NCBI RefSeq assembly: GCF_024652905.1
Contig: NZ_CP102428.1
Span: forward strand, 3,642,001 to 3,706,000
Reading direction: 5' to 3'
DNA: 64,000 nt
Origin: Pseudomonas oryzihabitans
Lineage (GTDB): Bacteria; Pseudomonadota; Gammaproteobacteria; Pseudomonadales; Pseudomonadaceae
Shown: one piece after another, positions 1 to 64,000 of the stretch
Numbering within the stretch: the first letter of the stretch is position 1
How the letters are laid out: each line of letters starts with the position of its first letter
The notes under the pieces: model-generated
Seen by the model: only the letters and a program-made list of their open reading frames with translations
Databases searched by the model: none
Told to the model about the DNA's origin: nothing
Program-made: the position numbers and the translations under genes

Positions 1-28
1 AGCCATTCTCAACCTGGGATCAAGAATC

Positions 29-925
29 TTGTCCGCCGACGACCTCGCCTTCTTCGTCCGCCTGGCTGGCCATCCCAGCCTGACCGCCGCTGCCCGGGAG
101 CTGGGGCTGTCGCTGGCAGCCGTCAGCAAGCGACTCACTGCCCTGGAGCGCCGCCTGGGCGTGCAATTGATCCGCCGGACCACCCGGCGGCTGGACCTGA
201 CGCCGGAAGGCCTGCGCTATCTGGAAGGCGCCCGACCGCTGCTGACCCAGCTGGAAGACCTGGAGGCTGCCGTCGGAAGGCCCGATGCGCCGCTCGCCGG
301 GGTGCTCAATCTCAACGCCACCTTCGGCTTCGGCCGCCGGCACCTGGCGCCGCTGCTGTCGGACTTCGCCCACTGCCATCCCGGGCTGGAAGTCAATCTG
401 CACCTCTCCAGCCATCCGGTGAACCTACTGGAAGGGCCCTTCGACCTGGATATCCGTGTCGGCGAGCCACCGGATGCCCGGGTCATCGCCCACCGCCTGC
501 TAGATAACCGTCGCCTGCTCTGCGCTGCCCCCGCCTACCTGGCCCGGGCCGGCGTGCCGGAAAGCGTGGCGGACCTGGCGCGGCACAATTGCCTGGTGCT
601 GCGCCAGGATGCGGGCGACTACGCCGTCTGGCGCTTCACCAAGGCCGGCCAGCACTTCGCCCAGAAGGTGCGCGGCAGTCTCAGCAGCAACGATGGCGAG
701 GTAGTGGTGCGCCTGGCGCTGGAGGGCCATGGGCTGATCCTGAGATCGGAATGGGACGTGGCCGAGCTGATCGCCAGTGGCGCCCTGGTGCCAGTGCTGA
801 CCGATCATGAGGCGCCGGCTGCAGCCATCTATGCGGTACACCGCCAGCAGCGCCATGTGCCGCGTCGGCTTTCCGAACTGATCCGCCATCTGGCGCAGGA
901 GCTGCCCGCGCGGCTGGGGCGCTAA
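29..925 (+). CDS. LysR-family transcriptional regulator (possibly 5'-truncated by window edge)
   Basis: A LysR-type regulator with an N-terminal winged helix-turn-helix (about residues 1-60, containing AARELGLSLAAVSKRLTALE) and a periplasmic-binding-protein-like effector domain (about 88-290). Length of 298 residues is normal for the family. The listed start is a TTG. The frame stays open upstream to the window edge, so the real start may lie outside. It belongs to the group that carries RRTTRRLDLTPEGLRYL after the HTH, often regulators of oxidoreductase or efflux genes. No divergent partner is visible because the window begins here, so the target is unknown. Confidence 0.9.
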   Translation: MSADDLAFFVRLAGHPSLTAAARELGLSLAAVSKRLTALERRLGVQLIRRTTRRLDLTPEGLRYLEGARPLLTQLEDLEAAVGRPDAPLAGVLNLNATFGFGRRHLAPLLSDFAHCHPGLEVNLHLSSHPVNLLEGPFDLDIRVGEPPDARVIAHRLLDNRRLLCAAPAYLARAGVPESVADLARHNCLVLRQDAGDYAVWRFTKAGQHFAQKVRGSLSSNDGEVVVRLALEGHGLILRSEWDVAELIASGALVPVLTDHEAPAAAIYAVHRQQRHVPRRLSELIRHLAQELPARLGR

Positions 926-999
926 GGCTGCACGAATCTTCCAGACCGACATCAGGTCAGTAATTAGACTGGAAAGCCCGCAGATCCCCTTCTCTCGCC

Positions 1000-1839
1000 A
1001 TGGCCGACGATCACTGGATCCAGCTGCAGCAGGACGCCGAGACCGGCATCGAGACCCTGCGCGCCCATTTCGAGGGCCATGCCTATGATCCGCACTGGCA
1101 CGACGCCTATCTGGTGGGCTACACCGAGCAGGGCCTGCAGCAATTCCACTGTCGGGGCCAGCGCCACCTGAGCACCCCGGGGCAGGTCTTTCTGCTGGAG
1201 CCCGGCGAGTTGCACGACGGCCAGGCGCCGGAAGCCGAGGGCTTCACCTATTCCATGCTCTACCTCGATCCCCAGTGGCTGGCGCGCGAGCTGCAGGGCC
1301 TGCACGGTGAGGCCCGGCCGCTGGGCGAACCGGGCTTCGCCCGTACCCTAGTGGACCAGGCCGAGCTGCACCGCGCGGTAGCCTGGGCCCATGACGTCTT
1401 GAGTCGGCCAGAGCTGCGCATCGTCCGCCAGAGCGCCCTGGACGCCCTGCTGCTGCGCCTCTTGCCGCAACTGCAATGGCGAGCGCCCCAGGCGGGCGAT
1501 CCGCGCCTGCCCCAGGTTGCTCTGCGCGCCCGGGACTTCCTGCATACCCATCATCAGGAAGACCTCGGCCTGGAAGAACTGGCCCAGGCCTGTGGCGTGG
1601 ACAGATTCCGCCTGACCCGTGCCTTCAAGGCGGCCTTTGGTCTGGCACCCCACGCCTATCTGGTGCAGCTGCGATTGTCGCGGGCACGCCGCCTGCTGGC
1701 CGACGGCCTGTCGCCGGCAGAGACCGCCGCCGCCCTGGGCTTCGCCGACCAGAGTCACCTGGGCCGCTGGTTCCGCCGCGCCTATGGCCTGACCCCGGCG
1801 GCCTATCGCGCGCGCTGCTCGAATCTTCCAGACCGCTAG
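1000..1839 (+). CDS. AraC-family regulator with N-terminal cupin sensor
   Basis: 279 residues. An N-terminal AraC-binding cupin (about 20-160) shows HWHDAYLVGYTEQG and LLEPGELHDG, the usual jelly-roll signature. The C-terminal tandem HTH (about 175-275) shows DRFRLTRAFKAAFGLAPHAY and a second helix pair ending in YGLTPAAYR. The next gene, 46 bp downstream on the same strand, encodes a LysE-type exporter. AraC/LysE neighbours are common in Pseudomonas and the regulator probably senses a small metabolite and activates the exporter. The ligand is not predictable from sequence. Confidence 0.93.
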   Translation: MADDHWIQLQQDAETGIETLRAHFEGHAYDPHWHDAYLVGYTEQGLQQFHCRGQRHLSTPGQVFLLEPGELHDGQAPEAEGFTYSMLYLDPQWLARELQGLHGEARPLGEPGFARTLVDQAELHRAVAWAHDVLSRPELRIVRQSALDALLLRLLPQLQWRAPQAGDPRLPQVALRARDFLHTHHQEDLGLEELAQACGVDRFRLTRAFKAAFGLAPHAYLVQLRLSRARRLLADGLSPAETAAALGFADQSHLGRWFRRAYGLTPAAYRARCSNLPDR

Positions 1840-1885
1840 CGGCAGGCTTGCGACCCTGGGGCTCCCTCCAAACCGGGAGTCTCCC

Positions 1886-2470
1886 ATGTCCCTGCTGCCC
1901 TTCCTGCTGTTCGCCCTGGTCGCCTCCATCACCCCCGGGCCGACCAATGTGCTCATCCTCGGCCACAGCGCTCGCCACGGTACCCGGGCCAGTCTGCCGC
2001 TGGTACTGGGCGGTAGCCTGGGCGCGGTGGCCCTGGTCCTGGTGGTGGGTTTCGGTCTCGGCCAGACCCTGGCCCGACATCCCGACTGGCAGCGCGGCCT
2101 GGCCTGGGCCGGCGTGCTCTGGCTGAGCTGGCTGGCCTGGCAACTGGCCCGTGCCGGCGCGCCCGCGGTCACAGATGACAGCGCCCGCCTGGGATTCGGC
2201 GGCACCGCCGGCCTGCAGGTGCTCAACCCCAAGAGCTGGAGCATGGCGCTGGCGGTGGTCACGGTCTATGCCGAGCCCGGCGCCGACCTCTGGCGGCAGG
2301 TGCTGGTCCTGGCCTTGGTGTTCCTGCTGGTGTCTGTGCCCTGCCTGGGCCTCTGGGCGCTGCTCGGCCGGGTCGCGGCGCGCAGCCTGAGATCGCAGCG
2401 CGCCTGGCGTGGTTTCAACCTGGGGATGGCGGCGCTGTTGCTCGTCTCGGCCTGGGCGACGGTGGTCTAG
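1886..2470 (+). CDS. LysE/RhtB-family amino-acid exporter
   Basis: 194-residue inner-membrane protein with about six hydrophobic segments. The N-terminal signature is ITPGPTNVLILGHSARHG, followed by the glycine-rich second segment; LNPKSWSMALAVV is the conserved family motif in the middle. Family members export amino acids or derivatives by proton exchange. It probably forms a unit with the preceding AraC gene. Its TAG stop shares the palindrome CTAG (2467-2470) with the stop of the convergent LysR gene. Confidence 0.9.
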   Translation: MSLLPFLLFALVASITPGPTNVLILGHSARHGTRASLPLVLGGSLGAVALVLVVGFGLGQTLARHPDWQRGLAWAGVLWLSWLAWQLARAGAPAVTDDSARLGFGGTAGLQVLNPKSWSMALAVVTVYAEPGADLWRQVLVLALVFLLVSVPCLGLWALLGRVAARSLRSQRAWRGFNLGMAALLLVSAWATVV

Positions 2471-3375
2471 ACCGGCGCACTGCCCTGATCGCGGAAGTTC
2501 TCTTCCAGGTGCTCCAGCCAGGCGCGCACCGCCGGCAGTTGGCCACGGCGGTGCGCATAGGCCGCCTGGAGATGGCCACCGGGGATCGACCAGTCCGGCA
2601 GCAGGCGTTGCAGGCGGCCCTCGGCCAGCTCGGCCTGACAATAGACCAGCGGCAGGAGGGTATAGCCGAGACCCGCCAGGGCGGCGGCCTTGCGCACGCC
2701 GAAGTCATCGATGCCCAGGCGTGCTTCCAAAATCAGTTCGCGACGTTCGCCCTGAGGTCCTGCGAGACGCAGGTGTACCTTGCGATCCACCTCCAGGGCG
2801 CCCAGCAGTGGCAGGCCCAGCAAGGCTTCCGGGGTATCCAGCCGGCGCCCGGCGAGCAACTCGGGGGTCGCCACCAGCACCACGGACGCCTGGCGCAGCC
2901 GCCGCACGACCAGGCCTGGTTCTTCGTCGTCCACGTCCCGCACGCGCATGGCGACGTCCACCCCTTCGTTGATGATGTCCACCCGCCGGTTGACCAGCAG
3001 CATGTCCAGCTGCACCTGGGGATAGCGGGTAAGAAAACGCGTCACCACCTCGGGAAGATACTGCTGCGCCAGGGCCACCGGGCAGGACACCCGCAGCGGC
3101 CCACGCGGTTCGCTGGACAGGCTGGCGGCGGTTTCGGCGGCGCTTTCCGCCTCGCGCAGCAGCGCCTGGCAGTGCACCAGATAGCGCTCGCCCAGGGTGG
3201 TGAGGGTCAGGGTGCGGGTGGTGCGCTGCAACAGGCGCGCGCCCAGCCGAGTCTCCAGCTCGGCGATGCGGCGGGACAGCCGCGACTTGGGAATGCCCAG
3301 CAGCCGCCCGGCGGCGGCGAAGCCACCGGCCTCCACCACCTTGGCGAAGTAGGCGAGGTCATTGAGATCTTGCAT
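2467..3375 (-). CDS. LysR-family regulator, divergent from the azoreductase gene
   Basis: 302 residues when started at the ATG giving MQDLNDLAYFAKVVEAGG, the standard family N-terminus; a longer reading frame upstream lacks family similarity. HTH at about 18-60 (AAGRLLGIPKSRLSRRIAEL), effector domain at about 88-295. It is transcribed away from azoR across 110 bp that hold palindromes, so it most likely controls azoR. Homologues regulate quinone- or azo-compound-responsive reductases, but the inducer here is inferred only. Confidence 0.92.
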   Translation of the reverse strand: MQDLNDLAYFAKVVEAGGFAAAGRLLGIPKSRLSRRIAELETRLGARLLQRTTRTLTLTTLGERYLVHCQALLREAESAAETAASLSSEPRGPLRVSCPVALAQQYLPEVVTRFLTRYPQVQLDMLLVNRRVDIINEGVDVAMRVRDVDDEEPGLVVRRLRQASVVLVATPELLAGRRLDTPEALLGLPLLGALEVDRKVHLRLAGPQGERRELILEARLGIDDFGVRKAAALAGLGYTLLPLVYCQAELAEGRLQRLLPDWSIPGGHLQAAYAHRRGQLPAVRAWLEHLEENFRDQGSAPV

Positions 3376-3485
3376 AGGCGATTGTCCTATCCATGGGACG
3401 AAGCATCGCATTTTAGCTGGCTAATCAGCTGATCGTCTTATCGGTAGTCTGGGCTCATCGCATCGAAACCTACAGGACTACCGTC
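3376..3485. promoter_or_regulatory. Divergent promoter and operator region between LysR gene and azoR
   Basis: This 110-bp spacer contains two adjoining palindromes: TTAGCTGGCTAA (3413-3424) and ATCAGCTGAT (3424-3433). Their position about 60 bp upstream of azoR fits a LysR binding site. A binding experiment would be needed to assign them. Confidence 0.5.
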
Positions 3486-4088
3486 ATGAAACTCTTGCAC
3501 ATCGATTCCAGCATCCTCGGCGATCATTCCGCCTCCCGTGCCTTGACCGCCAAGGTCGTTGAAGCGCTCAAGGCCGCCACGCCGGGTCTGGAGGTGATCT
3601 ACCATGACCTCGCCCACGACGCCCTCGGGCACTTCTCCAGCGCCAGCCTGGCCGCTGGGGCCACCCCGGCCGAGCAGCGCAGCGCCGAACAGCGCGACGA
3701 AGCGGAGCGCAATGCTCGCGCCCTGCAGGAATTCCTCGCCGCCGACGTGCTGGTGCTGGGTGCGCCCATGTACAACTTCACCATTCCGACCCAGCTTAAG
3801 GCCTGGATCGACCGCATCACCGTGGCCGGTACCACCTTCCGCTACAGCGAAGCCGGTCCGGAAGGCCTGTGTGGCGACAAGAAGGCGATCATCGTCGCCA
3901 CTGCGGGCGGCATCCATGCCGGCAAGCCTACCGGCATAGCCCACGAGGACTATCTGCAGCTGCTGCTGGGCTTTCTCGGCATCACCGACATCCAGATCGT
4001 TCGCGCCGAAGGCCTGGCCTATGGCGACGAAGCCAAGAACGCGGCCCTGGCCAGCGCCGAGCGGCAGATCGCCGACCAATTCGCCTAG
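3486..4088 (+). CDS. azoR: FMN-dependent NADH-azoreductase
   Basis: 200-residue flavodoxin-fold enzyme that reduces azo compounds and quinones by two-electron transfer from NAD(P)H using FMN. The N-terminus [18 protein letters not shown] is the FMN phosphate-binding loop. [19 protein letters not shown] is the hallmark strand-loop, and TAGGIHAG a later flavin-contact loop. Length matches E. coli AzoR. The divergent LysR gene is the probable regulator. The cytoplasmic enzyme probably serves quinone detoxification. Confidence 0.95.
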
Positions 4089-4095
4089 GGTCAGG

Positions 4096-4330
4096 CACCC
4101 TCACCCCCGGCCCCTCTCCCTGAGGGAGAGGGGAGCAGAGCGGTCCTCGGCTTTGCAGGGTGAGTTTGAATAAGCCTGAAGCGTCTTTTATTGCTAGCGC
4201 TAGCCCGGCCTCAGCCTTGGGGCGCCAAGGGGAAGGATCCTTGGGGCCCCGGGCATGGAACCTCAGCCGGCACTCCATCCCGCTCTTCCCCCTCTCCCTC
4301 CGGGACAGGGCTGGGGTGAGGGCAAGGCCC
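4096..4330. repeat. Inverted-repeat element between convergent genes
   Basis: About 235 bp bounded by inverted ends: the left end reads GCACCCTCACCCCCGG and the right end, read on the minus strand, GCCCTCACCCCAGCC. Each end also carries its own small hairpin of the CTCTCCC/GGGAGAG type. No gene lies inside. It fills the gap between the 3' ends of azoR and the aldo-keto reductase gene and resembles non-autonomous interspersed repeats common in gammaproteobacteria. Confidence 0.6.
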
Positions 4331-4334
4331 CGTC

Positions 4335-5315
4335 TCAGCTGAACCCCACCACCGGATGCGGGACGTAGGGCGCTTCCAGGGCGGCGATCTCTTCGTCGCT
4401 CAGGTGCAGCTCCAGCGCCGCCACCGCGTCTTCCAGATGTTGCGGCTTGGACGCGCCGACGATGGGCGCATCGACGCCCGGCTTCTGCAGCAGCCAGGCC
4501 AGCGCCACCTGAGCGCGCGGTACGCCGCGGGCCTCGGCGATGCGGGCCACGGCGGCGACGATCTGCCGATCGGATTCCTCGCTGGCGGTATAGAGGGTCT
4601 TGCCGAAGGCGTCGCTTTCGGTACGCGCCGTGCTGGCGTCCCAGTCGCGGGTCAGGCGACCACGGGCCAGCGGGCTCCAGGGGATCACGCCAATACCGGC
4701 ATCGCGGCACAGCGGCAGCATCTCCCGCTCCTCTTCGCGGTTGAGCAGGTTGAGGTGGTTCTGCATGGTGGCGAATCTGGTCCAGCCATGGCGCTCGGCG
4801 GTGTGCAGCGCCTTGGCGAATTGCCAGGCGTACATGCTGCTGGCGCCGATGTGCAGCGCCTTGCCGGCCTTGACCACGTCGTGCAGGGCCTCCAGGGTCT
4901 CCTCGATGGGCGTGTGATAGTCCCAGCGATGGATCTGGTAGAGATCGACATAGTCGGTGCCCAGGCGCTGCAGACTGGCGTCGATGGCGGCAAAGATGGC
5001 CTTGCGCGACAGGCCGCCGACATTGGGTCTATCGCGCAACGGGAAGTACACCTTGGTCGCCAGCACGATCTCCTCGCGCACGGCGTGGGCCTTGAGGAAG
5101 CGACCGACGATTTCTTCGCTGGTGCCATCGGAGTAGCTGTTGGCGGTGTCGAAGAAGTTGATGCCCAGATCCAGGGCCATCTTCAACAGCGGCTGGCTCT
5201 GATCTTCCGGCAGGGTCCAGGGATGATTGCCGCGCTCGGGCACGCCATAGGTCATGCAGCCGAGGCAAAGGGGCGAAATCTTCAGACCGGTGCGGCCGAG
5301 AGTGCGATAGTTCAT
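4335..5315 (-). CDS. Aldo/keto reductase
   Basis: 326-residue NADPH-dependent oxidoreductase of the AKR (Tas/YajO-like) group with a TIM-barrel fold. The start is set at MNYRTLGRTGLKISPLCLG, the canonical N-terminus. Catalytic tetrad candidates are visible: Asp and Tyr in DTANSYSDG, Lys in LATKVYF and His in YQIHRWD. NADP-binding residues lie in GASKPQHLEDAV near the C-terminus. It probably reduces reactive aldehydes or ketones. The gene is convergent with azoR; the substrate is unknown. Confidence 0.93.
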   Translation of the reverse strand: MNYRTLGRTGLKISPLCLGCMTYGVPERGNHPWTLPEDQSQPLLKMALDLGINFFDTANSYSDGTSEEIVGRFLKAHAVREEIVLATKVYFPLRDRPNVGGLSRKAIFAAIDASLQRLGTDYVDLYQIHRWDYHTPIEETLEALHDVVKAGKALHIGASSMYAWQFAKALHTAERHGWTRFATMQNHLNLLNREEEREMLPLCRDAGIGVIPWSPLARGRLTRDWDASTARTESDAFGKTLYTASEESDRQIVAAVARIAEARGVPRAQVALAWLLQKPGVDAPIVGASKPQHLEDAVAALELHLSDEEIAALEAPYVPHPVVGFS

Positions 5316-5434
5316 GGGGGCCTCCAGGGATGGTCGAAAGAGGTTGACCACGCAGTTCCCGGATCGACTGCAACGAACTTACCGGCTGCCGCCTGGTTCT
5401 AGATGGATTCCTAACCTACAACCGGAGACGCTCC

Positions 5435-5863
5435 ATGAAGAAATATGCTTCCGCGGTCTGGCAAGGCGGTCTGAAAGATGGCAAGGGCCATATCTCCACC
5501 GAGAGCGGCGCGCTCAAGGACAATGCCTACGGCTTCAACACCCGTTTCGAAGGCACGCCGGGCACCAATCCCGAAGAACTGATCGGCGCGGCCCATGCCG
5601 GCTGCTTCTCCATGGCCTTCTCCATGCTGCTGGGCCAGAACGGCCTGACTCCCGAGCGGATCGAGACCAAGGCCGACGTGACCCTGGACAAGGTCGGCGA
5701 CGGCTTCGAGATCACCACCATCGATCTGACCATGAAGGCCAAGATCCCCGGCGCCACCCAGGAGCAGTTCACCACCATCGCCAACCAGGCGAAGGAAGGT
5801 TGCCCGGTGTCCAAGGTGCTCAAGGGCGCCAAGATCAACCTGAACGCCACGCTCGAAGGCTAA
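5435..5863 (+). CDS. osmC: OsmC-family peroxiredoxin
   Basis: 142 residues, the full length of OsmC. These thiol peroxidases reduce organic hydroperoxides with two conserved cysteines, seen here in GAAHAGCFSMAFS and KEGCPVSKVLKG. The N-terminus MKKYASAVWQGGLKDGKG matches OsmC rather than the Ohr branch. The protein acts as a cytoplasmic homodimer. A perfect hairpin follows the gene at 5878-5902. Separation from Ohr rests on the N-terminal motif. Confidence 0.93.
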   Translation: MKKYASAVWQGGLKDGKGHISTESGALKDNAYGFNTRFEGTPGTNPEELIGAAHAGCFSMAFSMLLGQNGLTPERIETKADVTLDKVGDGFEITTIDLTMKAKIPGATQEQFTTIANQAKEGCPVSKVLKGAKINLNATLEG

Positions 5864-5877
5864 GGGTCTGAGGCGTC

Positions 5878-5902
5878 TGCCGATGCCGCTCCGGCATCGG
5901 CA
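5878..5902 (+). terminator. Perfect 11-bp stem hairpin after osmC
   Basis: TGCCGATGCCG, a 3-nt loop, then CGGCATCGGCA. It starts 15 bp after the osmC stop. There is no long T-run, so it may be a weak terminator or a transcript-protecting stem. Confidence 0.55.
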
Positions 5903-5979
5903 ACACCCTGTTCCAGAGCCTGTTCGCCGAGCTGTCCGCAAGTCGCTAGACTGCTCCGACCCCGCTTTCGGAGAGTACG

Positions 5980-6108
5980 ATGAACGACTCCATCTTCATG
6001 ACCCTCTTTTCCATCCTCGCCGTGTTGCTGTTGGGCGGCGGCATCTACGGTTGCGTGATCCTCAACCGCCAACGCAAGGACATCGAGAAGAACGACAGCG
6101 AAGGCTAG
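5980..6108 (+). CDS. 42-residue single-pass membrane protein
   Basis: A short gene read directly from the sequence: it begins MNDSIFMTLFSILAVLLLGG, then a short loop and a charged tail ending KDIEKNDSEG. One transmembrane helix (about 5-27) is followed by a basic then acidic cytoplasmic tail, typical of small bacterial membrane proteins. A purine-rich GGAGAG lies 5 bp before the ATG. Its stop shares CTAG with the convergent cupin gene. I do not recognise the family; function unknown. Confidence 0.65.
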   Translation: MNDSIFMTLFSILAVLLLGGGIYGCVILNRQRKDIEKNDSEG

Positions 6109-6377
6109 GCCGGTCGCCGACCTGCCAGGTAACGCACGCCCGTGGGGCCGAAGACCTCGGAATGCGGCTTCTGGGCGGCGAGCTGAAAGATGTCACCGAC
6201 GCCGTAGTGGCGTTTGCCAGCGGCGCTACGGATACGCAGCTCACCTTGGATTACCAACGCCCTGGCTTCGAAGGGGTGGGCATGGGGTTCCAGCCTGCCC
6301 AGGGCATCGCGCTCGACCAGTACCGGTGGCTGGAAACCCTCGCGGGCAAGTTGCTCGATGAAGGTGGCCTGGTCCAT
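6105..6377 (-). CDS. Cupin-domain protein
   Basis: 90 residues starting MDQATFIEQLAREGF. A single conserved beta-barrel cupin: motif 1 is EPHAHPFEARALVIQGE and motif 2 follows at VGDIFQLAAQKPH, with histidines able to bind one metal ion. Small stand-alone cupins are often dioxygenase-like or sensor proteins of unknown substrate. It overlaps the stop of the 42-residue membrane protein by 4 bp. No operon partner is evident. Confidence 0.85.
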   Translation of the reverse strand: MDQATFIEQLAREGFQPPVLVERDALGRLEPHAHPFEARALVIQGELRIRSAAGKRHYGVGDIFQLAAQKPHSEVFGPTGVRYLAGRRPA

Positions 6378-6541
6378 GGGTGCTCCTGACGCCAAGAAGG
6401 GATGATCAGCGCCCAGGCTAGGCGCCTCACCTCTTCGCAGCCAGTGCAAAGGCACTATGAGGAGCCCTGGCTTTGGCTATGGCCAGCTTCGAAGCAAGGA
6501 CGCCATGGATACCTCGGCCAGCCGAGGTTCCACGTGGAGCA

Positions 6542-6775
6542 TCAGCGCTCCAGCTTGCGCTCGACCTCAGCGTTCTTGCGCTTGAGCGCTTCTGTTTCCT
6601 GTTCCTTGGTCTTGATATCGGTGGGCGTGAGGACCTTGTCGATGCCATCGGTCGGCGTCGACTCCGGCTGCTCCATGTCTTTCTTCACCACATCCACGGG
6701 GCGTCCCGCTTCGTCGAGCGCGGGTTCGTTGGGTGGGGTCTTGCCCAGGTGGGCATCGGAACGCTGGTCACTCAT
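6542..6775 (-). CDS. Small hydrophilic protein of unknown function
   Basis: 77 residues, very polar, no hydrophobic segment and no signal peptide. The C-terminal third (KTKEQETEALKRKNAEVERK) is predicted to form a charged helix or coiled coil, while the N-terminal part is rich in Pro, Asp and Glu and probably disordered. A short hairpin at 6511-6528 lies beyond its stop. I do not recognise the family. Disordered, charged proteins of this type are sometimes stress proteins, but nothing here proves that. Confidence 0.6.
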   Translation of the reverse strand: MSDQRSDAHLGKTPPNEPALDEAGRPVDVVKKDMEQPESTPTDGIDKVLTPTDIKTKEQETEALKRKNAEVERKLER

Positions 6776-6840
6776 GGCAGGCTATCCTCGATAGGGTCCT
6801 TCTTTCGAGCGCAACGACCGCCACGGAGTTCGCCCGCCGC

Positions 6841-7257
6841 TCAACTCCGGATACGGACGCGCTCCAGATAGGCCAGCAGTTGCGCCTGCTCGGCCGCATC
6901 CAGGGGCGCGAAGACCGCTTCCAGCGCCTGGGTCCGGGGCGCCTGGGCCTGATCCAGGGCCTGGCGCCCCTGCTCGGTCAGGTGCACCAGCAGAGCGCGG
7001 CGATCCTGGGGATGGGGCTCGCGGCGGACCAGGCCGTCACGCTCCAGGGCGTCGAAGGCATCGGTCAGGGTGCGTGGCGCATGGCGCAGTTGTTCGGCGA
7101 CCTCGCCCGGGCGGCAGGGCCCCAGGCGTTCCAGCACCTTGAGCACCTTGTAGCGGGCAAAGGAAAGTCCAGAGGCCTTGAGGGTCTCATCCAGTTGTTG
7201 GCGCATCTGCCGTTTCAAATCCATCAGGGCTTCGGCAATGGCGGCGGCGGTTGACAT
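6841..7257 (-). CDS. MarR-family transcriptional regulator
   Basis: 138 residues, a complete winged-helix MarR protein. The recognition region GPCRPGEVAEQLRHAPRTLT and the wing LVRREPHPQDRRALLVHLTE are clear, with a C-terminal dimerisation helix. It is divergent from the siderophore-interacting protein and MFS genes with only 36 bp between start codons; that gap holds an inverted repeat. It therefore probably represses both itself and the neighbours, with derepression by a drug-like ligand. Confidence 0.92.
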   Translation of the reverse strand: MSTAAAIAEALMDLKRQMRQQLDETLKASGLSFARYKVLKVLERLGPCRPGEVAEQLRHAPRTLTDAFDALERDGLVRREPHPQDRRALLVHLTEQGRQALDQAQAPRTQALEAVFAPLDAAEQAQLLAYLERVRIRS

Positions 7258-7293
7258 GACAACTACTTACCTCGAATATAGTGAGGAACCTCA
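7258..7293. promoter_or_regulatory. Candidate MarR operator in a 36-bp divergent spacer
   Basis: The inverted repeat CCTCGAATATAGTGAGG (7270-7286) fills the middle of the gap between the divergent MarR and siderophore-interacting protein starts. Size and placement are typical of MarR autoregulatory operators. Confidence 0.55.
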
Positions 7294-8106
7294 ATGAATG
7301 GTACCTCCGCAATGGCGACATCTTTTCACAGCCGCGAGGGCGATGCCAGTGCCCCTCACCTTTTCCAGCGTGTGCGCTTCGACCTCAAGCGACGTTGGGC
7401 GACCGTCGTCCGCCGCGAAGACCTGGGTGGCGACCTGCTGCGCCTGACCTTTGGTGGCAGCGACCTGGCCGATTTCCAGAGTGCGGCCTTCGACGAGCAC
7501 GTGAAGCTGTTCGTCCCCGCCGACACCACCCCGATCCGCGCCGCCAATCCCGAGCAGCTGGTCGGTCGGCACTACACCCCGCGCCACTACGATGCCGCCC
7601 GTGGCGAACTGGCCATCGACTTCTATCTGCATGAAGCCGGGGTGCTGACCACCTGGGCACGCCAGGCGCAGCCCGGTGCCGAGCTGATCATCGGTGGCCC
7701 CAAGGGCGCCCTGGTGCCACCCGAGGACTTCGACTGGTACCTGCTGGCCGGTGACGAGACCGCCCTGCCCGCCATCGCCCGCCGCCTGGAGCAGCTGGCC
7801 GCCGGCGTCCGGGTCCAGGTCGTCGCCGAAGTGGCTCGTCCTGGCCTGGAGATCGCGCTGTCGACGGCCGCCGCCGCCGAGATCCGCTGGGTCTATCGCG
7901 AAACCGAGGCCAATGCCTTGGTGCAGGCCCTGGAGCAGCTGGAGTTGCCCGCGGGCGAAGGCTATGCCTGGATCGCCGGTGAGGCGACCCAGGCCCGCGC
8001 CGCGCGTCAGGTGCTGCTGGCCAAGGGTCTGCCGCGGGACTGGGTCAAGGCCGCCGGCTACTGGAAGCTCGGCGAGAGCGACCAGCATGTGAAGGTCGAG
8101 GATTGA
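7294..8106 (+). CDS. Siderophore-interacting protein, FAD-dependent ferric reductase family
   Basis: 270 residues. The N-terminal FAD-binding domain has HYTPRHYDAARGELAIDF, the family's flavin motif; the C-terminal SIP domain has AWIAGEATQARAARQVLL and ends in GYWKLGESDQH. ViuB/YqjH-type enzymes release iron from ferric siderophores in the cytoplasm using NAD(P)H. An alternative ATG lies 18 bp downstream. The stop overlaps the next start by 4 bp, so the two genes are translationally coupled. No Fur box is obvious; control by the divergent MarR gene is more likely. Confidence 0.9.
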   Translation: MNGTSAMATSFHSREGDASAPHLFQRVRFDLKRRWATVVRREDLGGDLLRLTFGGSDLADFQSAAFDEHVKLFVPADTTPIRAANPEQLVGRHYTPRHYDAARGELAIDFYLHEAGVLTTWARQAQPGAELIIGGPKGALVPPEDFDWYLLAGDETALPAIARRLEQLAAGVRVQVVAEVARPGLEIALSTAAAAEIRWVYRETEANALVQALEQLELPAGEGYAWIAGEATQARAARQVLLAKGLPRDWVKAAGYWKLGESDQHVKVED

Positions 8107-9449
8107 CTACCAGCGCCCCCCTCGCCGATGGCCTGCCGCGACCCCGACGCTACCGGGCGGTCGCCGCCCTGCTGCTGGCCATCAGCATGACGGTACTGGA
8201 CAGCGGCATCGCCAACCTGGCGTTGCCCACCATCGCCGAGGCCCTGGAGGTCTCGGCCGCCGCGGCGGTGTGGATCGTCAGCGCCTATCAGCTGAGTCTG
8301 GTCGCCCTGCTGTTTCCGCTGGCCGCGGTGGCCGAGCGCCACGGCCTGCGTCCGGTATTCGCCGTCGGGGTCGGCATCTTCGGCCTGGCTTCCCTGGGCT
8401 GTGCCCTGGCGCCGGATCTGGCCAGCCTGGTGGCTGCCCGAGCGCTGCAGGGGGTAGGCGCCGCCGCCATCATGTGCGTCAGCGCCGGCATCGTGCGGCT
8501 GTCCTATCCACGCGCCCGCCTCGGGCGGGGCATCGCCATCAACGCCCTGTGCGTAGCCCTGGGTTCGGCGGCCGCACCCAGCCTGGGCGCGACCATCCTG
8601 GCGCTGGGCGGCTGGCCCTGGCTGTTCGCGATCAACGTACCCCTGGCCATCCTGGTCGGCCTACTAGTGCACAACCTGCCCGACAGCCCCCGCGCGCAAC
8701 GCCGTCTCGATCCGGTCAGCGTGCTGCTCAACGCCCTGCTGTTCTGCGCCGGCATCGGCGGCCTGGAGCGTCTTGGCGGCGCGCCACTGCAGGGAGTGGT
8801 CCTGCTGCTGCTGGCCGCGGCCAGCCTGGTGCTGCTGGTGCGTCGCGAACGCGGGCTGGCGGCGCCGTTGCTGCCCGTCGATCTGCTGGGGCTGCCCGCC
8901 ATGCGCCATTCGGTGCTGGCCTCGGTCTGCTCCTTTGCCGCGCAGATGCTCTGCTTTCTCGCCCTGCCCTTCTATCTGCAGCACCAGCTCGGGCTGGTGC
9001 CCTTGCAGGTGGCCCTGCTGATGCTCGCTTGGCCGCTCACCGTGGCCGTCTCGGCGCAGGTGGCCGGGCGGCTGGCCGACCGCCATCCGCCGCAGCGGCT
9101 GTGCATGCTCGGGGGGCTGGGAATCGCCCTGGGGCTGGCGGCGGCGGCGATGATGCCGCTGGAGCGCTCGACCGCCCTGCTGATCCCCTGCCTGATCCTA
9201 GGCGGCATCGGCTTCGGCTTCTTCCAGGTGCCCAACAACAGGATCATGCTGACCGCTGCCCCGCTCGGTCGCAACGGTGCCACCGGCGGCGTCCAGGCTA
9301 CCGCCCGGCAGACTGGCATGGCCCTGGGCGCCGCGGCCCTGGCGCTGCTGCTGCATCTGGATGGCGGCCTGGCCCCGCGCCTGGGACTGGCCCTGGCGGC
9401 AGCGCTGGGTCTGGTCGCCGCCTGGTCCAACTGGCGGGCACCGCGCTAG
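8103..9449 (+). CDS. MFS drug/solute transporter, DHA2-like
   Basis: 448 residues, nearly all membrane-embedded with 12-14 helices. The first helix carries MTVLDSGIANLALPTIAEAL, the DHA2 (EmrB/QacA) motif, followed by WIVSAYQLSLVALLFPLAAV. The start is a TTG overlapping the stop of the siderophore-interacting protein gene. Known relatives are proton-driven multidrug exporters. Pairing with an SIP reductase and a MarR repressor suggests export of a siderophore-like or xenobiotic compound, which is inference. Its stop shares CTAG with the convergent aminopeptidase gene. Confidence 0.88.
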   Translation: MTTSAPLADGLPRPRRYRAVAALLLAISMTVLDSGIANLALPTIAEALEVSAAAAVWIVSAYQLSLVALLFPLAAVAERHGLRPVFAVGVGIFGLASLGCALAPDLASLVAARALQGVGAAAIMCVSAGIVRLSYPRARLGRGIAINALCVALGSAAAPSLGATILALGGWPWLFAINVPLAILVGLLVHNLPDSPRAQRRLDPVSVLLNALLFCAGIGGLERLGGAPLQGVVLLLLAAASLVLLVRRERGLAAPLLPVDLLGLPAMRHSVLASVCSFAAQMLCFLALPFYLQHQLGLVPLQVALLMLAWPLTVAVSAQVAGRLADRHPPQRLCMLGGLGIALGLAAAAMMPLERSTALLIPCLILGGIGFGFFQVPNNRIMLTAAPLGRNGATGGVQATARQTGMALGAAALALLLHLDGGLAPRLGLALAAALGLVAAWSNWRAPR

Positions 9450-10567
9450 GGCTGCGGTGTTGTCTGGTCGAGCAGCGCCTTGAGCGCCTGCTCACGTTCG
9501 ACCGCCGGGCGTTCGCCCAGCAGCCGGACCCGGTGGAAGAACGCCGGCCAGTTGCCCGGGTGCTGCCGATAGAGGGCGGCAAAGGCCGGCACCCACTGTT
9601 CGTACAGGCCATAGGGCACCAGCCGCGCGTTGTTGAGTGGCTGGCTCATCCAGCCATCGAAGCGACGCTCGTCACGCCAGGCCGGGGTGGCGCGCAGGCG
9701 CTGATAGTCAGCACGCAATCGAGCGAAACGCCGGGCCTTGGCCGCACGCATGGCCACCAGCGCCAACGGCTGGGCATAGAGCCTGGCCAAGTCGTCGCGG
9801 GTAGTCAGCAGCAGGGCGCGAAATTGCTGATAGCGGGCCTCGCGCCCCGCCTCCGGCGGCGGCAGGCCACGACTGGCGCGCCATTGTCGCAGACCTTCGC
9901 CCTCGACGAAGGTGGCGTAGGATTCGTTGAAGGCGGTATCGCCCGGCAGGTAAAAGCGCTGGTGGGCCAGCTCGTGGAAGATCGTGGCCGCCACCTGGTC
10001 GTCGTCCCAGCGCAGCATGCTGCTGAGCAGCGGATCGCTGAACCAGCCCAGGGTCGAATAGGCCGGCACGCCGCCGACGTAGGTGTCCTGACCCTGCGCC
10101 TGCAGCCGCTGCGCCTCAGCTCGGGCCTTGGCTTCCCGGTAGTAGCCGCGATAGGCCACGCAACCAGCGATGGGAAAGCAGTGGGTGGTGGGGCGGGTGG
10201 AGAATTCGGCGGTGGCGAAGACATTCCACAGCACGAAGGGTCGCTTGAGTTCGACGAAACTGCGATAGCTGGCGTTGTCCGGCAGGGCCAGTTCGGCACT
10301 GGCGAAGCGGCGAGCCGCCGCCGCGGCGGCGAGGCGTTCGCGCAGGACCGGGGGGCGCGCCGGATCTGCGACGACCGTCGCAATGGGCTCGCGATCACGG
10401 ATCAGCGCCCACTGGCCCTGTACCATCTGAGCGTAGTACCCGACCGAGGTACAACCGCTCAGTCCGATCAAGAGGGACAGCAGCGCCAGCCAACGGCTCG
10501 CGCGTTGCGCAGGCAGGGTGCCTGACTGGGTGGCGCACCCTTCCCTGCCCGGAGTTGTAGCCGTCAT
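9446..10567 (-). CDS. Lipoprotein zinc aminopeptidase (PF10023-type)
   Basis: 373 residues. A hydrophobic leader ends in the lipobox LIGLSGC, so it is a probable lipoprotein. The zinc site is ATIFHELAHQRFY (HExxH) with a downstream NESYATFVEGEG supplying the third ligand. This matches the Pseudomonas family annotated as putative aminopeptidase. The leader is unusually long (Cys at about 39) when started at the ATG at 10567. That ATG overlaps the start of the divergent lipoprotein gene by two bases, so a shorter non-ATG start is possible. Confidence 0.8.
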   Translation of the reverse strand: MTATTPGREGCATQSGTLPAQRASRWLALLSLLIGLSGCTSVGYYAQMVQGQWALIRDREPIATVVADPARPPVLRERLAAAAAARRFASAELALPDNASYRSFVELKRPFVLWNVFATAEFSTRPTTHCFPIAGCVAYRGYYREAKARAEAQRLQAQGQDTYVGGVPAYSTLGWFSDPLLSSMLRWDDDQVAATIFHELAHQRFYLPGDTAFNESYATFVEGEGLRQWRASRGLPPPEAGREARYQQFRALLLTTRDDLARLYAQPLALVAMRAAKARRFARLRADYQRLRATPAWRDERRFDGWMSQPLNNARLVPYGLYEQWVPAFAALYRQHPGNWPAFFHRVRLLGERPAVEREQALKALLDQTTPQP

Positions 10568-10988
10568 GCGTAGACTGTGCCTGCTGTTGCCTGTGCTGTT
10601 CCTGGGGGGCTGTTCCCTGTGGCCGTTGCCCAAGCCCGATCCGGCGCAGGCCTGGATCGATCTGGACAGCGACGGCAAGGCCAAGCTGGAAGCCCTGCGC
10701 GCCGATCGCAAGGATCTCGAAGACAAACGCTACTTCCAGGTCTGGCCAGGAAACCACGATCTGCAGGTACGCTACCAGTTCGAGGTGCAGCCCACCAACA
10801 TCGGCGCCCAGGTGGCCGATCCGCTGGCGCGCACCTGCCTGGTGACCCTCAACTACAAGGCCTTCGCCGCGGGCGAGCGCTATCGCCTGGAAGCCGGCCA
10901 GACCGGTTGGCGACCCTGGGCGCGCCTCTATGACGAGCGCAACCAGGAAGTGGCGCGCAGCACTGCCAGTCGTTGCGGCGACGTGTAG
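10566..10988 (+). CDS. Lipoprotein, first of a tandem paralogous pair
   Basis: 140 residues starting MRRLCLLLPVLFLGGCS, a compact lipoprotein signal with lipobox LGGC. The mature part contains DPAQAWIDL, RYFQVWPGNHDLQVRY and ERYRLEAGQ, each with a counterpart in the next gene. No enzymatic motif is visible. It starts inside a CATG shared with the divergent aminopeptidase gene, so its promoter must lie within that gene. Function unknown; probably anchored at the envelope. Confidence 0.8.
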   Translation: MRRLCLLLPVLFLGGCSLWPLPKPDPAQAWIDLDSDGKAKLEALRADRKDLEDKRYFQVWPGNHDLQVRYQFEVQPTNIGAQVADPLARTCLVTLNYKAFAAGERYRLEAGQTGWRPWARLYDERNQEVARSTASRCGDV

Positions 10989-11022
10989 ACTCGGCTGATC
11001 TCCCTGTCGCGAGTCGCCATCC

Positions 11023-11454
11023 ATGCGTCTGCGCCTGCTGCTTCCTCTGCTGCTGCTCGGCGGCTGCACCACGCCGCTGCCCCCGGTCGATCCCCAGCAG
11101 GCGTGGGTCGATCTGGAGCTGCGCGAACCCGCGGTAGGCGCCTCGCTGCTGGCCGAGTCCCAGGATGGCAGACGTCTCGACGACGGCCGCTATTTCCAGC
11201 TCGCCCCCGGCAGCCACAGCCTCAAGGTGAGCTATCGCTACGAACTCTATGGCGGCGGTGGCTTCGGACCACGTTTCGGCTGGAACGAACCTCTGCAGAT
11301 CCAATGCTATCTGGAACTGGACTACGGGGATTTCCAGGCCGGCCGGCGCTATCGACTGGCAGCCGAACACACCTTCGGCCAGGGCGAGATCTCCCTCTAC
11401 GACGGCCAGCGCGAACTGGTGAGCTCCCAGCGGGGCATCTGCTCGCCCTTCTGA
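11023..11454 (+). CDS. Lipoprotein, second of a tandem paralogous pair
   Basis: 143 residues; signal MRLRLLLPLLLLGGCTT with lipobox LGGC. It aligns along its length with the preceding lipoprotein: DPQQAWVDL, RYFQLAPGSHSLKVSY and RRYRLAAEH are shared motifs. The central segment is glycine-rich (YGGGGFGPRFG). The 34-bp spacing suggests one transcript. The pair probably arose by local duplication. Function unknown. Confidence 0.8.
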   Translation: MRLRLLLPLLLLGGCTTPLPPVDPQQAWVDLELREPAVGASLLAESQDGRRLDDGRYFQLAPGSHSLKVSYRYELYGGGGFGPRFGWNEPLQIQCYLELDYGDFQAGRRYRLAAEHTFGQGEISLYDGQRELVSSQRGICSPF

Positions 11455-11496
11455 CTCCCGTCGCCAGGGAGGGCGAGCGGGTCAGCCCAGGACCCG

Positions 11497-11673
11497 CTAG
11501 GCGGGTACGCTGACCCAGTCATCCTGATCGCGATCCTGGCTGCGACGCGCGACCGGGCGACCCTTCTGCTCGCGCAGCTGGCGACTCAGGCGCAGAAAAT
11601 CCTCGCGTTCCATCCAGCGCGGTGCAGGCTGGACAAGGGATAGAGCTTGGCGAATCCGAGCGAACGGCGACAT
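11497..11673 (-). CDS. 58-residue basic protein under a LexA box
   Basis: Short gene read from the minus strand. It starts MSPFARIRQALSLVQ, continues MEREDFLRLSRQLREQ and ends DWVSVPA. The ribosome-binding site AGAGGG sits 7 bp before the ATG. A LexA box lies 24 bp upstream of the start codon. The protein is rich in Arg and Gln and has no membrane segment. I do not recognise a family. The SOS box implies induction by DNA damage. Confidence 0.65.
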   Translation of the reverse strand: MSPFARIRQALSLVQPAPRWMEREDFLRLSRQLREQKGRPVARRSQDRDQDDWVSVPA

Positions 11674-11696
11674 GGCATTACCCTCTTGGCTAAATA

Positions 11697-11712
11697 CTGT
11701 ATGCGCAAACAG
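11697..11712 (-). promoter_or_regulatory. LexA (SOS) box
   Basis: CTGTATGCGCAAACAG is CTG-N10-CAG, within a longer symmetric TACTGT...ACAGTA. On the minus strand a TTGGCT -35-like and TACAGT -10-like pair with 16-bp spacing overlaps it, so LexA would block the promoter of the 58-residue gene. Confidence 0.75.
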
Positions 11713-11776
11713 TACTAAGCCAAGCGTAACTGTACAAGCATCCAGCGGATGAACGGTCCGTCCTCCGGGCCGAGGA

Positions 11777-12007
11777 TCAGTCGTTGCGCTGATAGAGGAT
11801 CTTGTGGGTACCGTTGGCGCAGCTGCCCACCACCATGTTGGGATCGCGTACCTCGGCGTTGGGAACCGCTTCGAGGGTATAGGCGGTCACCCCGGCCGAC
11901 TGGATCTTGACCTCGATCTCGGCCTTGAGCTGGTCGCAGGACAGGGGTTCGGCCAGCGCAGCCGTGCTCAACAGGGCGGTACAGCAGAGTAGCGATAGAC
12001 GCAGCAT
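11777..12007 (-). CDS. Periplasmic DUF1161-family protein
   Basis: 76 residues with a signal peptide cleaved after about residue 19 (ALLSTAALA). The mature part opens with EPLSCDQLKAEIEVKIQ and later has VVGSCANGTHKILYQ; the two cysteines probably form a disulfide. This is the DUF1161 pattern, a short exported protein of unknown role found across Pseudomonas. It is a single-gene unit downstream of the SOS gene promoter. Confidence 0.85.
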   Translation of the reverse strand: MLRLSLLCCTALLSTAALAEPLSCDQLKAEIEVKIQSAGVTAYTLEAVPNAEVRDPNMVVGSCANGTHKILYQRND

Positions 12008-12154
12008 GGCGATTTTCCTTGGCGTGATGACCTCTCAGGCTTGGACGCCCGAGCTGTGGCGATGTTCTCAGCGCGATCCTTTGGCCAGCGAAGCGGTGGA
12101 ACCTGGAACCCGAACGGTCTTTCCGATGGTCATTCCTTGCCGTGAAGTGCCCCC

Positions 12155-12823
12155 ATGTTCCAGTGGTTGAAAGACAACTCTCAAGTCCTCACGCTCTTCG
12201 CCCAGTGCTGCACCCTGGGCGTCTGGGTACTCTATGCCCAGCTCTTGCTCAACAACTACAAGCGCCAGCGCCAGCCGCGCCTGATCATCAACCGCGGCGC
12301 TGGAAAGGGCGTGGGCGCCCTTTGCCTGCTGTCGAACATGAGCGCCGAGCCGGTGTTCATCAACCAGCTCACGGTGATCCTCAAGACCAACCGCGAGACG
12401 CTCTACACCGATGTCACCGATATCCGCGAGAGCGGCCAGGATGACTTCGATCCCGATCTGGTGCTGGGCGAGGCGACCCACCAGGGACCGCTCAACACCG
12501 GCGACTTCACCCACATCGGCACCTTCCAGGGCCTGATCCGCCGCGCCGCCGAGCACAACGGCCTGACCCTGGACAACCACCGGCCGCCCGAGGGCTGGGT
12601 GTTCGAGGGCCTGGAGATCCGTGCGGTGGCCTTCTATGGCTCGGATCACGATCCCATCGGGGTGCGCCGGCGCTTTCGCCTGGGCCAGCACGACGGCAAC
12701 TATTGTGCGCTGATCGCCGAGGACTGGCAGACCCAGCAGCTGACCTCGCGCCGTCAGCGGCGCATGGTGCAAAACGACTGGATGGTCGACATGGAGCCCA
12801 AGGCTCAGCCAAAGAACCAGTAG
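12155..12823 (+). CDS. Membrane-anchored protein of unknown function
   Basis: 222 residues. A short N-terminal region is followed by one transmembrane helix (about 11-32) and a cytoplasmic-looking beta-rich domain starting QRQPRLIINRGAGKG. Segments such as LLSNMSAEPVFINQLTVIL recall immunoglobulin-like or C2-like folds, but I cannot assign a family. The C-terminal 18 bp overlap the convergent nucleoside-recognition gene. Codon use is like its neighbours. Function unknown. Confidence 0.7.
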   Translation: MFQWLKDNSQVLTLFAQCCTLGVWVLYAQLLLNNYKRQRQPRLIINRGAGKGVGALCLLSNMSAEPVFINQLTVILKTNRETLYTDVTDIRESGQDDFDPDLVLGEATHQGPLNTGDFTHIGTFQGLIRRAAEHNGLTLDNHRPPEGWVFEGLEIRAVAFYGSDHDPIGVRRRFRLGQHDGNYCALIAEDWQTQQLTSRRQRRMVQNDWMVDMEPKAQPKNQ

Positions 12824-14034
12824 CAGATCAGGATCGATGCCGTGACCCCGGTGAATTCCGCCAGCAGGGCGCAGCCCACCGCATGGCGGGCGCGCTGGAT
12901 GCCCACCGCACCGAAGTACACCGCCAGCACATAGAAGGTGGTCTCGGTACTGCCCTGGATGGTGGCCGCCACCAGCGCCGGAAAGCTGTCCACGCCATGG
13001 GTCTGCATGGTCTCGATCAGCAGGGCGCGGGCGGCGCTGCCGGAGAAGGGCTTGACCAGCGCGGTGGGCAGGGCCTCGACGAAGCGGGTGTCCCAGCCGA
13101 GAAAGGTCACCGCATGGCGGATGCCTTCGAGGAGGGCCTCCAGGGCGCCGGAGGCGCGCAGTACCCCCACCGCGCAGAGCATGGCCACCAGGTAGGGCAA
13201 GAGCGACTTGGCGACGTCGAAACCCTCCTTGGCGCCTTCGACGAAGGCTTCGTAGACCGGCACCTTGCGCAGGGCGCCCAGAATCATGAACGCCAGGATG
13301 ATGCCGAACAGGGTCAGGTTGCCGAGCAGCGATGACAGTCCGGCCAGCGCCGTGGCGGTCAGGGTGAAGAGAAAGGCGACGAAGACGCCAAAGGCCAGGG
13401 CGCCCCCGCCGATCCAGGCCAGCACCACCGGATCCCAGAGTTTCAGCCGCTGCATGAAGGCTACCGAAAACAGCCCCACCAGGTTGGCGCAGGTGTGGGC
13501 CAGCAGGATCGGCAAGAACACCAGGGTCGGGTCCGGCGCGCCCTGCTGGGCGCGGTACATGAACACCGTCACCGGCAGCAGCGTCAGCGAGGAGGCGTTG
13601 AGCACCAGGAAGAGGATCTGCGCATTGCTCGCGGTGGTGCTGCTGGGGTTGAGCTCCTGCAGCGCGCGCATGGCCTTGAGGCCGATGGGGGTGGCGGCGT
13701 TGTCCAGGCCCAGGCCGTTGGCGGCGAAGTTGAGGGTGATCAGCCCCAGTGCCGGATGACCGCGCGGCACCTCTGGCATCAGCCGGGCGAACAGCGGGCC
13801 GAGCAACCGCGCCAGGGCGTCCACCAGTCCGGCCTTCTCGGCGATGCGCAGGATGCCGAGCCAGAGGGTCAGGGTGCCGAACAGCAGCACCATGACCTCC
13901 ACCGACAGCTTGGCCATGGCGAACAGGCTCTCCACCATGGCGGCGAAGACCCCGGCGTTGCCAGCCACCAGCCACTGGCCGAAGGCGCTGATCCCGGCGA
14001 CGATGAAGAAGCTCAGCCACAACCCGTTGAGCAT
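12805..14034 (-). CDS. Nucleoside-recognition (SpmA/SpmB-like) membrane protein
   Basis: 409 residues, about ten transmembrane helices. It joins two nucleoside-recognition (Gate) modules: the first contains TLNFAANGLGLDNAATPIGL and the second follows after about residue 220 (KEGFDVAKSLLPYLVAML). Bacillus keeps these as separate spore-maturation genes spmA and spmB; Pseudomonas, which does not sporulate, carries the fused form. The role outside spores is unknown, probably transport. The gene overlaps the convergent membrane-protein gene by 19 bp. Confidence 0.88.
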   Translation of the reverse strand: MLNGLWLSFFIVAGISAFGQWLVAGNAGVFAAMVESLFAMAKLSVEVMVLLFGTLTLWLGILRIAEKAGLVDALARLLGPLFARLMPEVPRGHPALGLITLNFAANGLGLDNAATPIGLKAMRALQELNPSSTTASNAQILFLVLNASSLTLLPVTVFMYRAQQGAPDPTLVFLPILLAHTCANLVGLFSVAFMQRLKLWDPVVLAWIGGGALAFGVFVAFLFTLTATALAGLSSLLGNLTLFGIILAFMILGALRKVPVYEAFVEGAKEGFDVAKSLLPYLVAMLCAVGVLRASGALEALLEGIRHAVTFLGWDTRFVEALPTALVKPFSGSAARALLIETMQTHGVDSFPALVAATIQGSTETTFYVLAVYFGAVGIQRARHAVGCALLAEFTGVTASILICYWFFG

Positions 14035-14161
14035 CGGTGTTCTCCCGGCAAAACGGCGATGATAACCGTAGCGTCGGGTCCGCGCAGGGACGCCGTTCAG
14101 TCTGTGGTCATCGCCAGCGGGTTATCCTCTGACCTTTCACGCAAATCGCTGGAGTCTGCCC

Positions 14162-14731
14162 ATGCGTCTGTCCGTTCTCGCCCTGCCGCTGGTGCTCGCC
14201 GCCAGCCCGGTGTTCGCCTTCAACCTCAACGACGCCGTCAACGCCTACAACGGCGCCAACGGCAACAGCAACGCCAAGGCCACCGCCGCGGCGGCCGCCA
14301 CGCCCCAGGCGCAGGGCCTGCTGCAGGCGCTGACCAGCCAGCTCAACGTCACCCCGCAACAGGCGGTGGGCGGCACCGGTGCCCTGCTGGGCCTGGCCAA
14401 GAACCAGCTGGTCGGCACCGACTACCGCCAGCTGGCCAAGGCCGTGCCAGGGCTGGACCAGCTGGCCGGCGCCAATGCCACCGGTGGCCTGGCGCAACTC
14501 GGTGGCCTGGGCAGTCTGCTCGGCGGTGGTGGCAAGGACGCCAAGCAGAGTCCGCTGGGCAGCCTGCTGGGCAATGTCGACAGTCGCCAGGACGTCGACA
14601 AGACCTTCAATGCCCTGGGCATGAACAGCGGCATGACCAGCCAGTTCGCCCAGGTGATCCTGGGTTATCTCGGCAAGCAAGGCACCCAGCCCTCCCTGCT
14701 GAGCACCCTGGGCAATGTCTGGGGGCTGTGA
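14162..14731 (+). CDS. Exported DUF2780-family protein
   Basis: 189 residues with an N-terminal signal peptide (MRLSVLALPLVLAASPVFA). An Asn- and Ala-rich linker is followed by LLQALTSQLNVTPQQAVGGT and GALLGLAKNQL, the DUF2780 signature of stacked short helices with glycines. The tail ends NVWGL. The family is abundant in Gammaproteobacteria and of unknown role, probably periplasmic. Its end overlaps the ubiC start by 17 bp, which may couple the two. Confidence 0.85.
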   Translation: MRLSVLALPLVLAASPVFAFNLNDAVNAYNGANGNSNAKATAAAAATPQAQGLLQALTSQLNVTPQQAVGGTGALLGLAKNQLVGTDYRQLAKAVPGLDQLAGANATGGLAQLGGLGSLLGGGGKDAKQSPLGSLLGNVDSRQDVDKTFNALGMNSGMTSQFAQVILGYLGKQGTQPSLLSTLGNVWGL

Positions 14732-15317
14732 CGGCTCACCGCGCTGGCTGACCCAGGCGGCGGCCAGCCAGGCGCCGGATTACCGGGAGGCGCCTCTCGG
14801 CTGGCTCTACGTCGACCGCGGCTCCCTCACCGAGCGACTCACCGCCCTCGCGGGCGGACGCTTCGCCGTCGAGGTGATCACCCAGGGCTGGCAACCATTG
14901 CGCCCGGACGAGTGCCAGGCGCTGGACGTCCCGCCCAGCAGCCCTGGCTGGGTGCGTGAGGTCTGGCTGCGCGGCGATGGCGAAGCCTGGGTCTTTGCCC
15001 GTAGCGTGGCAGCGCGCAAGGCCCTGGAAGCCGCCGATTTCGACCTGGCGGCGCTCGGTGATCGACCGCTCGGCCACTGGCTGTTCCAGGCACCGGCCTT
15101 TGTCCGCGGTCCCCTGGAAGCCTGCCGTTATCCGCTGGCCTGGCTGCCCGACGGCGCGGCGTCCACGGCCTGCTGGGCGCGTCGTTCGGTGTTCAGCCGC
15201 GGGCCGCTGGCCATCCTGGTGAGCGAAGTCTTCCTGCCGGCCTTCTGGCCCCATGCCGAACACGAACAGGCGCTGATCCGTCAGGACGGCAGCGGCGACA
15301 CGACAGGGCCCTTATAA
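14715..15317 (+). CDS. ubiC: Chorismate--pyruvate lyase
   Basis: 200 residues. UbiC converts chorismate to 4-hydroxybenzoate and pyruvate, the first committed step of ubiquinone synthesis. Family hallmarks are WQPLRPDECQALDVP, WVREVWLRGDGEAWVFARSV and the C-terminal SEVFLPAFWP, which includes the catalytic Glu region. The ubiA gene follows 30 bp later as in other pseudomonads. The ATG used lies inside the previous gene; no better in-frame start was seen. Confidence 0.93.
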   Translation: MSGGCDGSPRWLTQAAASQAPDYREAPLGWLYVDRGSLTERLTALAGGRFAVEVITQGWQPLRPDECQALDVPPSSPGWVREVWLRGDGEAWVFARSVAARKALEAADFDLAALGDRPLGHWLFQAPAFVRGPLEACRYPLAWLPDGAASTACWARRSVFSRGPLAILVSEVFLPAFWPHAEHEQALIRQDGSGDTTGPL

Positions 15318-15347
15318 TCGCCGGGCCCTTTGCCAAGCAGCCGCCCG

Positions 15348-16295
15348 ATGAAAAAGAACGCTTCCCGCCCCCTTGATCGCCGTCCTGCCGCGCCCCGCGG
15401 CCCCGAGCCCAGTGCCCGGGTCATCGCCACGCGCCCTCGTAGCGAGCGCATCCGCGACTTCGTCCAGCTGACCCGACTGGACCGACCCATCGGCATCTAT
15501 CTGCTGCTCTGGCCCACCCTCTGGGCGCTGTGGATCGCCGCCGAGGGCGTGCCGAGCCTGAAGAACCTGGTGATCTTCGTGCTCGGCGTGGTGCTGATGA
15601 GATCGGCCGGCTGCGTGATCAACGACTTCGCCGACCGCAACTTCGACGGCCACGTCGCCCGCACCAAGAATCGCCCCCTGGCCACCGGACGCATCTCGCC
15701 CAAGGAGGCCCTGCTGTTCTTTGCCGTGCTGGTGCTGATCAGCTTCGGCCTGGTGCTCTGCACCAACGCCACCACCGTCTGGCTATCTTTCGGCGCCCTC
15801 GGCGTGGCCGCGCTCTATCCCTTCATGAAGAGATACACCTACTACCCGCAGGCGGTGCTGGGTGCGGCCTTTTCCTGGGGCATGCTCATGGCCTTCACCG
15901 CCGAGACCGGCGAGCTGCCGGCCGCGGCCTGGCTGCTGTTCGTCGCCAACGTGATCTGGACGGTGGGCTACGACACCTACTACGCCATGGCCGACCGCGA
16001 GGACGATCTCAAGATCGGGGTGAAGTCCACCGCCATCCTGTTCGGCGACGCCGACCGGGTGATCATCGCCACCCTGCAGGGCCTGACCCTGCTCTGCCTG
16101 GCGTTGGCCGGTGGCCGCTTCGGCCTGGGCCTGCCCTTCTACCTGGGCCTGGTGGTGGCGGCCGGCTGCTTCGCCTGGGAATTCCACGTCACCCGCGACC
16201 GCGACCCCCTGGTGTGCTTCAAGGCCTTCCTGCACAACCACTGGGCCGGGCTGGCGATCCTCGTCGGGATCATCGCCGACTACGGGCTGCGCTGA
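15348..16295 (+). CDS. ubiA: 4-hydroxybenzoate polyprenyltransferase
   Basis: 315 residues. This integral membrane enzyme attaches the polyprenyl tail to 4-hydroxybenzoate in ubiquinone biosynthesis. Two Mg-diphosphate-binding aspartate motifs are visible: [19 protein letters not shown] and [20 protein letters not shown]. About eight to nine transmembrane helices separate them. The start is chosen at MKKNASRP rather than the codon 18 bp upstream because of position and family length. The 16-bp end overlap with the convergent DMT gene is unremarkable. Confidence 0.95.
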
Positions 16296-17269
16296 GCCGG
16301 GGTGCCCGCGGCGGCATCGGCCACCACCTCTGGCAGCGCCTCGGGTTGCGCTGCCGGCACCGCCCGGGCCTTCTTGGCTTTGGACGCCTTGCGGCTCTGC
16401 TGCCAGGCCACCGCCAGGCCGCTGGCGCAGATGATCAGGATGCCGATCAGCGCGCCGCTGTCCGGCACATGGCCGAAGACGAGGTAGCCGATGATGCCGG
16501 CGGTGACGATCTGGCCATAGCTGAAGGGCGCCAGCAGCGCTGGCGGCGCATAGCGGAAGGCCTGGGTCAGCAGCAGATGGCCCGACATGCCGAAGAGGCC
16601 GAGCAAGGCCAGCATGAAGCCGTGGGTCAGGGTGGGGATCTCCCAGAAGAAGGGCACCACGCTGCTCAGCACCAGGGTGTTGATGATGCCGGTGAGGAAG
16701 TTGCTGGTGGTGGGGCTGTCGATGCCGCTGAGCAGCCGCGTCAGCAGCTGGTAGAGGCCGAAGCACACCGCCGAGCAGACCGGCAGCAGCACCGCCGGGG
16801 TGAACAGCTGGCCGCCCGGCCGCACGATGATCAGCACCCCGACGAAGCCCGCCAGCACCGCCGCCCACTGGCTGCGGGTGACGCTCTCCTTGAGCAGCGG
16901 CACCGACAGCGCCGTCACCATCAGCGGGGCGAGAAAGTTGACCGCCGTGGCCTCGGCCATCGGCAGGTAGCGTAGCCCGGTGGTGAAGAACAGGCTGCAA
17001 CCGATCAGGCACAAGGCTCTGAGCACCTGCAATCCCGGGCGTTTGGTGCGAATCACCGCCAGGCCCGAGCGTGGGATGAAGATCCCCATCATCAGCAGGG
17101 TGTGGGACAGATAGCGGGCCCAGACCACCATGACCACCGGATAGAAGCCGGAGAGGTATTTGGAGAGGGCGTCGTGGGAGGCGAACAGCCAGACGGCGAG
17201 GCAGATCAGGGCGATGCCCTTGAGCGGCTGGTCGGCGAATCTCAAAGTGGGTCCTGCTGTGGCGCTCAT
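16280..17269 (-). CDS. EamA/DMT-superfamily transporter
   Basis: 329 residues with ten predicted transmembrane helices formed by two EamA repeats; each contains the family pattern, e.g. [20 protein letters not shown] and [20 protein letters not shown]. Start set at [11 protein letters not shown]. The C-terminal tail is polar and Ala/Pro-rich ([16 protein letters not shown]), longer than in most homologues. Family members export or import small metabolites; substrate unknown. It is convergent with ubiA. Confidence 0.9.
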
Positions 17270-17512
17270 TGGACTCCCGTGGCGCTGACGGCGGTCCCTG
17301 ACCGCCTGCATGATCCGGCCGTCCTGCACGGCGGTCCGTCGGCATGGCCACCGACTCGGGACATGGACCTCGGCGACACGCAAGCGTGCCGGGAGGAAGC
17401 CGTCCTGTCGCCCTCAGGACCGCGATACCGGGCGATATTTCAATAGCTTACTAACTATGATCCGGCACGCAGCCGGGTCTCTCCCGAGCTTAGTCCAAGC
17501 GCCCCGTCGAGC

Positions 17513-18466
17513 TCAATGCGATTGTCCGACGACTTCGCTGACAGCGCGCACGAAGGCCTCGTCCGCCTCCAGCGCACCGGGGATCTGTTCGCGCAGATAG
17601 GCCACCCAGGTACGGATCTTGGCATCCAGGTACTGCCGCGAGGCATAGAGGGCATAGGCGTTGAGCCGCTGCAGGCGATAGGCCGGCAGCACCCGCACCA
17701 GGCTGCCGTCGCGCAGGCCGTCCACTGCCGAATAGAGCGGCAGCACACCAATGCCCAGGCCCTGGCGCAGGGCCTCGGTCATGGCGTCGCCGACATTGAC
17801 CTGGAAGGGAGTCTCGCCGATGCGATAGGTTTCCGGGCCGTTGGGACCCTCGAAGTGCCAGCGGTCGAAGGACACCACCGGGCTGATGAATCTCAGGCAG
17901 GCGTGGTTGGCCAGCTCCGCCGGCGTCTGCGGCTGGCCGTGTTCCTGCAGATAGGCGGGCGAGGCGCAGAGGATGCTGTAGGTGTGGCCGATCTGCTGGG
18001 AGACGAAGCCGGAATCGGGCAACTCGGCCGCCACCACGATGGCCAGGTCGAAGCCCTCTTCGAGCAGATCGGGGATACGGTTGGCCATGGTCAGGTCGAA
18101 GCGCACCTCGGGGTGCAGAGCACGATAGCCGGCGATGGCGCGGATCACATAGTGCTGGCCGATGCCGGTCATGCTGTGCACCCGCAGCCGTCCCTCGGGC
18201 CGGGCCTGGGCATGCCCGGCCTCGGCTTCGGCTTCCTCGACATAGGCGAGGATCTGCTCGCAACGCGCCAGGTAGCGCTGGCCGGCCTCGGTCAGGGCGA
18301 TGCGTCTCGTGGTGCGGTGCAACAGGCGGGTACGCAGATGGGTTTCCAGATGGGCCACCGCCCGGGAGACATGGGCGGTGGTGGTCTGCAACGTCTGGGC
18401 CGCGCCGGTAAAGCTGCCGCTTTCCACCACGGCGACGAAAACGCGCATGTTGTGCAGGGTGTCCAT
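17513..18466 (-). CDS. LysR-family regulator divergent from efflux operon
   Basis: 317 residues. HTH at about 15-60 (GAAQTLQTTTAHVSRAVAHL); effector domain follows. Start chosen at MDTLHNMRVFVAVVESGSF. It is divergent from the aromatic-acid-type efflux operon with a 216-bp spacer, like AaeR relative to aaeXAB, so it is the likely activator of that pump. The ligand is probably an aromatic carboxylic acid or related compound, which is inference from the pump family. Confidence 0.9.
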   Translation of the reverse strand: MDTLHNMRVFVAVVESGSFTGAAQTLQTTTAHVSRAVAHLETHLRTRLLHRTTRRIALTEAGQRYLARCEQILAYVEEAEAEAGHAQARPEGRLRVHSMTGIGQHYVIRAIAGYRALHPEVRFDLTMANRIPDLLEEGFDLAIVVAAELPDSGFVSQQIGHTYSILCASPAYLQEHGQPQTPAELANHACLRFISPVVSFDRWHFEGPNGPETYRIGETPFQVNVGDAMTEALRQGLGIGVLPLYSAVDGLRDGSLVRVLPAYRLQRLNAYALYASRQYLDAKIRTWVAYLREQIPGALEADEAFVRAVSEVVGQSH

Positions 18467-18682
18467 GCCGCCTCGACAGTCTGACGAAAGCGCCATTTTC
18501 CACATTATTTCAGTATGTGAAACAAAGATTCGCCGGTTGGCGCGCTAATCGACCCTCCTGGAATTTTATAGAATCGTTAGCAGCCTAATGGTAACCCCAG
18601 CGGCCTCCTCGTCCGCTGGCGTCCTCTTCAGTTCCAGCTCATCCCGCCGACCCGCCGCGCTTCTCTGACGCGAATCCGGAGT

Positions 18683-20212
18683 ATGGCCCTGTTGCAAACG
18701 GACCCCCAAGTGTCGCCTTTCTCTAGCAGAGCCTGGCCTGCGCTCACGGTGGTCGCCCTGGCGACCCTGCTGGCCGGCTGTATCGGTACCGGTCACAACG
18801 CGCCCCAGGCGCAGCGTCTCGACGACCAGGCACTGGCCACAGACGCCGCCATCCGCGCCGCCGCCGGGCAGGCCGCCTGGCCCGAGCGCCAGTGGTGGCG
18901 CGCCTATGGCGATCCCCAGCTGGACGCCTGGATCAGCGGCGCCCTGGCCGACAGCCCACGCCTGGCCACGGCCGCCGCCCGGGTGCGCCGCGCCGAATCC
19001 CTGGCCGGCCTGACCGAATCCCGCGAGGCTCTGCAGGTGGAGGCCAAGGGCGCCTTCAAGCGCTACAGCTGGCCCACCGACGGCTTCTATGGCCCGGGCG
19101 AGCTGTCCGACCGCACCACCTGGAACAACAATGCCGAGCTGGGCCTGAGCTACGCCCTGGACTTCTGGGGTCGCGAACGCGACGCCAGCGCCCAGGCCCT
19201 GGACCAGGCCCACCAGGCCGCCGCCGAGGTACGCGCCGCCGAGCTGGAGCTGACCGGCAACATCGTCCGCAGCTATATCGGCTTCGCCCTGCACCATGAC
19301 CAGCGCGACATCCTCGCCGCCACCCTGGAACAGCAGCGGCAACTGGCCGACCTGGCCCAGCGCCAGCTGGACGGTGGCCTCGGCACCCAGTTCGAGGTCA
19401 GCCAGGCGCGTGCCCTGCTGCCCGAGACCGAGCGTCAGCTGGAAGCCCTGGACGAGACCCTGGCGCTGGATCGCAACCAGCTCGCCGCCCTGGCGGGCAA
19501 GGGCCCGGGTGCCGGCGCCCGCCTGCAGCGACCGCGACTGACCCTGGGCGCCGCACCGCGCCTGCCCAGTGCCCTGCCACTGGAACTGGTCGGCAAGCGT
19601 CCCGACGTGGTGGCGCGCCGCTGGCAGATCGCCGCGGCGGCCAAGGGCGTGGACGTGGCCCGCGCCAGCTTCTATCCCAATATCGATTTGGTGGCCAACG
19701 TCGGCCAGTTCCTCACCCTGGGCCGTCTCAGCGAGATGCTGACCCACGCCAAGACCGGCTCCTTCATCGGCCCCGCCTTTTCGTTGCCGATCTATGACGG
19801 TGGCGCCCTGCGCGGACGCCTCGGCGCGGAATCGGCAGCCTACGACCTGGCCGTCAGCGCCTACAACCAGACCCTGGTGGACGCCCTCAAGGACATCTCC
19901 GACGCCCTGATCAAAGCCGACTCGGCGGCCCGGCAGGCCACCCTCGCCGACCAGGCCAGCCAGGAAGCCCAGCGCACCTACGACATCGCCCGCGAGGCTT
20001 TCCGTCGCGGCCTGACCGACTACTTGCACGTGCTCGACGCCCAGACTCGGCTGTTCGCCCAGCAGCGCGTCACCGCCCAGGTGCACGCCCTGCGCCTGGC
20101 CGCCCAGGCCGGCGCCCTGGTCGCTCTCGGCGGCGGTGCGGACCTCGAACGCGGCCCGGGCGACCACGATCTGGTGCCGGCGCGCGTCGCCGTCGAGCGA
20201 GCCCCCCGATGA
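18683..20212 (+). CDS. Outer-membrane efflux lipoprotein (NodT/OprM-like)
   Basis: 509 residues. A lipoprotein signal peptide ends in TLLAGC. Two outer-membrane efflux repeats form the TolC-type barrel and coiled coils: LDFWGRERDASAQALDQAHQ in the first and GLTDYLHVLDAQTRLFAQQ in the second. It is the outer-membrane channel of the tripartite pump encoded by the next genes. The ATG follows a CGGAG ribosome site. The stop overlaps the FUSC start by 4 bp, indicating a coupled operon. Confidence 0.93.
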   Translation: MALLQTDPQVSPFSSRAWPALTVVALATLLAGCIGTGHNAPQAQRLDDQALATDAAIRAAAGQAAWPERQWWRAYGDPQLDAWISGALADSPRLATAAARVRRAESLAGLTESREALQVEAKGAFKRYSWPTDGFYGPGELSDRTTWNNNAELGLSYALDFWGRERDASAQALDQAHQAAAEVRAAELELTGNIVRSYIGFALHHDQRDILAATLEQQRQLADLAQRQLDGGLGTQFEVSQARALLPETERQLEALDETLALDRNQLAALAGKGPGAGARLQRPRLTLGAAPRLPSALPLELVGKRPDVVARRWQIAAAAKGVDVARASFYPNIDLVANVGQFLTLGRLSEMLTHAKTGSFIGPAFSLPIYDGGALRGRLGAESAAYDLAVSAYNQTLVDALKDISDALIKADSAARQATLADQASQEAQRTYDIAREAFRRGLTDYLHVLDAQTRLFAQQRVTAQVHALRLAAQAGALVALGGGADLERGPGDHDLVPARVAVERAPR

Positions 20213-22365
20213 CTGCCGGCACCGCCACCGGCGCGCCACTGCGCCAGGCCCTAGGCGCCTGGGCCCGCAGCGATGGCAGCCTCTGGCTGTACCAGGCCAA
20301 GATGCTGCTCGCCGCCAGCCTGACCCTCTGGCTGGCCATGCGCCTGCAACTGCCGCATCCCAGCTCGGCGGTGATCACCGTGTTCATCGTCATGCAGCCG
20401 CAGAGCGGCCAGGTGCTGGCCAAGAGCTTCTATCGGGTGATGGGCACCCTGCTGGGACTGGCGGTGATGCTGGTACTGATCGCCCTGTTCGCCCAGGAAC
20501 GGGTGCCCTTCCTGATCTTTCTGGCGCTGTGGATCGGCCTCTGCGTGGCCGGCTCGGCGCGCTACCGGGACTTTCGCAGCTATGCCTGCATGCTGGCCGG
20601 CTACACCGCCGCGCTGATCGGCATCCCTGCCGCGCTCAATGCCGACACCGCCTTTATGTCGGCGGTGATGCGGGTGCTGGCCATCACCCTGGGCGTGCTC
20701 TGCAGCGGCGCGGTGAGCGCGGCGGTCTTTCCGCAGACCAGCGCCACGGCCATGCGCGCGACCCTCTATCGGCGCATGGGCGGCTTCGCCGGACTGGCCG
20801 CCGACGTCCTGCGCGGTTGTCTCGACCGTGCCTCCCTGGAGGCCGCCGGAGTACGCCTGGCCGCCGAGGCGGTAGGACTGGAAAGCCTGCGCAGCGCCTC
20901 GGCCTTCGAAGACCCGCACATGCGCATGCGCAGCGGGCGCCTGGCCCGTTTGAATGCCGAATTCATGGGTCTGACCACCCGCCTGCATGCCCTCAGCCGG
21001 CTGTTGATGCGCCTGCGCGAGCGCGACGCCCAGGTGCCCCTGACAGCCCTCGAACGCCTCTGGGCTCCCCTGCTGGAGCTGTTCGAGGAATGGCGCGGTC
21101 AGGCGCTCACCGACCGTGCTGCCCTGGCAGCGGCGGCGCGTCTGGAACAGCTGCACCAGGGTCTACGCCCGCGTATCCGCGCCCTGCGTGCCGAGCTGCC
21201 GCCCCTGAGCGAAGCCGACCGGCGCGACTTCGAGACCGCCGTGGAGCTGCTCTTTCGCTTCACCGGCGAATGGCACGGCTATCTGCAGACCCACGCCTCC
21301 CTGGCGGCGCCGCGGCACAGCCGCGAGCAGTGGAAGCCGCGCTTCGTGGCCAAGGCCAATGCCCTGGGCGCCGCGGTCACCGGCATCCGCAGCGCCTTTC
21401 TGGTGCTGGTGCTGGGCGCGTTCTGGATCGCCAGCGCCTATCCCAGTGGCGGCATGCTGGCGCTCAACGCCGCGGCCGTCTCGGCGCTGGCCTCGGCCTC
21501 GCCCGATCCCAAGCGCACCGCCCTGCAGATGGCCGTTGGCGCCAGTGGCGGCGTGGTGCTGGGCTTCTTCCTGACCTTCTTCGTCTTTCCCTGGATCACC
21601 GGCCTGCCGCTGCTGCTGCTGACCCTGGCACCGGTGTTCATGCTGGGCACCTGGATTTCCCTGCGGCCGGGCTGGATGGGCTATGGCCTGGGCTGCCTGG
21701 TGTTCTTCTGCTTCACCTCGATCCCCGACAATCCGCCGATCTACGACGCCTACGCCTTCATCAACAATGGCATCGCCGTGGTGCTGTCGATGGTGATCAC
21801 CGCGGCGGTCTCGGCGGTGCTGCTGCCACCCAACAGCCCCTGGCTATGGCGCCGCCTGGAGCGTGACCTGCGCCAGCAGCTGGTGCGGGCGGTCAGCGCC
21901 CCCCTGCCACACCTGGCGCCGGCCTTCGAGGGCCAGACCCGCGATCTACTCAACCAGGCCTATGGCGTCAGCGCCGGGCGGGGCGAGGCGCAGCGGCGCC
22001 TGATCGGCTGGGCCTTCTGCGTACTGGAAATCGGTCACGCGGTGATCGAGCTGCGTCAGTTGCAGCTACGCCTGCCTGGGGCGCCCCGCTATGCCGAGCA
22101 CAGCGCCTGGCGCCAAGCCATCCGCGTCCTCGGTCGCGCCTTGGTGCGCCTCTTCCTCAAGCCCAGAGCGGAAAACCTGCGTCGGGCGCTGGTGGCAGTG
22201 GACGCTGCCCTGGCCACCGTGGCAGCCGTGGCCGAACCGCCGGAACTGCCCTATGACGAGTCGCCCCTGCGCCAGGTGCAGAGCGATCTGCACTTCATCC
22301 GCAGCGCCCTGCTCGATCCCCAGGGGCCGTTGGCCCGCTATCACGAGATCTCCCATGCCCCGTGA
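20209..22365 (+). CDS. FUSC-family inner-membrane pump (AaeB-like)
   Basis: 718 residues. Two membrane blocks of about six helices each (about 25-185 and 400-560) are separated by a large cytoplasmic region and followed by a C-terminal soluble domain. The first block begins LWLAMRLQLPHPSSAVITVF, a clear FUSC signature. Known relatives export aromatic carboxylic acids or fusaric acid. It acts with the DUF1656 protein and HlyD adaptor encoded next. The last 11 bp overlap the DUF1656 gene. Confidence 0.93.
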   Translation: MTAGTATGAPLRQALGAWARSDGSLWLYQAKMLLAASLTLWLAMRLQLPHPSSAVITVFIVMQPQSGQVLAKSFYRVMGTLLGLAVMLVLIALFAQERVPFLIFLALWIGLCVAGSARYRDFRSYACMLAGYTAALIGIPAALNADTAFMSAVMRVLAITLGVLCSGAVSAAVFPQTSATAMRATLYRRMGGFAGLAADVLRGCLDRASLEAAGVRLAAEAVGLESLRSASAFEDPHMRMRSGRLARLNAEFMGLTTRLHALSRLLMRLRERDAQVPLTALERLWAPLLELFEEWRGQALTDRAALAAAARLEQLHQGLRPRIRALRAELPPLSEADRRDFETAVELLFRFTGEWHGYLQTHASLAAPRHSREQWKPRFVAKANALGAAVTGIRSAFLVLVLGAFWIASAYPSGGMLALNAAAVSALASASPDPKRTALQMAVGASGGVVLGFFLTFFVFPWITGLPLLLLTLAPVFMLGTWISLRPGWMGYGLGCLVFFCFTSIPDNPPIYDAYAFINNGIAVVLSMVITAAVSAVLLPPNSPWLWRRLERDLRQQLVRAVSAPLPHLAPAFEGQTRDLLNQAYGVSAGRGEAQRRLIGWAFCVLEIGHAVIELRQLQLRLPGAPRYAEHSAWRQAIRVLGRALVRLFLKPRAENLRRALVAVDAALATVAAVAEPPELPYDESPLRQVQSDLHFIRSALLDPQGPLARYHEISHAP

Positions 22366-22555
22366 AATCGCCTTCCATGGCCTCTACCTGCCCACCGTGA
22401 CGGTGCTGTTCCTGGTCGCCGCCCTGCTCGCCTGGGCGCTTGACCGGGTGCTGGCCACGGTCGGCCTCTATCACGTCGTCTGGCATCCGGCGCTGCTGCG
22501 CCTGGCCCTGTTCATCTGCCTCTACTGCGCCCTGGCGCTATGCGTTTATCGCTAG
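22355..22555 (+). CDS. DUF1656 small membrane subunit (AaeX-like)
   Basis: 66 residues with two transmembrane helices and the opening MPREIAFHGLYLPTVTV, typical of the DUF1656 proteins that always accompany FUSC pumps. It overlaps the FUSC gene by 11 bp. The stop codon TAG lies within the first bases of the inserted MITE-like element (22552-22718), so its original C-terminus may have been altered. The exact role in the pump is not known. Confidence 0.9.
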   Translation: MPREIAFHGLYLPTVTVLFLVAALLAWALDRVLATVGLYHVVWHPALLRLALFICLYCALALCVYR

Positions 22556-22718
22556 TGTGGTGTTCCAGAAGTTATCTACACAATTTTGGCGGCGCTTTTT
22601 CGGCCCGGACGTCGTTGCCACTCCTCGCCATAGCCCTGCTATGACTCGTCGCGGCGCCTAGCCCAGACCTAAAAATCACTCGCCAATTCTTGTGCGAACT
22701 CCTGAACCACCACACTAG
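22552..22718. mobile_element. MITE-like element with ~20-bp terminal inverted repeats
   Basis: A 167-bp segment whose ends are inverted copies: the left reads CTAGTGTGGTGTTCCAGAAG and the right, on the minus strand, CTAGTGTGGTGGTTCAGGAG. TA lies at both outer ends, suggesting a TA target duplication. There is no coding capacity. It sits between the DUF1656 and HlyD genes of an otherwise compact operon. Confidence 0.7.
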
Positions 22719-22728
22719 GACTCCTGCC

Positions 22729-23628
22729 ATGATCCTCAAGAAACTCTTCGGCGTGCTCTTTACCCTGCTGGTGGTCTGCCTGGCGCTGATCCTCGGGCGG
22801 CTGCTCTGGGTGCACTACATGAACGACCCCTGGACCCGCGACGGCCGGGTGCGCGCCGAGGTCATCACCATCGCGCCCGACGTGGCGGGCCTGGTAACCG
22901 AGATCGCCGTGCGCGACAACCAGTGGGTCAACAAGGGCGACCTGCTGCTGCAGATCGATCCGGAGCACTACGAGATCGCCGTACACCAGGCCGAGGCCTC
23001 GGTCGCCGCCCGCAAGGCCACCCTCGCCATGCGCCAGCAGAATGCCCGGCGCCGTGCCGACATCGACAGCCTGGTGGTTTCCCGCGAGAACCGCGAAGAC
23101 GCCAGCGCCGCCGCCCTGGCTGCCGAGGCCGATCTGCGCCAGGCCCAGGCCCAGCTGGAATCGGCACGCCTCAACCTCAAGCGCACCCGGGTCCTGGCGC
23201 CGGTCGATGGCTATGTGACCAACCTGTCGGTGTTCAAGGGCGACTACGCCGCTGCCGGCGCGCCCAAGCTGGCCGTCATCGATGCCCACTCGTTCTGGGT
23301 CTACGGCTACTTCGAAGAGACCAAACTGCCCCATGTACGGGTGGGTGCTTCCGCCGAGATGCGCCTGATGAGCGGCCAAACACTCCAGGGCCATGTGGAA
23401 AGCATCGCCCGCGGTATCTACGACCGCGACAATCCCCAGAGCCGTGAACTCACCGCCGACGTGAATCCCACCTTCAACTGGGTACGCCTGGCCCAGCGGG
23501 TACCAGTGCGCATCGCTCTGGATCCGCTACCGGAGGGGCTGCTGCTCGCAGCCGGTACCACCTGTACCGTCGTACTGGAAGATGCTCGCGGTGAGCGCAC
23601 CTGGTGGGATGCCTTCTGGCAGGGCTGA
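22729..23628 (+). CDS. HlyD-family periplasmic adaptor (AaeA-like)
   Basis: 299 residues. One N-terminal transmembrane helix (about 5-25) anchors it; then a biotinyl-lipoyl half motif VITIAPDVAGLVTEIAVRDN, a short coiled-coil hairpin, the second half VLAPVDGYVTNLSVFKGDY, and a beta-barrel domain. It links the FUSC pump to the outer-membrane lipoprotein. The operon continues across the inserted element, which leaves about 10 bp before this ATG, so its ribosome-binding region is next to the element's end. Confidence 0.92.
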   Translation: MILKKLFGVLFTLLVVCLALILGRLLWVHYMNDPWTRDGRVRAEVITIAPDVAGLVTEIAVRDNQWVNKGDLLLQIDPEHYEIAVHQAEASVAARKATLAMRQQNARRRADIDSLVVSRENREDASAAALAAEADLRQAQAQLESARLNLKRTRVLAPVDGYVTNLSVFKGDYAAAGAPKLAVIDAHSFWVYGYFEETKLPHVRVGASAEMRLMSGQTLQGHVESIARGIYDRDNPQSRELTADVNPTFNWVRLAQRVPVRIALDPLPEGLLLAAGTTCTVVLEDARGERTWWDAFWQG

Positions 23629-23663
23629 GTCCGTTCCGCCCAGTCGTTTTTCCTTGCTCTGAA

Positions 23664-23732
23664 ACGACCACACCCCTGACGTCGGCGGGTTTCGTTGACG
23701 ACGAAACCCGCCGACGTCAGGGGTGTGGTCGT
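23664..23732. repeat. Perfect 32-bp inverted repeat with 5-nt loop
   Basis: The arm 23664-23695 is the exact reverse complement of 23701-23732; the arms start ACGACCACACCCCTGACG and the loop is TGACG. It begins 36 bp after the HlyD stop and has no T-run. It could end the operon transcript or be a mobile-element remnant. From 23733 to 23897 I see nothing further. Confidence 0.75.
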
Positions 23733-23897
23733 AACCAGCCCAGTCCGCTACGAGTGCGAAAGTACTCCCTGTACTCTTGGAACCCTCCCTAACTGCAGAG
23801 CGTCCCGACCATGTGGCCCTTGCGTCTCGGGTGAGGAGACGACTTCGAGGTTGCTCATTGAATCGACTTAAAGCTGCAATCCGATGACAGAGCCTCA

Positions 23898-23922
23898 GCT
23901 GCCGGTCGTCACGACCGGCAGC
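23898..23922 (-). terminator. Hairpin downstream of the DUF1328 gene
   Basis: GCTGCCGGTCG, a 3-nt loop, then CGACCGGCAGC, 23 bp beyond the stop of the minus-strand DUF1328 gene. The stem is perfect but T-poor, so it is a terminator of moderate confidence. Confidence 0.55.
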
Positions 23923-23945
23923 CTGTCTTGCTCATGGGGCTGGCG

Positions 23946-24367
<422 letters not shown>

Positions 24368-24371
24368 GACC

Positions 24372-24626
24372 TCAGAATACCCAGCGGGTCTGCTTCACCA
24401 GACGGTCACCGTTGGACTGTGCCGGGATGGCTTTGAGTTCCCCACGACCTTGACTTGCCAGCGGCTTGGCTGCAGGCACCATGGCCTGGGCAGCGATGCG
24501 GGTAGAGGCGATGAGTGCCTGTTCGCGGCTGACGTCCTGGCCCTGGGGGGCAGCGACGGCGGCGCTGGCGAAGCAAGCGAAGAGCGCAGTACCTACCAAG
24601 TGCTTGCGAAGGGTCTGGCTGATCAT
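24372..24626 (-). CDS. Small exported protein, first gene of sigma-54 operon
   Basis: 84 residues with a signal peptide (about 1-25, ending ASAAVAA). The mature part begins PQGQDVSREQALIASTRIAA and is polar, without cysteines. The AGGAGAG ribosome site lies 4 bp before the ATG. A sigma-54 promoter matching the GG-N10-GC rule lies about 50 bp upstream. I do not recognise the family; probably periplasmic. Confidence 0.7.
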   Translation of the reverse strand: MISQTLRKHLVGTALFACFASAAVAAPQGQDVSREQALIASTRIAAQAMVPAAKPLASQGRGELKAIPAQSNGDRLVKQTRWVF

Positions 24627-24676
24627 CGGGTCTCTCCTGCAGTCCGTTGGCCCTAAGGCCGGCTTGCCAAGGAGAT

Positions 24677-24692
24677 TGCAGACTGCGTGCCA
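24677..24692 (-). promoter_or_regulatory. Sigma-54 (RpoN) promoter
   Basis: On the minus strand TGGCACG-N4-CTGCA gives the invariant GG (24691-24690) and GC (24679-24678) separated by exactly ten bases. It points at the 84-residue gene, 50 bp away. The match differs from the consensus only at the first base of the -12 element. Confidence 0.75.
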
Positions 24693-24759
24693 GCTTTTTG
24701 AAAAGCTTTTTTATCTTATAAAACAATGACTTATGTTTTTCATCGGGTGTAGCCACACA

Positions 24760-24999
24760 TGCACCTTGCAAGGTGCAACGTCTGGAGCATTGCGTTTTGC
24801 ATGATGGCCAGAGGGGTATTGGAGGGCGGCCGGTTGTTCCTTCACCAAGCGCAGCGGCAAAAGTGGCCATAAGCTTCCTGTCACCCGGCCAAAAAAGCAG
24901 ATTTTTCCCCTGTTCAGCCCATCGGGTTGCGTTCTGCACGACATCACTGGTGGCTTCGATGAATCGCCTAGTGGCCCAGCGGATTGCAACTTGCACGAT
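24760..24999. promoter_or_regulatory. Repeated TTGC motifs and an 18-bp palindrome upstream of algB and the sigma-54 operon
   Basis: Gene-free 24627-25069 holds a perfect palindrome TGCACCTTGCAAGGTGCA (24760-24777) and three related direct motifs: TTGCGTTTTGCATGAT (24790-24805), TTGCGTTCTGCACGAC (24927-24942) and TTGCAACTTGCACGAT (24984-24999). They lie 70-310 bp upstream of the sigma-54 promoter, normal distances for enhancer sites, and 70-310 bp before algB. Confidence 0.5.
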
Positions 25000-25069
25000 G
25001 TATCATGGACTAATTGCCAGCCCTGTCCTTTAGTGCGTTTCGGCCCCTTGGGCCCGGAGTTTTCCCGTC

Positions 25070-26419
25070 ATGGAACAAACCAGCGGTCGCATCCTCCTCG
25101 TGGACGACGAAGCCGCCATCCTGCGGACCTTTCGTTTCTGTCTGGAAGACGCCGGCTACAGCGTGGCCACGGCCAACAGCGCGGCTCAGGCCGAAGCCCT
25201 GCTCTTGCGGCAGGTCTACGATCTCTGCTTTCTCGATCTGCGCCTGGGTGCGGACAACGGTCTGGACGTGCTGCAGCAGATGCGTATCCAGGCGCCCTGG
25301 ATGCGGGTAGTGATCGTCACCGCCCATTCGGCCATCGATACCGCGGTGGACGCCATGCAGGCCGGCGCCGCCGACTACCTGGTGAAACCCTGCAGCCCCG
25401 ATCAGTTGCGCATGGCCGCGGCCAAGCAGCTGGAATTCCGCCAGCTCTCGGCGCGCCTGGAAGCCCTCGAAGGCGAGGTGCGCAAGTCCAGCGCCGGTCT
25501 GGACTCGCGCAGCCCGACAATGATGAGCATCCTGGAAACCGCCCGGCAGGTCGCCACCACCGACGCCAACGTGCTGATCCTCGGTGAATCCGGCTCCGGC
25601 AAGGGCGAACTGGCCAGGGCCATCCACGCCTGGAGTCGGCGCGCCAAGAAGACCTTCGTCACCATCAACTGCCCGTCGCTGTCCGCGGACCTGATGGAAA
25701 GCGAGATGTTCGGCCATACCCGTGGCGCCTTCACCGGGGCCAGCGAGAGCACCCTCGGCCGGGTCAGCCAGGCCGATGGCGGCACCCTCTTTCTCGATGA
25801 GATCGGTGACTTCCCCCTGGCCCTGCAGCCCAAGCTGCTGCGTTTCATCCAGGACAAGGAATACGAGCGCGTCGGCGATCCGGTGACGCGCCGTGCCGAC
25901 GTGCGCATCCTCGCCGCCACCAACCGCAACCTGGAACAGATGGTGGCGGAAAACGAATTCCGCGAAGACCTGCTCTATCGCCTCAACGTCATCGTGCTCA
26001 CCCTGCCGCCGCTGCGCGAACGCAAGGAAGACATCGTCGATCTCGCCGAGCGTTTCCTTGCCCGTTTCGTCAAGGACTACAACCGTCCTGCCCATGGCTT
26101 CAGCGAGGCGGCCCTGGAGGCCCTGCGCAACTATGGCTGGCCGGGCAACGTCCGCGAGCTGCGCAACGTCATCGAACGGGCCAGCATCATCTGTGGCCAG
26201 GATTTGGTGGACGTCAATCACCTGGGCCTGGGTGACAGCCCGGCCACCAGCAGCGCCGCCAGCGCGCCGCGGGTCGGCGAGGCGCTGAGTCTGGAGGCCC
26301 TGGAGCGCGCCCACATCGCCGCGGTGATGGCCACCAGCGAGACCCTCGACCAGGCCGCCAAGACCCTGGGCATCGACGCCTCCACGCTCTATCGAAAACG
26401 TAAGCAGTACGGGCTATGA
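25070..26419 (+). CDS. algB: NtrC-family response regulator AlgB
   Basis: 449 residues, the length of P. aeruginosa AlgB. Receiver domain (about 8-120) with phospho-acceptor Asp56 in CFLDLRLG; AAA+ domain (about 145-380) with Walker A GESGSGKGE and the sigma-54 contact loop GAFTGAS; C-terminal Fis-type HTH (about 410-448). AlgB controls alginate and other exoproduct genes. The KinB kinase gene overlaps its last bases by 4. The gene lies opposite a sigma-54-driven small operon, which makes that operon a candidate target. Confidence 0.95.
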   Translation: MEQTSGRILLVDDEAAILRTFRFCLEDAGYSVATANSAAQAEALLLRQVYDLCFLDLRLGADNGLDVLQQMRIQAPWMRVVIVTAHSAIDTAVDAMQAGAADYLVKPCSPDQLRMAAAKQLEFRQLSARLEALEGEVRKSSAGLDSRSPTMMSILETARQVATTDANVLILGESGSGKGELARAIHAWSRRAKKTFVTINCPSLSADLMESEMFGHTRGAFTGASESTLGRVSQADGGTLFLDEIGDFPLALQPKLLRFIQDKEYERVGDPVTRRADVRILAATNRNLEQMVAENEFREDLLYRLNVIVLTLPPLRERKEDIVDLAERFLARFVKDYNRPAHGFSEAALEALRNYGWPGNVRELRNVIERASIICGQDLVDVNHLGLGDSPATSSAASAPRVGEALSLEALERAHIAAVMATSETLDQAAKTLGIDASTLYRKRKQYGL

Positions 26420-28206
26420 AACTGCCTATCAAGCTGCACACCCGCCTCTTTCTCAGCATCTCCGCGCTGATCGCCGTGGCCCTCATCGGGCTGCTGGTGG
26501 GCCTGGTAAGCGTGCTGCACCTGGCCCGCGAGCAGAGCGTCCAGACCCGCAGCAACCTGGATTTCATCAACCTGACGTTGAACATGCGCCAGGAGCTGAG
26601 CAACAGCCTGTTCCAGATGCTCGATGGCGCTCCGGATCGACAATCCCTGGTCGCCGCCCAGCAACGCTTCGAGCAGAATCTGCAACTGGTCCAGGGCGAG
26701 ATGCACAAGCCCGAACAGCTGGCCGTGCTGGAAGACGTCAAGCAACGCTATGAGCGCTTCGCCGATTACCTGCGGTCGCCGCCGGGCGGTTACAACCAGT
26801 TGCGCGCCGACCCGGGTTTCCAGCAGACCCTCGACGCCTTGCGCAATCGCATCTACGACCTGCAGAAAAGCTATGTGGTGACCCTGGAGCGCATGCAGGA
26901 CGAGGCCCATGACCGGGCGGTGATCATCGCCATGCTGCTGGCGCTGATCGGCGTGGCCATCCTGGTCACCGGGGTGGTAACCGCCAACGGCATCGCGCGG
27001 CGCTTCACCGGTCCCATCGACGGCCTGGCCAAGGCCGCCGAGCGCATCAGCCAGGGCAATTTCGACGTCCAGCTGCCCACCTCCCAGATCGCCGAATTCA
27101 CCCTGCTCAGTCGTCGCTTCGGCAACATGGCCCAGGCCCTGCACCGTCTCAGCCAGACCAATGTCGAGGCCTTGGTGGCGGGGCAACGGCGCTTGCAGGC
27201 GGTGCTCGACAGCATCGACTACGGCCTGGTGATCCTCGATCCCCAGGGCAACATCGAGCACGCCAACCCGGTGGCCTGCCGCCAGTTGGGCTGGAACGAG
27301 AACCACCTGGGCGAATCCCTGATCGCCGCCCTGGAACGCCCGGAAATCGAAGCGAGCGTGCAACGGGTGCTGGCCGGTGGCGCCCTGGATGCAGCGCCCG
27401 AGGACCTGGAGATCCGCGTCGACGACGAGGTGCGGCTGCTGGCCTGGAGTCTGACCCCGGTCAACCACGCCGACGGCCGCAGCGTCGGGGCGCTCATGGT
27501 GCTGCGCGATGTCACCGAGCAGCGCGCCTTCGATCGGGTGCGCAACGAATTCGTCCTGCGCGCCTCCCACGAACTGCGCACTCCGGTCACCGGCATGCAC
27601 ATGGCCTTTGGTCTGCTACGGGAACGCCTCAAGGTGGCGCCGGACTCCCGCGAGGCCTTTCTGCTGCAGACGGTGGACGAGGAAACCCATCGCCTGGTGC
27701 AGCTGATCAACGACCTGCTGGACTATTCCCGCCACCAGAGTGGCCTGCAGCGCCCGGAAAAGCTGCCGAGCGAAATCGGCGAATTGCTGGAGGCAGCCCG
27801 TGGTCGTCATGCCGACGAGGCCCGCGAGCGCGATGTCGAGCTGGCCGTCGAATTGCTGCACACGCCGCTGCCGCGGGTCAGCCTGGATCCCAAACAACTG
27901 GGCCGGGTGTTCGACAACCTGCTGAGCAATGCCCTGCGCCATACTCCGGCCGGCGGTCGTATCGTCATCCAGGCCTTGCGCCAGAACGATCAGCTGCTGA
28001 TGGCGGTGCAGGACAATGGCGAAGGCATCGCCTATGCCCAGCAGGGCCGAGTGTTCGAGCCCTTCGTGCAGATCGGTAGCCAGAAGGGCGGCGCCGGCCT
28101 GGGCCTGGCCCTGTGCAAGGAAATCATCCGCCAGCACGGTGGCCGCATCGGCGTGGTCTCCCGCCCCGGCCAAGGCACCCAGATCTTCATGACCCTGCCG
28201 ACCTGA
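26416..28206 (+). CDS. kinB: Sensor histidine kinase KinB
   Basis: 596 residues. Two transmembrane helices (about 12-35 and 165-190) bracket a periplasmic sensor domain; HAMP, PAS, HisKA and HATPase domains follow. The phospho-acceptor His in RASHELRTPVTGM is residue 385, the position known for P. aeruginosa KinB. The ATP lid GGAGLGLALCKEI is intact. KinB modifies AlgB and through it alginate and virulence traits. Translational coupling with algB is shown by the ATGA overlap. Confidence 0.95.
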   Translation: MKLPIKLHTRLFLSISALIAVALIGLLVGLVSVLHLAREQSVQTRSNLDFINLTLNMRQELSNSLFQMLDGAPDRQSLVAAQQRFEQNLQLVQGEMHKPEQLAVLEDVKQRYERFADYLRSPPGGYNQLRADPGFQQTLDALRNRIYDLQKSYVVTLERMQDEAHDRAVIIAMLLALIGVAILVTGVVTANGIARRFTGPIDGLAKAAERISQGNFDVQLPTSQIAEFTLLSRRFGNMAQALHRLSQTNVEALVAGQRRLQAVLDSIDYGLVILDPQGNIEHANPVACRQLGWNENHLGESLIAALERPEIEASVQRVLAGGALDAAPEDLEIRVDDEVRLLAWSLTPVNHADGRSVGALMVLRDVTEQRAFDRVRNEFVLRASHELRTPVTGMHMAFGLLRERLKVAPDSREAFLLQTVDEETHRLVQLINDLLDYSRHQSGLQRPEKLPSEIGELLEAARGRHADEARERDVELAVELLHTPLPRVSLDPKQLGRVFDNLLSNALRHTPAGGRIVIQALRQNDQLLMAVQDNGEGIAYAQQGRVFEPFVQIGSQKGGAGLGLALCKEIIRQHGGRIGVVSRPGQGTQIFMTLPT

Positions 28207-28220
28207 GCCAAGCGGTACGG

Positions 28221-28699
28221 GCCGCCGTAGGTTGGGTTGAGCGCAGCGAAGCCCAACGGTGCGTAGCTCGAATCCGCTTTGTTGGGCTTCGCCGATAGAG
28301 CCGTCTCAACCCAACCTACGGTCTAGCCCCCTCTCCTTTCGGGAGAGCCGCCGTAGGTTGGGTTGAGCGCAGTGAAGCCCAACGGTGCCCAGCTCGAATC
28401 CGCTTTGTTGGGCTTCGCCGATAGAGCCGTCTCAACCCAACCTACGGTCTAGCCCCCTCTCCTTTCGGGAGAGCCGCCGTAGGTTGGGTTGAGCGCAGCG
28501 AAGCCCAACGGTGCCCAGATCGAATCCGCTTTGTTGGGCTTCGCCGATAGAGCCGTCTCAACCCAACCTACGATCTAGCCGCCTCTCCTTTCGGGAGAGC
28601 CGCCGTAGGTTGGGTTGAGCGCAGCGAAGCCCAACGGTGCCCGGATCGAATCCCTGTTGTTGGGCTTCGCCAATGGAGTCGTCTCAACCCAACCTACGG
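28221..28699. repeat. Four tandem copies of a 126-bp palindromic unit
   Basis: Units start at 28221, 28347, 28473 and 28599. Each begins GCCGCCGTAGGTTGGGTTGA, contains AAGCCCAAC and GTTGGGCTTCG in inverted order, and ends CTCAACCCAACCTACG, so each can fold into a long stem. Three unit boundaries also carry CTCTCCTTTCGGGAGAG. The array fills the space between the convergent kinB and FGGY-kinase stops. Confidence 0.85.
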
Positions 28700-28702
28700 T
28701 CT

Positions 28703-30175
28703 CTACAGCAGCGTTCGCGCCAGGGCCTGGCGCCAACCGGCGTAGAGCTCGGGTACGGCATTAGCCCGCGGCTCATAGCGGCGACGTGGCCGTTCGAGAT
28801 CGGCCAGGGCCGCGGCGTCCTGCCACCAGCCGAGGGCATGGCCGGCCAGATGGGCGGCGCCCAGCGCCGAGACCTCCGGCGACAGGCTGCAGATCACCGG
28901 CCGCTGCAAGAGATCGGCCTGGAATTGCAGCAGCCATTCGTTGCGCGTGGCGCCGCCATCCACCCAGAGTTCGTCCAAAGGCGCCGGACTGTCCTGCTGC
29001 ATGGCGTCGAAGACGTCGCGGATCTGGTAGGCGATGGCTTCCAGCGCCGCGCGCATCAGGTGCGCCCGCCCGCAGTTCTCGGCCAGACCGCAGAACAGCC
29101 CACGGGCTTCGGCCCGCCAGTGCGGCGCGCCCAGGCCTCCCAGCGCCGGGACGAAATAGACGCCACCGTTGTCCGGCAGCGCCGCGGCTTCCGCGGCCAG
29201 GGTCTCCAGCTCTCCGGCCCCGCCCAGCAGGCGCGCGGTCCAGCCCACGGCGGCGCCGGTGTGGATGATGTTGCCTTCCAGGGCAAAGGTCGGGGTATCC
29301 CCCAGGCGCCAGGCCAGGGTGGTGGCCAGGCCATGGGCGGACACCACCGGCTCGGCGATGGGTGTCATCAGCGAAGAACCCGTGCCCAGGGTGGCCTTGA
29401 CCTTGCCCGGGACGAAACCGCCCTGGCCGAACAGGGCCGCATGGGAATCGCCGATCATGGCCAGGATCGGCAGACCGGCCGGTAACGGACCCTGGGCACG
29501 GGTCTCGCCAAAGTAGCCGGCACTGGGCCGGATCTCCGGCAGCGCCGCCCGCGGGATGTCAAAGAGATTCAGCAGCTGTGGGTCCCAGTCGCCGCCGCGC
29601 AGGTCGAGCAACTGGGTACGGGCCGCGTTGGCCGCGTCGATGAGAAAGCTGGCGCCGCCGCTGAGTTGCCAGAGCAGCCAGCTGTCCACGGTGCCCAGGC
29701 AGATGTCGCCGGCGGCGGCGCGGGCCGTGCCGTCGGGGATCTGCTCGAGCAGCCAGCGCCATTTGCCGGCGGAAAACATCGGATCCAGCGCCAGGCCGCT
29801 GCGCTGCAGGATCGTCTCGCCGTGACCGGCGGCGTGCAGGGCCTCGCACTGCGGCTGGGATCTCTTGCACTGCCAGCTCACCAGCGGACCGAGCAACTGA
29901 CCGCTGCCGCGCTCCCAGGCCAGGGCGGATTCGCGCTGGTTGCTGATGGCGATGGCCGCCAGGGGCGCGTCCGTCTGCGCCAGGCAGTCGCCGATGGCGC
30001 CCTGCAGGGCCTGCCAGATGGCCAGGGGATCCTGCTCGGCATAGCCCGCCTGGGGATGCTGGACGGTGAGCGGCCGGGAACCCCGGGCCACGACTCGCCC
30101 GGCGCGATCCACCAGGATCGCCTTGGCATTGGTGGTGCCCTCGTCGAGGGCGAGGATCAGCGGTTCGGCGGCCAT
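28703..30175 (-). CDS. FGGY-family carbohydrate kinase
   Basis: 490 residues starting MAAEPLILALDEGTTNAKAI, with the N-terminal ATP-binding signature DEGTTNAK and AISNQRESALAWER, closest in pattern to glycerol kinase and xylulokinase. The C-terminal part has GTGSSLMTPIAE and WVDGGATRNEWLLQFQ, the second FGGY signature. It phosphorylates a sugar or polyol at the expense of ATP. It ends a minus-strand operon after the split transketolase, so the substrate is probably a ketose that becomes a transketolase donor. Confidence 0.9.
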   Translation of the reverse strand: MAAEPLILALDEGTTNAKAILVDRAGRVVARGSRPLTVQHPQAGYAEQDPLAIWQALQGAIGDCLAQTDAPLAAIAISNQRESALAWERGSGQLLGPLVSWQCKRSQPQCEALHAAGHGETILQRSGLALDPMFSAGKWRWLLEQIPDGTARAAAGDICLGTVDSWLLWQLSGGASFLIDAANAARTQLLDLRGGDWDPQLLNLFDIPRAALPEIRPSAGYFGETRAQGPLPAGLPILAMIGDSHAALFGQGGFVPGKVKATLGTGSSLMTPIAEPVVSAHGLATTLAWRLGDTPTFALEGNIIHTGAAVGWTARLLGGAGELETLAAEAAALPDNGGVYFVPALGGLGAPHWRAEARGLFCGLAENCGRAHLMRAALEAIAYQIRDVFDAMQQDSPAPLDELWVDGGATRNEWLLQFQADLLQRPVICSLSPEVSALGAAHLAGHALGWWQDAAALADLERPRRRYEPRANAVPELYAGWRQALARTLL

Positions 30176-30215
30176 GGCAGCTCCTGTTGTTGTTCTTGTC
30201 CTAGGCGCCGGCGTA

Positions 30216-31172
30216 TCAGCGCAGGCGCTGCACCGCAGCGACGATACCGGCAGCGTCGATGCCGTGCTTGGCGCGGGTCGGCCCGCGCGCGCCGGCGGCA
30301 GCATACTCGCCATCGGCGATGCCCAGGCGAATCAGCGGCACGCCCAGGGCGGCCTCGGCCATGACCTCGGCCACCAGACTGCCCACCCCGCCGTTGGCAT
30401 TGTGTTCTTCCACCGTGACCACCCCGTCGCGGGCGGCGCAGAGGGCTTCCAGCAGGGCTTCACGCTGTAGCGGACGGATCGACGACAGGTTGATCACCTG
30501 GGCACTGATGCCCTGCTCGGCCAGCAACCGGGCGGCGTCCACCGCCTCATGGACCACCGAGCCCAGGGCCACCAGGCTGACGTCGTGTCCCTGGCGCAGC
30601 ACGTCGACCTGACCGGGGACGAAGCGATAGTCGGGGCCGTGCAGATCGGGCAGCGCCTTGCCATCCAGGCGGACATAGACCGGGCCGTCGTGGGCCAGGG
30701 CGTGCTCGACGATCTGCCGGCACTCGGCGCCGTCGGCCGGGGCATAGATTTCCACGTTGCCGAAGCCGCGCATCACGGCGATGTCGTCGAGGCTGTGGTG
30801 GGTACTGGCCAGGGGGCCGTAGCTGGCCCCGGCGTTGAGGCCGAACATCTTGACGTTGGACCTGTTGTAGCAGACGTCCACCTTGACCTGCTCGTTGGCG
30901 CGGGAGATCAGGAAGGGCGCGGCGTTGCAGGTCACCGCCACCTTGCCGGCCAGGCCCAGGCCAGCCGCCACCCCGACCAGGGTCTGCTCGGCGATGCCGA
31001 CGTTGACCAGGCGCTCGGGGAAGCGTTTGACGAAAGGACCGATCTTGGCCGTGGAGGTGGAATCGCTGACCACCGGCACCAGGTCGACGCCAGCGTCCAC
31101 CGCGGCGATGAAGGCCTCGACCATGACGCTGGCGAGATGGGCTTCGCCCGGGGTCTGGGTATCAGTGGCCAT
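30216..31172 (-). CDS. Transketolase, C-terminal (pyrimidine-binding) subunit
   Basis: 318 residues. It carries the pyrimidine-binding and C-terminal domains of transketolase: STSTAKIGPFVKRFPERLVN and NVGIAEQTLVGVAAGLGLAG contain the catalytic Glu region (GIAEQ). The N-terminal subunit is the next gene upstream, overlapping by 11 bp. Split transketolases of this type act in dedicated pathways rather than the pentose-phosphate cycle. Its own initiation depends on the overlap. Confidence 0.92.
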   Translation of the reverse strand: MATDTQTPGEAHLASVMVEAFIAAVDAGVDLVPVVSDSTSTAKIGPFVKRFPERLVNVGIAEQTLVGVAAGLGLAGKVAVTCNAAPFLISRANEQVKVDVCYNRSNVKMFGLNAGASYGPLASTHHSLDDIAVMRGFGNVEIYAPADGAECRQIVEHALAHDGPVYVRLDGKALPDLHGPDYRFVPGQVDVLRQGHDVSLVALGSVVHEAVDAARLLAEQGISAQVINLSSIRPLQREALLEALCAARDGVVTVEEHNANGGVGSLVAEVMAEAALGVPLIRLGIADGEYAAAGARGPTRAKHGIDAAGIVAAVQRLR

Positions 31173-31998
31173 GGTCGAGCTCCTCCAGTGCAGCGGCGAT
31201 CTCGTCGCCCTTGGGCACCCGGTGGTGCCATTCGGGTTTGCCCTCGATGAAGGAAACCCCCTTGCCTTTGACGGTATTGGCGATCAGCACCTGGGGCTGG
31301 CCGCGGTGATCGCGCAGCGCTTCCAGGGTCTCCACCAGCTGGGCCACGTCGTTGCCATCGCACTCGACCACATGGAAGCCGAAGGCGCGCCACTTCTCGG
31401 CCAGGGGCTCCAGCGGCAGGATCTCGGCGGTGGGGCCGGCCAGTTGCAGGCGGTTGTGGTCGACGATCACCGTGAGGTTGTCCAGCCGGTACTTGGCGGC
31501 GGTCAGCGCCGACTCCCAGTTGGAGCCCTCGCCCAGCTCGCCATCGCCGGTCAGCACATAGACGCGGCGCGGACTGCCATCGCGCTGGGCGGCCAGGGCG
31601 ATGCCGGTGGCGACCGGCAGGCCATGACCGAGGGCGCCGGTGTTGAGTTCGATGCCGGGGGTCTTCTGCCGTACTGGATGACCCGGCAGGTGGGAATCGA
31701 AGTGCTGGTAGGTGTCGAGCCATTCCGGCGGGAAGTAGCCGGCTTCGGCCAGGCAGCAGTAGAGGCCGCCGACGCCGTGGCCCTTGCTCTGGATGTAGAT
31801 GTCGCGCTGGGGATCGGCGAGGCGTTCCGGGGCGACGTCGAGCAGGCGGAAATAGAGGGTGGCGAGGATGTCGGTCTCCGACAGATCCGCCCCGGTATGG
31901 CCGCCGGCAGGCGAGCCGGCGTTGAGCTGGATGACGCGCCGGCGGATCAGCCGGGCCTTTTCGCGAATCTGCGCGACGTCGTACTGGAACGGATTCAT
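31162..31998 (-). CDS. Transketolase, N-terminal (TPP-binding) subunit
   Basis: 278 residues. Thiamine diphosphate binding is shown by GDGELGEGSNWESALTAAKY followed by the DHN segment, with Mg ligands in place. A second hallmark is NTGALGHGLPVATGIALA. The subunit lacks the C-terminal two domains, which the overlapping downstream gene supplies. It is the first gene of the minus-strand operon, divergent from an RbsC-like permease across a 336-bp regulatory region. Confidence 0.92.
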   Translation of the reverse strand: MNPFQYDVAQIREKARLIRRRVIQLNAGSPAGGHTGADLSETDILATLYFRLLDVAPERLADPQRDIYIQSKGHGVGGLYCCLAEAGYFPPEWLDTYQHFDSHLPGHPVRQKTPGIELNTGALGHGLPVATGIALAAQRDGSPRRVYVLTGDGELGEGSNWESALTAAKYRLDNLTVIVDHNRLQLAGPTAEILPLEPLAEKWRAFGFHVVECDGNDVAQLVETLEALRDHRGQPQVLIANTVKGKGVSFIEGKPEWHHRVPKGDEIAAALEELDHGH

Positions 31999-32334
31999 CA
32001 GGCGACCCCCTCGGGTATCCGAAGCTGCAGTGGAGCAGACGCCTGCCGAGGTTTCAGTGGGCGTCTTATGAATATTTATTCGTCACTGAAAATATATTTA
32101 TCATTTAGACCCCAATCCGCAGGGTCGTCAATAGCCAGGAAAGGCCATTGGCGATCTGGCGAGCGGATAGAATGCGTGGCGGGATGCGGGATTGCCGAAG
32201 CCATCGCGTTCGGCATACAGCGATGAAAAGGCGCTTGACTTCCACCCGGAACAGGCGGAGTCTGAATTAAAAATCAGGCACGCATAAATATTCAAGCGAG
32301 CCCTACACAAGAACAATAACCTCAGGAGAAGCTC
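31999..32334. promoter_or_regulatory. Divergent control region of the polyol/ketose locus
   Basis: 336 bp without a gene, AT-richer than the flanks. TGAATATTTAT (32069-32079) recurs in inverted orientation as ATAAATATTCA (32284-32294), and a further ATATTTAT lies at 32093-32100. The three sites flank both divergent starts and are candidate operators for the SorC-family regulator encoded at 37891-38841. Confidence 0.5.
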
Positions 32335-33330
32335 GTGGACGCCAAAGCCCCGATCGCCTCGCCACCCGCCAAGCCCCTCGCCCGCCTGGCGCTACGCCTG
32401 CCCCGCAACGTCGGCGGTCCGCTGATCGGTCTGGCGCTGCTGATCGCCGTGTTCTCCTTCGCCTCGGAGTATTTCTTCTCCGTGCGCAACGCCCTCAACA
32501 TCCTCGATCAGGTGACAGTGCTCGGCATCCTGGCCATCGGCATGACCCTGGTCATCGTCATCGGTGGCATCGACCTGTCGGTGGGCTCGGTGCTGGCCTT
32601 TTCCATGATGCTGCTGGGCTGGCTCTATCAGGACATCGGCTGGCCGCTGGGCCTGGCGATTCCCGCGGCCATCCTCGGCGGTCTGGTGTGCGGCCTGGTG
32701 TCGGGAATGCTCATCGCCAAGGCACGGTTGCCCGCCTTCATCGCCACCCTGACCATGATGTCGGTGGCTCGGGGTCTGGCCAACATCCTTACCGACGGCC
32801 GCCAGATCGTCGGCTTTCCGGACTGGTTCACCAGCCTGGCCACGGTACGTCACTTCGGCTTCCTGTCGGTCACCGTCGGCCTCTTCCTGCTGATGCTGCT
32901 GGTGGCCTGGGTCTTCCTGCGCTTTCGCGCCGGTGGCCGCAACCTCTATGCCATGGGCGGCAGCGCCGAGGTGGCGCGGTTGTCGGGCATCAAGGTGCGC
33001 ACCCTCACCATCTGGATCTATGCCCTGAGCGGCGCCCTGGCGGGCCTGGCCGCGGTGGCCATGGCCGCGCGGCTGGATTCGTCGCAGCCCAGCGCCGGCC
33101 TGTCCATGGAGCTGGATGCCATCGCCGCGGTGGTGATCGGCGGTGCCAGCCTCAGCGGCGGCGTCGGCAGCGTCGGGGGCACCCTGGTGGGCGTGCTGAT
33201 CATCGGCGTGCTGCGCAATGGTCTGAATTTGCTGGGGGTCTCGCCCTTCGTGCAGCAGGTGATCATCGGCATCGTCATCGCCCTGGCCGTCACCCTGGAC
33301 ACCCTGCGCCGCCGTAACGGGCAGCGCTAG
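32335..33330 (+). CDS. Sugar ABC transporter permease (RbsC-like)
   Basis: 331 residues with eight to ten transmembrane helices. The family motif GGIDLSVGSVLAFSMML occurs after the third helix and GGASLSGGVGSVGGTLVGVL near the C-terminus. Start is a GTG with a CAGGAG ribosome site 6 bp upstream. It heads the importer operon that also encodes a binding protein and ATPase, and is divergent from the transketolase operon, so it probably imports their substrate. Confidence 0.92.
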   Translation: MDAKAPIASPPAKPLARLALRLPRNVGGPLIGLALLIAVFSFASEYFFSVRNALNILDQVTVLGILAIGMTLVIVIGGIDLSVGSVLAFSMMLLGWLYQDIGWPLGLAIPAAILGGLVCGLVSGMLIAKARLPAFIATLTMMSVARGLANILTDGRQIVGFPDWFTSLATVRHFGFLSVTVGLFLLMLLVAWVFLRFRAGGRNLYAMGGSAEVARLSGIKVRTLTIWIYALSGALAGLAAVAMAARLDSSQPSAGLSMELDAIAAVVIGGASLSGGVGSVGGTLVGVLIIGVLRNGLNLLGVSPFVQQVIIGIVIALAVTLDTLRRRNGQR

Positions 33331-33386
33331 GTCTGCTCTGCTTCGTCTCGTCACCGCAGTACAACAATAACAACGGAGTGCCATCC

Positions 33387-34319
33387 ATGCTGACCCCCAA
33401 GAAGCTGTTGCTCAGTACCCTGTTCGCCGCCATGACCTGCACCGCTGCCTTCAATGCCCAGGCCAAGGAACTCACCGTGGGCCTGGCCGTGGCCAACCTG
33501 CAGGCCGACTTCTTCAATCAGATCAAGCAGGCCGTCGAGGCCGAGGGCAAGGCCAAGGGCATCAAGGTCATCACCGTGGACGCCCAGGGCAACTCGGCGA
33601 CCCAGGTCAACCAGATCCAGGATCTGATCACCCGCCAGGTCGACGCCCTGATCTATATCCCGGCCGGCGCCACCGCCGCCGGTGTCCCGGTCAAGGCGGC
33701 CAAGGCCGCCGGCATCCCGGTGGTGGCGGTGGACCGCAACGCCCCCGATGCCCCGGGTGACACCTTCATCGCCAGCGACAGCGTCGCCGCCGCCCGCACC
33801 CTGGCCGAATACGTCGGCAAGGTCACCGAAGGCAAGGGCCGCGTAGCCATCCTCCAGGGCCAGATCGGCACCACGCCGGAAAACGATCGCGCCAAGGGCT
33901 TTGCCGAAGGCCTGGCCAAGTTTCCCGAGCTGAAGGTGGTGGCCCAGCAGCCTGCCGAGTGGGCCCAGGACAAGGGCTTCGCCGTGGCCCAGGACATGCT
34001 CCAGCGTGACCCCAACATCAACGTCTTCTTTGGTCGCGCCGACGCCATGGCCCTTGGCGCTGCCCAGGCGGTCAAGGTGGCCAACCTCGATCATCCGGTG
34101 ACCATCGTCGGCTTCGACGGCGACGTGGCCGGTCTCAAGGCGGTGGCCGCCGGCACCCTGTCCGCCACCATGACCCAGCAGACTCGCAAGATGGGTCGCA
34201 TGGCCCTGGAATCGGCGGTGGCGCTCAAGGAAGGCAAGCAGCTGCCCAAGGAGCAGTTGCAGGAGGCGATCCTGACCACCAAGGATAACGTCGCCCCCTT
34301 CATTGAGAACCATCCGTAA
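33387..34319 (+). CDS. Sugar ABC transporter substrate-binding protein (RbsB-like)
   Basis: 310 residues after setting the start at ATG 33387, 9 bp from a CGGAG ribosome site; an in-frame GTG 9 bp earlier abuts that site. Signal peptide ends near AFNAQA. The mature protein shows the type I periplasmic fold: LTVGLAVANLQADFFNQIK, then VVAVDRNAPDAPGDTFIASD and VTIVGFDGDVAGLKAV. It captures a sugar or polyol in the periplasm for the RbsC/RbsA transporter. Ligand unknown. Confidence 0.92.
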   Translation: MLTPKKLLLSTLFAAMTCTAAFNAQAKELTVGLAVANLQADFFNQIKQAVEAEGKAKGIKVITVDAQGNSATQVNQIQDLITRQVDALIYIPAGATAAGVPVKAAKAAGIPVVAVDRNAPDAPGDTFIASDSVAAARTLAEYVGKVTEGKGRVAILQGQIGTTPENDRAKGFAEGLAKFPELKVVAQQPAEWAQDKGFAVAQDMLQRDPNINVFFGRADAMALGAAQAVKVANLDHPVTIVGFDGDVAGLKAVAAGTLSATMTQQTRKMGRMALESAVALKEGKQLPKEQLQEAILTTKDNVAPFIENHP

Positions 34320-34332
34320 CAGTAGGACCAGT

Positions 34333-34349
34333 GGCGGGCAGCGCCCGCC
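34333..34349 (+). other. Short perfect stem-loop between binding-protein and ATPase genes
   Basis: GGCGGGC-AGC-GCCCGCC. Stem-loops at this position commonly protect the abundant binding-protein mRNA segment from 3' decay and lower ATPase expression. No T-run follows. Confidence 0.5.
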
Positions 34350-34417
34350 GCATCCAGCCCATGCCTTATGTGCCTTGCAATGGAGGCACCGCTTCAGTTC
34401 CCCCCTTCGGAGGCCCC

Positions 34418-35923
34418 ATGTCCGCCGTCATGCCCCTGGAACAGCCCGCCGCCCTCAGCCTGAGAAACATCGGCAAGAAATACGCCGGCATCGAGGTGCT
34501 GAGCGGGGTGGACGTCGATATCCAGCCCGGTGAGGTCCTGGCCCTGCTCGGCGAGAACGGGGCCGGCAAGTCCACCCTGTCGTCCATCATCGCCGGCCTG
34601 GTGCCGCCCGAGACCGGTGGGCGCATGACCTGGCTGGGGCGCGACTACGCTCCGGATTCTCCCGGCGCCGCCCTGGCCGCCGGCATCGGCCTGATTCACC
34701 AGGAAATCCGCCTGCTGCCGGAGCTGACCATCGCCGAGAACATGTTCGTCGGTCGCCTGCCCATGCGCGGCGGCCGCATCGATCGAGCCCTCATGGAAAC
34801 CGAGGCCCAGCGTCAGCTGGATCGCCTGGGCTTGAAGGTACCCGCCACGCGCACGGTGGCCGGCCTCAGTGTGGCCGCCCAGCAGCTGGTGGAGATCGCC
34901 AAGGCGCTGACTCTCAAGGCGCGCCTCTTGATCCTCGACGAACCCACTGCGGCCCTGGGCGGCGAAGAGACCGAATTGCTGTTCGCCCAGGTCGAGCGGC
35001 TCAAGGCCGAGGGCGTGTCCTTCATCTACATCAGCCATCGCCTGGAAGAGATCGCGCGGATCGCCGATCGGGTGCTGGTGTTGCGCGACGGGCGCCAGAT
35101 CGCCCTGCACGCCACCGCCCAGGTGCCGGTGCGGCAACTGGTGGAAGAGATGGTCGGGCGCAGCGTGGAACGCATCTTCCCGGCCATGGCCGCGCCCGGT
35201 ACGCAGGAAGTGCTGCGGGTCAAGGATCTCAGCTGCCGCGAGATGCCGCTCAAGCACATCGATTTCGCGGTGCGCGCCGGCGAGGTGTTCGGCGTGGCCG
35301 GGGTGGTCGGCGCCGGCCGTACCGAACTGGTCCGCGCCATCGCCGGCGCGGCCGAGCAGGTCACCGGCACCCTGGTGCTGGAAGGCCGGACCTGCCGCTT
35401 CGCCAGCCCGTGCGAAGCCATCCAGGCCGGCATCGTGCTGGTGCCCGAGGATCGCAAGCAGCAGGGCGTGGTGGTCGACCACGCCATCGAGGAAAACCTC
35501 ATCTATGGCAACACCGATCTGCTCGCCGCCGGTGGCTGGGTGTCGCCCGGTAAGCTGCGCGCCTTCGCCCGCAAGGCGGTGGCCCGGCTCGGCGTAAAGG
35601 GCCAGCCGGAGCAGGCCATCGCCGCCCTCTCCGGTGGCAACCAGCAGAAGGTGATCATCGCCAAGTGGCTGGCGCGCAATCCCAAGGTCTTCATCCTCGA
35701 CGAGCCCACCCGTGGCATCGACGTCGGCGCCCGCGCCGCCATCTACCAGGTGATCGCCGAACTGGCGGCCACCGGCATGGCGGTGATCGTGGTCAGCTCG
35801 GATCTCGACGAGGTGCTCGGCCTGTCACATCGGGTCATGGTGATGAGCCGTGGCCAGCAGATGGGCATTCTCGAACGTGAACTGGCCACTCCGGTGGCCG
35901 TGATGGAACTGGCTACCGCCTGA
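34418..35923 (+). CDS. Sugar ABC transporter ATP-binding protein (RbsA-like)
   Basis: 501 residues with two nucleotide-binding domains. The first has Walker A GENGAGKST and Walker B RLLILDEPTAALG; the second is degenerate at Walker A (VVGAGRTEL), as usual for RbsA, but has ALSGGNQQKVIIAKWLARNP and VFILDEPTRGIDVGARA. Start is chosen at MSAVMPLEQPAALSLRN behind a CGGAGG ribosome site. It energises sugar uptake with the permease and binding protein encoded upstream. Confidence 0.94.
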   Translation: MSAVMPLEQPAALSLRNIGKKYAGIEVLSGVDVDIQPGEVLALLGENGAGKSTLSSIIAGLVPPETGGRMTWLGRDYAPDSPGAALAAGIGLIHQEIRLLPELTIAENMFVGRLPMRGGRIDRALMETEAQRQLDRLGLKVPATRTVAGLSVAAQQLVEIAKALTLKARLLILDEPTAALGGEETELLFAQVERLKAEGVSFIYISHRLEEIARIADRVLVLRDGRQIALHATAQVPVRQLVEEMVGRSVERIFPAMAAPGTQEVLRVKDLSCREMPLKHIDFAVRAGEVFGVAGVVGAGRTELVRAIAGAAEQVTGTLVLEGRTCRFASPCEAIQAGIVLVPEDRKQQGVVVDHAIEENLIYGNTDLLAAGGWVSPGKLRAFARKAVARLGVKGQPEQAIAALSGGNQQKVIIAKWLARNPKVFILDEPTRGIDVGARAAIYQVIAELAATGMAVIVVSSDLDEVLGLSHRVMVMSRGQQMGILERELATPVAVMELATA

Positions 35924-35937
35924 CTAGGAGTTTTCTC

Positions 35938-36702
35938 ATGCGTCTCTTCGATCTCGGCGGCCAGACCGCCTTCGTCACCGGTGCCGGCAGCGGCATCGGC
36001 CAGGCCATCGCCGTCGGCCTCGCCGAGGCTGGCGCCAATGTGGCCTGCTTCGACCTGCCCGGCAGTCGCGACCTCGCCGGCACCGTCGAGCGCATCCAGG
36101 CCCACGGCCGCCGCGCCCTGGCCCTGGAAGGCTCGGTGACCAGCGCCGCTGACCTGGAAGCCGCCGTGGCCCGCACCGAGGCCGAACTCGGCCCCCTGAG
36201 CCTCGCCGTCAACAGCGCCGGCATCGCCAACGCCCAAGCCGCCGAGGAACTGGAGCTGGAGCGCTGGCAGCGCATGCTCGACATCAACCTCACTGGCGTG
36301 ATGCTGAGCTGCCAGGCCCAGGCGCGGGTCATGCTGCCGCGCGGCAAGGGGGCCATCGTCAACATCGCCTCCATGTCCGGCAGCATCGTCAACCGCGGCC
36401 TGCTGCAGGCCCACTACAACACCTCCAAGGCCGGCGTCATCCACCTAACCAAGAGCCTGGCGATGGAATGGGCCGAGCGCGGCATCCGAGTCAACTGCAT
36501 CAGCCCCGGCTACACCGCTACCCCCATGAACACCCGCCCCGAGGTGGCCGATCAGGTCAAGATCTTCGAGCAGACCACCCCGCTGGGCCGCATGGCCGAA
36601 GTGGAGGAAATGGTCGGTCCGGCGATCTTCCTCTGCAGCCCTGCCGCATCCTTTTGCACCGGGGTGGATCTGATCGTCGATGGTGGTTTCGTCTGCTGGT
36701 AA
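35938..36702 (+). CDS. SDR-family dehydrogenase 1
   Basis: 254 residues, classical short-chain dehydrogenase. NAD-binding GAGSGIGQA near the N-terminus, NSAG at about residue 90, catalytic Ser and Tyr-x3-Lys in NIASMSGSIVN and YNTSKAGVIHLTK. C-terminal VDGGFVCW. It follows the transporter ATPase by 14 bp and should belong to the same transcript. By context it oxidises a polyol to the ketose used by the kinase, but substrate is inferred. Confidence 0.92.
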   Translation: MRLFDLGGQTAFVTGAGSGIGQAIAVGLAEAGANVACFDLPGSRDLAGTVERIQAHGRRALALEGSVTSAADLEAAVARTEAELGPLSLAVNSAGIANAQAAEELELERWQRMLDINLTGVMLSCQAQARVMLPRGKGAIVNIASMSGSIVNRGLLQAHYNTSKAGVIHLTKSLAMEWAERGIRVNCISPGYTATPMNTRPEVADQVKIFEQTTPLGRMAEVEEMVGPAIFLCSPAASFCTGVDLIVDGGFVCW

Positions 36703-36768
36703 CACGTCGCTGGCGATTCGGCACAGCCAGCCTGCGCCGGGCTGCCGCCAGACTTTAGGAGGTTTCAC

Positions 36769-37569
36769 GTGGAACGTCGCTTCGCAGATCAAACCGTGGT
36801 CATCACCGGCGGTTGCCGGGGCATCGGCGAGGGTATCGCCGAGCGCTTCGGTCGTGAGGGTGCCAATCTGGTGCTGGTGTCCAATGCCGAGCGGGTGCAT
36901 GAGACCGCTGCACGGCTGGTGGCCGATACTGGGGCCGAAGTCCTGCCGCTGGTGGTGGACATCACCGACGAGGCGGCGGTGGCCGACCTCTATGCCCAGG
37001 CCGAAGCCCGCTTCGGCCGCATCGACGTCTCGGTGCAGAACGCCGGGATCATCACCATCGACGCCTTCGATCGCATGCCGCGGGAAGACTTCGACCGCAT
37101 CCTGCAGGTCAACACCACCGGCGTCTGGCTGTGCTGCCGCGAGGCGGCCAGGCACATGGTCGCCGCCGGACGTGGTGGACGCCTGATCAACACCAGCTCC
37201 GGCCAGGGGCGCCAGGGCTTCATCTACACGCCCCACTATGCGGCGAGCAAGATGGGCGTCATCGGCATCACCCAGAGCCTGGCCCACGAACTGGCGCGCC
37301 ATGGCATCACGGTCAACGCCTTCTGCCCGGGCATCATCGAAAGCGAGATGTGGGACTACAACGACCGGGTCTGGGGCGAGATCCTTTCCACCCCGGAAAA
37401 GCGCTATGGCCAGGGCGAACTGATGACCGAGTGGGTCGGCAACATTCCCATGAAGCGCGCCGGCACCCCCGCCGACGTGGCCGGCCTGGTGGCCTTCCTC
37501 GCCTCGGCGGACGCCGGCTACATCACCGGCCAGGCGATCAATGTGGACGGTGGCCTGATCATGTCCTGA
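36769..37569 (+). CDS. SDR-family dehydrogenase 2
   Basis: 266 residues, with GTG start behind AGGAGG. Cofactor motif GGCRGIGEGIAERFG, catalytic NTSSGQGRQG and YAASKMGVIGITQ, with C-terminal NVDGGLIMS. It resembles sorbitol/acetoin-type dehydrogenases in the stretch FCPGIIESEMWDY. Two non-identical SDR genes in one operon suggest two sequential or alternative oxidations of polyols or their enantiomers. Direct substrate assignment is not possible from sequence. Confidence 0.92.
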   Translation: MERRFADQTVVITGGCRGIGEGIAERFGREGANLVLVSNAERVHETAARLVADTGAEVLPLVVDITDEAAVADLYAQAEARFGRIDVSVQNAGIITIDAFDRMPREDFDRILQVNTTGVWLCCREAARHMVAAGRGGRLINTSSGQGRQGFIYTPHYAASKMGVIGITQSLAHELARHGITVNAFCPGIIESEMWDYNDRVWGEILSTPEKRYGQGELMTEWVGNIPMKRAGTPADVAGLVAFLASADAGYITGQAINVDGGLIMS

Positions 37570-37890
37570 GAAGCTGCTCATAGGCGGCTACCCGTCGGCC
37601 AAACGGCGTTGAAAGCCCTTCGGAATGTTCATTTACCACTCGTAAACTCCGCTTCCTCAGGGCTTTTCGCCTTGCCTGACGCTAGCTCGCGCGCTGACGA
37701 GCAGCCTCGGCCAAGGACGCCCGGCCGCAAAAGCCTTGGCGTCCGGCGGGAGGCTGAGGGAAAATAGCTGGAAAATGCGCCTTTCTAACAGGTACGTGCC
37801 TGCTTTTCGGTGGTTCGTCGCGGCCAGGGGACTTCCCGGTCCGGGCTGGCGGCCGCGAGCGCGGCGTATCCGCTGGTACCGGGAATCTGG
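37570..37890. repeat. Gene-free 321-bp region with inverted repeats
   Basis: An AAAGCCCT...AGGGCTTT pair brackets the segment at about 37611-37667. A longer imperfect stem runs from CAGCCTCGG (starting 37702) to GGGAGGCTG (ending about 37756), with GGACGCC and GGCGTCC pairing inside. No gene is apparent. It may terminate the importer/dehydrogenase operon before the regulator gene. Confidence 0.5.
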
Positions 37891-38841
37891 ATGAGTAACC
37901 TCGAAGAACAACGCCTGCTGACCAAGATCGCCTCCCTCTACTACGAAGAGGGCCTCAAGCAGTCGCAGATCTCCGAACAGCTCGACCTGTCGCAATCCTT
38001 CGTCAGCCGCGCCCTGAGCCGAGCGCTCAAGGAAGGCATCGTGCGCATCTCGGTGCAACGCCCGCGCAACTTCCACCTGGAACTGGAGCGTCAGCTGCAG
38101 CAGCGCTACGGCATCCGCCAGGCCATCGTGGTGGAGCCCACCGGCGACGACGAAGAGGCCATCAAGCAGGCCATCGGCTCGGCGGCCGCCCACTACCTGG
38201 AGACCAGCGTCACCGATAAGGACCACATCGGCATCTCCTCATGGAGCTCCACCATCCGCGCCATGGTCGGCCACATGCACCGGGGCAGCAGTCGCCAGGG
38301 CGCGACCGAGGTGGTGCAGCTGCTCGGCGGGGTCGGCAACAAGGGCGCCTTCGAGGCCACCCTGCTGACCCAGCAACTGGCCAATCTGCTGGGTTGCCCG
38401 GCCTATCTGCTGCCGTCCCAAAGCATCGAGCAGTCACCGGAAAGTCGCCAGCGCATCCTGCAGCTGGACGAGGTGCGCGAGGTGACCGAACGCTTCGCCC
38501 GGCTCACCGTGGCGCTGGTCGGCATCGGCGAACTGGAGCCGTCGCAGCTGCTGCGCAACAGCGGCAACTACCATGGCGAGGCCATGCTGGAGGTACTCGC
38601 CGCCCGCGGCGCGGTGGGCGACATCTGCCTGAGGTACTTCGATGCCCAGGGCCGGCCGGTGCTGGACGACAGCGAAGAGACAGTGGTCGCGGTGGATCTG
38701 CCGCAACTGCTGAAGATCGACCGCGTGGTAGGTCTGGCCGGCGGCCTGCGTAAGGTCAACGCCATCCGCGGCGCGCTGCAGGGTGGTTATCTGGATGTCC
38801 TGGTGGTCGATCTGCGCACCGCCCTGGCGCTGGTTCCCTGA
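37891..38841 (+). CDS. SorC/DeoR-type sugar-binding transcriptional regulator
   Basis: 316 residues starting MSNLEEQRLLTKIASLYYEE. N-terminal HTH (about 18-50, QSQISEQLDLSQSFVSRALS) and a large sugar-binding domain (about 60-315) with LLGGVGNKGAFEATLL and GDICLRYFDAQGRPV. SorC proteins such as DeoR of Bacillus and EryD of Brucella sense phosphorylated sugars. Located inside the island, it most likely governs both divergent operons. Confidence 0.92.
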   Translation: MSNLEEQRLLTKIASLYYEEGLKQSQISEQLDLSQSFVSRALSRALKEGIVRISVQRPRNFHLELERQLQQRYGIRQAIVVEPTGDDEEAIKQAIGSAAAHYLETSVTDKDHIGISSWSSTIRAMVGHMHRGSSRQGATEVVQLLGGVGNKGAFEATLLTQQLANLLGCPAYLLPSQSIEQSPESRQRILQLDEVREVTERFARLTVALVGIGELEPSQLLRNSGNYHGEAMLEVLAARGAVGDICLRYFDAQGRPVLDDSEETVVAVDLPQLLKIDRVVGLAGGLRKVNAIRGALQGGYLDVLVVDLRTALALVP

Positions 38842-38980
38842 TCGAAGCAAGGCAGTGCCAGAAACCGGCTCGAAAACACGATTTCCTGCCAGAACATACG
38901 CTGCATATGGAAATCTTTGGCAACATTCGGTACGGGCTGATCCGTAAGCTGTAGGACGACTGTTCTCTGGATAGCGTCCC

Positions 38981-40399
38981 ATGACCTCTGCGTCTCCGGC
39001 TTCGGCCACTGCCCTGCCCCCCTCCCAGCGCGCCGCCGCCCTGTCGGCGCGCCTCGATCGCCTGCCAGCCACCCGCAGCCTGTGGCGCCTGGTGGCGCTG
39101 CTGTCCATCGGTGGCTTCTTCGAACTCTACGACCTGTTCCAGACCGCCTACATCAGCCCTGGGCTTTTGCGCGATGGCGTCTTCCAGACCGGCGCGGCCG
39201 GGGTGTTCGGCGTCTCCGACCAGGCCGCCTTCGCCGCGGCCACCTTTCTCGGCCTGTTCGTCGGCGCCAGCCTGCTCAGCCCCATCGCCGACCGCTTCGG
39301 CCGCCGGGCGATCTTTACCTGGGCGCTGGTCGGCTACACCCTGGCGACCCTGGCCATGGGCCTGCAGACCACCGCCCTGGGGCTGATCGCCCTGCGCTTC
39401 GTGGTGGGCATCGGCCTGGGCCTGGAGCTGGTGACCATCGACGCCTATCTGTCGGAACTGGTACCCAAGGCCATGCGCACCTCGGCGTTCGCCTTCGCCT
39501 TCGCCCTCCAGTTCCTCTCGGTGCCGGCGGTGGCGTTGCTGTCCTGGTGGCTGGTGCCCCAGGCGCCGCTGGGGATCTCCGGCTGGCGCTGGGTGGTGCT
39601 GTCCAGTGCCGTTTTCGCCCTGTTCATCTGGTGGCTACGCCAGCGCCTACCCGAATCACCGCGCTGGCTGGCCCAGCAGGGCCGGCTGGACGAAGCCGAA
39701 CAGGGTGTGGAGCGCCTTGAAGCCGCCTGCCAGGCCGACAGCGGCCAGCCGCTGCCGCCGCCAGCGGCAGTGATGGAAGAACCTGCGGTAAGCGCGCGCT
39801 TCGCGGCGCTGTGGCAACCGCCCTATCGGCGCCGGGTGATCATGCTGATCGTCTTCAACCTGTTCCAGGCCATCGGCTTCTTCGGCTTCGGCAACTGGCT
39901 GCCGGCGCTGCTGTCCGGCCAGGGCGTGAGCCTGACCCACAGCCTGGGCTATGCCTTCGTCATCACCCTCGCCTATCCGCTGGGGCCGCTGCTGTTCGTG
40001 CGCATCGCCAATCGCTTCGAGAACAAGTGGCAGATCGTCGGCTCCGCCTTGGGGACGGTAGGCTTCGGCAGCCTGTTCGCCCTGCAGCAGGGCGCCCTCG
40101 GTCTGATCCTCTGTGGCATCGGCATCACCTTCTGCAACGCCTGGCTGACCTTCGCCTTCCACTCCTACCAGGCCGAGCTGTTTCCCACCGCCATCCGCGC
40201 CCGGGCGGTGGGCTTCTGCTATTCCTTCAGCCGGCTGTCCACGGTGTTCAGCAGCCTGCTGATCGGCACCCTGCTGGAGCGCCTGGGCACCCCGGGCGTG
40301 CTCGCCTTCATCGTCGCCAGCATGCTGATCGTGGTGCTGACCATCGGCCTGTTCGGCCCGCGCACCCGCAACCGGGCACTGGAGGCCATCGCCCGCTGA
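38981..40399 (+). CDS. MFS transporter, sugar/metabolite porter
   Basis: 472 residues with 12 transmembrane helices. The motif DRFGRRAIFTWALVGY follows helix 2, ELVPKAMRTSAFAFAF follows helix 4, and a large loop at about 225-265 separates the halves. Members of the sugar/aromatic-acid:H+ symporter group share these marks. It follows the SorC gene by 139 bp. A second importer in the island, besides the ABC system, suggests two related substrates or a high/low-affinity pair. Confidence 0.9.
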   Translation: MTSASPASATALPPSQRAAALSARLDRLPATRSLWRLVALLSIGGFFELYDLFQTAYISPGLLRDGVFQTGAAGVFGVSDQAAFAAATFLGLFVGASLLSPIADRFGRRAIFTWALVGYTLATLAMGLQTTALGLIALRFVVGIGLGLELVTIDAYLSELVPKAMRTSAFAFAFALQFLSVPAVALLSWWLVPQAPLGISGWRWVVLSSAVFALFIWWLRQRLPESPRWLAQQGRLDEAEQGVERLEAACQADSGQPLPPPAAVMEEPAVSARFAALWQPPYRRRVIMLIVFNLFQAIGFFGFGNWLPALLSGQGVSLTHSLGYAFVITLAYPLGPLLFVRIANRFENKWQIVGSALGTVGFGSLFALQQGALGLILCGIGITFCNAWLTFAFHSYQAELFPTAIRARAVGFCYSFSRLSTVFSSLLIGTLLERLGTPGVLAFIVASMLIVVLTIGLFGPRTRNRALEAIAR

Positions 40400-40411
40400 A
40401 GAATTCCGGGT

Positions 40412-42043
40412 TCAGAGCCGGAACTGCCGCACCGCACCATTCAGGTCACCGGCCAGGCGCGCCAGGTCGGTGCTGGCGGCGGCGGTCTGCTCGGCCCCGG
40501 CGGCGTTCTGGGTCGACAGGTCGCGGATGCTGGTGAGGTTGCGATCCACCTCGCGGGCCACCTGGGCCTGCTCTTCGGTGGCGGCGGAGATGCTCAGGTT
40601 GCGCTCGGTGATCTGCACGATGTGGCGACCGATCTCGGCCAGGGCCTCGCCGGCGGCCGCGGCCACCGTCAGGCAGGCACCGGCCTGCTGATTGCTGGTG
40701 GCCATGGCGTCCACCGCCTTGCCCGCGCCACCCTGGATGGCGCCGATCATGTCTTCGATCTCACCGGTGGATTGCTGGGTGCGGGCCGCCAGGGCGCGTA
40801 CCTCGTCGGCCACCACGGCGAAACCGCGCCCCGCCTCGCCGGCCCGCGCGGCTTCGATGGCGGCGTTGAGCGCCAGCAGATTGGTCTGTTCGGCGATGCC
40901 GCGGATGACGTCGAGCACCCCGCTGATGCGCTGCACCTGGGCGGCCAGGCCATCGATCTCGCCGCTGCTGGAGGTCACCGCCGTGTGCAGCGCGTGAATG
41001 GTGGTGAGGGTCTCCTCGACCCGGCGCTGGCCAAGATCGGCCGAGGTGCGCGAATCCTGGGCGGCGGCGCTGGCGGCAGCGGCATTGCGCGCCACCTCCT
41101 CCACCGCAGCGGTCATCTGGTTGACGGCGGTGGCGGCCTGGGCCAGTTCGTCGTTCTGCCGTTGAATGCCGCGCAGGCCGGTCTCGGTGACCGTCGACAT
41201 CTCCTCGGAGGTAGACGCCAGGGTGGTGGACGACAGGGTCAGCCGCTCCAGGGTGCCGCGCAGGTTGTCCTGCATCCGCGCCATGGCCGCCAGCAGCCGG
41301 CCGGGTTCGTCACGCCCGTCCTGCTCGACCGACCGACTGAGGTCATTGGCGGCGATGCGTTCGGCCACCGCCAGGGCCTTTTCCAGCGGCCCGGTGAGAC
41401 TGCGGGTGAAGCGCCAGGCCAGCAGCAGGGTACCGGCCAGGGCCGCCACCATCACCGTCACGGTGATGGCGATGGCGTTGTGGTAGCTGGCCATGGAAGC
41501 AGCGGCCAGACGCGTGACCTTGCCATCGACCAGCCCGGCGAGTTCGTTGACGGTGGCGCTCAGGGCATTGCCGCTACGGGCCATCTCGCCGTCCTGACCG
41601 GCGAGCTTGAGCAACTCGGCGTCGTTCTGGTCGTCCAGCGCCTTGAGATAGCGGTTCTGGTTGTCCAGGTAGGTGGTCAGCTGGCCGGTCAAGCGGGTGT
41701 AGACCTCACGCCCGTTGTCGCTCAGCAGCAGGGCGTCGAACTGGCGCACGTGCTGCTCCAGGGTGGCCTTGGCCGCGTCGATGGCCTTGTGCACGGCCTG
41801 GGTCTCGGCGTTGGAGGTCGCCAGCATCAGGCCCTGGTTGTGCATGCGCAGACTCAGCAGGTCGGCGCGGATCTCGCCGATGACCTGGACGCTGGGAATC
41901 ACGTTGCCGACGATCTGCTCCTCGCCCTCCTTGATGACGCGATTCTGGCCCAGGGAAAACAGCCCGAGGCCGATCACCAGCAGGGCGAAGAAACCAAAGG
42001 CAACCAGGGCCCGCGGGGCGATGTTGAGGGAGCGTAGCTTCAC
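40412..42043 (-). CDS. Methyl-accepting chemotaxis protein
   Basis: 543 residues. A four-helix-bundle type periplasmic sensor (about 35-190) between two transmembrane helices, HAMP, and the signalling tip [20 protein letters not shown] with the hairpin [17 protein letters not shown]. Start set at GTG 42043 ([10 protein letters not shown]). A longer frame opens at 42088, but that lies upstream of the predicted transcription start given by the sigma-28 promoter at 42078-42104, which excludes it. Ligand unknown. Confidence 0.92.
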
Positions 42044-42077
42044 CGGGAAGACCTCGAAAAAAAGATTAGCCTCCTCA

Positions 42078-42104
42078 TGATCGGCCAAACGGCGTCAGGC
42101 TTTA
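42078..42104 (-). promoter_or_regulatory. Sigma-28 (FliA) promoter of the chemoreceptor gene
   Basis: On the minus strand TAAA-N15-GCCGATCA, seven of eight -10 bases matching the consensus GCCGATAA. The predicted transcript starts near 42071 and leads into the GTG at 42043. Confidence 0.75.
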
Positions 42105-42137
42105 GGGTTCACCGGCGCCGGATGGACGATTTATCGC

Positions 42138-45100
42138 CTAGGCCTCCCCCGCCTCGCTCAACCGCGTCTGCGCCAGACGTTTCGCGCCGGCCACGTCGGC
42201 CTTGCCGGTCCCCAGTTTCGGCAGGCTGTCCACCGCCAGCCAGGCCGAGGGCAGCAGCAGTCCGCTCACCCCCTGGGCCAGCAGGGTCTTTTCCACCGCC
42301 GCGCCGTCCAGGGTGCCGGTATGCAGCACCACGATGCGCTCGCCCTTCCTGGCATCCGGCAGATTGACCGCTTGCAGCTCGATCTCCGGATCGGCCACCG
42401 CCTTGACCAGGGCCTGCTCCACGGCGCCCAGGCTGACCATCTCGCCGCCGATCTTGGCGAAGCGCGAATAGCGGTCGACGATGGTGAGAAAGCCGTCCTC
42501 GTCCAGCCGACCCTGGTCGCCGGTCACGTACCAGCGCTCGCCGTCGATCTCGCGGATCGCCTTGGCGGTGCGCTCGGGATCGTTCAGATAACCCTGCATC
42601 AGCTGCGGTCCGCCGATCAGCACCATGCCGGCCTCGCCGGTGGGCAATTCGGCAAAGGTCTGGGGGTCGACGATCTTGAAGCCGGTCCCCGGCAGCGGCA
42701 TGCCCACGGTGCCGAGCTTGCCGCCACGCTGCACCTGCAGGTAGCTGACGTCCAGGGCGTCGGGCAGGTTGACCGACGCCACCGGCGCGGTCTCGGTGGC
42801 GCCGTAGCCTTCGTAGATGTCCTGGTTGAACTTGAGCTTGAAGGCCTCGCGCACCGCCGGATCCAGGCGCTCGGCACCGGCCACCACGATGCGCAGACTC
42901 TCCAGCATCAGCGGATGCACCTTGGTGTTGCGCACGAACAGCCGCAGGAAGGTCGAGGTGCCGCAGAGCACCGTGGCGCGATGGGTGGCCACCGCCTTGG
43001 CGATGCCGGCCACGTCAGTGGGATCGGCCTGGCAGACCACCGGCACCCCCTCGATCAGCGGCAGGAACTGGGTCACGGTGAGGCCGAAGGCGTGGAACAG
43101 CGGCAGCGAGGCCATGAAGACGTCGTCGTCCTGGGTGTTGAGCACGTCCGAGGTCTGCTTGAGATTGGCCATGAGGTTGCTGTGGCTGAGCATCACCCCC
43201 TTGGGCGTACCCTCGCTGCCACTGGAGAAGAGGATGGCGGCGGTGGCCGCGGGATCGTGGGCGCGGCTCACCAGCACCTGCAGCATAGCGGTGGGCAACA
43301 GCCGGACCGCCAGCCAGTTGGCCAGTAGTTCGGCCTTGCCGATGCCGGCGCGCAGCTCTTCCAGGTCCACCACCTCGCGTCCGGCGAGCAACTCCTCCAC
43401 CGGCAGACCGCGCTTCTGCAGGCGTTCGAGAAAGCGCCGGGAGGTGTAGACGGTACGGATGCCGGCCTGGTCCAGGCCGGACGCCAGGGCCTCGGGGGTG
43501 GCCGTGTAGTTGAGATTGACCAGGGTCTTGCCGGCCAGCAGCACCGCCATGTTGGCCAGCATGCCGCCACTGCTGGTGGGCAGCAGCAGGCCGAGATTGG
43601 CCTCGGGCCGCTTGCGCATCCGCCGCGCCAGGCAGGCGGCGCCGGTAAGCGCCTGGGCGGCCTTGAGCGGCGCGCCCAGGTCGTCGATCAGGGCCAGGCC
43701 ATTGGGCCGGCGCTTGACGCTGGCGACCCAGGCGTCGGCCAGCGACGGCAGGCCCTGCATATAGCGCTCCCAGGAGCGAATCGACAACTCGAAGATCCGC
43801 CGCTTGAGCACATCGGCCGGGGTGTCCTTGGGCAGCGCCTTGCCAAAGGCCACCACCACCTCGCGGTGCAGCGGACTGTCGCGCAGCTCCTTGAGCTTGC
43901 TCGAAGAACGCGAGAACTGGCTGCCCCAGAGGCCGCGCAGATAGAAGGGCACGATCCGCACCTCCGGGCCGACCCGCTCGCAGGCCTTTTCATAGCCGCG
44001 GCGGAATTCGCCGAGCTGGCCGGTACGGCTGATGGCGCCTTCGGGGAACAGGCAGACCACCTCCCCCGCACTCAGCAGGCCAGCCACCTGCTCCAGCGCC
44101 GCGCCGGCGCCGCTGCCCTGGGCGATGGGCAGGCACCCCATCGCCTTGAGGAAGGGCTTCAGGTACCAGCGCTCATAGATCGACCTGAGCATCACAAAGC
44201 GCACCGGTCGCGGACTGGCGATCTGCACCATGGCCCAGTCCACCCAGCTGATGTGATTGCCCAGCAGCAGCACCCCGCCCTGGGCCGGCAGGTTCTGCAG
44301 CCCCTGGACCTGGATGCGGTAGTGGCGGGTGACCATGAGGCCGAGCAGGAAACGCACCAGACTCTGGGGCAGCTTCCACACCGTGTAGGCCCCGCCGATC
44401 AGGGCCACGGCGGCGATCAGCAGCAGTAGCCAGCGACTGTCCAGGCCGAGCAGAGCGATCACCGCGGTGAGCACCAGAAAGCTCAGCATGGCGACGTTCT
44501 GCACCCAGTTGTTGGCCGCCAGCACCGTGCCGAGCTGGTCCTCACGGGCATGGAACTGGATCAGGGCATTGAGCGGCACGATGAACAGCCCGCCCATCAG
44601 GCCGATGAAGACGAAATTGAGCGCATGCACCAGGGCCGAAGTGGGCGCCGGCAGCCACCACAGGCCAAGGGCGATGCCCAGGGCGCCCACCGGGATCAGC
44701 CCGGTCTCGATGCGCCCGCGGGAGGCCCGGCTGGCCAGCGCCGAGCCCAAGGCGATGCCGATGCCGGCGCAGGCCAGGATGCCCTGCAACAGCAGCACGT
44801 TGTCGATGCCCAGGTGATCCTTGGCATAGGCCGGAAAGCTCGCCAGCAGCACCTGGCCCACCGACCAGAACACCGCCAAGCCGATGATCGACAGGCGGAT
44901 CACCGGATTCTCGCCGATCACCGCCAGGTTGCGCCGGGCGGTCTGCAGCCGCAGATAGGCATGCCAGTCGAAGGGCTCGCGCGGCTTGGGCGCTTCCAGC
45001 AGCGGCAGGCGATAGAGCAACGCCACCTCGGCCAGGCTGCAGAGCACCAGCAGCCAGCCCAGCGGCGCGATGTCCTGCAGGATCGCATGGGGCGTGGCAT

Positions 45101-45608
45101 GGCCCTCGCCCAGGTGCAGCTGGAAGAAGGCGGTGAAGACCACGGTGCCGGCCAGGATGGCGATGATGGAATTGGCCTGCACCAGGCCATTGCCCTCGGC
45201 CAGCCGCTGCTTGCCGAACAGCGCCTTGATGTAGCCGTACTTGGCCGGCGAATAGAAGGTCGCCTGGATGGCCAGCAACAGCGTCATGGCGAAGGCCAGT
45301 TCGAACAGTCCGGCATAGTAGGCCAGGGTGATGCCCAGGGTGATGGCTACCGCCGCCCAGCCGCCGAGTCGCAGCACCCGCACCTTGGCGAAGCGATCGG
45401 CCACATGGCCGGAGGGACTGAACAGCAGGATGAAGGGCAGCAGCATCATGCCGTTGACCAGGGCGGTCAGCACCACCTGGGTGGAACCGTCATAGACCTT
45501 GAACACGGTGTTCTGGATGACGATCTTGTGGCCAAGATCGACGAAGGCGTTGAGAAAGACGGCGATCAGGTAGGGCCAGGCCCCCTTGATCCGGTGCAGC
45601 TTGTCCAT
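42138..45608 (-). CDS. aas: MFS-acyltransferase-acyl-ACP synthetase fusion (Aas-type)
   Basis: 1156 residues in three parts. About 1-420 is an LplT-like MFS transporter with [15 protein letters not shown]; about 430-640 a PlsC acyltransferase with NHISWVDWA (HX4D) and [10 protein letters not shown]; about 650-1150 an AMP-binding ligase with [17 protein letters not shown] and YGATETAPV. This triple fusion imports lysophospholipids and re-acylates them. E. coli divides these roles between LplT and Aas. Start is set at [17 protein letters not shown]. Confidence 0.93.
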
Positions 45609-45875
45609 GCGGAGTCTCTTTCGAGCAGGGGAATCCGTAGCCTGAGTGAGACGCCCTGGCAGCGCAAGCAGCGCCACTGGTCAACAAATATGCGAATCAG
45701 GGCTATACAAGCTCGCGAAAGCGAGTATGGTGTGGGCACTGCTACTGCAATAGTTACTCGATACCTGCTTGATGTTGCTTCATTTTCATCTCCTGGCTCG
45801 TCTCACTCTCGCATTACAGTCCCGTTAACGAATGTCTCGCTAACGTGGTTGTTCCCCCTACACCTGGAGATACTC

Positions 45876-46085
45876 ATGTCCAATCGTGAAAATGGCACCG
45901 TCAAGTGGTTCAACGATGAGAAAGGCTACGGCTTCATCACCCCGGAAAGCGGCGCCGACCTGTTCGTGCACTACCGCTCCATCGAAAGCGCTGGCTTCAA
46001 GAGCCTGAGCGAAGGCCAGAAGGTCACTTTCGTGGCTGTCAAAGGCCAGAAGGGTATGCAAGCTGACCAGGTTCAAGTCGTCTAA
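45876..46085 (+). CDS. Cold-shock protein (CspA family)
   Basis: 69 residues. RNA-binding motifs RNP1 (KGYGFITP) and RNP2 (DLFVHY) are intact in a single cold-shock domain. A 267-bp spacer separates its start from aas, enough for a long leader of the kind that gives cold-regulated translation. The ribosome site CTGGAG lies 8 bp before the ATG. It binds single-stranded RNA or DNA as a chaperone. A rho-independent terminator follows 20 bp after the stop. Confidence 0.95.
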
Positions 46086-46105
46086 CGACTGATCCGGTTG
46101 CAGAA

Positions 46106-46130
46106 AGGCTCCGCTTCGGCGGGGCTTTTT
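46106..46130 (+). terminator. Rho-independent terminator of the cold-shock gene
   Basis: GGCTCCGC-TTCG-GCGGGGC followed by TTTTTCG. The stem has a stable UUCG tetraloop and one G-U pair. Confidence 0.85.
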
Positions 46131-46180
46131 CGTTTCTAGGATTTGGTGGTTGCCTGGCTTGCGCTATTCAGCTGATTAGC

Positions 46181-46498
46181 GTGCCTGCTGAAGCCTTTAA
46201 TTTCGCCCACCCGGGCGAGTCACTTTTGCCAGTCGCGGCAAAAGTAACCAAAAACGCTTGCCCCTCCATCGGCCCCGGCTGCGCCGGGGTTCGTTCGCTC
46301 CATCGCCGCTCCAGGGGCACGCCACGAAGGGCCATCCATGGCCCTCGCGACTCTCGCGGCATCCATGCCGCTCAACCCCTTACGCAACGATTCCGCTCAC
46401 CCTTCTGGAAAGGGGCGCATTCTCCGCGCCTGCACGTCTACGATAAACGTCGTGAGATAGGTATGAAGCGAAGCGCCTAGCCCACAGGCAGCAGCCTT
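46181..46498. repeat. Gene-free 46.1-46.5 kb stretch with multi-copy-type sequence
   Basis: The stretch 46131-46498 holds CACTTTTGCC...GGCAAAAGTAACC and CGGCCCCGGCTGCGCCGGG, a pattern I recognise as an interspersed non-coding repeat in pseudomonad genomes. Short open frames inside are not credible genes. Confidence 0.5.
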
Positions 46499-47983
46499 TC
46501 AACCTTTGTCATACGCCCTTTCTAGCGCCTCGTTGAGTGTCCTTAGCACCTTAACCCGCGCGAAACGCTTGTCGTTGGCCTCCACCAGCGTCCAGGGCGC
46601 GATGGCGGTGCTGGTCTGCACCACCATGTCGTTGACGGCCTGGCTGTAGAGGTCCCACTTGTCGCGATTGCGCCAGTCGTCCTCGGTGATCTTGAATCGC
46701 TTGAAGGGCGTTTCCTCGCGGGCGCGGAAGCGCTCCAGCTGGGTGTCCTGGTCGATGGCCAGCCAGAACTTGGCCAGCACGATGCCGGCGTCGTGGAGCT
46801 GCTCCTCGAAGTCGTTGATCTCGCCATAGGCCCGCTGCCAGTCAGCGACCGGTGTCAGCTCCTCGACCCGCTCCACCAGCACCCGGCCGTACCAGGAACG
46901 ATCGAAGATGGTGAAATTGCCCAGCCGCGGAATGTGCCGCCAGAAGCGCCAGAGATAGGGCTGGGCGAGTTCCTCGTCGCTGGGCGCGGCCACCGGGACG
47001 ATGCGGTACTGGCGCGGATCCAGGGCGCCGGTGACGCGGCGGATGGCGCTGCCCTTGCCGGCGGCATCGTTGCCCTCGAAGGCCGCCACCAGGGCATGAC
47101 GGCGATACTTCTTGTCGCGCAGGCGCCGCGCCAGGCGAGCCTGTTCGGCGAGCAGCTGGTCTTCGTAATCGGCCTTGTCCAGGCGTTGACTCAGGTCCAT
47201 GGCCTCCAGCACGCCGCGGCCATCCACCGGCGGCGGCAGCACGGCGGCGGCCCGGCGCTGCTTGCGCGGCTTGTTGGCCAGGGCGCGCTGCAGCGCCTTG
47301 AGCAGCACGGTGCCGACGGTCAGGCTGCGAAAGCGCTCGTCGAAACCGGGCACCACGTGCCAGGGGGCGTAGTCGTGATGGGTCCGCCGCACCACCCGCT
47401 CGCCCTCCTTGACGAAGCGGTCGTAGACCTTGGCCTGGCGCCAGTCCAGCGGACTGAGCTTCCAGCCCAGGCGAGGATCGTTCTTGAGGTGCTTCAGGCG
47501 CTGCTTGAGTTGGGGCTTGGAAAGATGGAACCAGAACTTGAGGATCAGCGCGCCCTCGTCGGCGAGCATCCGCTCGAAACGCTCCGCCTGGCCGATGGCG
47601 GCATCCAGTTCGACGCGACTGAGCGCCTTGTTGACCCGCCCATGCAGCATCTGGCTGTACCAGTTGCCGAAGAAGACGCCGGTCCGACCCTTGCCCGGCA
47701 GGCGCTGCCAGTAGCGCCAGGCCGGCGGGTGCTGGCGCTCCTCGACGGTGGGCTGCAGAAAGGTCTCGACGCGGATCAGGCGCGGATCCATCCACTCGTT
47801 GAGCAGCTTGACCGTCTCGCCCTTGCCCGCACCCTCGATGCCATTGATCAGTACGATCACCGGGAAACGGCCCTGCGCCTTGAGTTCGTATTGGGCGGCC
47901 AGCAACGCTTCGCGCAGCTTGGGCAGCTTGGCGTCGTAGGTGGCCTCGTCGAGCAGGTGTTCGTTTTCGGCGGCTTCGAACAT
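46499..47983 (-). CDS. pap: Polyphosphate:AMP phosphotransferase (class II PPK2)
   Basis: 494 residues consisting of two fused PPK2 domains. Each has a Walker A: VLINGIEGAGKGETVK at about 45-60 and AAFEGNDAAGKGSAIRR in the second half. Lid and Walker B equivalents include WYSQMLHG and FDRSWYGRVLVERVE. The two-domain form transfers phosphate from polyphosphate to AMP. Start is set at MFEAAENEHLL. The divergent gene, 199 bp away, encodes a CHAD-domain protein, another polyphosphate-linked family. Confidence 0.93.
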   Translation of the reverse strand: MFEAAENEHLLDEATYDAKLPKLREALLAAQYELKAQGRFPVIVLINGIEGAGKGETVKLLNEWMDPRLIRVETFLQPTVEERQHPPAWRYWQRLPGKGRTGVFFGNWYSQMLHGRVNKALSRVELDAAIGQAERFERMLADEGALILKFWFHLSKPQLKQRLKHLKNDPRLGWKLSPLDWRQAKVYDRFVKEGERVVRRTHHDYAPWHVVPGFDERFRSLTVGTVLLKALQRALANKPRKQRRAAAVLPPPVDGRGVLEAMDLSQRLDKADYEDQLLAEQARLARRLRDKKYRRHALVAAFEGNDAAGKGSAIRRVTGALDPRQYRIVPVAAPSDEELAQPYLWRFWRHIPRLGNFTIFDRSWYGRVLVERVEELTPVADWQRAYGEINDFEEQLHDAGIVLAKFWLAIDQDTQLERFRAREETPFKRFKITEDDWRNRDKWDLYSQAVNDMVVQTSTAIAPWTLVEANDKRFARVKVLRTLNEALERAYDKG

Positions 47984-48182
47984 CCGGATCTCCTCGCTCT
48001 GGTGGTCGGGCAACTATAGCCCTTCTGACCGGCCAGGCGGCAGGCGGTGCCCGCTGCTAGATCTCATGAAGGAAATATGACGTTTAGATGAAATTTGGCA
48101 TCTCCCGCTGTCGTGGAGGTCTTTCTTACCGTTACGCTCCCGCGCAGCGCGGGTCTGCAGTCCACCTATTGAGGAGAGTTCG

Positions 48183-49148
48183 ATGGCCTTTCGTTTCGAT
48201 GCGCGGCAAGCAGCTGACGAGGAAGTCCGCCGCGTGGTGACGGATCGTCTGGTACAGGCTGAGACGTCCCTGGCGAGCGGTACCCCCAAAGGCGTCCACG
48301 AGACGCGCAAGCGCCTCAAGGAACTACGCGCCCTCTTGCGGCTGTTGCACGGCGCCCTGGGCAAGCGTGCCTTCGCCAGTCGCAATCGGCGCCTGCGCGA
48401 CCTGGGCCGCCAGCTGTCGTCGCTACGCGACAGCGCCGCCCTGGTGGAAAGCTGGGACAAGCTGGGTGAGTCCGACCGCAAGAGGTTCGCTTCGCCGGCC
48501 ATGAAGCGGGTGCGCCAGCGCCTGCAGGAGCGCGCCGACCAGCAGATCGCCGCGGCCAGCGGCCATCCCGAGTTGCTCGAGGAACTGACCGCCCTGCGCG
48601 AGGAAGTGGCCGGTTGGAAGCTCTCCGGCAAGGGCTTCGGGCTGTTCGCCCGTGGCCTGGAAGACAACTACAAGGCCGGGCGCCAGGCGCTCAAGACCGC
48701 CCGCGACAAGCCCACCGACGAGACCCTGCACGACTGGCGCAAGCGGGTGAAGGATCACTGGTATCACACCCAGCTGCTGGCCGCGGCCTGGCCGGCGGAA
48801 TTCAAGACGCGCCAGAAGAGCCTCAAGCGTCTTTCGGAATACCTGGGCGACGATCACGACCTGGCGGTGATGCAGCTGTTGCTGGAAAGCGAGCCGACGC
48901 TGTTCGGCGCCAGCAATACCCGCCTGGCCATTGGCGAGAGCCTGGCCCAGCAGCGCGAGCGCTTGCAGGCGAAGGCCTTTTCCCTGGGCCTGCGTCTCTA
49001 TCTGGACAAGCCCACCGCCCTCGCCGAACGCTGGCGGGACCTTTGGCGATTGGCCAGCCGCCCTTATGAGTCGCGCAAAGCCAAGCCCAAGAGCGCCAAG
49101 GTCCCTGCCGGGCTGTTGCCACACCTGGTCGAAGAATCGTCAGTCTAA
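48183..49148 (+). CDS. CHAD-domain protein
   Basis: 321 residues rich in Lys, Arg and Leu. Two helical bundles contain the CHAD pattern: VHETRKRLKELRALLRLL and LHDWRKRVKDHWYHTQLL with conserved His and basic residues, and YLGDDHDLAVM. CHAD domains are known to bind inorganic polyphosphate and appear next to polyphosphate enzymes, as here with pap. It lacks the CYTH domain found in triphosphatases. It probably targets polyphosphate granules. Confidence 0.92.
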   Translation: MAFRFDARQAADEEVRRVVTDRLVQAETSLASGTPKGVHETRKRLKELRALLRLLHGALGKRAFASRNRRLRDLGRQLSSLRDSAALVESWDKLGESDRKRFASPAMKRVRQRLQERADQQIAAASGHPELLEELTALREEVAGWKLSGKGFGLFARGLEDNYKAGRQALKTARDKPTDETLHDWRKRVKDHWYHTQLLAAAWPAEFKTRQKSLKRLSEYLGDDHDLAVMQLLLESEPTLFGASNTRLAIGESLAQQRERLQAKAFSLGLRLYLDKPTALAERWRDLWRLASRPYESRKAKPKSAKVPAGLLPHLVEESSV

Positions 49149-49223
49149 CGCCTGGGCCAGACGGATTTGTCGCACGTGGTGGTGGTCCAAGGTCAGGACA
49201 TACCACCACGACGAGGTCTCGCG

Positions 49224-49487
49224 ATGAAATCCAAGCTGCTCGCTTCCCTGTTTGCCTGTTCCGTCCTGGCCAGCACCGCGGCCCTGGCCGACCAGCCCGG
49301 CGCCGACTGGATGCCCATGAACGACGTCAAGTCCAAGCTCATGGAGCAGGGCTACACCTCGATCACCAAGATCGAAGCCGATGACGGTCAGTGGGAAGGC
49401 GAAGGCATGAAGAAAGATGGTATGAAGTATGACTTCCATGCCGACGCCAAGACCGGCAAGATCACCAAGGAAAAGATGGACATGTGA
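49224..49487 (+). CDS. Exported PepSY-domain protein
   Basis: 87 residues starting MKSKLLASLFACSVLASTAA, a signal peptide cleaved near AALA. The mature part shows the PepSY pattern: MNDVKSKLMEQGYTSITKIE, then KYDFHADAKTGKITKEK. PepSY proteins are small periplasmic proteins, some of which inhibit proteases or bind metal. It is a short gene after CHAD and is followed by a terminator-like hairpin. Role unknown. Confidence 0.85.
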   Translation: MKSKLLASLFACSVLASTAALADQPGADWMPMNDVKSKLMEQGYTSITKIEADDGQWEGEGMKKDGMKYDFHADAKTGKITKEKMDM

Positions 49488-49493
49488 TCTCTC

Positions 49494-49521
49494 GGGGACC
49501 TGGCCGTAGCGCCGGGTCCCC
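49494..49521 (+). terminator. Hairpin after the PepSY gene
   Basis: GGGGACC, a 14-nt loop region, then GGTCCCC. It lies directly after the PepSY stop and isolates the stressosome operon. Confidence 0.6.
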
Positions 49522-49605
49522 CTTCGCGCCTGCCGTCTCTTTCCCACACCCTCTTCGTCCGGTCGGCCCTTCCTGAGCCGCCCTCTTCGTCACCTAGGAA
49601 CCCCC

Positions 49606-50445
49606 ATGTACAGTACCGCTTTGGTCGAGCTGCTGCGCACCCACGAGCGGGCGCTGCTCGACGCCTGGATCGGCGCTCAGCGCGCGGCCGGCATGCGCAT
49701 CGACCTGCTCGACGAAACCACCATCCTGGCCAACTCCGCCGAGCTGTTGCGGCGCATCACCGTGGCCGCCGCCCAGGGCCTGGGTGATCTGCGCGAGCCG
49801 CACTGGCAGCCGGTGCGCGCGCTGCTGGAGCGGTTTTCCTTCGACCAGAGTCGTGCCGGCCTGACGCCGTCGCAGACGGCGACCTTCGTCTTCTCGCTCA
49901 AGGAGCCGCTGTTCACGCTGATCCAGAACGAATGCGACGATCCCCTCGCCGAAATCTGGGCCGCCACCCGGCTGATCGACGACCTCGGTCTGTACAGCAT
50001 GGAAAGCTATGTGAACGGTCGCGAGACGGTGATCCGCGAGCAACAGGAAAGCATGCTGGAACTGTCCACCCCGGTGGTGGAACTGTGGGACGGCATCCTG
50101 GCCATCCCGCTGATCGGCGCGCTGGACAGCAACCGCACCCAGGTGGTGATGGAGTCGCTGCTGGAAAAGATCGTCCAGACCGAATCGGACCTCGCCATCA
50201 TCGACATCACCGGCGTGCCCACGGTGGACACCATGGTCGCCCAGCACCTGCTCAAGACGGTGACCGCCGCCCGGCTGATGGGCGCCCAGTGCATCATCAG
50301 CGGCATCCGCCCGCAGATCGCCGCCACCATCGTCCATCTGGGCGTGGACCTGGGCGATGTCATCACCAAGGCGTCGCTGGCCGATGCCTTCCGCCTGGCC
50401 TTGCGCCAGCAGGGCGTGCGCCTGGCCGCCCCCGCCAAGGGCTAG
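49606..50445 (+). CDS. rsbR: RsbR-type stressosome sensor
   Basis: 279 residues. The N-terminal half (about 1-155) is an all-helical RsbRD/RsbR sensor fold (e.g. LLRTHERALLDAWIGAQRA); the C-terminal half (about 160-275) is a STAS domain with DITGVPTVDTMVAQHLL and SGIRPQIAATIVHLG. By alignment from memory to Bacillus subtilis RsbRA, phospho-acceptor Thr205 corresponds to Thr209 and Thr171 to Ser175. RsbR and RsbS assemble a large sensor complex that captures the RsbT kinase. Signal unknown. Confidence 0.93.
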   Translation: MYSTALVELLRTHERALLDAWIGAQRAAGMRIDLLDETTILANSAELLRRITVAAAQGLGDLREPHWQPVRALLERFSFDQSRAGLTPSQTATFVFSLKEPLFTLIQNECDDPLAEIWAATRLIDDLGLYSMESYVNGRETVIREQQESMLELSTPVVELWDGILAIPLIGALDSNRTQVVMESLLEKIVQTESDLAIIDITGVPTVDTMVAQHLLKTVTAARLMGAQCIISGIRPQIAATIVHLGVDLGDVITKASLADAFRLALRQQGVRLAAPAKG

Positions 50446-50454
50446 GAGCGCGCC

Positions 50455-50880
50455 ATGATCGACCGGATTCCGATTCTCAAGCTCGGCCCCTTCCTGCTGC
50501 TGAGCATCCAGGTGGACATGCACGACCAGCTGGCGCTGGACCTGCAGGAAGACCTCACCGAGCAGATCGTCCGCCACAAGGCCAAGGGCGTGCTCATCGA
50601 CATCTCGGCCCTGGAAATCGTCGACTCCTTCATTGGCCGGATGCTGTCCCACATCGCCCAGGTCTCGCGCATCCTCGATGCCAAGGTGATCGTGGTCGGC
50701 ATGCAGCCGGCGGTGGCCATCACCCTGGTGGAACTGGGGCTGTCGCTGGAGGGCATCGCCACGGCGCTGAACATGGAAAAGGGCATGCGCCGGCTGGAAG
50801 CCATGGTCGCCGCGGACGAATCGCTGGAGGAGTCAGAGGGTGGCGAAGACACAGACGCTTCCACTCCGCCAGGAGACTGA
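50455..50880 (+). CDS. rsbS: RsbS-type stressosome scaffold (STAS)
   Basis: 141 residues. Opening MIDRIPILKLGPFLLLSIQ and IDISALEIVDSFIGRM match RsbS closely; Ser58 is at the position of the phosphorylated Ser59 of B. subtilis RsbS. A C-terminal acidic extension (about 120-141) exceeds the Bacillus protein. It forms the core of the stressosome with RsbR. The rsbT gene starts 41 bp before this gene ends, an overlap that implies translational coupling. Confidence 0.93.
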   Translation: MIDRIPILKLGPFLLLSIQVDMHDQLALDLQEDLTEQIVRHKAKGVLIDISALEIVDSFIGRMLSHIAQVSRILDAKVIVVGMQPAVAITLVELGLSLEGIATALNMEKGMRRLEAMVAADESLEESEGGEDTDASTPPGD

Positions 50881-51238
50881 CATCGTGCTGATCCGTCAGC
50901 AGGTGCGCAAGGTCGCCGAAGCCATCCGCCTGGGCCTGATCTCCCAGACCAAGATCGTCACCGCGGCCAGCGAGATCGCGCGCAACGGCCTGGTGTACGG
51001 ACTGGGCGGCGAATGCCTGATCGAGGAGACGGTGCGCGCCGGCAAGCCGGCGATCCGCCTGGTGATCCGTGATCGGGGTCCGGGCATCGCCGACCTCGAC
51101 CGCGCCATGGTCGACGGCTACACCTCGGGCAAGGGCCTGGGTCTGGGGCTGTCCGGTTCGCGGCGGCTGGTGGACGACTTCCACATCGAGAGCCAGCCCG
51201 GCCAGGGCACCACCGTCGAGCTCTGGAAGTGGCGATGA
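50840..51238 (+). CDS. rsbT: RsbT-type serine/threonine kinase
   Basis: 132 residues. A GHKL-fold serine kinase: N box VTAASEIARNGLVYG, G1 box RDRGPGIADL and G2 SGKGLGLGLSGSRRL. It phosphorylates the STAS domains of RsbR and RsbS and, on release, activates a partner. Start is a GTG preceded by a purine-rich site within rsbS. In Bacillus its output is RsbU; no RsbU gene is present here, so the downstream proteins are the likely targets. Confidence 0.94.
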   Translation: MAKTQTLPLRQETDIVLIRQQVRKVAEAIRLGLISQTKIVTAASEIARNGLVYGLGGECLIEETVRAGKPAIRLVIRDRGPGIADLDRAMVDGYTSGKGLGLGLSGSRRLVDDFHIESQPGQGTTVELWKWR

Positions 51239-52215
51239 ACGACCAGCCGTGCAGCCTGGTGCTGCCGGTGACCACCACGGTCCATGTCGATGCCGCCCGG
51301 CGCGCCCTGGTCCGCCTGGCCGGCACCGTCACCACCGACGAAACCCTGCTCGGGCGCCTGACCATCGTCGCCCAGGAGCTGGGCTACAACCTGGTTCGGC
51401 ATGCCGGACATGGCGAACTCCTGGCTACCCTGAGCGGCGAAGGCGTGCTCGATGTCCTGGCGGTGGATCGCGGTCCGGGCATGCACGACGTCGCCCGCTG
51501 CCTGAGCGATCACTACAGCACGGCCGCGACGCTGGGTGCCGGCCTGGGGGCGATCCGCCGGCAGGCCGATGTGTTCGACATCCATTCGCGACCCGGTCAG
51601 GGCACCGTGGTGCTGGCCCGCTTTCATCTGGCGGGCACGCCCAGCAGCCGGCTGCAGCATGGCGCTCTGTGCACGCCGCACCCCGAGGAAGAGGTCTGCG
51701 GCGACACCTGGGCGGTCAGCGGGCGTCGCCTGCTGGTCTGCGATGGCCTGGGACACGGCCGGCAGGCCGCCACGGCCAGTCGCCGGGCGCGAGAATTGTT
51801 CCTGCGCCATGGCGCGCACCTGCCGCTGCAGCGACTGATGGAGAATCTGCACCAAGCGCTGATGGACACCCGTGGCGCCGCCCTGGCCCTGGCCGAGCTG
51901 GACCCCGATCAGGGCCAGGTGAGCTTTTGCGGCATCGGCAACATCGCCGGGCGCCTGCTCGGCAACACCTCGCGCAGCCTGGTGTCCAACAATGGCACCC
52001 TGGGCTACCGGATCGGACGGATCCAGACCTACACCTACCCCTGGACACCCGGCACCCTGCTGGTGCTGAACTCCGATGGACTGACGTCCAAGGTAGGCCT
52101 GGGCGAGCACTCCGGGCTCGGGGCGCGCCATCCGGCGCTGATCGCCGCCCTTCTGCATCGCGACTTCCGGCGTTCCGCCGACGATGCCACCGTCTTGGTA
52201 CTCAAGCATGTCTGA
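51235..52215 (+). CDS. RsbX/SpoIIE-type phosphatase with N-terminal RsbT-like domain
   Basis: 326 residues. N-terminal GHKL fold (about 10-130) carries LTIVAQELGYNLVRHAGHGE and DRGPGMHDVARCL, like RsbT. The C-terminal PP2C/SpoIIE domain (about 135-325) has metal-binding aspartates in VCGDTWAV, VCDGLGHGRQAA, LNSDGLT and SADDATVL. It likely reverses RsbR/RsbS phosphorylation as RsbX does. The start overlaps the rsbT stop as ATGA. The N-terminal RsbT-like fold lacks a clear equivalent in classical RsbX. Confidence 0.9.
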   Translation: MNDQPCSLVLPVTTTVHVDAARRALVRLAGTVTTDETLLGRLTIVAQELGYNLVRHAGHGELLATLSGEGVLDVLAVDRGPGMHDVARCLSDHYSTAATLGAGLGAIRRQADVFDIHSRPGQGTVVLARFHLAGTPSSRLQHGALCTPHPEEEVCGDTWAVSGRRLLVCDGLGHGRQAATASRRARELFLRHGAHLPLQRLMENLHQALMDTRGAALALAELDPDQGQVSFCGIGNIAGRLLGNTSRSLVSNNGTLGYRIGRIQTYTYPWTPGTLLVLNSDGLTSKVGLGEHSGLGARHPALIAALLHRDFRRSADDATVLVLKHV

Positions 52216-53965
52216 CGTCTTGCCCCTGCTGACCCTCGCCCTGCGCAGCGAGCAGGACATCGTACATTGCCGCCAGGCCGCCAAGCGCCTGGCCGCGGCT
52301 CTGGAATGGCCGGTGCTGGAGCAGATCCGTCTGGCCACCGCGGTCTCCGAACTGGCGCGCAACATCCATCAGTACGCCGGCAGCGGGCATTTCGACTTCG
52401 CCCTGCTGCGAGATGACGGCCAGCGCCTGCGCGGCCTGGAGGTGCGGGCGGTCGACCAGGGCCCGGGTATCGCCGAGATGGACGCCATCCGCGCGGGCAG
52501 CTATCGCTCCAACACCGGCATGGGTATCGGCCTGCGCGGCGCCCAGCGGCTGTTCGACGACTTCGACATCCAGACGTCCCCCGCCGGCACCTGCATCACC
52601 GCCCGCAAGTACCAGGCGCCACGGCCCTTTCCCGCCGCTGACCTGCTCCAGGCGCTGACGGCCGACCTGCAAGGCAGTCCGCCACCGGATCCCTATCAGC
52701 AGATCCGCCTGCAGAGCGAAGAACTGCTGCTGACCAACACCGAACTGCAACTGCGCCAGTCGGAACTGGAGGTCACCAACAAGGAACTGGAAAACACCAA
52801 CCAGGGGGTGGTGGCGCTCTATTCCGAATTGGAAAAGGCCACCCAGGAACTCAAGGAGGCCAGCGAGGCGAAGACGCGCTTCTTCTCCAACATGACCCAT
52901 GAATTCCGCACCCCGATCAACATCATCGAGAACGTCGCCAAGCTGCTCGCCAGCGGCGTGGACGGGGCGCTCAATGCCGAGCAGCAGCGCCAGGTACGCT
53001 TCATCAGCGATGCGGCGCTGGAACTGGCCAATCTGGTCAGCGAATTGCTGGCGCTGGCCGAGGTGCAGTCCGGTCGCCTGACCATCGTGCCCCAGCCCTT
53101 CCCGCTGGGGCCCTTCGTCGACCGCCTGGAACAGTTCGCCGCCGCCCTGGCGCCGCGCTATCCCCAGGTCAGTTTCAGCGTCGCCCCGCCGCCCGCCGAG
53201 GTGCTGCTGGATACCGACGAGAGCCGGCTGTTCCAGGTGCTGCGCAATCTGATCTCCAACGCCTTCAAGTACACCCCTCGGGGCCAGGTGCGCATCCAGG
53301 TGTTCCAGCCGGACGACGCCAGCCTGGAATTCTTGGTAGAAGACAGCGGCATCGGCATCGCCGCCGCGGATCAGCAGAAGATCTTCGAGGAATTCGAGCG
53401 GATCCGCTCGCCGCACCTGACCCATATCGAAGGCACCGGCCTGGGCCTGCCCCTGGCGCAACGCCTGGCCGTGCTGCTGCGCGGCGAGCTGTCCCTGGAC
53501 AGCGAGGTCGGCCGCGGCAGTCGCTTCACCCTGCGCCTGCCGCGCCACTACGCCAGTCACCGCGCTGCCGAACCGGAACCCGATCTCAGCGGCCTCACCG
53601 TGCTGGTGATCGAAGACAACGAAGGGGATCGCTATCTGGTCCGTCGTACCCTCGAACGACTCAATCCCGTGCTGCTGGAGGCCGACAGCGCCCGCAGCAG
53701 CCTGGATCGGCTCAATGCGGTACGCCCGGACATCATCATCCTCGACCTCGACCTGCCCGACATCAACGGTGAGGATCTGCTCGCCAGCATGGACTGGAGC
53801 ATGCACCGACGGGTGCTGATCAACACCGCCCAGCCCCTGGACGAGGCGGGTCGCCAACGCCTGCAGGACTACTGCCACGCCATCCTGTTCAAGCACGCCC
53901 CCGATCACGCCGAGCGGCTGCTGGCCGAGGTCTGTGCGCTGGCGCGGAGCCTGTCCGATGACTAG
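52208..53965 (+). CDS. Hybrid histidine kinase with N-terminal RsbT-like domain
   Basis: 585 residues. About 1-140 is a second RsbT-like GHKL domain: ATAVSELARNIHQYAGSGHF and VDQGPGIAEMDA. A coiled coil (about 165-225, ELQLRQSELEVTNKELENTN) leads to HisKA with His231 in NMTHEFRTPINI, then HATPase (about 335-450), then a receiver domain with Asp513 in ILDLDLPDI. Its first bases overlap the phosphatase stop. It appears to connect the stressosome to a phosphorelay. Confidence 0.93.
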   Translation: MSDVLPLLTLALRSEQDIVHCRQAAKRLAAALEWPVLEQIRLATAVSELARNIHQYAGSGHFDFALLRDDGQRLRGLEVRAVDQGPGIAEMDAIRAGSYRSNTGMGIGLRGAQRLFDDFDIQTSPAGTCITARKYQAPRPFPAADLLQALTADLQGSPPPDPYQQIRLQSEELLLTNTELQLRQSELEVTNKELENTNQGVVALYSELEKATQELKEASEAKTRFFSNMTHEFRTPINIIENVAKLLASGVDGALNAEQQRQVRFISDAALELANLVSELLALAEVQSGRLTIVPQPFPLGPFVDRLEQFAAALAPRYPQVSFSVAPPPAEVLLDTDESRLFQVLRNLISNAFKYTPRGQVRIQVFQPDDASLEFLVEDSGIGIAAADQQKIFEEFERIRSPHLTHIEGTGLGLPLAQRLAVLLRGELSLDSEVGRGSRFTLRLPRHYASHRAAEPEPDLSGLTVLVIEDNEGDRYLVRRTLERLNPVLLEADSARSSLDRLNAVRPDIIILDLDLPDINGEDLLASMDWSMHRRVLINTAQPLDEAGRQRLQDYCHAILFKHAPDHAERLLAEVCALARSLSDD

Positions 53966-55070
53966 TGCCCAGCGCCGTATCGTCATCATCGATGACACCG
54001 AGGCCAATCGCTATGTGCTGCGCAAGATCCTCGGCAGCCAGACCCACTACGAAGTGCTGGAAGCGGCCAGCGGAGCCGCTGGCCTGGCGCTGATCGACGA
54101 ATCCGTCGAACTGGTGATCATCGACGTCAATCTACCGGACACCACCGGCTTCGAGCTGATCCAGGCCATCGAGCACAGGTGCGGTTGGGGTCGGCTGCCG
54201 GCCATCATCAACATCTCGGCCACCTTCGTCTCCGGCAAGGACAAGGCCCAGGGCTTCAACACCGGGGCCCAGGCCTACCTGACCCACCCGATCAATCCGG
54301 AAGAGGTGCTGGCCACCGTCGGCGCCCTGCTCAAGGCCAGCTCCCGGGTCGGGCACATGGAGCAGCAGCGCAATTCAGCCATCGCCCGCAGCGAGAACCT
54401 GCAGGCGGAAAAGGTCATGCTGGAACGCTTCATGAGATCGCTCAACCACGACCTGCGCTCGCCGCTGACCGCCGCCACCATGGTGGTCAACCTGATGCAG
54501 CGCAGCCCGGCGCGACGCACCGACGATCTGCTGCAGACCTTGCACGACAACCTGCAGCGCATGAACCAGATGATCACCGACGTGCTGGACATCAGCCACA
54601 TGAGCCTGGGCGGCGGCGTCCGTCTCAGCGGCGATCCGCTGGTGCTGGGTCCGCTGCTGAACGACGCCGCCGCCAATCTACGGCTGCAATTCGGCAATCA
54701 CCTCGAGCTGCAACTGGAGACCCCGGAGCTGGAGGTGCTGTGGGACAGATACGCCTTCCTGCGCATCTTCGACAACCTGGTGCTCAACGCCGCCAAGCAT
54801 GGCGACACGGGAACGCCGATCCAGGTGCGGCAATGGCTGGCTGGCGATCAGGTCATGCTGGAGCTGCGCAACCTGGGGCAGTTTCCCGACGAAGTCCTGG
54901 CCAACCTGGCCACGCCCTATTTCATCTCCACCCGCAGCGACAAGCGCGGCTGGGGCCTGGGACTGCCCATCGTCAAGGCGCTCAGCGAAAGCTTTGGTGG
55001 CGAGGCGCGCTTCGCCAATGGCGCGGGCGAGGTGATCATCACCCTGCACCTGCCGCTGCGCCTGGCCTAG
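53958..55070 (+). CDS. Receiver-histidine kinase, last gene of the stressosome operon
   Basis: 370 residues: receiver (about 5-125) with Asp56 in LVIIDVNLPDTTGF; HisKA at about 155-215 with His164 in SLNHDLRSPLTAA; HATPase (about 260-368) ending in GWGLGLPIVKALSESFGG. No DNA-binding, GGDEF or other output domain is present. Its start lies inside the previous gene's stop region. It can accept phosphate from the preceding hybrid kinase and pass it on; the final output is not in this window. Confidence 0.92.
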   Translation: MTSAQRRIVIIDDTEANRYVLRKILGSQTHYEVLEAASGAAGLALIDESVELVIIDVNLPDTTGFELIQAIEHRCGWGRLPAIINISATFVSGKDKAQGFNTGAQAYLTHPINPEEVLATVGALLKASSRVGHMEQQRNSAIARSENLQAEKVMLERFMRSLNHDLRSPLTAATMVVNLMQRSPARRTDDLLQTLHDNLQRMNQMITDVLDISHMSLGGGVRLSGDPLVLGPLLNDAAANLRLQFGNHLELQLETPELEVLWDRYAFLRIFDNLVLNAAKHGDTGTPIQVRQWLAGDQVMLELRNLGQFPDEVLANLATPYFISTRSDKRGWGLGLPIVKALSESFGGEARFANGAGEVIITLHLPLRLA

Positions 55071-55093
55071 CGCAGCGCAGCGCCTAGGGACCG

Positions 55094-55511
55094 GATGTAG
55101 GTGGAGCTGAGACAGCTCCACCGTCGCAGCCCGACATGGCGGGCTCGACCTGAACAGCGTTGGGCTTCGCTGCGCTCAGCGCCAACCTACTGAAGTTCGT
55201 GATGTAGGTTGGGCTGAGACAGCTCTACCGTCGAAGCCCAACAGGGCGGGCTCGATCTGGGCAGCGTTGGGCTTCGCTGCGCTCAGCGCCAACCTACTGA
55301 AGTTCGTGATGTAGGTTGGGCTGAGACAGCTCTACCGTCGAAGCCCAACAGGGCGGGCTCGACCTGAAAAGCGTTGGGCTTCGCTGCGCTCAGCGCCAAC
55401 CTACTAGAGTTTCGTGTCGTAGGTTGGGCTGAGACAGCCACCGTCGCAGCCCAACAGGGCGGGCTCGATCTGGGCAGCGTTGGGCTTCGCTCAGGTTCAG
55501 CCCAACCGCCC
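55094..55511. repeat. Four tandem copies of a ~107-bp palindromic unit
   Basis: Units start at 55094, 55201, 55308 and 55416. Each opens with GTAGGTTGGGCTGAGACAG (first copy diverged) and closes with CTCAGCGCCAACCTAC, with inverted GAAGCCCAAC and GTTGGGCTTCG between, so each folds on itself. The ends resemble those of the array at 28221. It sits between the convergent stops of the stressosome operon and gbcB. Confidence 0.85.
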
Positions 55512-55517
55512 TCCTCC

Positions 55518-56615
55518 TCAGAACTCGATCTGCACATCCCCCTGCGGAATACTGCAGCAGGACAGGATGTAGCCTTCGGCCTCGTCTTCCTCGGTGATGC
55601 CGCCGTTGTGGTCCATGACCACCTCGCCGCTTTTCTTGAGCACCTTGCAGGTGCCGCAGATGCCCATGCCGCAGGCCTTGGGAATGTGCAGGCCGAGCTT
55701 GGCCGCGGCGCCGTGGATGGTTTCGCCCGGGCCGATGCTGACGCTCTTGTCGCTCTCGGTGAAGGAGATCAGGCACTGGGCTTCCAGGGGAATCGGCGGC
55801 AGGTCGGCGGCGGCTTCGGCCTGTTCGGCGGCTTCGACCTTGGCTTCCGGTGGCGTCGCGCCAAAGGATTCCTCGTGGTAGCGGGTCATGTCGAAGTCCA
55901 GCTCGCGGAGCATGGCCTTGACGGCGTTCATGTAGGGCGTGGGGCCGCAGCAGAAGATCTCGCGCTCACGAAAGTCCGGCGCCATCAGCTCCAGCATGCG
56001 GCGATCGAAGTAGCCGCGGAAACCGGCCCAGGACTCACCGTGCTCGGTGCGCTCGCATACCAGGTTCAGGGCGAAGTTGTCGATCCGCGCGGCCATGTGC
56101 TCCAGCTCACCCTGGTAGATGATGTCGCGCGGGGTGCGGGCGCTGTGCACGAAGACCATGTCGACGCTGGCGTTGGTGTCGTAGAACCAGCGCGCCATGG
56201 ACATCACCGGGGTGATGCCCACGCCGCCGGAGAGGTAGAGCACCTTGTCGGCCGGGTAATCGATGGCGTTGAACAGGCCGACCGGGCCATGCACGGCCAG
56301 GTTTTCACCGACCTTGAGGTTGTCGTGCAGCCAGTTGGATACCAGGCCGCCCGGCACGCGCTTGACGGTGATGGAGAAGCTGTAGGGCACCGAAGGCGAG
56401 CTGGAGATGGTGTAGGAGCGCATCACCTGCCGGCCATCGATTTCCAGCTCCAGGGTCACGAACTGGCCCGGCTTGAAGAAATACATCAGCGGGATTTCGG
56501 CCGTGAAGCAGAAGGTGCGCACGTCCCAGGTTTCCTGGATGACCTTGACGCAGCGCACGGGGTGGCGGCCATTGGTCCAGGTCTGGGTGGTTACGGGGTT
56601 GAGGAAGGTATTCAT
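55518..56615 (-). CDS. gbcB: Glycine-betaine demethylase, ferredoxin-reductase component
   Basis: 365 residues. FAD domain (about 15-120) with RSYTISSSPSVPYSF, NAD domain with YLSGGVGITPVMSM and FCCGPTPYM, and a C-terminal plant-type [2Fe-2S] ferredoxin with CGMGICGTC and a fourth Cys in LSCCS. GbcB passes electrons from NADH to GbcA for removal of the first methyl of glycine betaine. It is divergent from gbcA over a 328-bp region, the standard Pseudomonas arrangement. Confidence 0.95.
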   Translation of the reverse strand: MNTFLNPVTTQTWTNGRHPVRCVKVIQETWDVRTFCFTAEIPLMYFFKPGQFVTLELEIDGRQVMRSYTISSSPSVPYSFSITVKRVPGGLVSNWLHDNLKVGENLAVHGPVGLFNAIDYPADKVLYLSGGVGITPVMSMARWFYDTNASVDMVFVHSARTPRDIIYQGELEHMAARIDNFALNLVCERTEHGESWAGFRGYFDRRMLELMAPDFREREIFCCGPTPYMNAVKAMLRELDFDMTRYHEESFGATPPEAKVEAAEQAEAAADLPPIPLEAQCLISFTESDKSVSIGPGETIHGAAAKLGLHIPKACGMGICGTCKVLKKSGEVVMDHNGGITEEDEAEGYILSCCSIPQGDVQIEF

Positions 56616-56943
56616 GACGCACCTCGACTGCCACTGGGGCTATTGGCGGCGATTCTGGGAGGGCCCCACGACCGCCACTTTCCCAATCGCGACATCCACA
56701 TGCCGATGGCGACCGGCCCAGCAGTGGCAAGGGCTGGGGCGTCGTGAACAGCGTCGGCCATGTCGCCCATGAGCAAGGCCCCCTCCCGGCTCCGGCCCCA
56801 CACTCCGCCCCAAGCCGAACCTGAACAGCGCGCGACGGGCGAAGCACGGGGTCATTCGGCGGCCCTGTCCTGTCGGCCAATAGCCTTGCAATACCGTGAC
56901 CAACCACTTTCGCCACCCGCCGCGGTGGCCACGAGGATGTACG
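56616..56943. promoter_or_regulatory. gbcB-gbcA divergent control region
   Basis: 328 bp without a gene. GTCGGCCA occurs twice in the same orientation (56753-56760 and 56872-56879). In Pseudomonas the AraC-type activator GbdR controls gbcAB from this region; whether these repeats are its site cannot be told here. Confidence 0.4.
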
Positions 56944-58236
56944 ATGGACGTCAGCACCTTGAGTTTGGGCGACCCTCTCGATCCGGCCCGCAAGGCCACG
57001 GCCGAGATGCTGCGCACCCGCGAGCGCACCTATTCCCTGCCCCAGCCGTTCTACAACGACGAGCGCCTGTTCCAGATCGACATGCAGGAGATCTTCGGCA
57101 AGGAATGGCTGATCGCCGGCATGACCTGCGAGATCCCCACCAAGGGCAACTTCATCACCCTGCAGCTGGGTGACAATCCCATCCTGGTGGTCCGGGGTGC
57201 CGAGGGCAAGGTCCACGCCTTCCACAACGTCTGCCGTCACCGCGGTTCGCGCCTCTGCGTGAGCGACAAGGGCAAGGTCGCCAAGCTGGTCTGCCCCTAC
57301 CACCAGTGGACCTACGAGCTGGACGGCCGTCTGCTGTTCGCCGGCACCGAGATGGGCGCCGACTTTAACATGGCCGACTTCAACCTCAAGCCGATCCACG
57401 TCAAGACCGCCGGCGGCTACATCTTCATCTCCCTGGCCGACGAACCGCCGGCCATCGACGACTTCCTGCGTACGCTCGAGCACTACATGGAGCCGTACGA
57501 CATGGAGAACGCCAAGGTCGCGGTACGCACCGACCTGGTCGAGCAGGCCAACTGGAAGCTGGTGCTGGAAAACAACCGCGAGTGCTATCACTGCAGCGGC
57601 TCCCACCCCGAGTTGCTGAACACCCTGCTGGAATGGGACGACGTCACCGATCCGCGTGCCTCCCAGGCATTCAAGGACCAGGTCGCCGCCTGCACCACGC
57701 GCTGGGACGCCGACAACATCCCCTACGCCCATGCCAGCTTCGGCTTGCGCAACCGCATCGTGCGCATGCCACTGCTCGCCGGCACCGTGTCCATGACCCT
57801 GGACGGCAAGCCCGGCTGCCAGAAGCTCATGGGTCGCATCAAGGACCCGGACCTGGGCTCCATGCGCATCCTGCACCTGCCGCACTCCTGGAACCACTGC
57901 ATGGGCGATCACATGATCGTCTTCACCGTCTGGCCGCTGGGTCCGACCGAGACCGTGGTGACCACCAAGTGGCTGGTGCACAAGGACGCCGTGGAAGGCG
58001 TCGACTACGATCCGGTCAACCTGCGCAAGGTCTGGGATGCCACCAATGACCAGGATCGCCGCCTGGCCGAGGAAAACCAGCGTGGTATCAACTCCAAGGC
58101 CTACCAGCCGGGTCCCTACTCAAAGACTTACGAATTCGGCGTGATCAACTTCATCGACTGGTACAGCGAGCGGCTGCTCAACAATCTCGGCGAAGAGGCG
58201 CCAGCCGCGCATCTACGCCAGGTCGGCGGTGACTGA
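56944..58236 (+). CDS. gbcA: Glycine-betaine demethylase, Rieske oxygenase component
   Basis: 430 residues. Rieske [2Fe-2S] centre C97-x-H99 in NVCRHRG and C117-x2-H120 in CPYHQWTYELDG. The mononuclear iron site follows with NNRECYHCSGSHPE (His216 and His221). The start is set at MDVSTLSLGDPLDPARK. The enzyme converts glycine betaine to dimethylglycine, feeding choline and betaine catabolism. A hairpin follows the gene. Confidence 0.95.
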   Translation: MDVSTLSLGDPLDPARKATAEMLRTRERTYSLPQPFYNDERLFQIDMQEIFGKEWLIAGMTCEIPTKGNFITLQLGDNPILVVRGAEGKVHAFHNVCRHRGSRLCVSDKGKVAKLVCPYHQWTYELDGRLLFAGTEMGADFNMADFNLKPIHVKTAGGYIFISLADEPPAIDDFLRTLEHYMEPYDMENAKVAVRTDLVEQANWKLVLENNRECYHCSGSHPELLNTLLEWDDVTDPRASQAFKDQVAACTTRWDADNIPYAHASFGLRNRIVRMPLLAGTVSMTLDGKPGCQKLMGRIKDPDLGSMRILHLPHSWNHCMGDHMIVFTVWPLGPTETVVTTKWLVHKDAVEGVDYDPVNLRKVWDATNDQDRRLAEENQRGINSKAYQPGPYSKTYEFGVINFIDWYSERLLNNLGEEAPAAHLRQVGGD

Positions 58237-58255
58237 GGAACGCGAATTCCAAGCC

Positions 58256-58284
58256 GCCCATGGAGTCGCAAGGGCTCCATGGGC
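58256..58284 (+). terminator. Hairpin downstream of gbcA
   Basis: GCCCATGGAG, a 9-nt loop, then CTCCATGGGC. Perfect 10-bp stem, 20 bp after the stop; T-run absent. Confidence 0.6.
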
Positions 58285-58410
58285 ATGCCAATAAACTGTC
58301 TTTATGTTAATGCGGTTTTTTGACGCACCCCTTTTCAGCGTCTTTATTTTAAAACATCACATAAAGTTGTGAGCCTGTTCACGTTTTGAATCGTCTTTCA
58401 TGGGCTCATC

Positions 58411-60036
58411 ATGACTCTTCGCTCGCTGTCCATCGCTACTCGCAATCTGCTGTGTTTTGGCATTCTCGCGACACTCGTCGCTGCCCTCGGCTTGTTCGGT
58501 TGGTTTCAGTTGGCGCAAATCCGCCAGTTGGGTCATCAGGTAGAACAGCGCCATATCCCCACGCTCGTCGCCGCCAATGACTTGGGGATGCTGCTGGCCC
58601 GAACCCGCATCGAAACCCTGCGTCTGCTGGCCATGCCCGATGCCGAAACCCTGACCAACACCCGCAAGAAGCTGGACGACCTGAGTACCGAGGTCCAGGC
58701 CGCCTTCGGGCGCTATCAGCAAGGCGCGCTGTCGCCACAGAGCCGACAGGCGCTGGACGATCTGCGCCAGGTGCACCGGGAATACATGCAGGGCGTACGG
58801 CAGCTGGCCGACCTGGCCGGTGCCGGCCAGATGGCCGAGGCGCGCCAGGTGGTCCAGCAGAACATGGCGCAACTGGGTCTCCGGATGAACGCCAGCATCG
58901 AGACGCTACGCAACGTGGTCCAGCAGGATATCCATACGGCCAGTAACGAGGCCGATACCGCCTATGCGCGCTCTACCACCGTGACCTGGCTGATGATCCT
59001 GCTGGCGCTGGCCCTCACCGCCCTGCTCGCCTGGCGGCTGACCCGCAGCATCGCGGGGCCCATCGCCCAGGCCGTTGCGGCGGCGCGTACCATCGCCACC
59101 GGCGACCTGACCCAGCCGCTGGACGCTCGCGGGCGCGACGAGGCGGCCCAGCTGCTGCAGGCCATGCAGCAGATGCAGGGCCAGTTGCGCGAGACCCTCG
59201 CGCACATCGGCGATTCGGCCACCCAGTTGGCTTCAGCCGCCGAGGAGATGACCGCGGTGACTCAGGAAAGCGCCCACGGCCTGCGCCAGCAGAATAACGA
59301 GATCGAAATGGCCGCCACGGCGGTCACCGAGATGAGCCAGGCGGTCGAAGAGGTCGCCGGCAATGCCGGCTCGACCTCCACCGCGTCGCGCCAGGCCGCC
59401 CAGACCGCGGCCCAGGGCCAGCGCCAGCTGGGCGAGACCCTCGGCGCCATCGAAGCCCTCACCGAGCAGGTCCTCGGCGCCAGCGCCCAGGCCCGTGAGC
59501 TGGAAAGCCAGACCCGCGACATCAGCCAGGTGCTGGATGTGATCCGCGCGGTGGCCGAGCAGACCAATCTGCTGGCGCTCAACGCCGCCATCGAGGCCGC
59601 CCGGGCCGGTGAGGCGGGCCGCGGCTTTGCCGTGGTGGCCGACGAGGTACGGGCCCTGGCCAAGCGTACCGGGGACTCGACCAGCGAGATCGAGAAGATG
59701 ATCGGCAATATCCAGCAGGGCACTGGCCAGACCGTCGATGCGCTGCTGAGCAGTGCCGATCAGGCACGACTGACCCGGGAACAGGCCCAGGCGGCCAATG
59801 CCGGCCTCGCTGCCATCGCGGATGCGGTATCCGGCATCGACGAACGCAACCTGCTGATCGCCAGTGCCGCCGAGCAGCAGGCCCAGGTGGCCCGCGAGGT
59901 GGATCGCAATCTGGTACGCATCCGCGATCTATCGGTGCAGACCGCCGCCGGTGCCGAGCAGACCCGGGGCGCCAGCCAGCAACTGGCGGATCTGGCAGCG
60001 ACCTTGAGTGGTCAGGTACGCCGCTTCCAGTTCTGA
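58411..60036 (+). CDS. Methyl-accepting chemotaxis protein, first of a tandem pair
   Basis: 541 residues. Transmembrane helices at about 14-35 and 190-210 enclose a four-helix periplasmic domain (about 36-188) with [24 protein letters not shown] and a signalling domain with [20 protein letters not shown] follow. It is closely similar to the gene 126 bp downstream over its whole length. I saw no sigma-28 promoter as good as that before the second copy. Ligand unknown. Confidence 0.93.
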
Positions 60037-60102
60037 GCGAGTATCAGCCCCTAGGCTAGAAGCCGTCGGGTCGTCAACAGTCAGCTTTAAGACGAATGAC
60101 CA

Positions 60103-60129
60103 TAAAGTCGCGGCGCCTCTAGCCGTTAA
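60103..60129 (+). promoter_or_regulatory. Sigma-28 (FliA) promoter of the second chemoreceptor
   Basis: TAAA-N15-GCCGTTAA, seven of eight -10 bases matching GCCGATAA. It lies 33 bp upstream of the GTG start at 60162. Confidence 0.7.
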
Positions 60130-60161
60130 AGGAGACCTCACTCTTCACCGGGGCTGCCGCC

Positions 60162-61787
60162 GTGACCTTTCGTTCCTTCTCCCTCGCCATTCGCAGTGTG
60201 TTGTGTTTCGGCCTGCTGGCCATCCTCGTCGCCAGTCTGGGCCTGTTCGGCCTGCTGCAACTGTCGCAGATCCGGGCCCAGGGCCAGGTGATCGAGACCA
60301 ACAATGTGCCCAGCATCGTCGAAGCCGACAACCTTGCCCTGCAACTGGCCCGCACCCGGGTCGAGGTACTGCGCCTACTGGCCATTCCGGACGCCGCTAC
60401 CGTCGCCAACACGCGCAAGAAGATCGACAGCATCAATGCCGACATCGGCGCCGCTTTCGGTCGCTATGACAAGCTCGTCAGCAGCGACCGCGAGCGCCAG
60501 GCCTTCGAGGCCCTGCGCCAGATCCATGGCGACTATGTCCGCTACACCGCGCAACTCGCCGACCTCATCGGGGCCGGCAAGGTCGACGAGGCCCGCAGCC
60601 TGATCCAGACCAGCATGGCCCAGCTCGGCGTACAGATGAACGAGCGCACCGAAGCCCTGCGCAAGATCAACCAGGAAGACATCAAGGCCGCCTCCCAACA
60701 CTCCGGCGACACCTATGCCCAGGCCACCTCCATCACCTGGATGGTCATCGCCCTGGCCCTGGGTCTGACCGTGCTGTTGGCCTGGCGCCTGACCCTGAGC
60801 ATGACCCGGCCCATCGCCGAGGCCGTGGCCGCCGCCCGGACCATCGCCAGCGGCGATCTGACCCAGACCCTGGATACCCGCGGTCACGACGAAGCCGCCC
60901 AGCTGCTGCAAGCCATGCAGCAGATGCAGACCAATCTGCGCGACACTCTGGGGCACCTGGGCCATTCCGCTACCCAGCTGGCCTCCGCCGCCGAGGAAAT
61001 GACCGCGGTCATGCAGGAGAGCGCCAACGGCCTGCAACAGCAGAACAGCGAGATCGAGATGGCGGCCACCGCGGTCACCGAGATGAGCCAGGCGGTGGAC
61101 GAAGTGGCCGGCAATGCCACCTCCACCTCGTCCGAATCGCGCCAGGCCGCCGATACCGCGCGCCAGGGCCAGCGGCAGCTGGGCGATACCCTGGGCGCAA
61201 TCGAGGTGCTCACCGAAAACGTGCTGGGTGCCAGCGAACAGGCCCGCCAGCTGGCTGAACAGACCCGCAACATCAGCCAGGTGCTGGACGTGATCCGCTC
61301 GGTCGCCGAACAGACCAACCTGCTGGCGCTCAACGCCGCCATCGAAGCCGCGCGTGCCGGTGATGCCGGTCGCGGCTTCGCCGTGGTCGCCGACGAGGTG
61401 CGCGCCCTGGCCCATCGCACCGGTGAATCCACCCGCGAGATCGAAGGCATGATCGGCAGCATCCAGCAGGGCACCGGCCAAACCGTCGATGCGCTGCTGA
61501 CCAGCGCCGACCAGGCGCGCCAGACCCGCGAGCAGGCGCAGTCGGCCAACGCCGCCCTGGCCGCCATCGCCCAGTCGGTATCGGGCATCGACGAGCGCAA
61601 CCTGGTGATCGCCAGCGCCGCCGAAGAGCAGGCCCAGGTGGCCCGCGAAGTGGATCGCAACCTGGTGCGCATCCGCGATCTGTCGGTGCAGACCGCCGCC
61701 GGTGCCGAACAGACCCGCGCCGCCAGCCAGCAGCTCTCCGAACTGGCGGTGGAGCTCAACGGCCAGATCCGCCGCTTCCGCGTGTGA
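60162..61787 (+). CDS. Methyl-accepting chemotaxis protein, second of a tandem pair
   Basis: 541 residues, GTG start (MTFRSFSLAIRSVLCFGLLA). Layout as in the previous gene: four-helix sensor, HAMP, and a signalling tip [20 protein letters not shown]. The two share length and most of the cytoplasmic sequence, but the sensor domains differ more (e.g. [17 protein letters not shown] versus KLVSSDRERQAFEALRQ), suggesting different ligands after duplication. It has its own sigma-28 promoter. Confidence 0.92.
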   Translation: MTFRSFSLAIRSVLCFGLLAILVASLGLFGLLQLSQIRAQGQVIETNNVPSIVEADNLALQLARTRVEVLRLLAIPDAATVANTRKKIDSINADIGAAFGRYDKLVSSDRERQAFEALRQIHGDYVRYTAQLADLIGAGKVDEARSLIQTSMAQLGVQMNERTEALRKINQEDIKAASQHSGDTYAQATSITWMVIALALGLTVLLAWRLTLSMTRPIAEAVAAARTIASGDLTQTLDTRGHDEAAQLLQAMQQMQTNLRDTLGHLGHSATQLASAAEEMTAVMQESANGLQQQNSEIEMAATAVTEMSQAVDEVAGNATSTSSESRQAADTARQGQRQLGDTLGAIEVLTENVLGASEQARQLAEQTRNISQVLDVIRSVAEQTNLLALNAAIEAARAGDAGRGFAVVADEVRALAHRTGESTREIEGMIGSIQQGTGQTVDALLTSADQARQTREQAQSANAALAAIAQSVSGIDERNLVIASAAEEQAQVAREVDRNLVRIRDLSVQTAAGAEQTRAASQQLSELAVELNGQIRRFRV

Positions 61788-61884
61788 CCTGTCCGGCAGG
61801 GACACCCCTGCCGGATCCCATCGCGGTGGCAAAACCGGGAGGCGACCGCTACGCTGGCGCCTTCGCCCACCGCGCCTCTCTCGC

Positions 61885-62517
61885 ATGAGCTATCGCTACG
61901 TCATCTTCGACTTCGACGGCACCCTGGCGGACAGCCTGCCCTTTCTGTTGAGCTGCCTGGGCGAGCTGGCGCGAACCCATGGCTTTCGTCAGCCAGCTGC
62001 CGACGAGTGGCCCCGGCTGCGTGCCGCCTCCCTGACCGGCCTGCTCGACAGCCTGGGCATCCCGCTGTGGCAGGTACCGCGCATCGCCCGCCACTATCGC
62101 CGCCTGCTGGTCCAGCGCGGCGACCAGGTGGCGCCCTTCGCCGAGATTCCCGCCACCCTCGACCGGCTCCAGGCCAACGGCCTGGCGCTGGGTCTGGCGA
62201 CCTCCAATTCCGCCGCCGCGGTCCATCAGGTACTGCCCCAGGCCGGACGGTTGTTCCCCGATGGCGAATTCGATATCCCCCTGCTGGGCAAGGCCCGGCG
62301 CCTGACACGGCTGCTCCGCCGCCAGGGCATCGCACCGGCCGAGGCGCTCTATGTCGGTGACGAGCTGCGCGATCTCCAGGCTGCGCACCACGCCGGGCTG
62401 GATTGCGCGGCCGTGGCCTGGGGCTATGGCTGCCCGGCGACGCTGCGTGCGCAGCAGCCCGATCTCTTCTTCGAACACCCAGCCGAGCTGTTGCGGCTGC
62501 GGCCCTCCCCCTGCTGA
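61885..62517 (+). CDS. HAD-superfamily phosphatase (Gph-like)
   Basis: 210 residues. Motif I FDFDGTLADSLPF at the N-terminus, motif II LATSN, and motif III/IV in ALYVGDELRDLQAAHHAG. The fold is the subclass of phosphoglycolate phosphatases with a helical cap. Start chosen at MSYRYVIFDFDG. The substrate is probably a small phosphomonoester; a role in phosphoglycolate salvage is possible but not shown. It precedes a DUF2141 gene by 10 bp. Confidence 0.9.
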   Translation: MSYRYVIFDFDGTLADSLPFLLSCLGELARTHGFRQPAADEWPRLRAASLTGLLDSLGIPLWQVPRIARHYRRLLVQRGDQVAPFAEIPATLDRLQANGLALGLATSNSAAAVHQVLPQAGRLFPDGEFDIPLLGKARRLTRLLRRQGIAPAEALYVGDELRDLQAAHHAGLDCAAVAWGYGCPATLRAQQPDLFFEHPAELLRLRPSPC

Positions 62518-62527
62518 AGGAATGTCC

Positions 62528-62938
62528 ATGAAGTCTCTGTTGCTGGTCGCTGGTCTTTGTCTGAGTGGTGTGCTGCACGCCGCCGAGCTGCAGGTGCGGG
62601 TGGAGACGGTCGATGCCTCGGGGGGCCAGTTGCTGCTGGCGGTATTCGATAGCGAAGAGGCCTGGAAGGCGCACAAGACGCCGGTGGCCCAGGCGCATCT
62701 CGCTGCACAGGCAGGTGCCCAGGAACAGCGCTTCGACCTGCCGCCCGGACGCTACGCCGTGTCGGTCATCCACGACAGCAACAGCAACAGCCAGCTGGAT
62801 ACCAATTTCATCGGCATGCCCACCGAACAATACGGCTACAGCAACAATCCGCCGTTGCGCATGCGCATGGCCACCTTCGAAGAATGTGCCTTCACCCTAC
62901 CGGCTGCCGGTCTGCGCCAACAGGTGACGCTGCGCTAA
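62528..62938 (+). CDS. Exported DUF2141-family protein
   Basis: 136 residues with a signal peptide (about 1-18). The mature part has LLLAVFDSEEAWKAHKTPVA, PGRYAVSVIHDSNSNSQLDT and YGYSNNPPLRMRMATFEE, which match DUF2141, a beta-sandwich family related to carboxypeptidase-regulatory-like domains. It probably lies in the periplasm. Expression with the HAD gene is likely. Function unknown. Confidence 0.88.
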   Translation: MKSLLLVAGLCLSGVLHAAELQVRVETVDASGGQLLLAVFDSEEAWKAHKTPVAQAHLAAQAGAQEQRFDLPPGRYAVSVIHDSNSNSQLDTNFIGMPTEQYGYSNNPPLRMRMATFEECAFTLPAAGLRQQVTLR

Positions 62939-62983
62939 GACGCAGGCTTAATGCACAGGCTTCCAAACAGAAAATCAACAGAG

Positions 62984-63604
62984 TTATCCACATGGCTTTT
63001 AGCGGCGATGGCTGAACTCCGAGCTGAACAGGCGTGGATAACTCCTTGGGCTGGCGAAAGAAATCCCTTAACTCGGACATATCTCGAAAAACTGGTCATT
63101 ATTTGATCGATCCTCTGGAGACCGCGCCAGCTCTGGTCTCTGGCACTGGACGAACAACCTATCCACAGCCCTATGCAACGCTATTGTGGGTTGTGGAAAA
63201 CGCCTGAAACAGTATTGATCATTTTTTGTACGATCCTCTGCAGGCCTTGCCAGCCCTGGCGTACAGATCAGGTCCCACATCTTTTCCACAGGCACGCACA
63301 CAGCAGATGTGGGCAAACCCGCCAGGAGAAACGTCTTCTGGGGTCATGCATAGCCTGAGCGGAATTGGTTATTTATTGAGCAATTTTCCTTGGACAGTTG
63401 CCCCAACGGTTGCTGACAACTTGCCCAGGGCTTATCCACAGCCTTTACCTGTCAAGCAATGACGGCACGACAGGCAATCGTCCGCAGCCTGACCGGTTGA
63501 ATCTGACCGTCGCCAATTCGATCAACAAGGTCAGTATCCCCGCAGCCCTTCTGGCGCGCGGCTTTGCGCCGGTAGCGAACAGACTGCCCACAACCTTATG
63601 CACA
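62984..63604. other. DnaA-box cluster with a 123-bp tandem duplication
   Basis: The gene-free stretch 62939-63669 holds seven sites within one base of TTATCCACA: 62984-62992 and 63432-63440 (perfect), 63159-63167, 63192-63200 (minus), 63282-63290, 63033-63041 (minus) and 63596-63604 (one mismatch). A module starting at 63096 recurs at 63219 (TCATT...CGATCCTCTG...GCCAGC), each with a box exactly 63 bp downstream; an AT-rich stretch at 63369 precedes the box at 63432 by the same 63 bp. Confidence 0.7.
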
Positions 63605-63624
63605 GTTTGCAAAGCATTCAGACA

Positions 63625-63652
63625 TAAAAAAGACCGCTTTAGGCGGTCTTTT
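63625..63652 (-). terminator. Terminator of trpA
   Basis: On the minus strand AAGACCGC, a short loop, GCGGTCTT and a T-run. It lies 18 bp beyond the trpA stop. Confidence 0.85.
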
Positions 63653-63669
63653 CAAGCACTGGCAAGTGC

Positions 63670-64000
63670 TCAGCGCGCGGTGCGTACGCTGTCCGACAGC
63701 TGCTTGCAGAGGCCGAGCACGCCATCGATGGCAGCGCCCGAGGATTCGGCCTTGGCGATCTGGTCGATGAATGCCGAACCCACCACCACGCCATCGGCGA
63801 TCCGGGCGATCACCCGGGCCTGCTCCGGGGTACGGATGCCGAAGCCGACGGCTAGCGGCAGGTCGGTGAAACGACGCAGGCGCGCCACGGCGGCCTCGAC
63901 GTGCTCGGTGGTGGCCGAGCCGGCACCGGTCACGCCCGCGACGGATACGTAATAGACGAAGCCGGAGCTGGTGTTGAGTACGCGCGGCAGGCGGGCGTCA
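63670..64000 (-). CDS. trpA: Tryptophan synthase alpha chain, C-terminal part
   Basis: Only the last 110 codons lie in the window; the start is beyond the right edge. Recognisable features are [13 protein letters not shown] (substrate-binding loop), [16 protein letters not shown] and [13 protein letters not shown], the TrpA barrel C-terminus. TrpA cleaves indole-3-glycerol phosphate and hands indole to TrpB. In pseudomonads trpBA lies near the chromosomal origin region; the DnaA-box cluster directly downstream is therefore of interest. Confidence 0.93.

Follow-up and report, generated by a model that had tools for sequence, protein, structure and literature searches.

Introduction

Stressosomes joined to two-component modules have already been published (PMC9237108; PMC10014275). 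One of these, the rsbRSTX stressosome of Vibrio vulnificus and Vibrio brasiliensis, has the two-component output VvD1-D2 (PMC9237108; PMC4976288; PMC10014275), and other members of the same stressosome survey have HisKA/REC phosphorelay outputs (PMC9237108). For VvRsbT and VvD1 of Vibrio, Heinz et al. found no positive interaction (PMC9237108). How stressosomes that lack sigma-B reach their targets is the question addressed here.

We analysed a 64,000-nucleotide stretch of Pseudomonas oryzihabitans DNA (the window), for which a stressosome wired to two histidine kinases had been predicted from sequence. The prediction was upheld for a complete stressosome core, unaccompanied by a sigma-B branch and joined to two kinases in a pseudomonad, and this unit is conserved; a module of this kind is not new, given the published cases.

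Results

A compact six-gene stressosome cassette

Six same-strand ORFs were read from the DNA at 49606..55070, in the order RsbR, RsbS, RsbT, X, hybrid histidine kinase (gene 5) and receiver-kinase (gene 6) (Table 1). ORFs and DNA junctions agree with the tight packing originally claimed: rsbR and rsbS are separated by a 9 nt gap, and the other genes overlap by 41 nt (rsbS/rsbT; GTG start at 50840), 4 nt (rsbT/X; ATG at 51235), 8 nt (X/gene 5; ATG at 52208) and again 8 nt (gene 5/gene 6; ATG at 53958). All six genes are backed by Pfam domains, and the two-component genes lie immediately 3' of RsbR-S-T-X. Among the matches listed (for genes 5 and 6, the best 25), none of the six proteins passed an NCBIfam cut-off, and a search for a conserved cassette promoter recognised none.

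Table 1. Genes, domains and sites of the cassette, in window coordinates.
Feature	Position	Strand	Assignment
RsbR	49606..50445	+	helical RsbRD_N sensor domain and STAS (Pfam)
RsbS	50455..50880	+	single STAS domain (Pfam)
RsbT	50840..51238	+	GHKL switch kinase, GTG start; Pfam HATPase_c/HATPase_c_2
X	51235..52215	+	RsbT-like ATPase domain fused to SpoIIE/PP2C phosphatase
X, RsbT-like ATPase domain	51277-51615	+	Pfam HATPase_c_2, 37 bits
X, SpoIIE/PP2C domain	51727-52209	+	Pfam SpoIIE, 52 bits
Gene 5, hybrid histidine kinase	52208..53965	+	RsbT-like ATPase (HATPase_c_2), signalling helix, HisKA, HATPase_c, REC (Pfam)
Gene 5, RsbT-like ATPase domain, proposed stressosome coupler	52265..52609	+	HATPase_c_2, residues 20-134, 50.5 bits
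Gene 5, signalling helix with ELENTNQGVVALYSELE motif	52715..52873	+	motif also present in kinases linked to stressosomes in several phyla
Gene 6, Rec-controlled histidine kinase	53958..55070	+	REC-HisKA-HATPase_c (Pfam)
Gene 6, His110 codon at the usual receiver Lys position	54285..54287	+	receiver alignment

RsbR S175 and T209 align to known phosphosites, are invariant in relatives and are likely to be phosphorylated here. RsbS matches solved RsbS chains (phmmer 1.8e-30 to 4.5e-28) with the Ser of the DSF motif aligned; this residue, S58, is the likely phosphosite, and it is invariant in 11 rows that include Deinococcus and Sphingomonas. The best PDB sequence match of RsbT was an anti-sigma F factor (4.7e-6). 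Its ATP site is intact, the E/N/D/G residues being retained in 63/63 T rows, where, as in all ATP-site counts and the domain tree below, rows are sorted by frame length, so that L164 and L168 each contribute their second stand-alone ATPase gene to the T rows. A haem-sensing RsbR is unsupported: residues 1-140 hold no invariant His (16 rows), and the Pfam domain is RsbRD_N, not globin.

The fourth gene had been called an RsbX/SpoIIE-type phosphatase. The SpoIIE domain is present, but the protein is not a plain RsbX; Pfam (HATPase_c_2 and SpoIIE) identifies an ATPase-PP2C fusion. Its residues D157, D170, D281, D316 and D317 are invariant in 13 rows, and its ATPase residues are retained in 58/58 X rows; in L164 and L168 the two domains are split into separate adjoining genes. 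Searched alone against PDB with phmmer, the RsbT-like domains of X and of the kinase gave chance-level matches only.

No sigma-B branch found in the genome

The absence of sigma-B, RsbU and RsbW from the window was confirmed and, by model searches, extends genome-wide. We also sought across the genome an RsbU/sigma-B-type output, which the original prediction had named as evidence against itself. RsbU_N (PF08673) had 0 matches in the whole genome, the control being positive in B. subtilis only, and the SigBFG model had 6 matches there, none above cut-off (best 135.7 versus 234.35 bits). No stand-alone RsbW-like gene is found among the 26 HATPase_c_2 matches in the genome, of which the top three belong to the operon itself; each of the 23 remaining matches falls within an open frame of at least 356 aa. 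RsbV was judged from the STAS places of the genome, without an RsbV-specific model; these number eight, namely R and S of the operon, three read as ORFs (L118, L121 and L122) and three in frames of 543-606 aa. Outside the operon, SpoIIE occurs at three places: L118, a REC-PP2C next to a STAS gene; L119, a PP2C; and L120, a phosphatase/kinase frame. We take the L118 pair to be RssB/RssC-like and the gene after the L119 PP2C to be SiaB-like; the single STAS genes at L121 and L122 are presumably MlaB-like and chemotaxis-linked. Judged by sequence, a complete stressosome core is present without a sigma-B branch.

The cassette is conserved but sporadic

A search of Pseudomonas genomes for the six-gene order found it intact (R-S-T-X-HK-RHK) in 25/25 named Pseudomonadaceae loci (L043-L067), taken from 54, the other 29 being weaker partial matches outside the order count; the arrangement is therefore not due to chance. 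The nearest named relatives include P. oryzihabitans, with a kinase 96% identical. The kinase is present in 34/398 Pseudomonadaceae genomes, our own included, and 364/398 have no match at 1e-80, so the cassette is sporadic; with genome samples drawn evenly and three candidates scored per genome, these prevalences are lower bounds, and related sequences are not independent. Thirty of the 34 kinase-bearing genomes were read as short loci, all of which (30/30) contain T-X-HK-RHK, and the other four (L104, L105, L109 and L110) carry the full set of six genes. The same six-gene architecture is found on plasmid MP1 of Deinococcus radiodurans. The domain profiles with which such architectures were read in relatives were built from pseudomonad rows.

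The unit looks self-contained, because no flanking ORF family (at least 120 aa, phmmer 1e-15) is common to more than 5/18 loci compared. The flank families among the matches listed all come from one close group (L060, L062, L063, L064 and L066), and no co-encoded output regulator was found in the pseudomonad cassette flanks. The kinases might have no more than a promoter in common with an ordinary stressosome and serve other purposes, as the failure to find a cognate regulator would allow; we regard this as highly improbable, since the six genes are co-inherited across phyla and in differing genomic surroundings and an RsbT-like domain lies within the kinase itself.

As a separate observation, one relative (L162) carries a LuxR-type REC-GerE gene directly 3' of the cassette.

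The hybrid kinase carries its own RsbT-like domain

In gene 5, the kinase residues H231, N351, D379, G411 and G413 are invariant in 18 rows, as is GVVALYSEL in the signalling helix, and the receiver has D, T and K. An AlphaFold2 model gave the N-domain pLDDT values mostly > 80 and a single helix (residues 162-248) running into the kinase core, with low confidence along the helix; in fold searches with this model, histidine-kinase cores (residues 222-450) took up the matches, and the N-domain was barely probed. Pfam and the PF08673 genome search found no RsbU_N on the downstream kinase here. By domain assignment, the RsbT-like domain occupies the kinase position that RsbU_N holds in other stressosome-linked kinases; in relatives L172 and L168 the downstream kinase carries RsbU_N instead. 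A literature search yielded no RsbT-fused kinase among the matches listed.

The RsbT-like domains of T, X and the kinase group by position in a tree (4 label changes versus 46.9 in shuffles), with those of the kinase forming a kinase clade, at moderate branch support. The gene 5 counterpart of the domain is degenerate in L098 (Caballeronia) and L129 (Streptomyces), and only partly matched in L101, L126 and L161.

The two kinases had been put forward as the only output candidates. As a view of the kinases as free targets of RsbT this is incomplete, the hybrid kinase and the phosphatase both carrying their own RsbT-like domains (Pfam). RsbT could still act in trans, as it does in Bacillus, by binding the hybrid kinase's signalling helix once freed, with the fused domain no more than a dimerisation or nucleotide-sensing relic. 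Kinases that start at the helix and lack the RsbT-like domain do occur in the same cassettes (Xanthomonas L123, Variovorax L125 and Pseudomonadaceae L154-L157); in a phylum sample, 8/24 cassettes had a helix-HK only and 9/24, by the same rule, an ATPase-domain kinase, so that coupling in those cassettes can do without the domain. The decay of the fused domain in some lineages and the binding and ordering of the RsbU linker by RsbT (PMC12143880) point the same way. However, the ATP-binding residues are retained in 39/41 fused domains from Pseudomonadota and Deinococcota (partial domains of L101, L126 and L161 removed beforehand by a 95 aa length filter, ten near-duplicate loci omitted), which is unexpected of a relic, and we consider the trans route unlikely.

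Exchange of effectors at positions 5 and 6

Position 5 in Streptomyces L126/L129 holds a degenerate RsbT-like domain, helix and PP2C, and this fusion at the kinase position suggests that the kinase sits in the slot of RsbU. Position 6 is a REC-GAF-GGDEF protein in D. psychrotolerans and a REC-SpoIIE protein in Nonomuraea; such exchange at positions 5 and 6 is the pattern expected if the kinase of gene 5 feeds the receiver of gene 6.

The same variants bear on the direction of signalling. If the fused domain phosphorylated RsbR/RsbS, the kinase pair would feed signals into the stressosome; the intact E/N/D/G residues of the domain are compatible with this, and the gene 5 receiver could be the input. 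Yet the gene after RST in Bacillus encodes the output phosphatase RsbU (PMC9237108), in Streptomyces the gene after X encodes a PP2C protein, which in L126 has a gene annotated as SigF nearby, and effector domains (GGDEF, SpoIIE) stand at position 6 in the two relatives above, all of which make the reverse direction improbable.

The gene 6 receiver lacks the canonical Lys

Gene 6 has the order REC-DHp-CA with phosphoacceptor Asp and His present, and its receiver departs from the usual pattern. The canonical Lys is found in 0/53 gene 6 receivers (His in 49, Glu in 2, Gln in 1 and Ala in 1), compared with 116/119 aligned among 130 other receivers (another letter in 3, a gap in 11); five duplicate loci were omitted, and two receivers that retain Lys, the REC-HK of L171 and the stand-alone REC of L172, were counted among the 130 because of their different cassette order. 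Within this genome, 28/29 other receivers compared have the Lys and one was unaligned. The gene 6 receiver, lacking it, may switch atypically, and the Lys-less state may be a trait of a wider receiver subfamily. A literature search on Lys-less receivers gave nothing recognised among the matches listed.

Discussion

Gene identities are well documented by these data, which also show the domain architectures, conserved catalytic and phosphoacceptor residues, conservation of the cassette and, in relatives, exchange of the effector domains at positions 5 and 6. As to the signalling route, we infer, with a probability of roughly 0.55, a stressosome cassette in which a hybrid kinase replaces RsbU: its own RsbT-like domain would couple it to the stressosome, and by phosphorylating the gene 6 receiver it would gate a second kinase. 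By homology, RsbR and RsbS would form the STAS core, on which RsbT would phosphorylate RsbR S175/T209 and RsbS S58 upon stress; X, tethered to the core via its RsbT-like domain, would dephosphorylate both proteins. Stressosome control of the hybrid kinase would run through its RsbT-like domain, which would either compete with RsbT in docking on the STAS core or pair with RsbT. The signalling helix might then straighten as the domain is released or paired, with a change in kinase activity, and the hybrid kinase, by analogy with LvrA-LvrB, would phosphorylate the gene 6 receiver and so gate the second kinase, from which the phosphoryl group could move on to a response regulator whose gene lies elsewhere. 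Several results count against this reading: the kinases that lack the RsbT-like domain are nearly as numerous as those that have it, the domain is degenerate or only partly matched in some lineages, the cassette is sporadic, the gene 6 receiver is without the canonical Lys, no cognate response regulator was found, and the VvRsbT-VvD1 result in Vibrio was negative.

More tentatively, the three paralogous RsbT-like domains (RsbT, X and kinase) could compete for one STAS lattice, the stressosome holding, releasing and resetting a kinase client that is itself a stressosome component and that signals to a receiver class with His in place of the usual Lys, implying a non-standard switch.

A kinase with its own RsbT-like domain offers a concrete, testable coupling rule, in which the RsbT-like domain docks and the signalling helix transmits. 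Such a rule would cover pseudomonads, Deinococcus, Sphingomonas and, with phosphatase output, Streptomyces, and the Lys-less receiver would mark a shared, unusual second step.

With Bacillus (RsbRST-RsbU-RsbV-RsbW-SigB), the cassette shares RsbR, RsbS, RsbT and, by alignment, their phosphosites; unlike Bacillus, this genome has neither RsbU_N nor SigBFG above cut-off, and a kinase in the slot of RsbU. The RsbU_N-histidine kinases of stressosome operons also lie 3' of RSTX and consist of an N-terminal coupling domain, helix and kinase, but they couple by RsbU_N rather than by an RsbT-like ATPase (PMC9237108; PMC12143880). Leptospira LvrA-LvrB likewise combines a Rec-DHp-CA kinase, with the domain order of gene 6 in LvrB, a receiver that gates the kinase and an upstream kinase as activator; the cited account describes it without a stressosome, whereas gene 6 lies in a stressosome cassette and lacks the usual receiver Lys (PMC13269768). 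In Vibrio, as here, RsbR-S-T-X is followed directly by two-component genes, without RsbU or SigB (PMC9237108). In contrast, the Vibrio RsbR has a haem globin, not an RsbRD_N domain, its X is single-domain, not an ATPase-PP2C fusion, and its D1 has a PAS domain, with an output thought to be c-di-GMP, where the P. oryzihabitans kinase has an RsbT-like domain. Stressosome-two-component pairing is thus known already, and the RsbT-like domain on the kinase appears to be a new variation of it.

Domain composition of the operon

The six-gene stressosome operon is real: its genes abut or overlap, and each is backed by Pfam. The gene identities in the original prediction, a complete stressosome module wired to histidine kinases, hold; two domains were overlooked there. 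X, the phosphatase, is HATPase_c_2 plus SpoIIE, and gene 5, the hybrid kinase, has an N-terminal HATPase_c_2 followed by HisKA, HATPase and REC (Pfam). X and gene 5 both carry an RsbT-like ATPase domain. The genome measures 5.22 Mb; among named relatives, Pseudomonas sp. 102515 and strains of P. oryzihabitans come nearest (kinase 96% identical). Long antisense frames are frequent in this GC-rich stretch and, like the one opposite gene 5, are probably not genes.

Features by position (L-numbers, loci in the genomes examined; G000, the window's own genome)
Feature	Position	Strand	Content
Operon	49606-55070	+	six genes
Antisense frame	52202-54007	-	601 codons, antisense to hybrid kinase
Upstream of operon	46499-49148		CHAD-domain gene (Pfam); minus-strand gene, presumably a PPK2-type polyphosphate kinase
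Repeat region	55089-55500		directly 3' of operon; 107-nt unit, three head-to-tail copies (55094-55414) and a partial fourth
Beyond repeats	55518-60036		flavin/ferredoxin reductase (minus strand), chemotaxis gene (methyl-accepting); between them what we take to be a Rieske-type oxygenase
Second pair (L118)	G000:C1:1376287-1377785		STAS + REC-PP2C, presumably RssB/RssC-like
Regulator	L162:12872-13753		LuxR-type REC-GerE response regulator directly 3' of gene 6
RsbR, Paraburkholderia sp. D15	L124:6128-6999		annotated as two overlapping pieces

The repeat copies are 89-92% identical to the first, and no inverted repeats were reported in that region. No stressosome genes are among the ORFs listed beside the second STAS and REC-PP2C pair.

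In a tree of 101 RsbT-like domains (free RsbT, 41 rows; X, 36; kinase, 22; Phaeobacter-type, two), built from few columns with a short search, labels changed four times, versus a possible minimum of three and a shuffled mean of 46.9. The X clade held 35 of 36 X rows (SH-aLRT 94), the T clade 33 of 41 T rows (89), and the kinase clade 20 of 22 kinase rows plus both Phaeobacter-type rows (85), all below the 95 mark. Outside the kinase clade fell the long-branched L098 and L129; outside the X clade, L171; and outside the T clade, eight divergent rows. With the partial domains L101, L126 and L161 left out by the length filter, the ATP-site residues (N-box E and N, G1 D and G, G2 glycines) are retained in 63/63 T, 58/58 X, 2/2 Phaeobacter-type and 39/41 kinase domains, the exceptions being Caballeronia L098 and Streptomyces L129. 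In the structure model of gene 5 (mean pLDDT 76.9, pTM 0.38) the N-domain is mostly above pLDDT 80, and a single helix (162-248), of low confidence throughout, enters the kinase core.

Conservation of the cassette

The six-gene order given in the original prediction is kept in relatives: R-S-T-X-HK-RHK is complete in all 25 named Pseudomonadaceae loci at which order was read (L043-L067, of 54 matching loci). The kinase occurs in 13/13 genomes of the genus (own included), in 34/398 of the family (cut-off 1e-80) and in two of a 369-genome class sample (1e-50), one being the window's genome. All 34 kinase-bearing family genomes keep cassette neighbours: T-X-HK-RHK in the 30 taken as short loci, all six genes in the remaining four (L104, L105, L109, L110). 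All of L043-L049 (7/7) have the pair of CHAD gene and presumed polyphosphate kinase upstream, and no locus from L050 to L067 does; the CHAD match of L052 is downstream and on the opposite strand.

RsbS was found in 24/398 Pseudomonadota genomes (1e-20, own included). X is an ATPase-PP2C fusion in 20 of these 24 cassettes; by a mechanical rule the kinase carries the ATPase domain in nine (L161 among them as a partial match) and is helix-only in eight. L167 is a tenth: its kinase bears the ATPase domain (profile 81.8 bits) and is of a different type; its close relative L127 carries HisKA_2. RsbU_N kinases occur in L168, where the kinase starts 876 nt past the PP2C gene, and L172. No kinase of these kinds was detected in L163, L164, L165 or L171, in a scan that excluded proteins downstream of L163 and L165.

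Farther afield, Deinococcus radiodurans MP1 has the same six-gene set, as does Deinococcus sp. KNUC1210, with REC undetected in its kinase. In D. psychrotolerans, RSTX and kinase flank the start of the circular record (L173, L100), and REC-GAF-GGDEF follows the kinase. Position 6 is REC-SpoIIE in Nonomuraea, and Sphingomonas L099 is without gene 6. In Streptomyces L126 and L129, a PP2C protein takes position 5; it bears the signalling-helix motif, and its N-terminal part scores 33-36 bits against the profile of the kinase N-domain. A SigF-annotated gene lies near L126. Kinases start with the signalling helix in Xanthomonas L123, Variovorax L125 and Pseudomonadaceae L154-L157, and the X halves are separate adjacent genes in L164 and L168. 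We read this variation as a single input slot whose couplers and outputs can be exchanged. In L162, from a genome of the same class, the regulator beside gene 6 is a candidate for the final target. The split RsbR of Paraburkholderia sp. D15 is perhaps a frameshift, and katE and an Hsp20 gene follow the cassette there.

Proposed signalling route and relation to known systems

The gene-6 receiver has its phosphoacceptor Asp and acidic pair intact. None of the 53 gene-6 receivers compared has the canonical Lys (His in 49, Glu in two, Gln and Ala in one each); among 130 others from this mostly pseudomonad sample, 116 have Lys, three another letter and 11 a gap. Of the window genome's 57 receiver matches, 30 were taken: 28 have Lys, one is unaligned, and gene 6 has His.

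We infer a route of two steps, both by analogy. The stressosome signal would most likely enter gene 5 via its RsbT-like domain and signalling helix (S-helix, PMC1592074), as modelled on RsbT and the RsbU linker (PMC12143880). Gene 5 would then most likely phosphorylate the gene-6 receiver, thereby gating the second kinase, on the model of LvrA-LvrB, in which a Rec-DHp-CA kinase is activated via its receiver by an upstream kinase (PMC13269768).

Figures and subscription papers aside, we found no paper that describes the kinase or the phosphatase with a fused RsbT-like domain. The survey of Heinz et al. (2022; PMC9237108) was seeded by globin-type RsbR and obtained no positive interaction for VvRsbT with VvD1; its main text lacks the word Deinococcus. 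The paper already describes RSTX modules whose output is a kinase/receiver, in some cases with RsbU_N. Stressosome modules with such outputs are an already known kind, of which the arrangement here is a variant.
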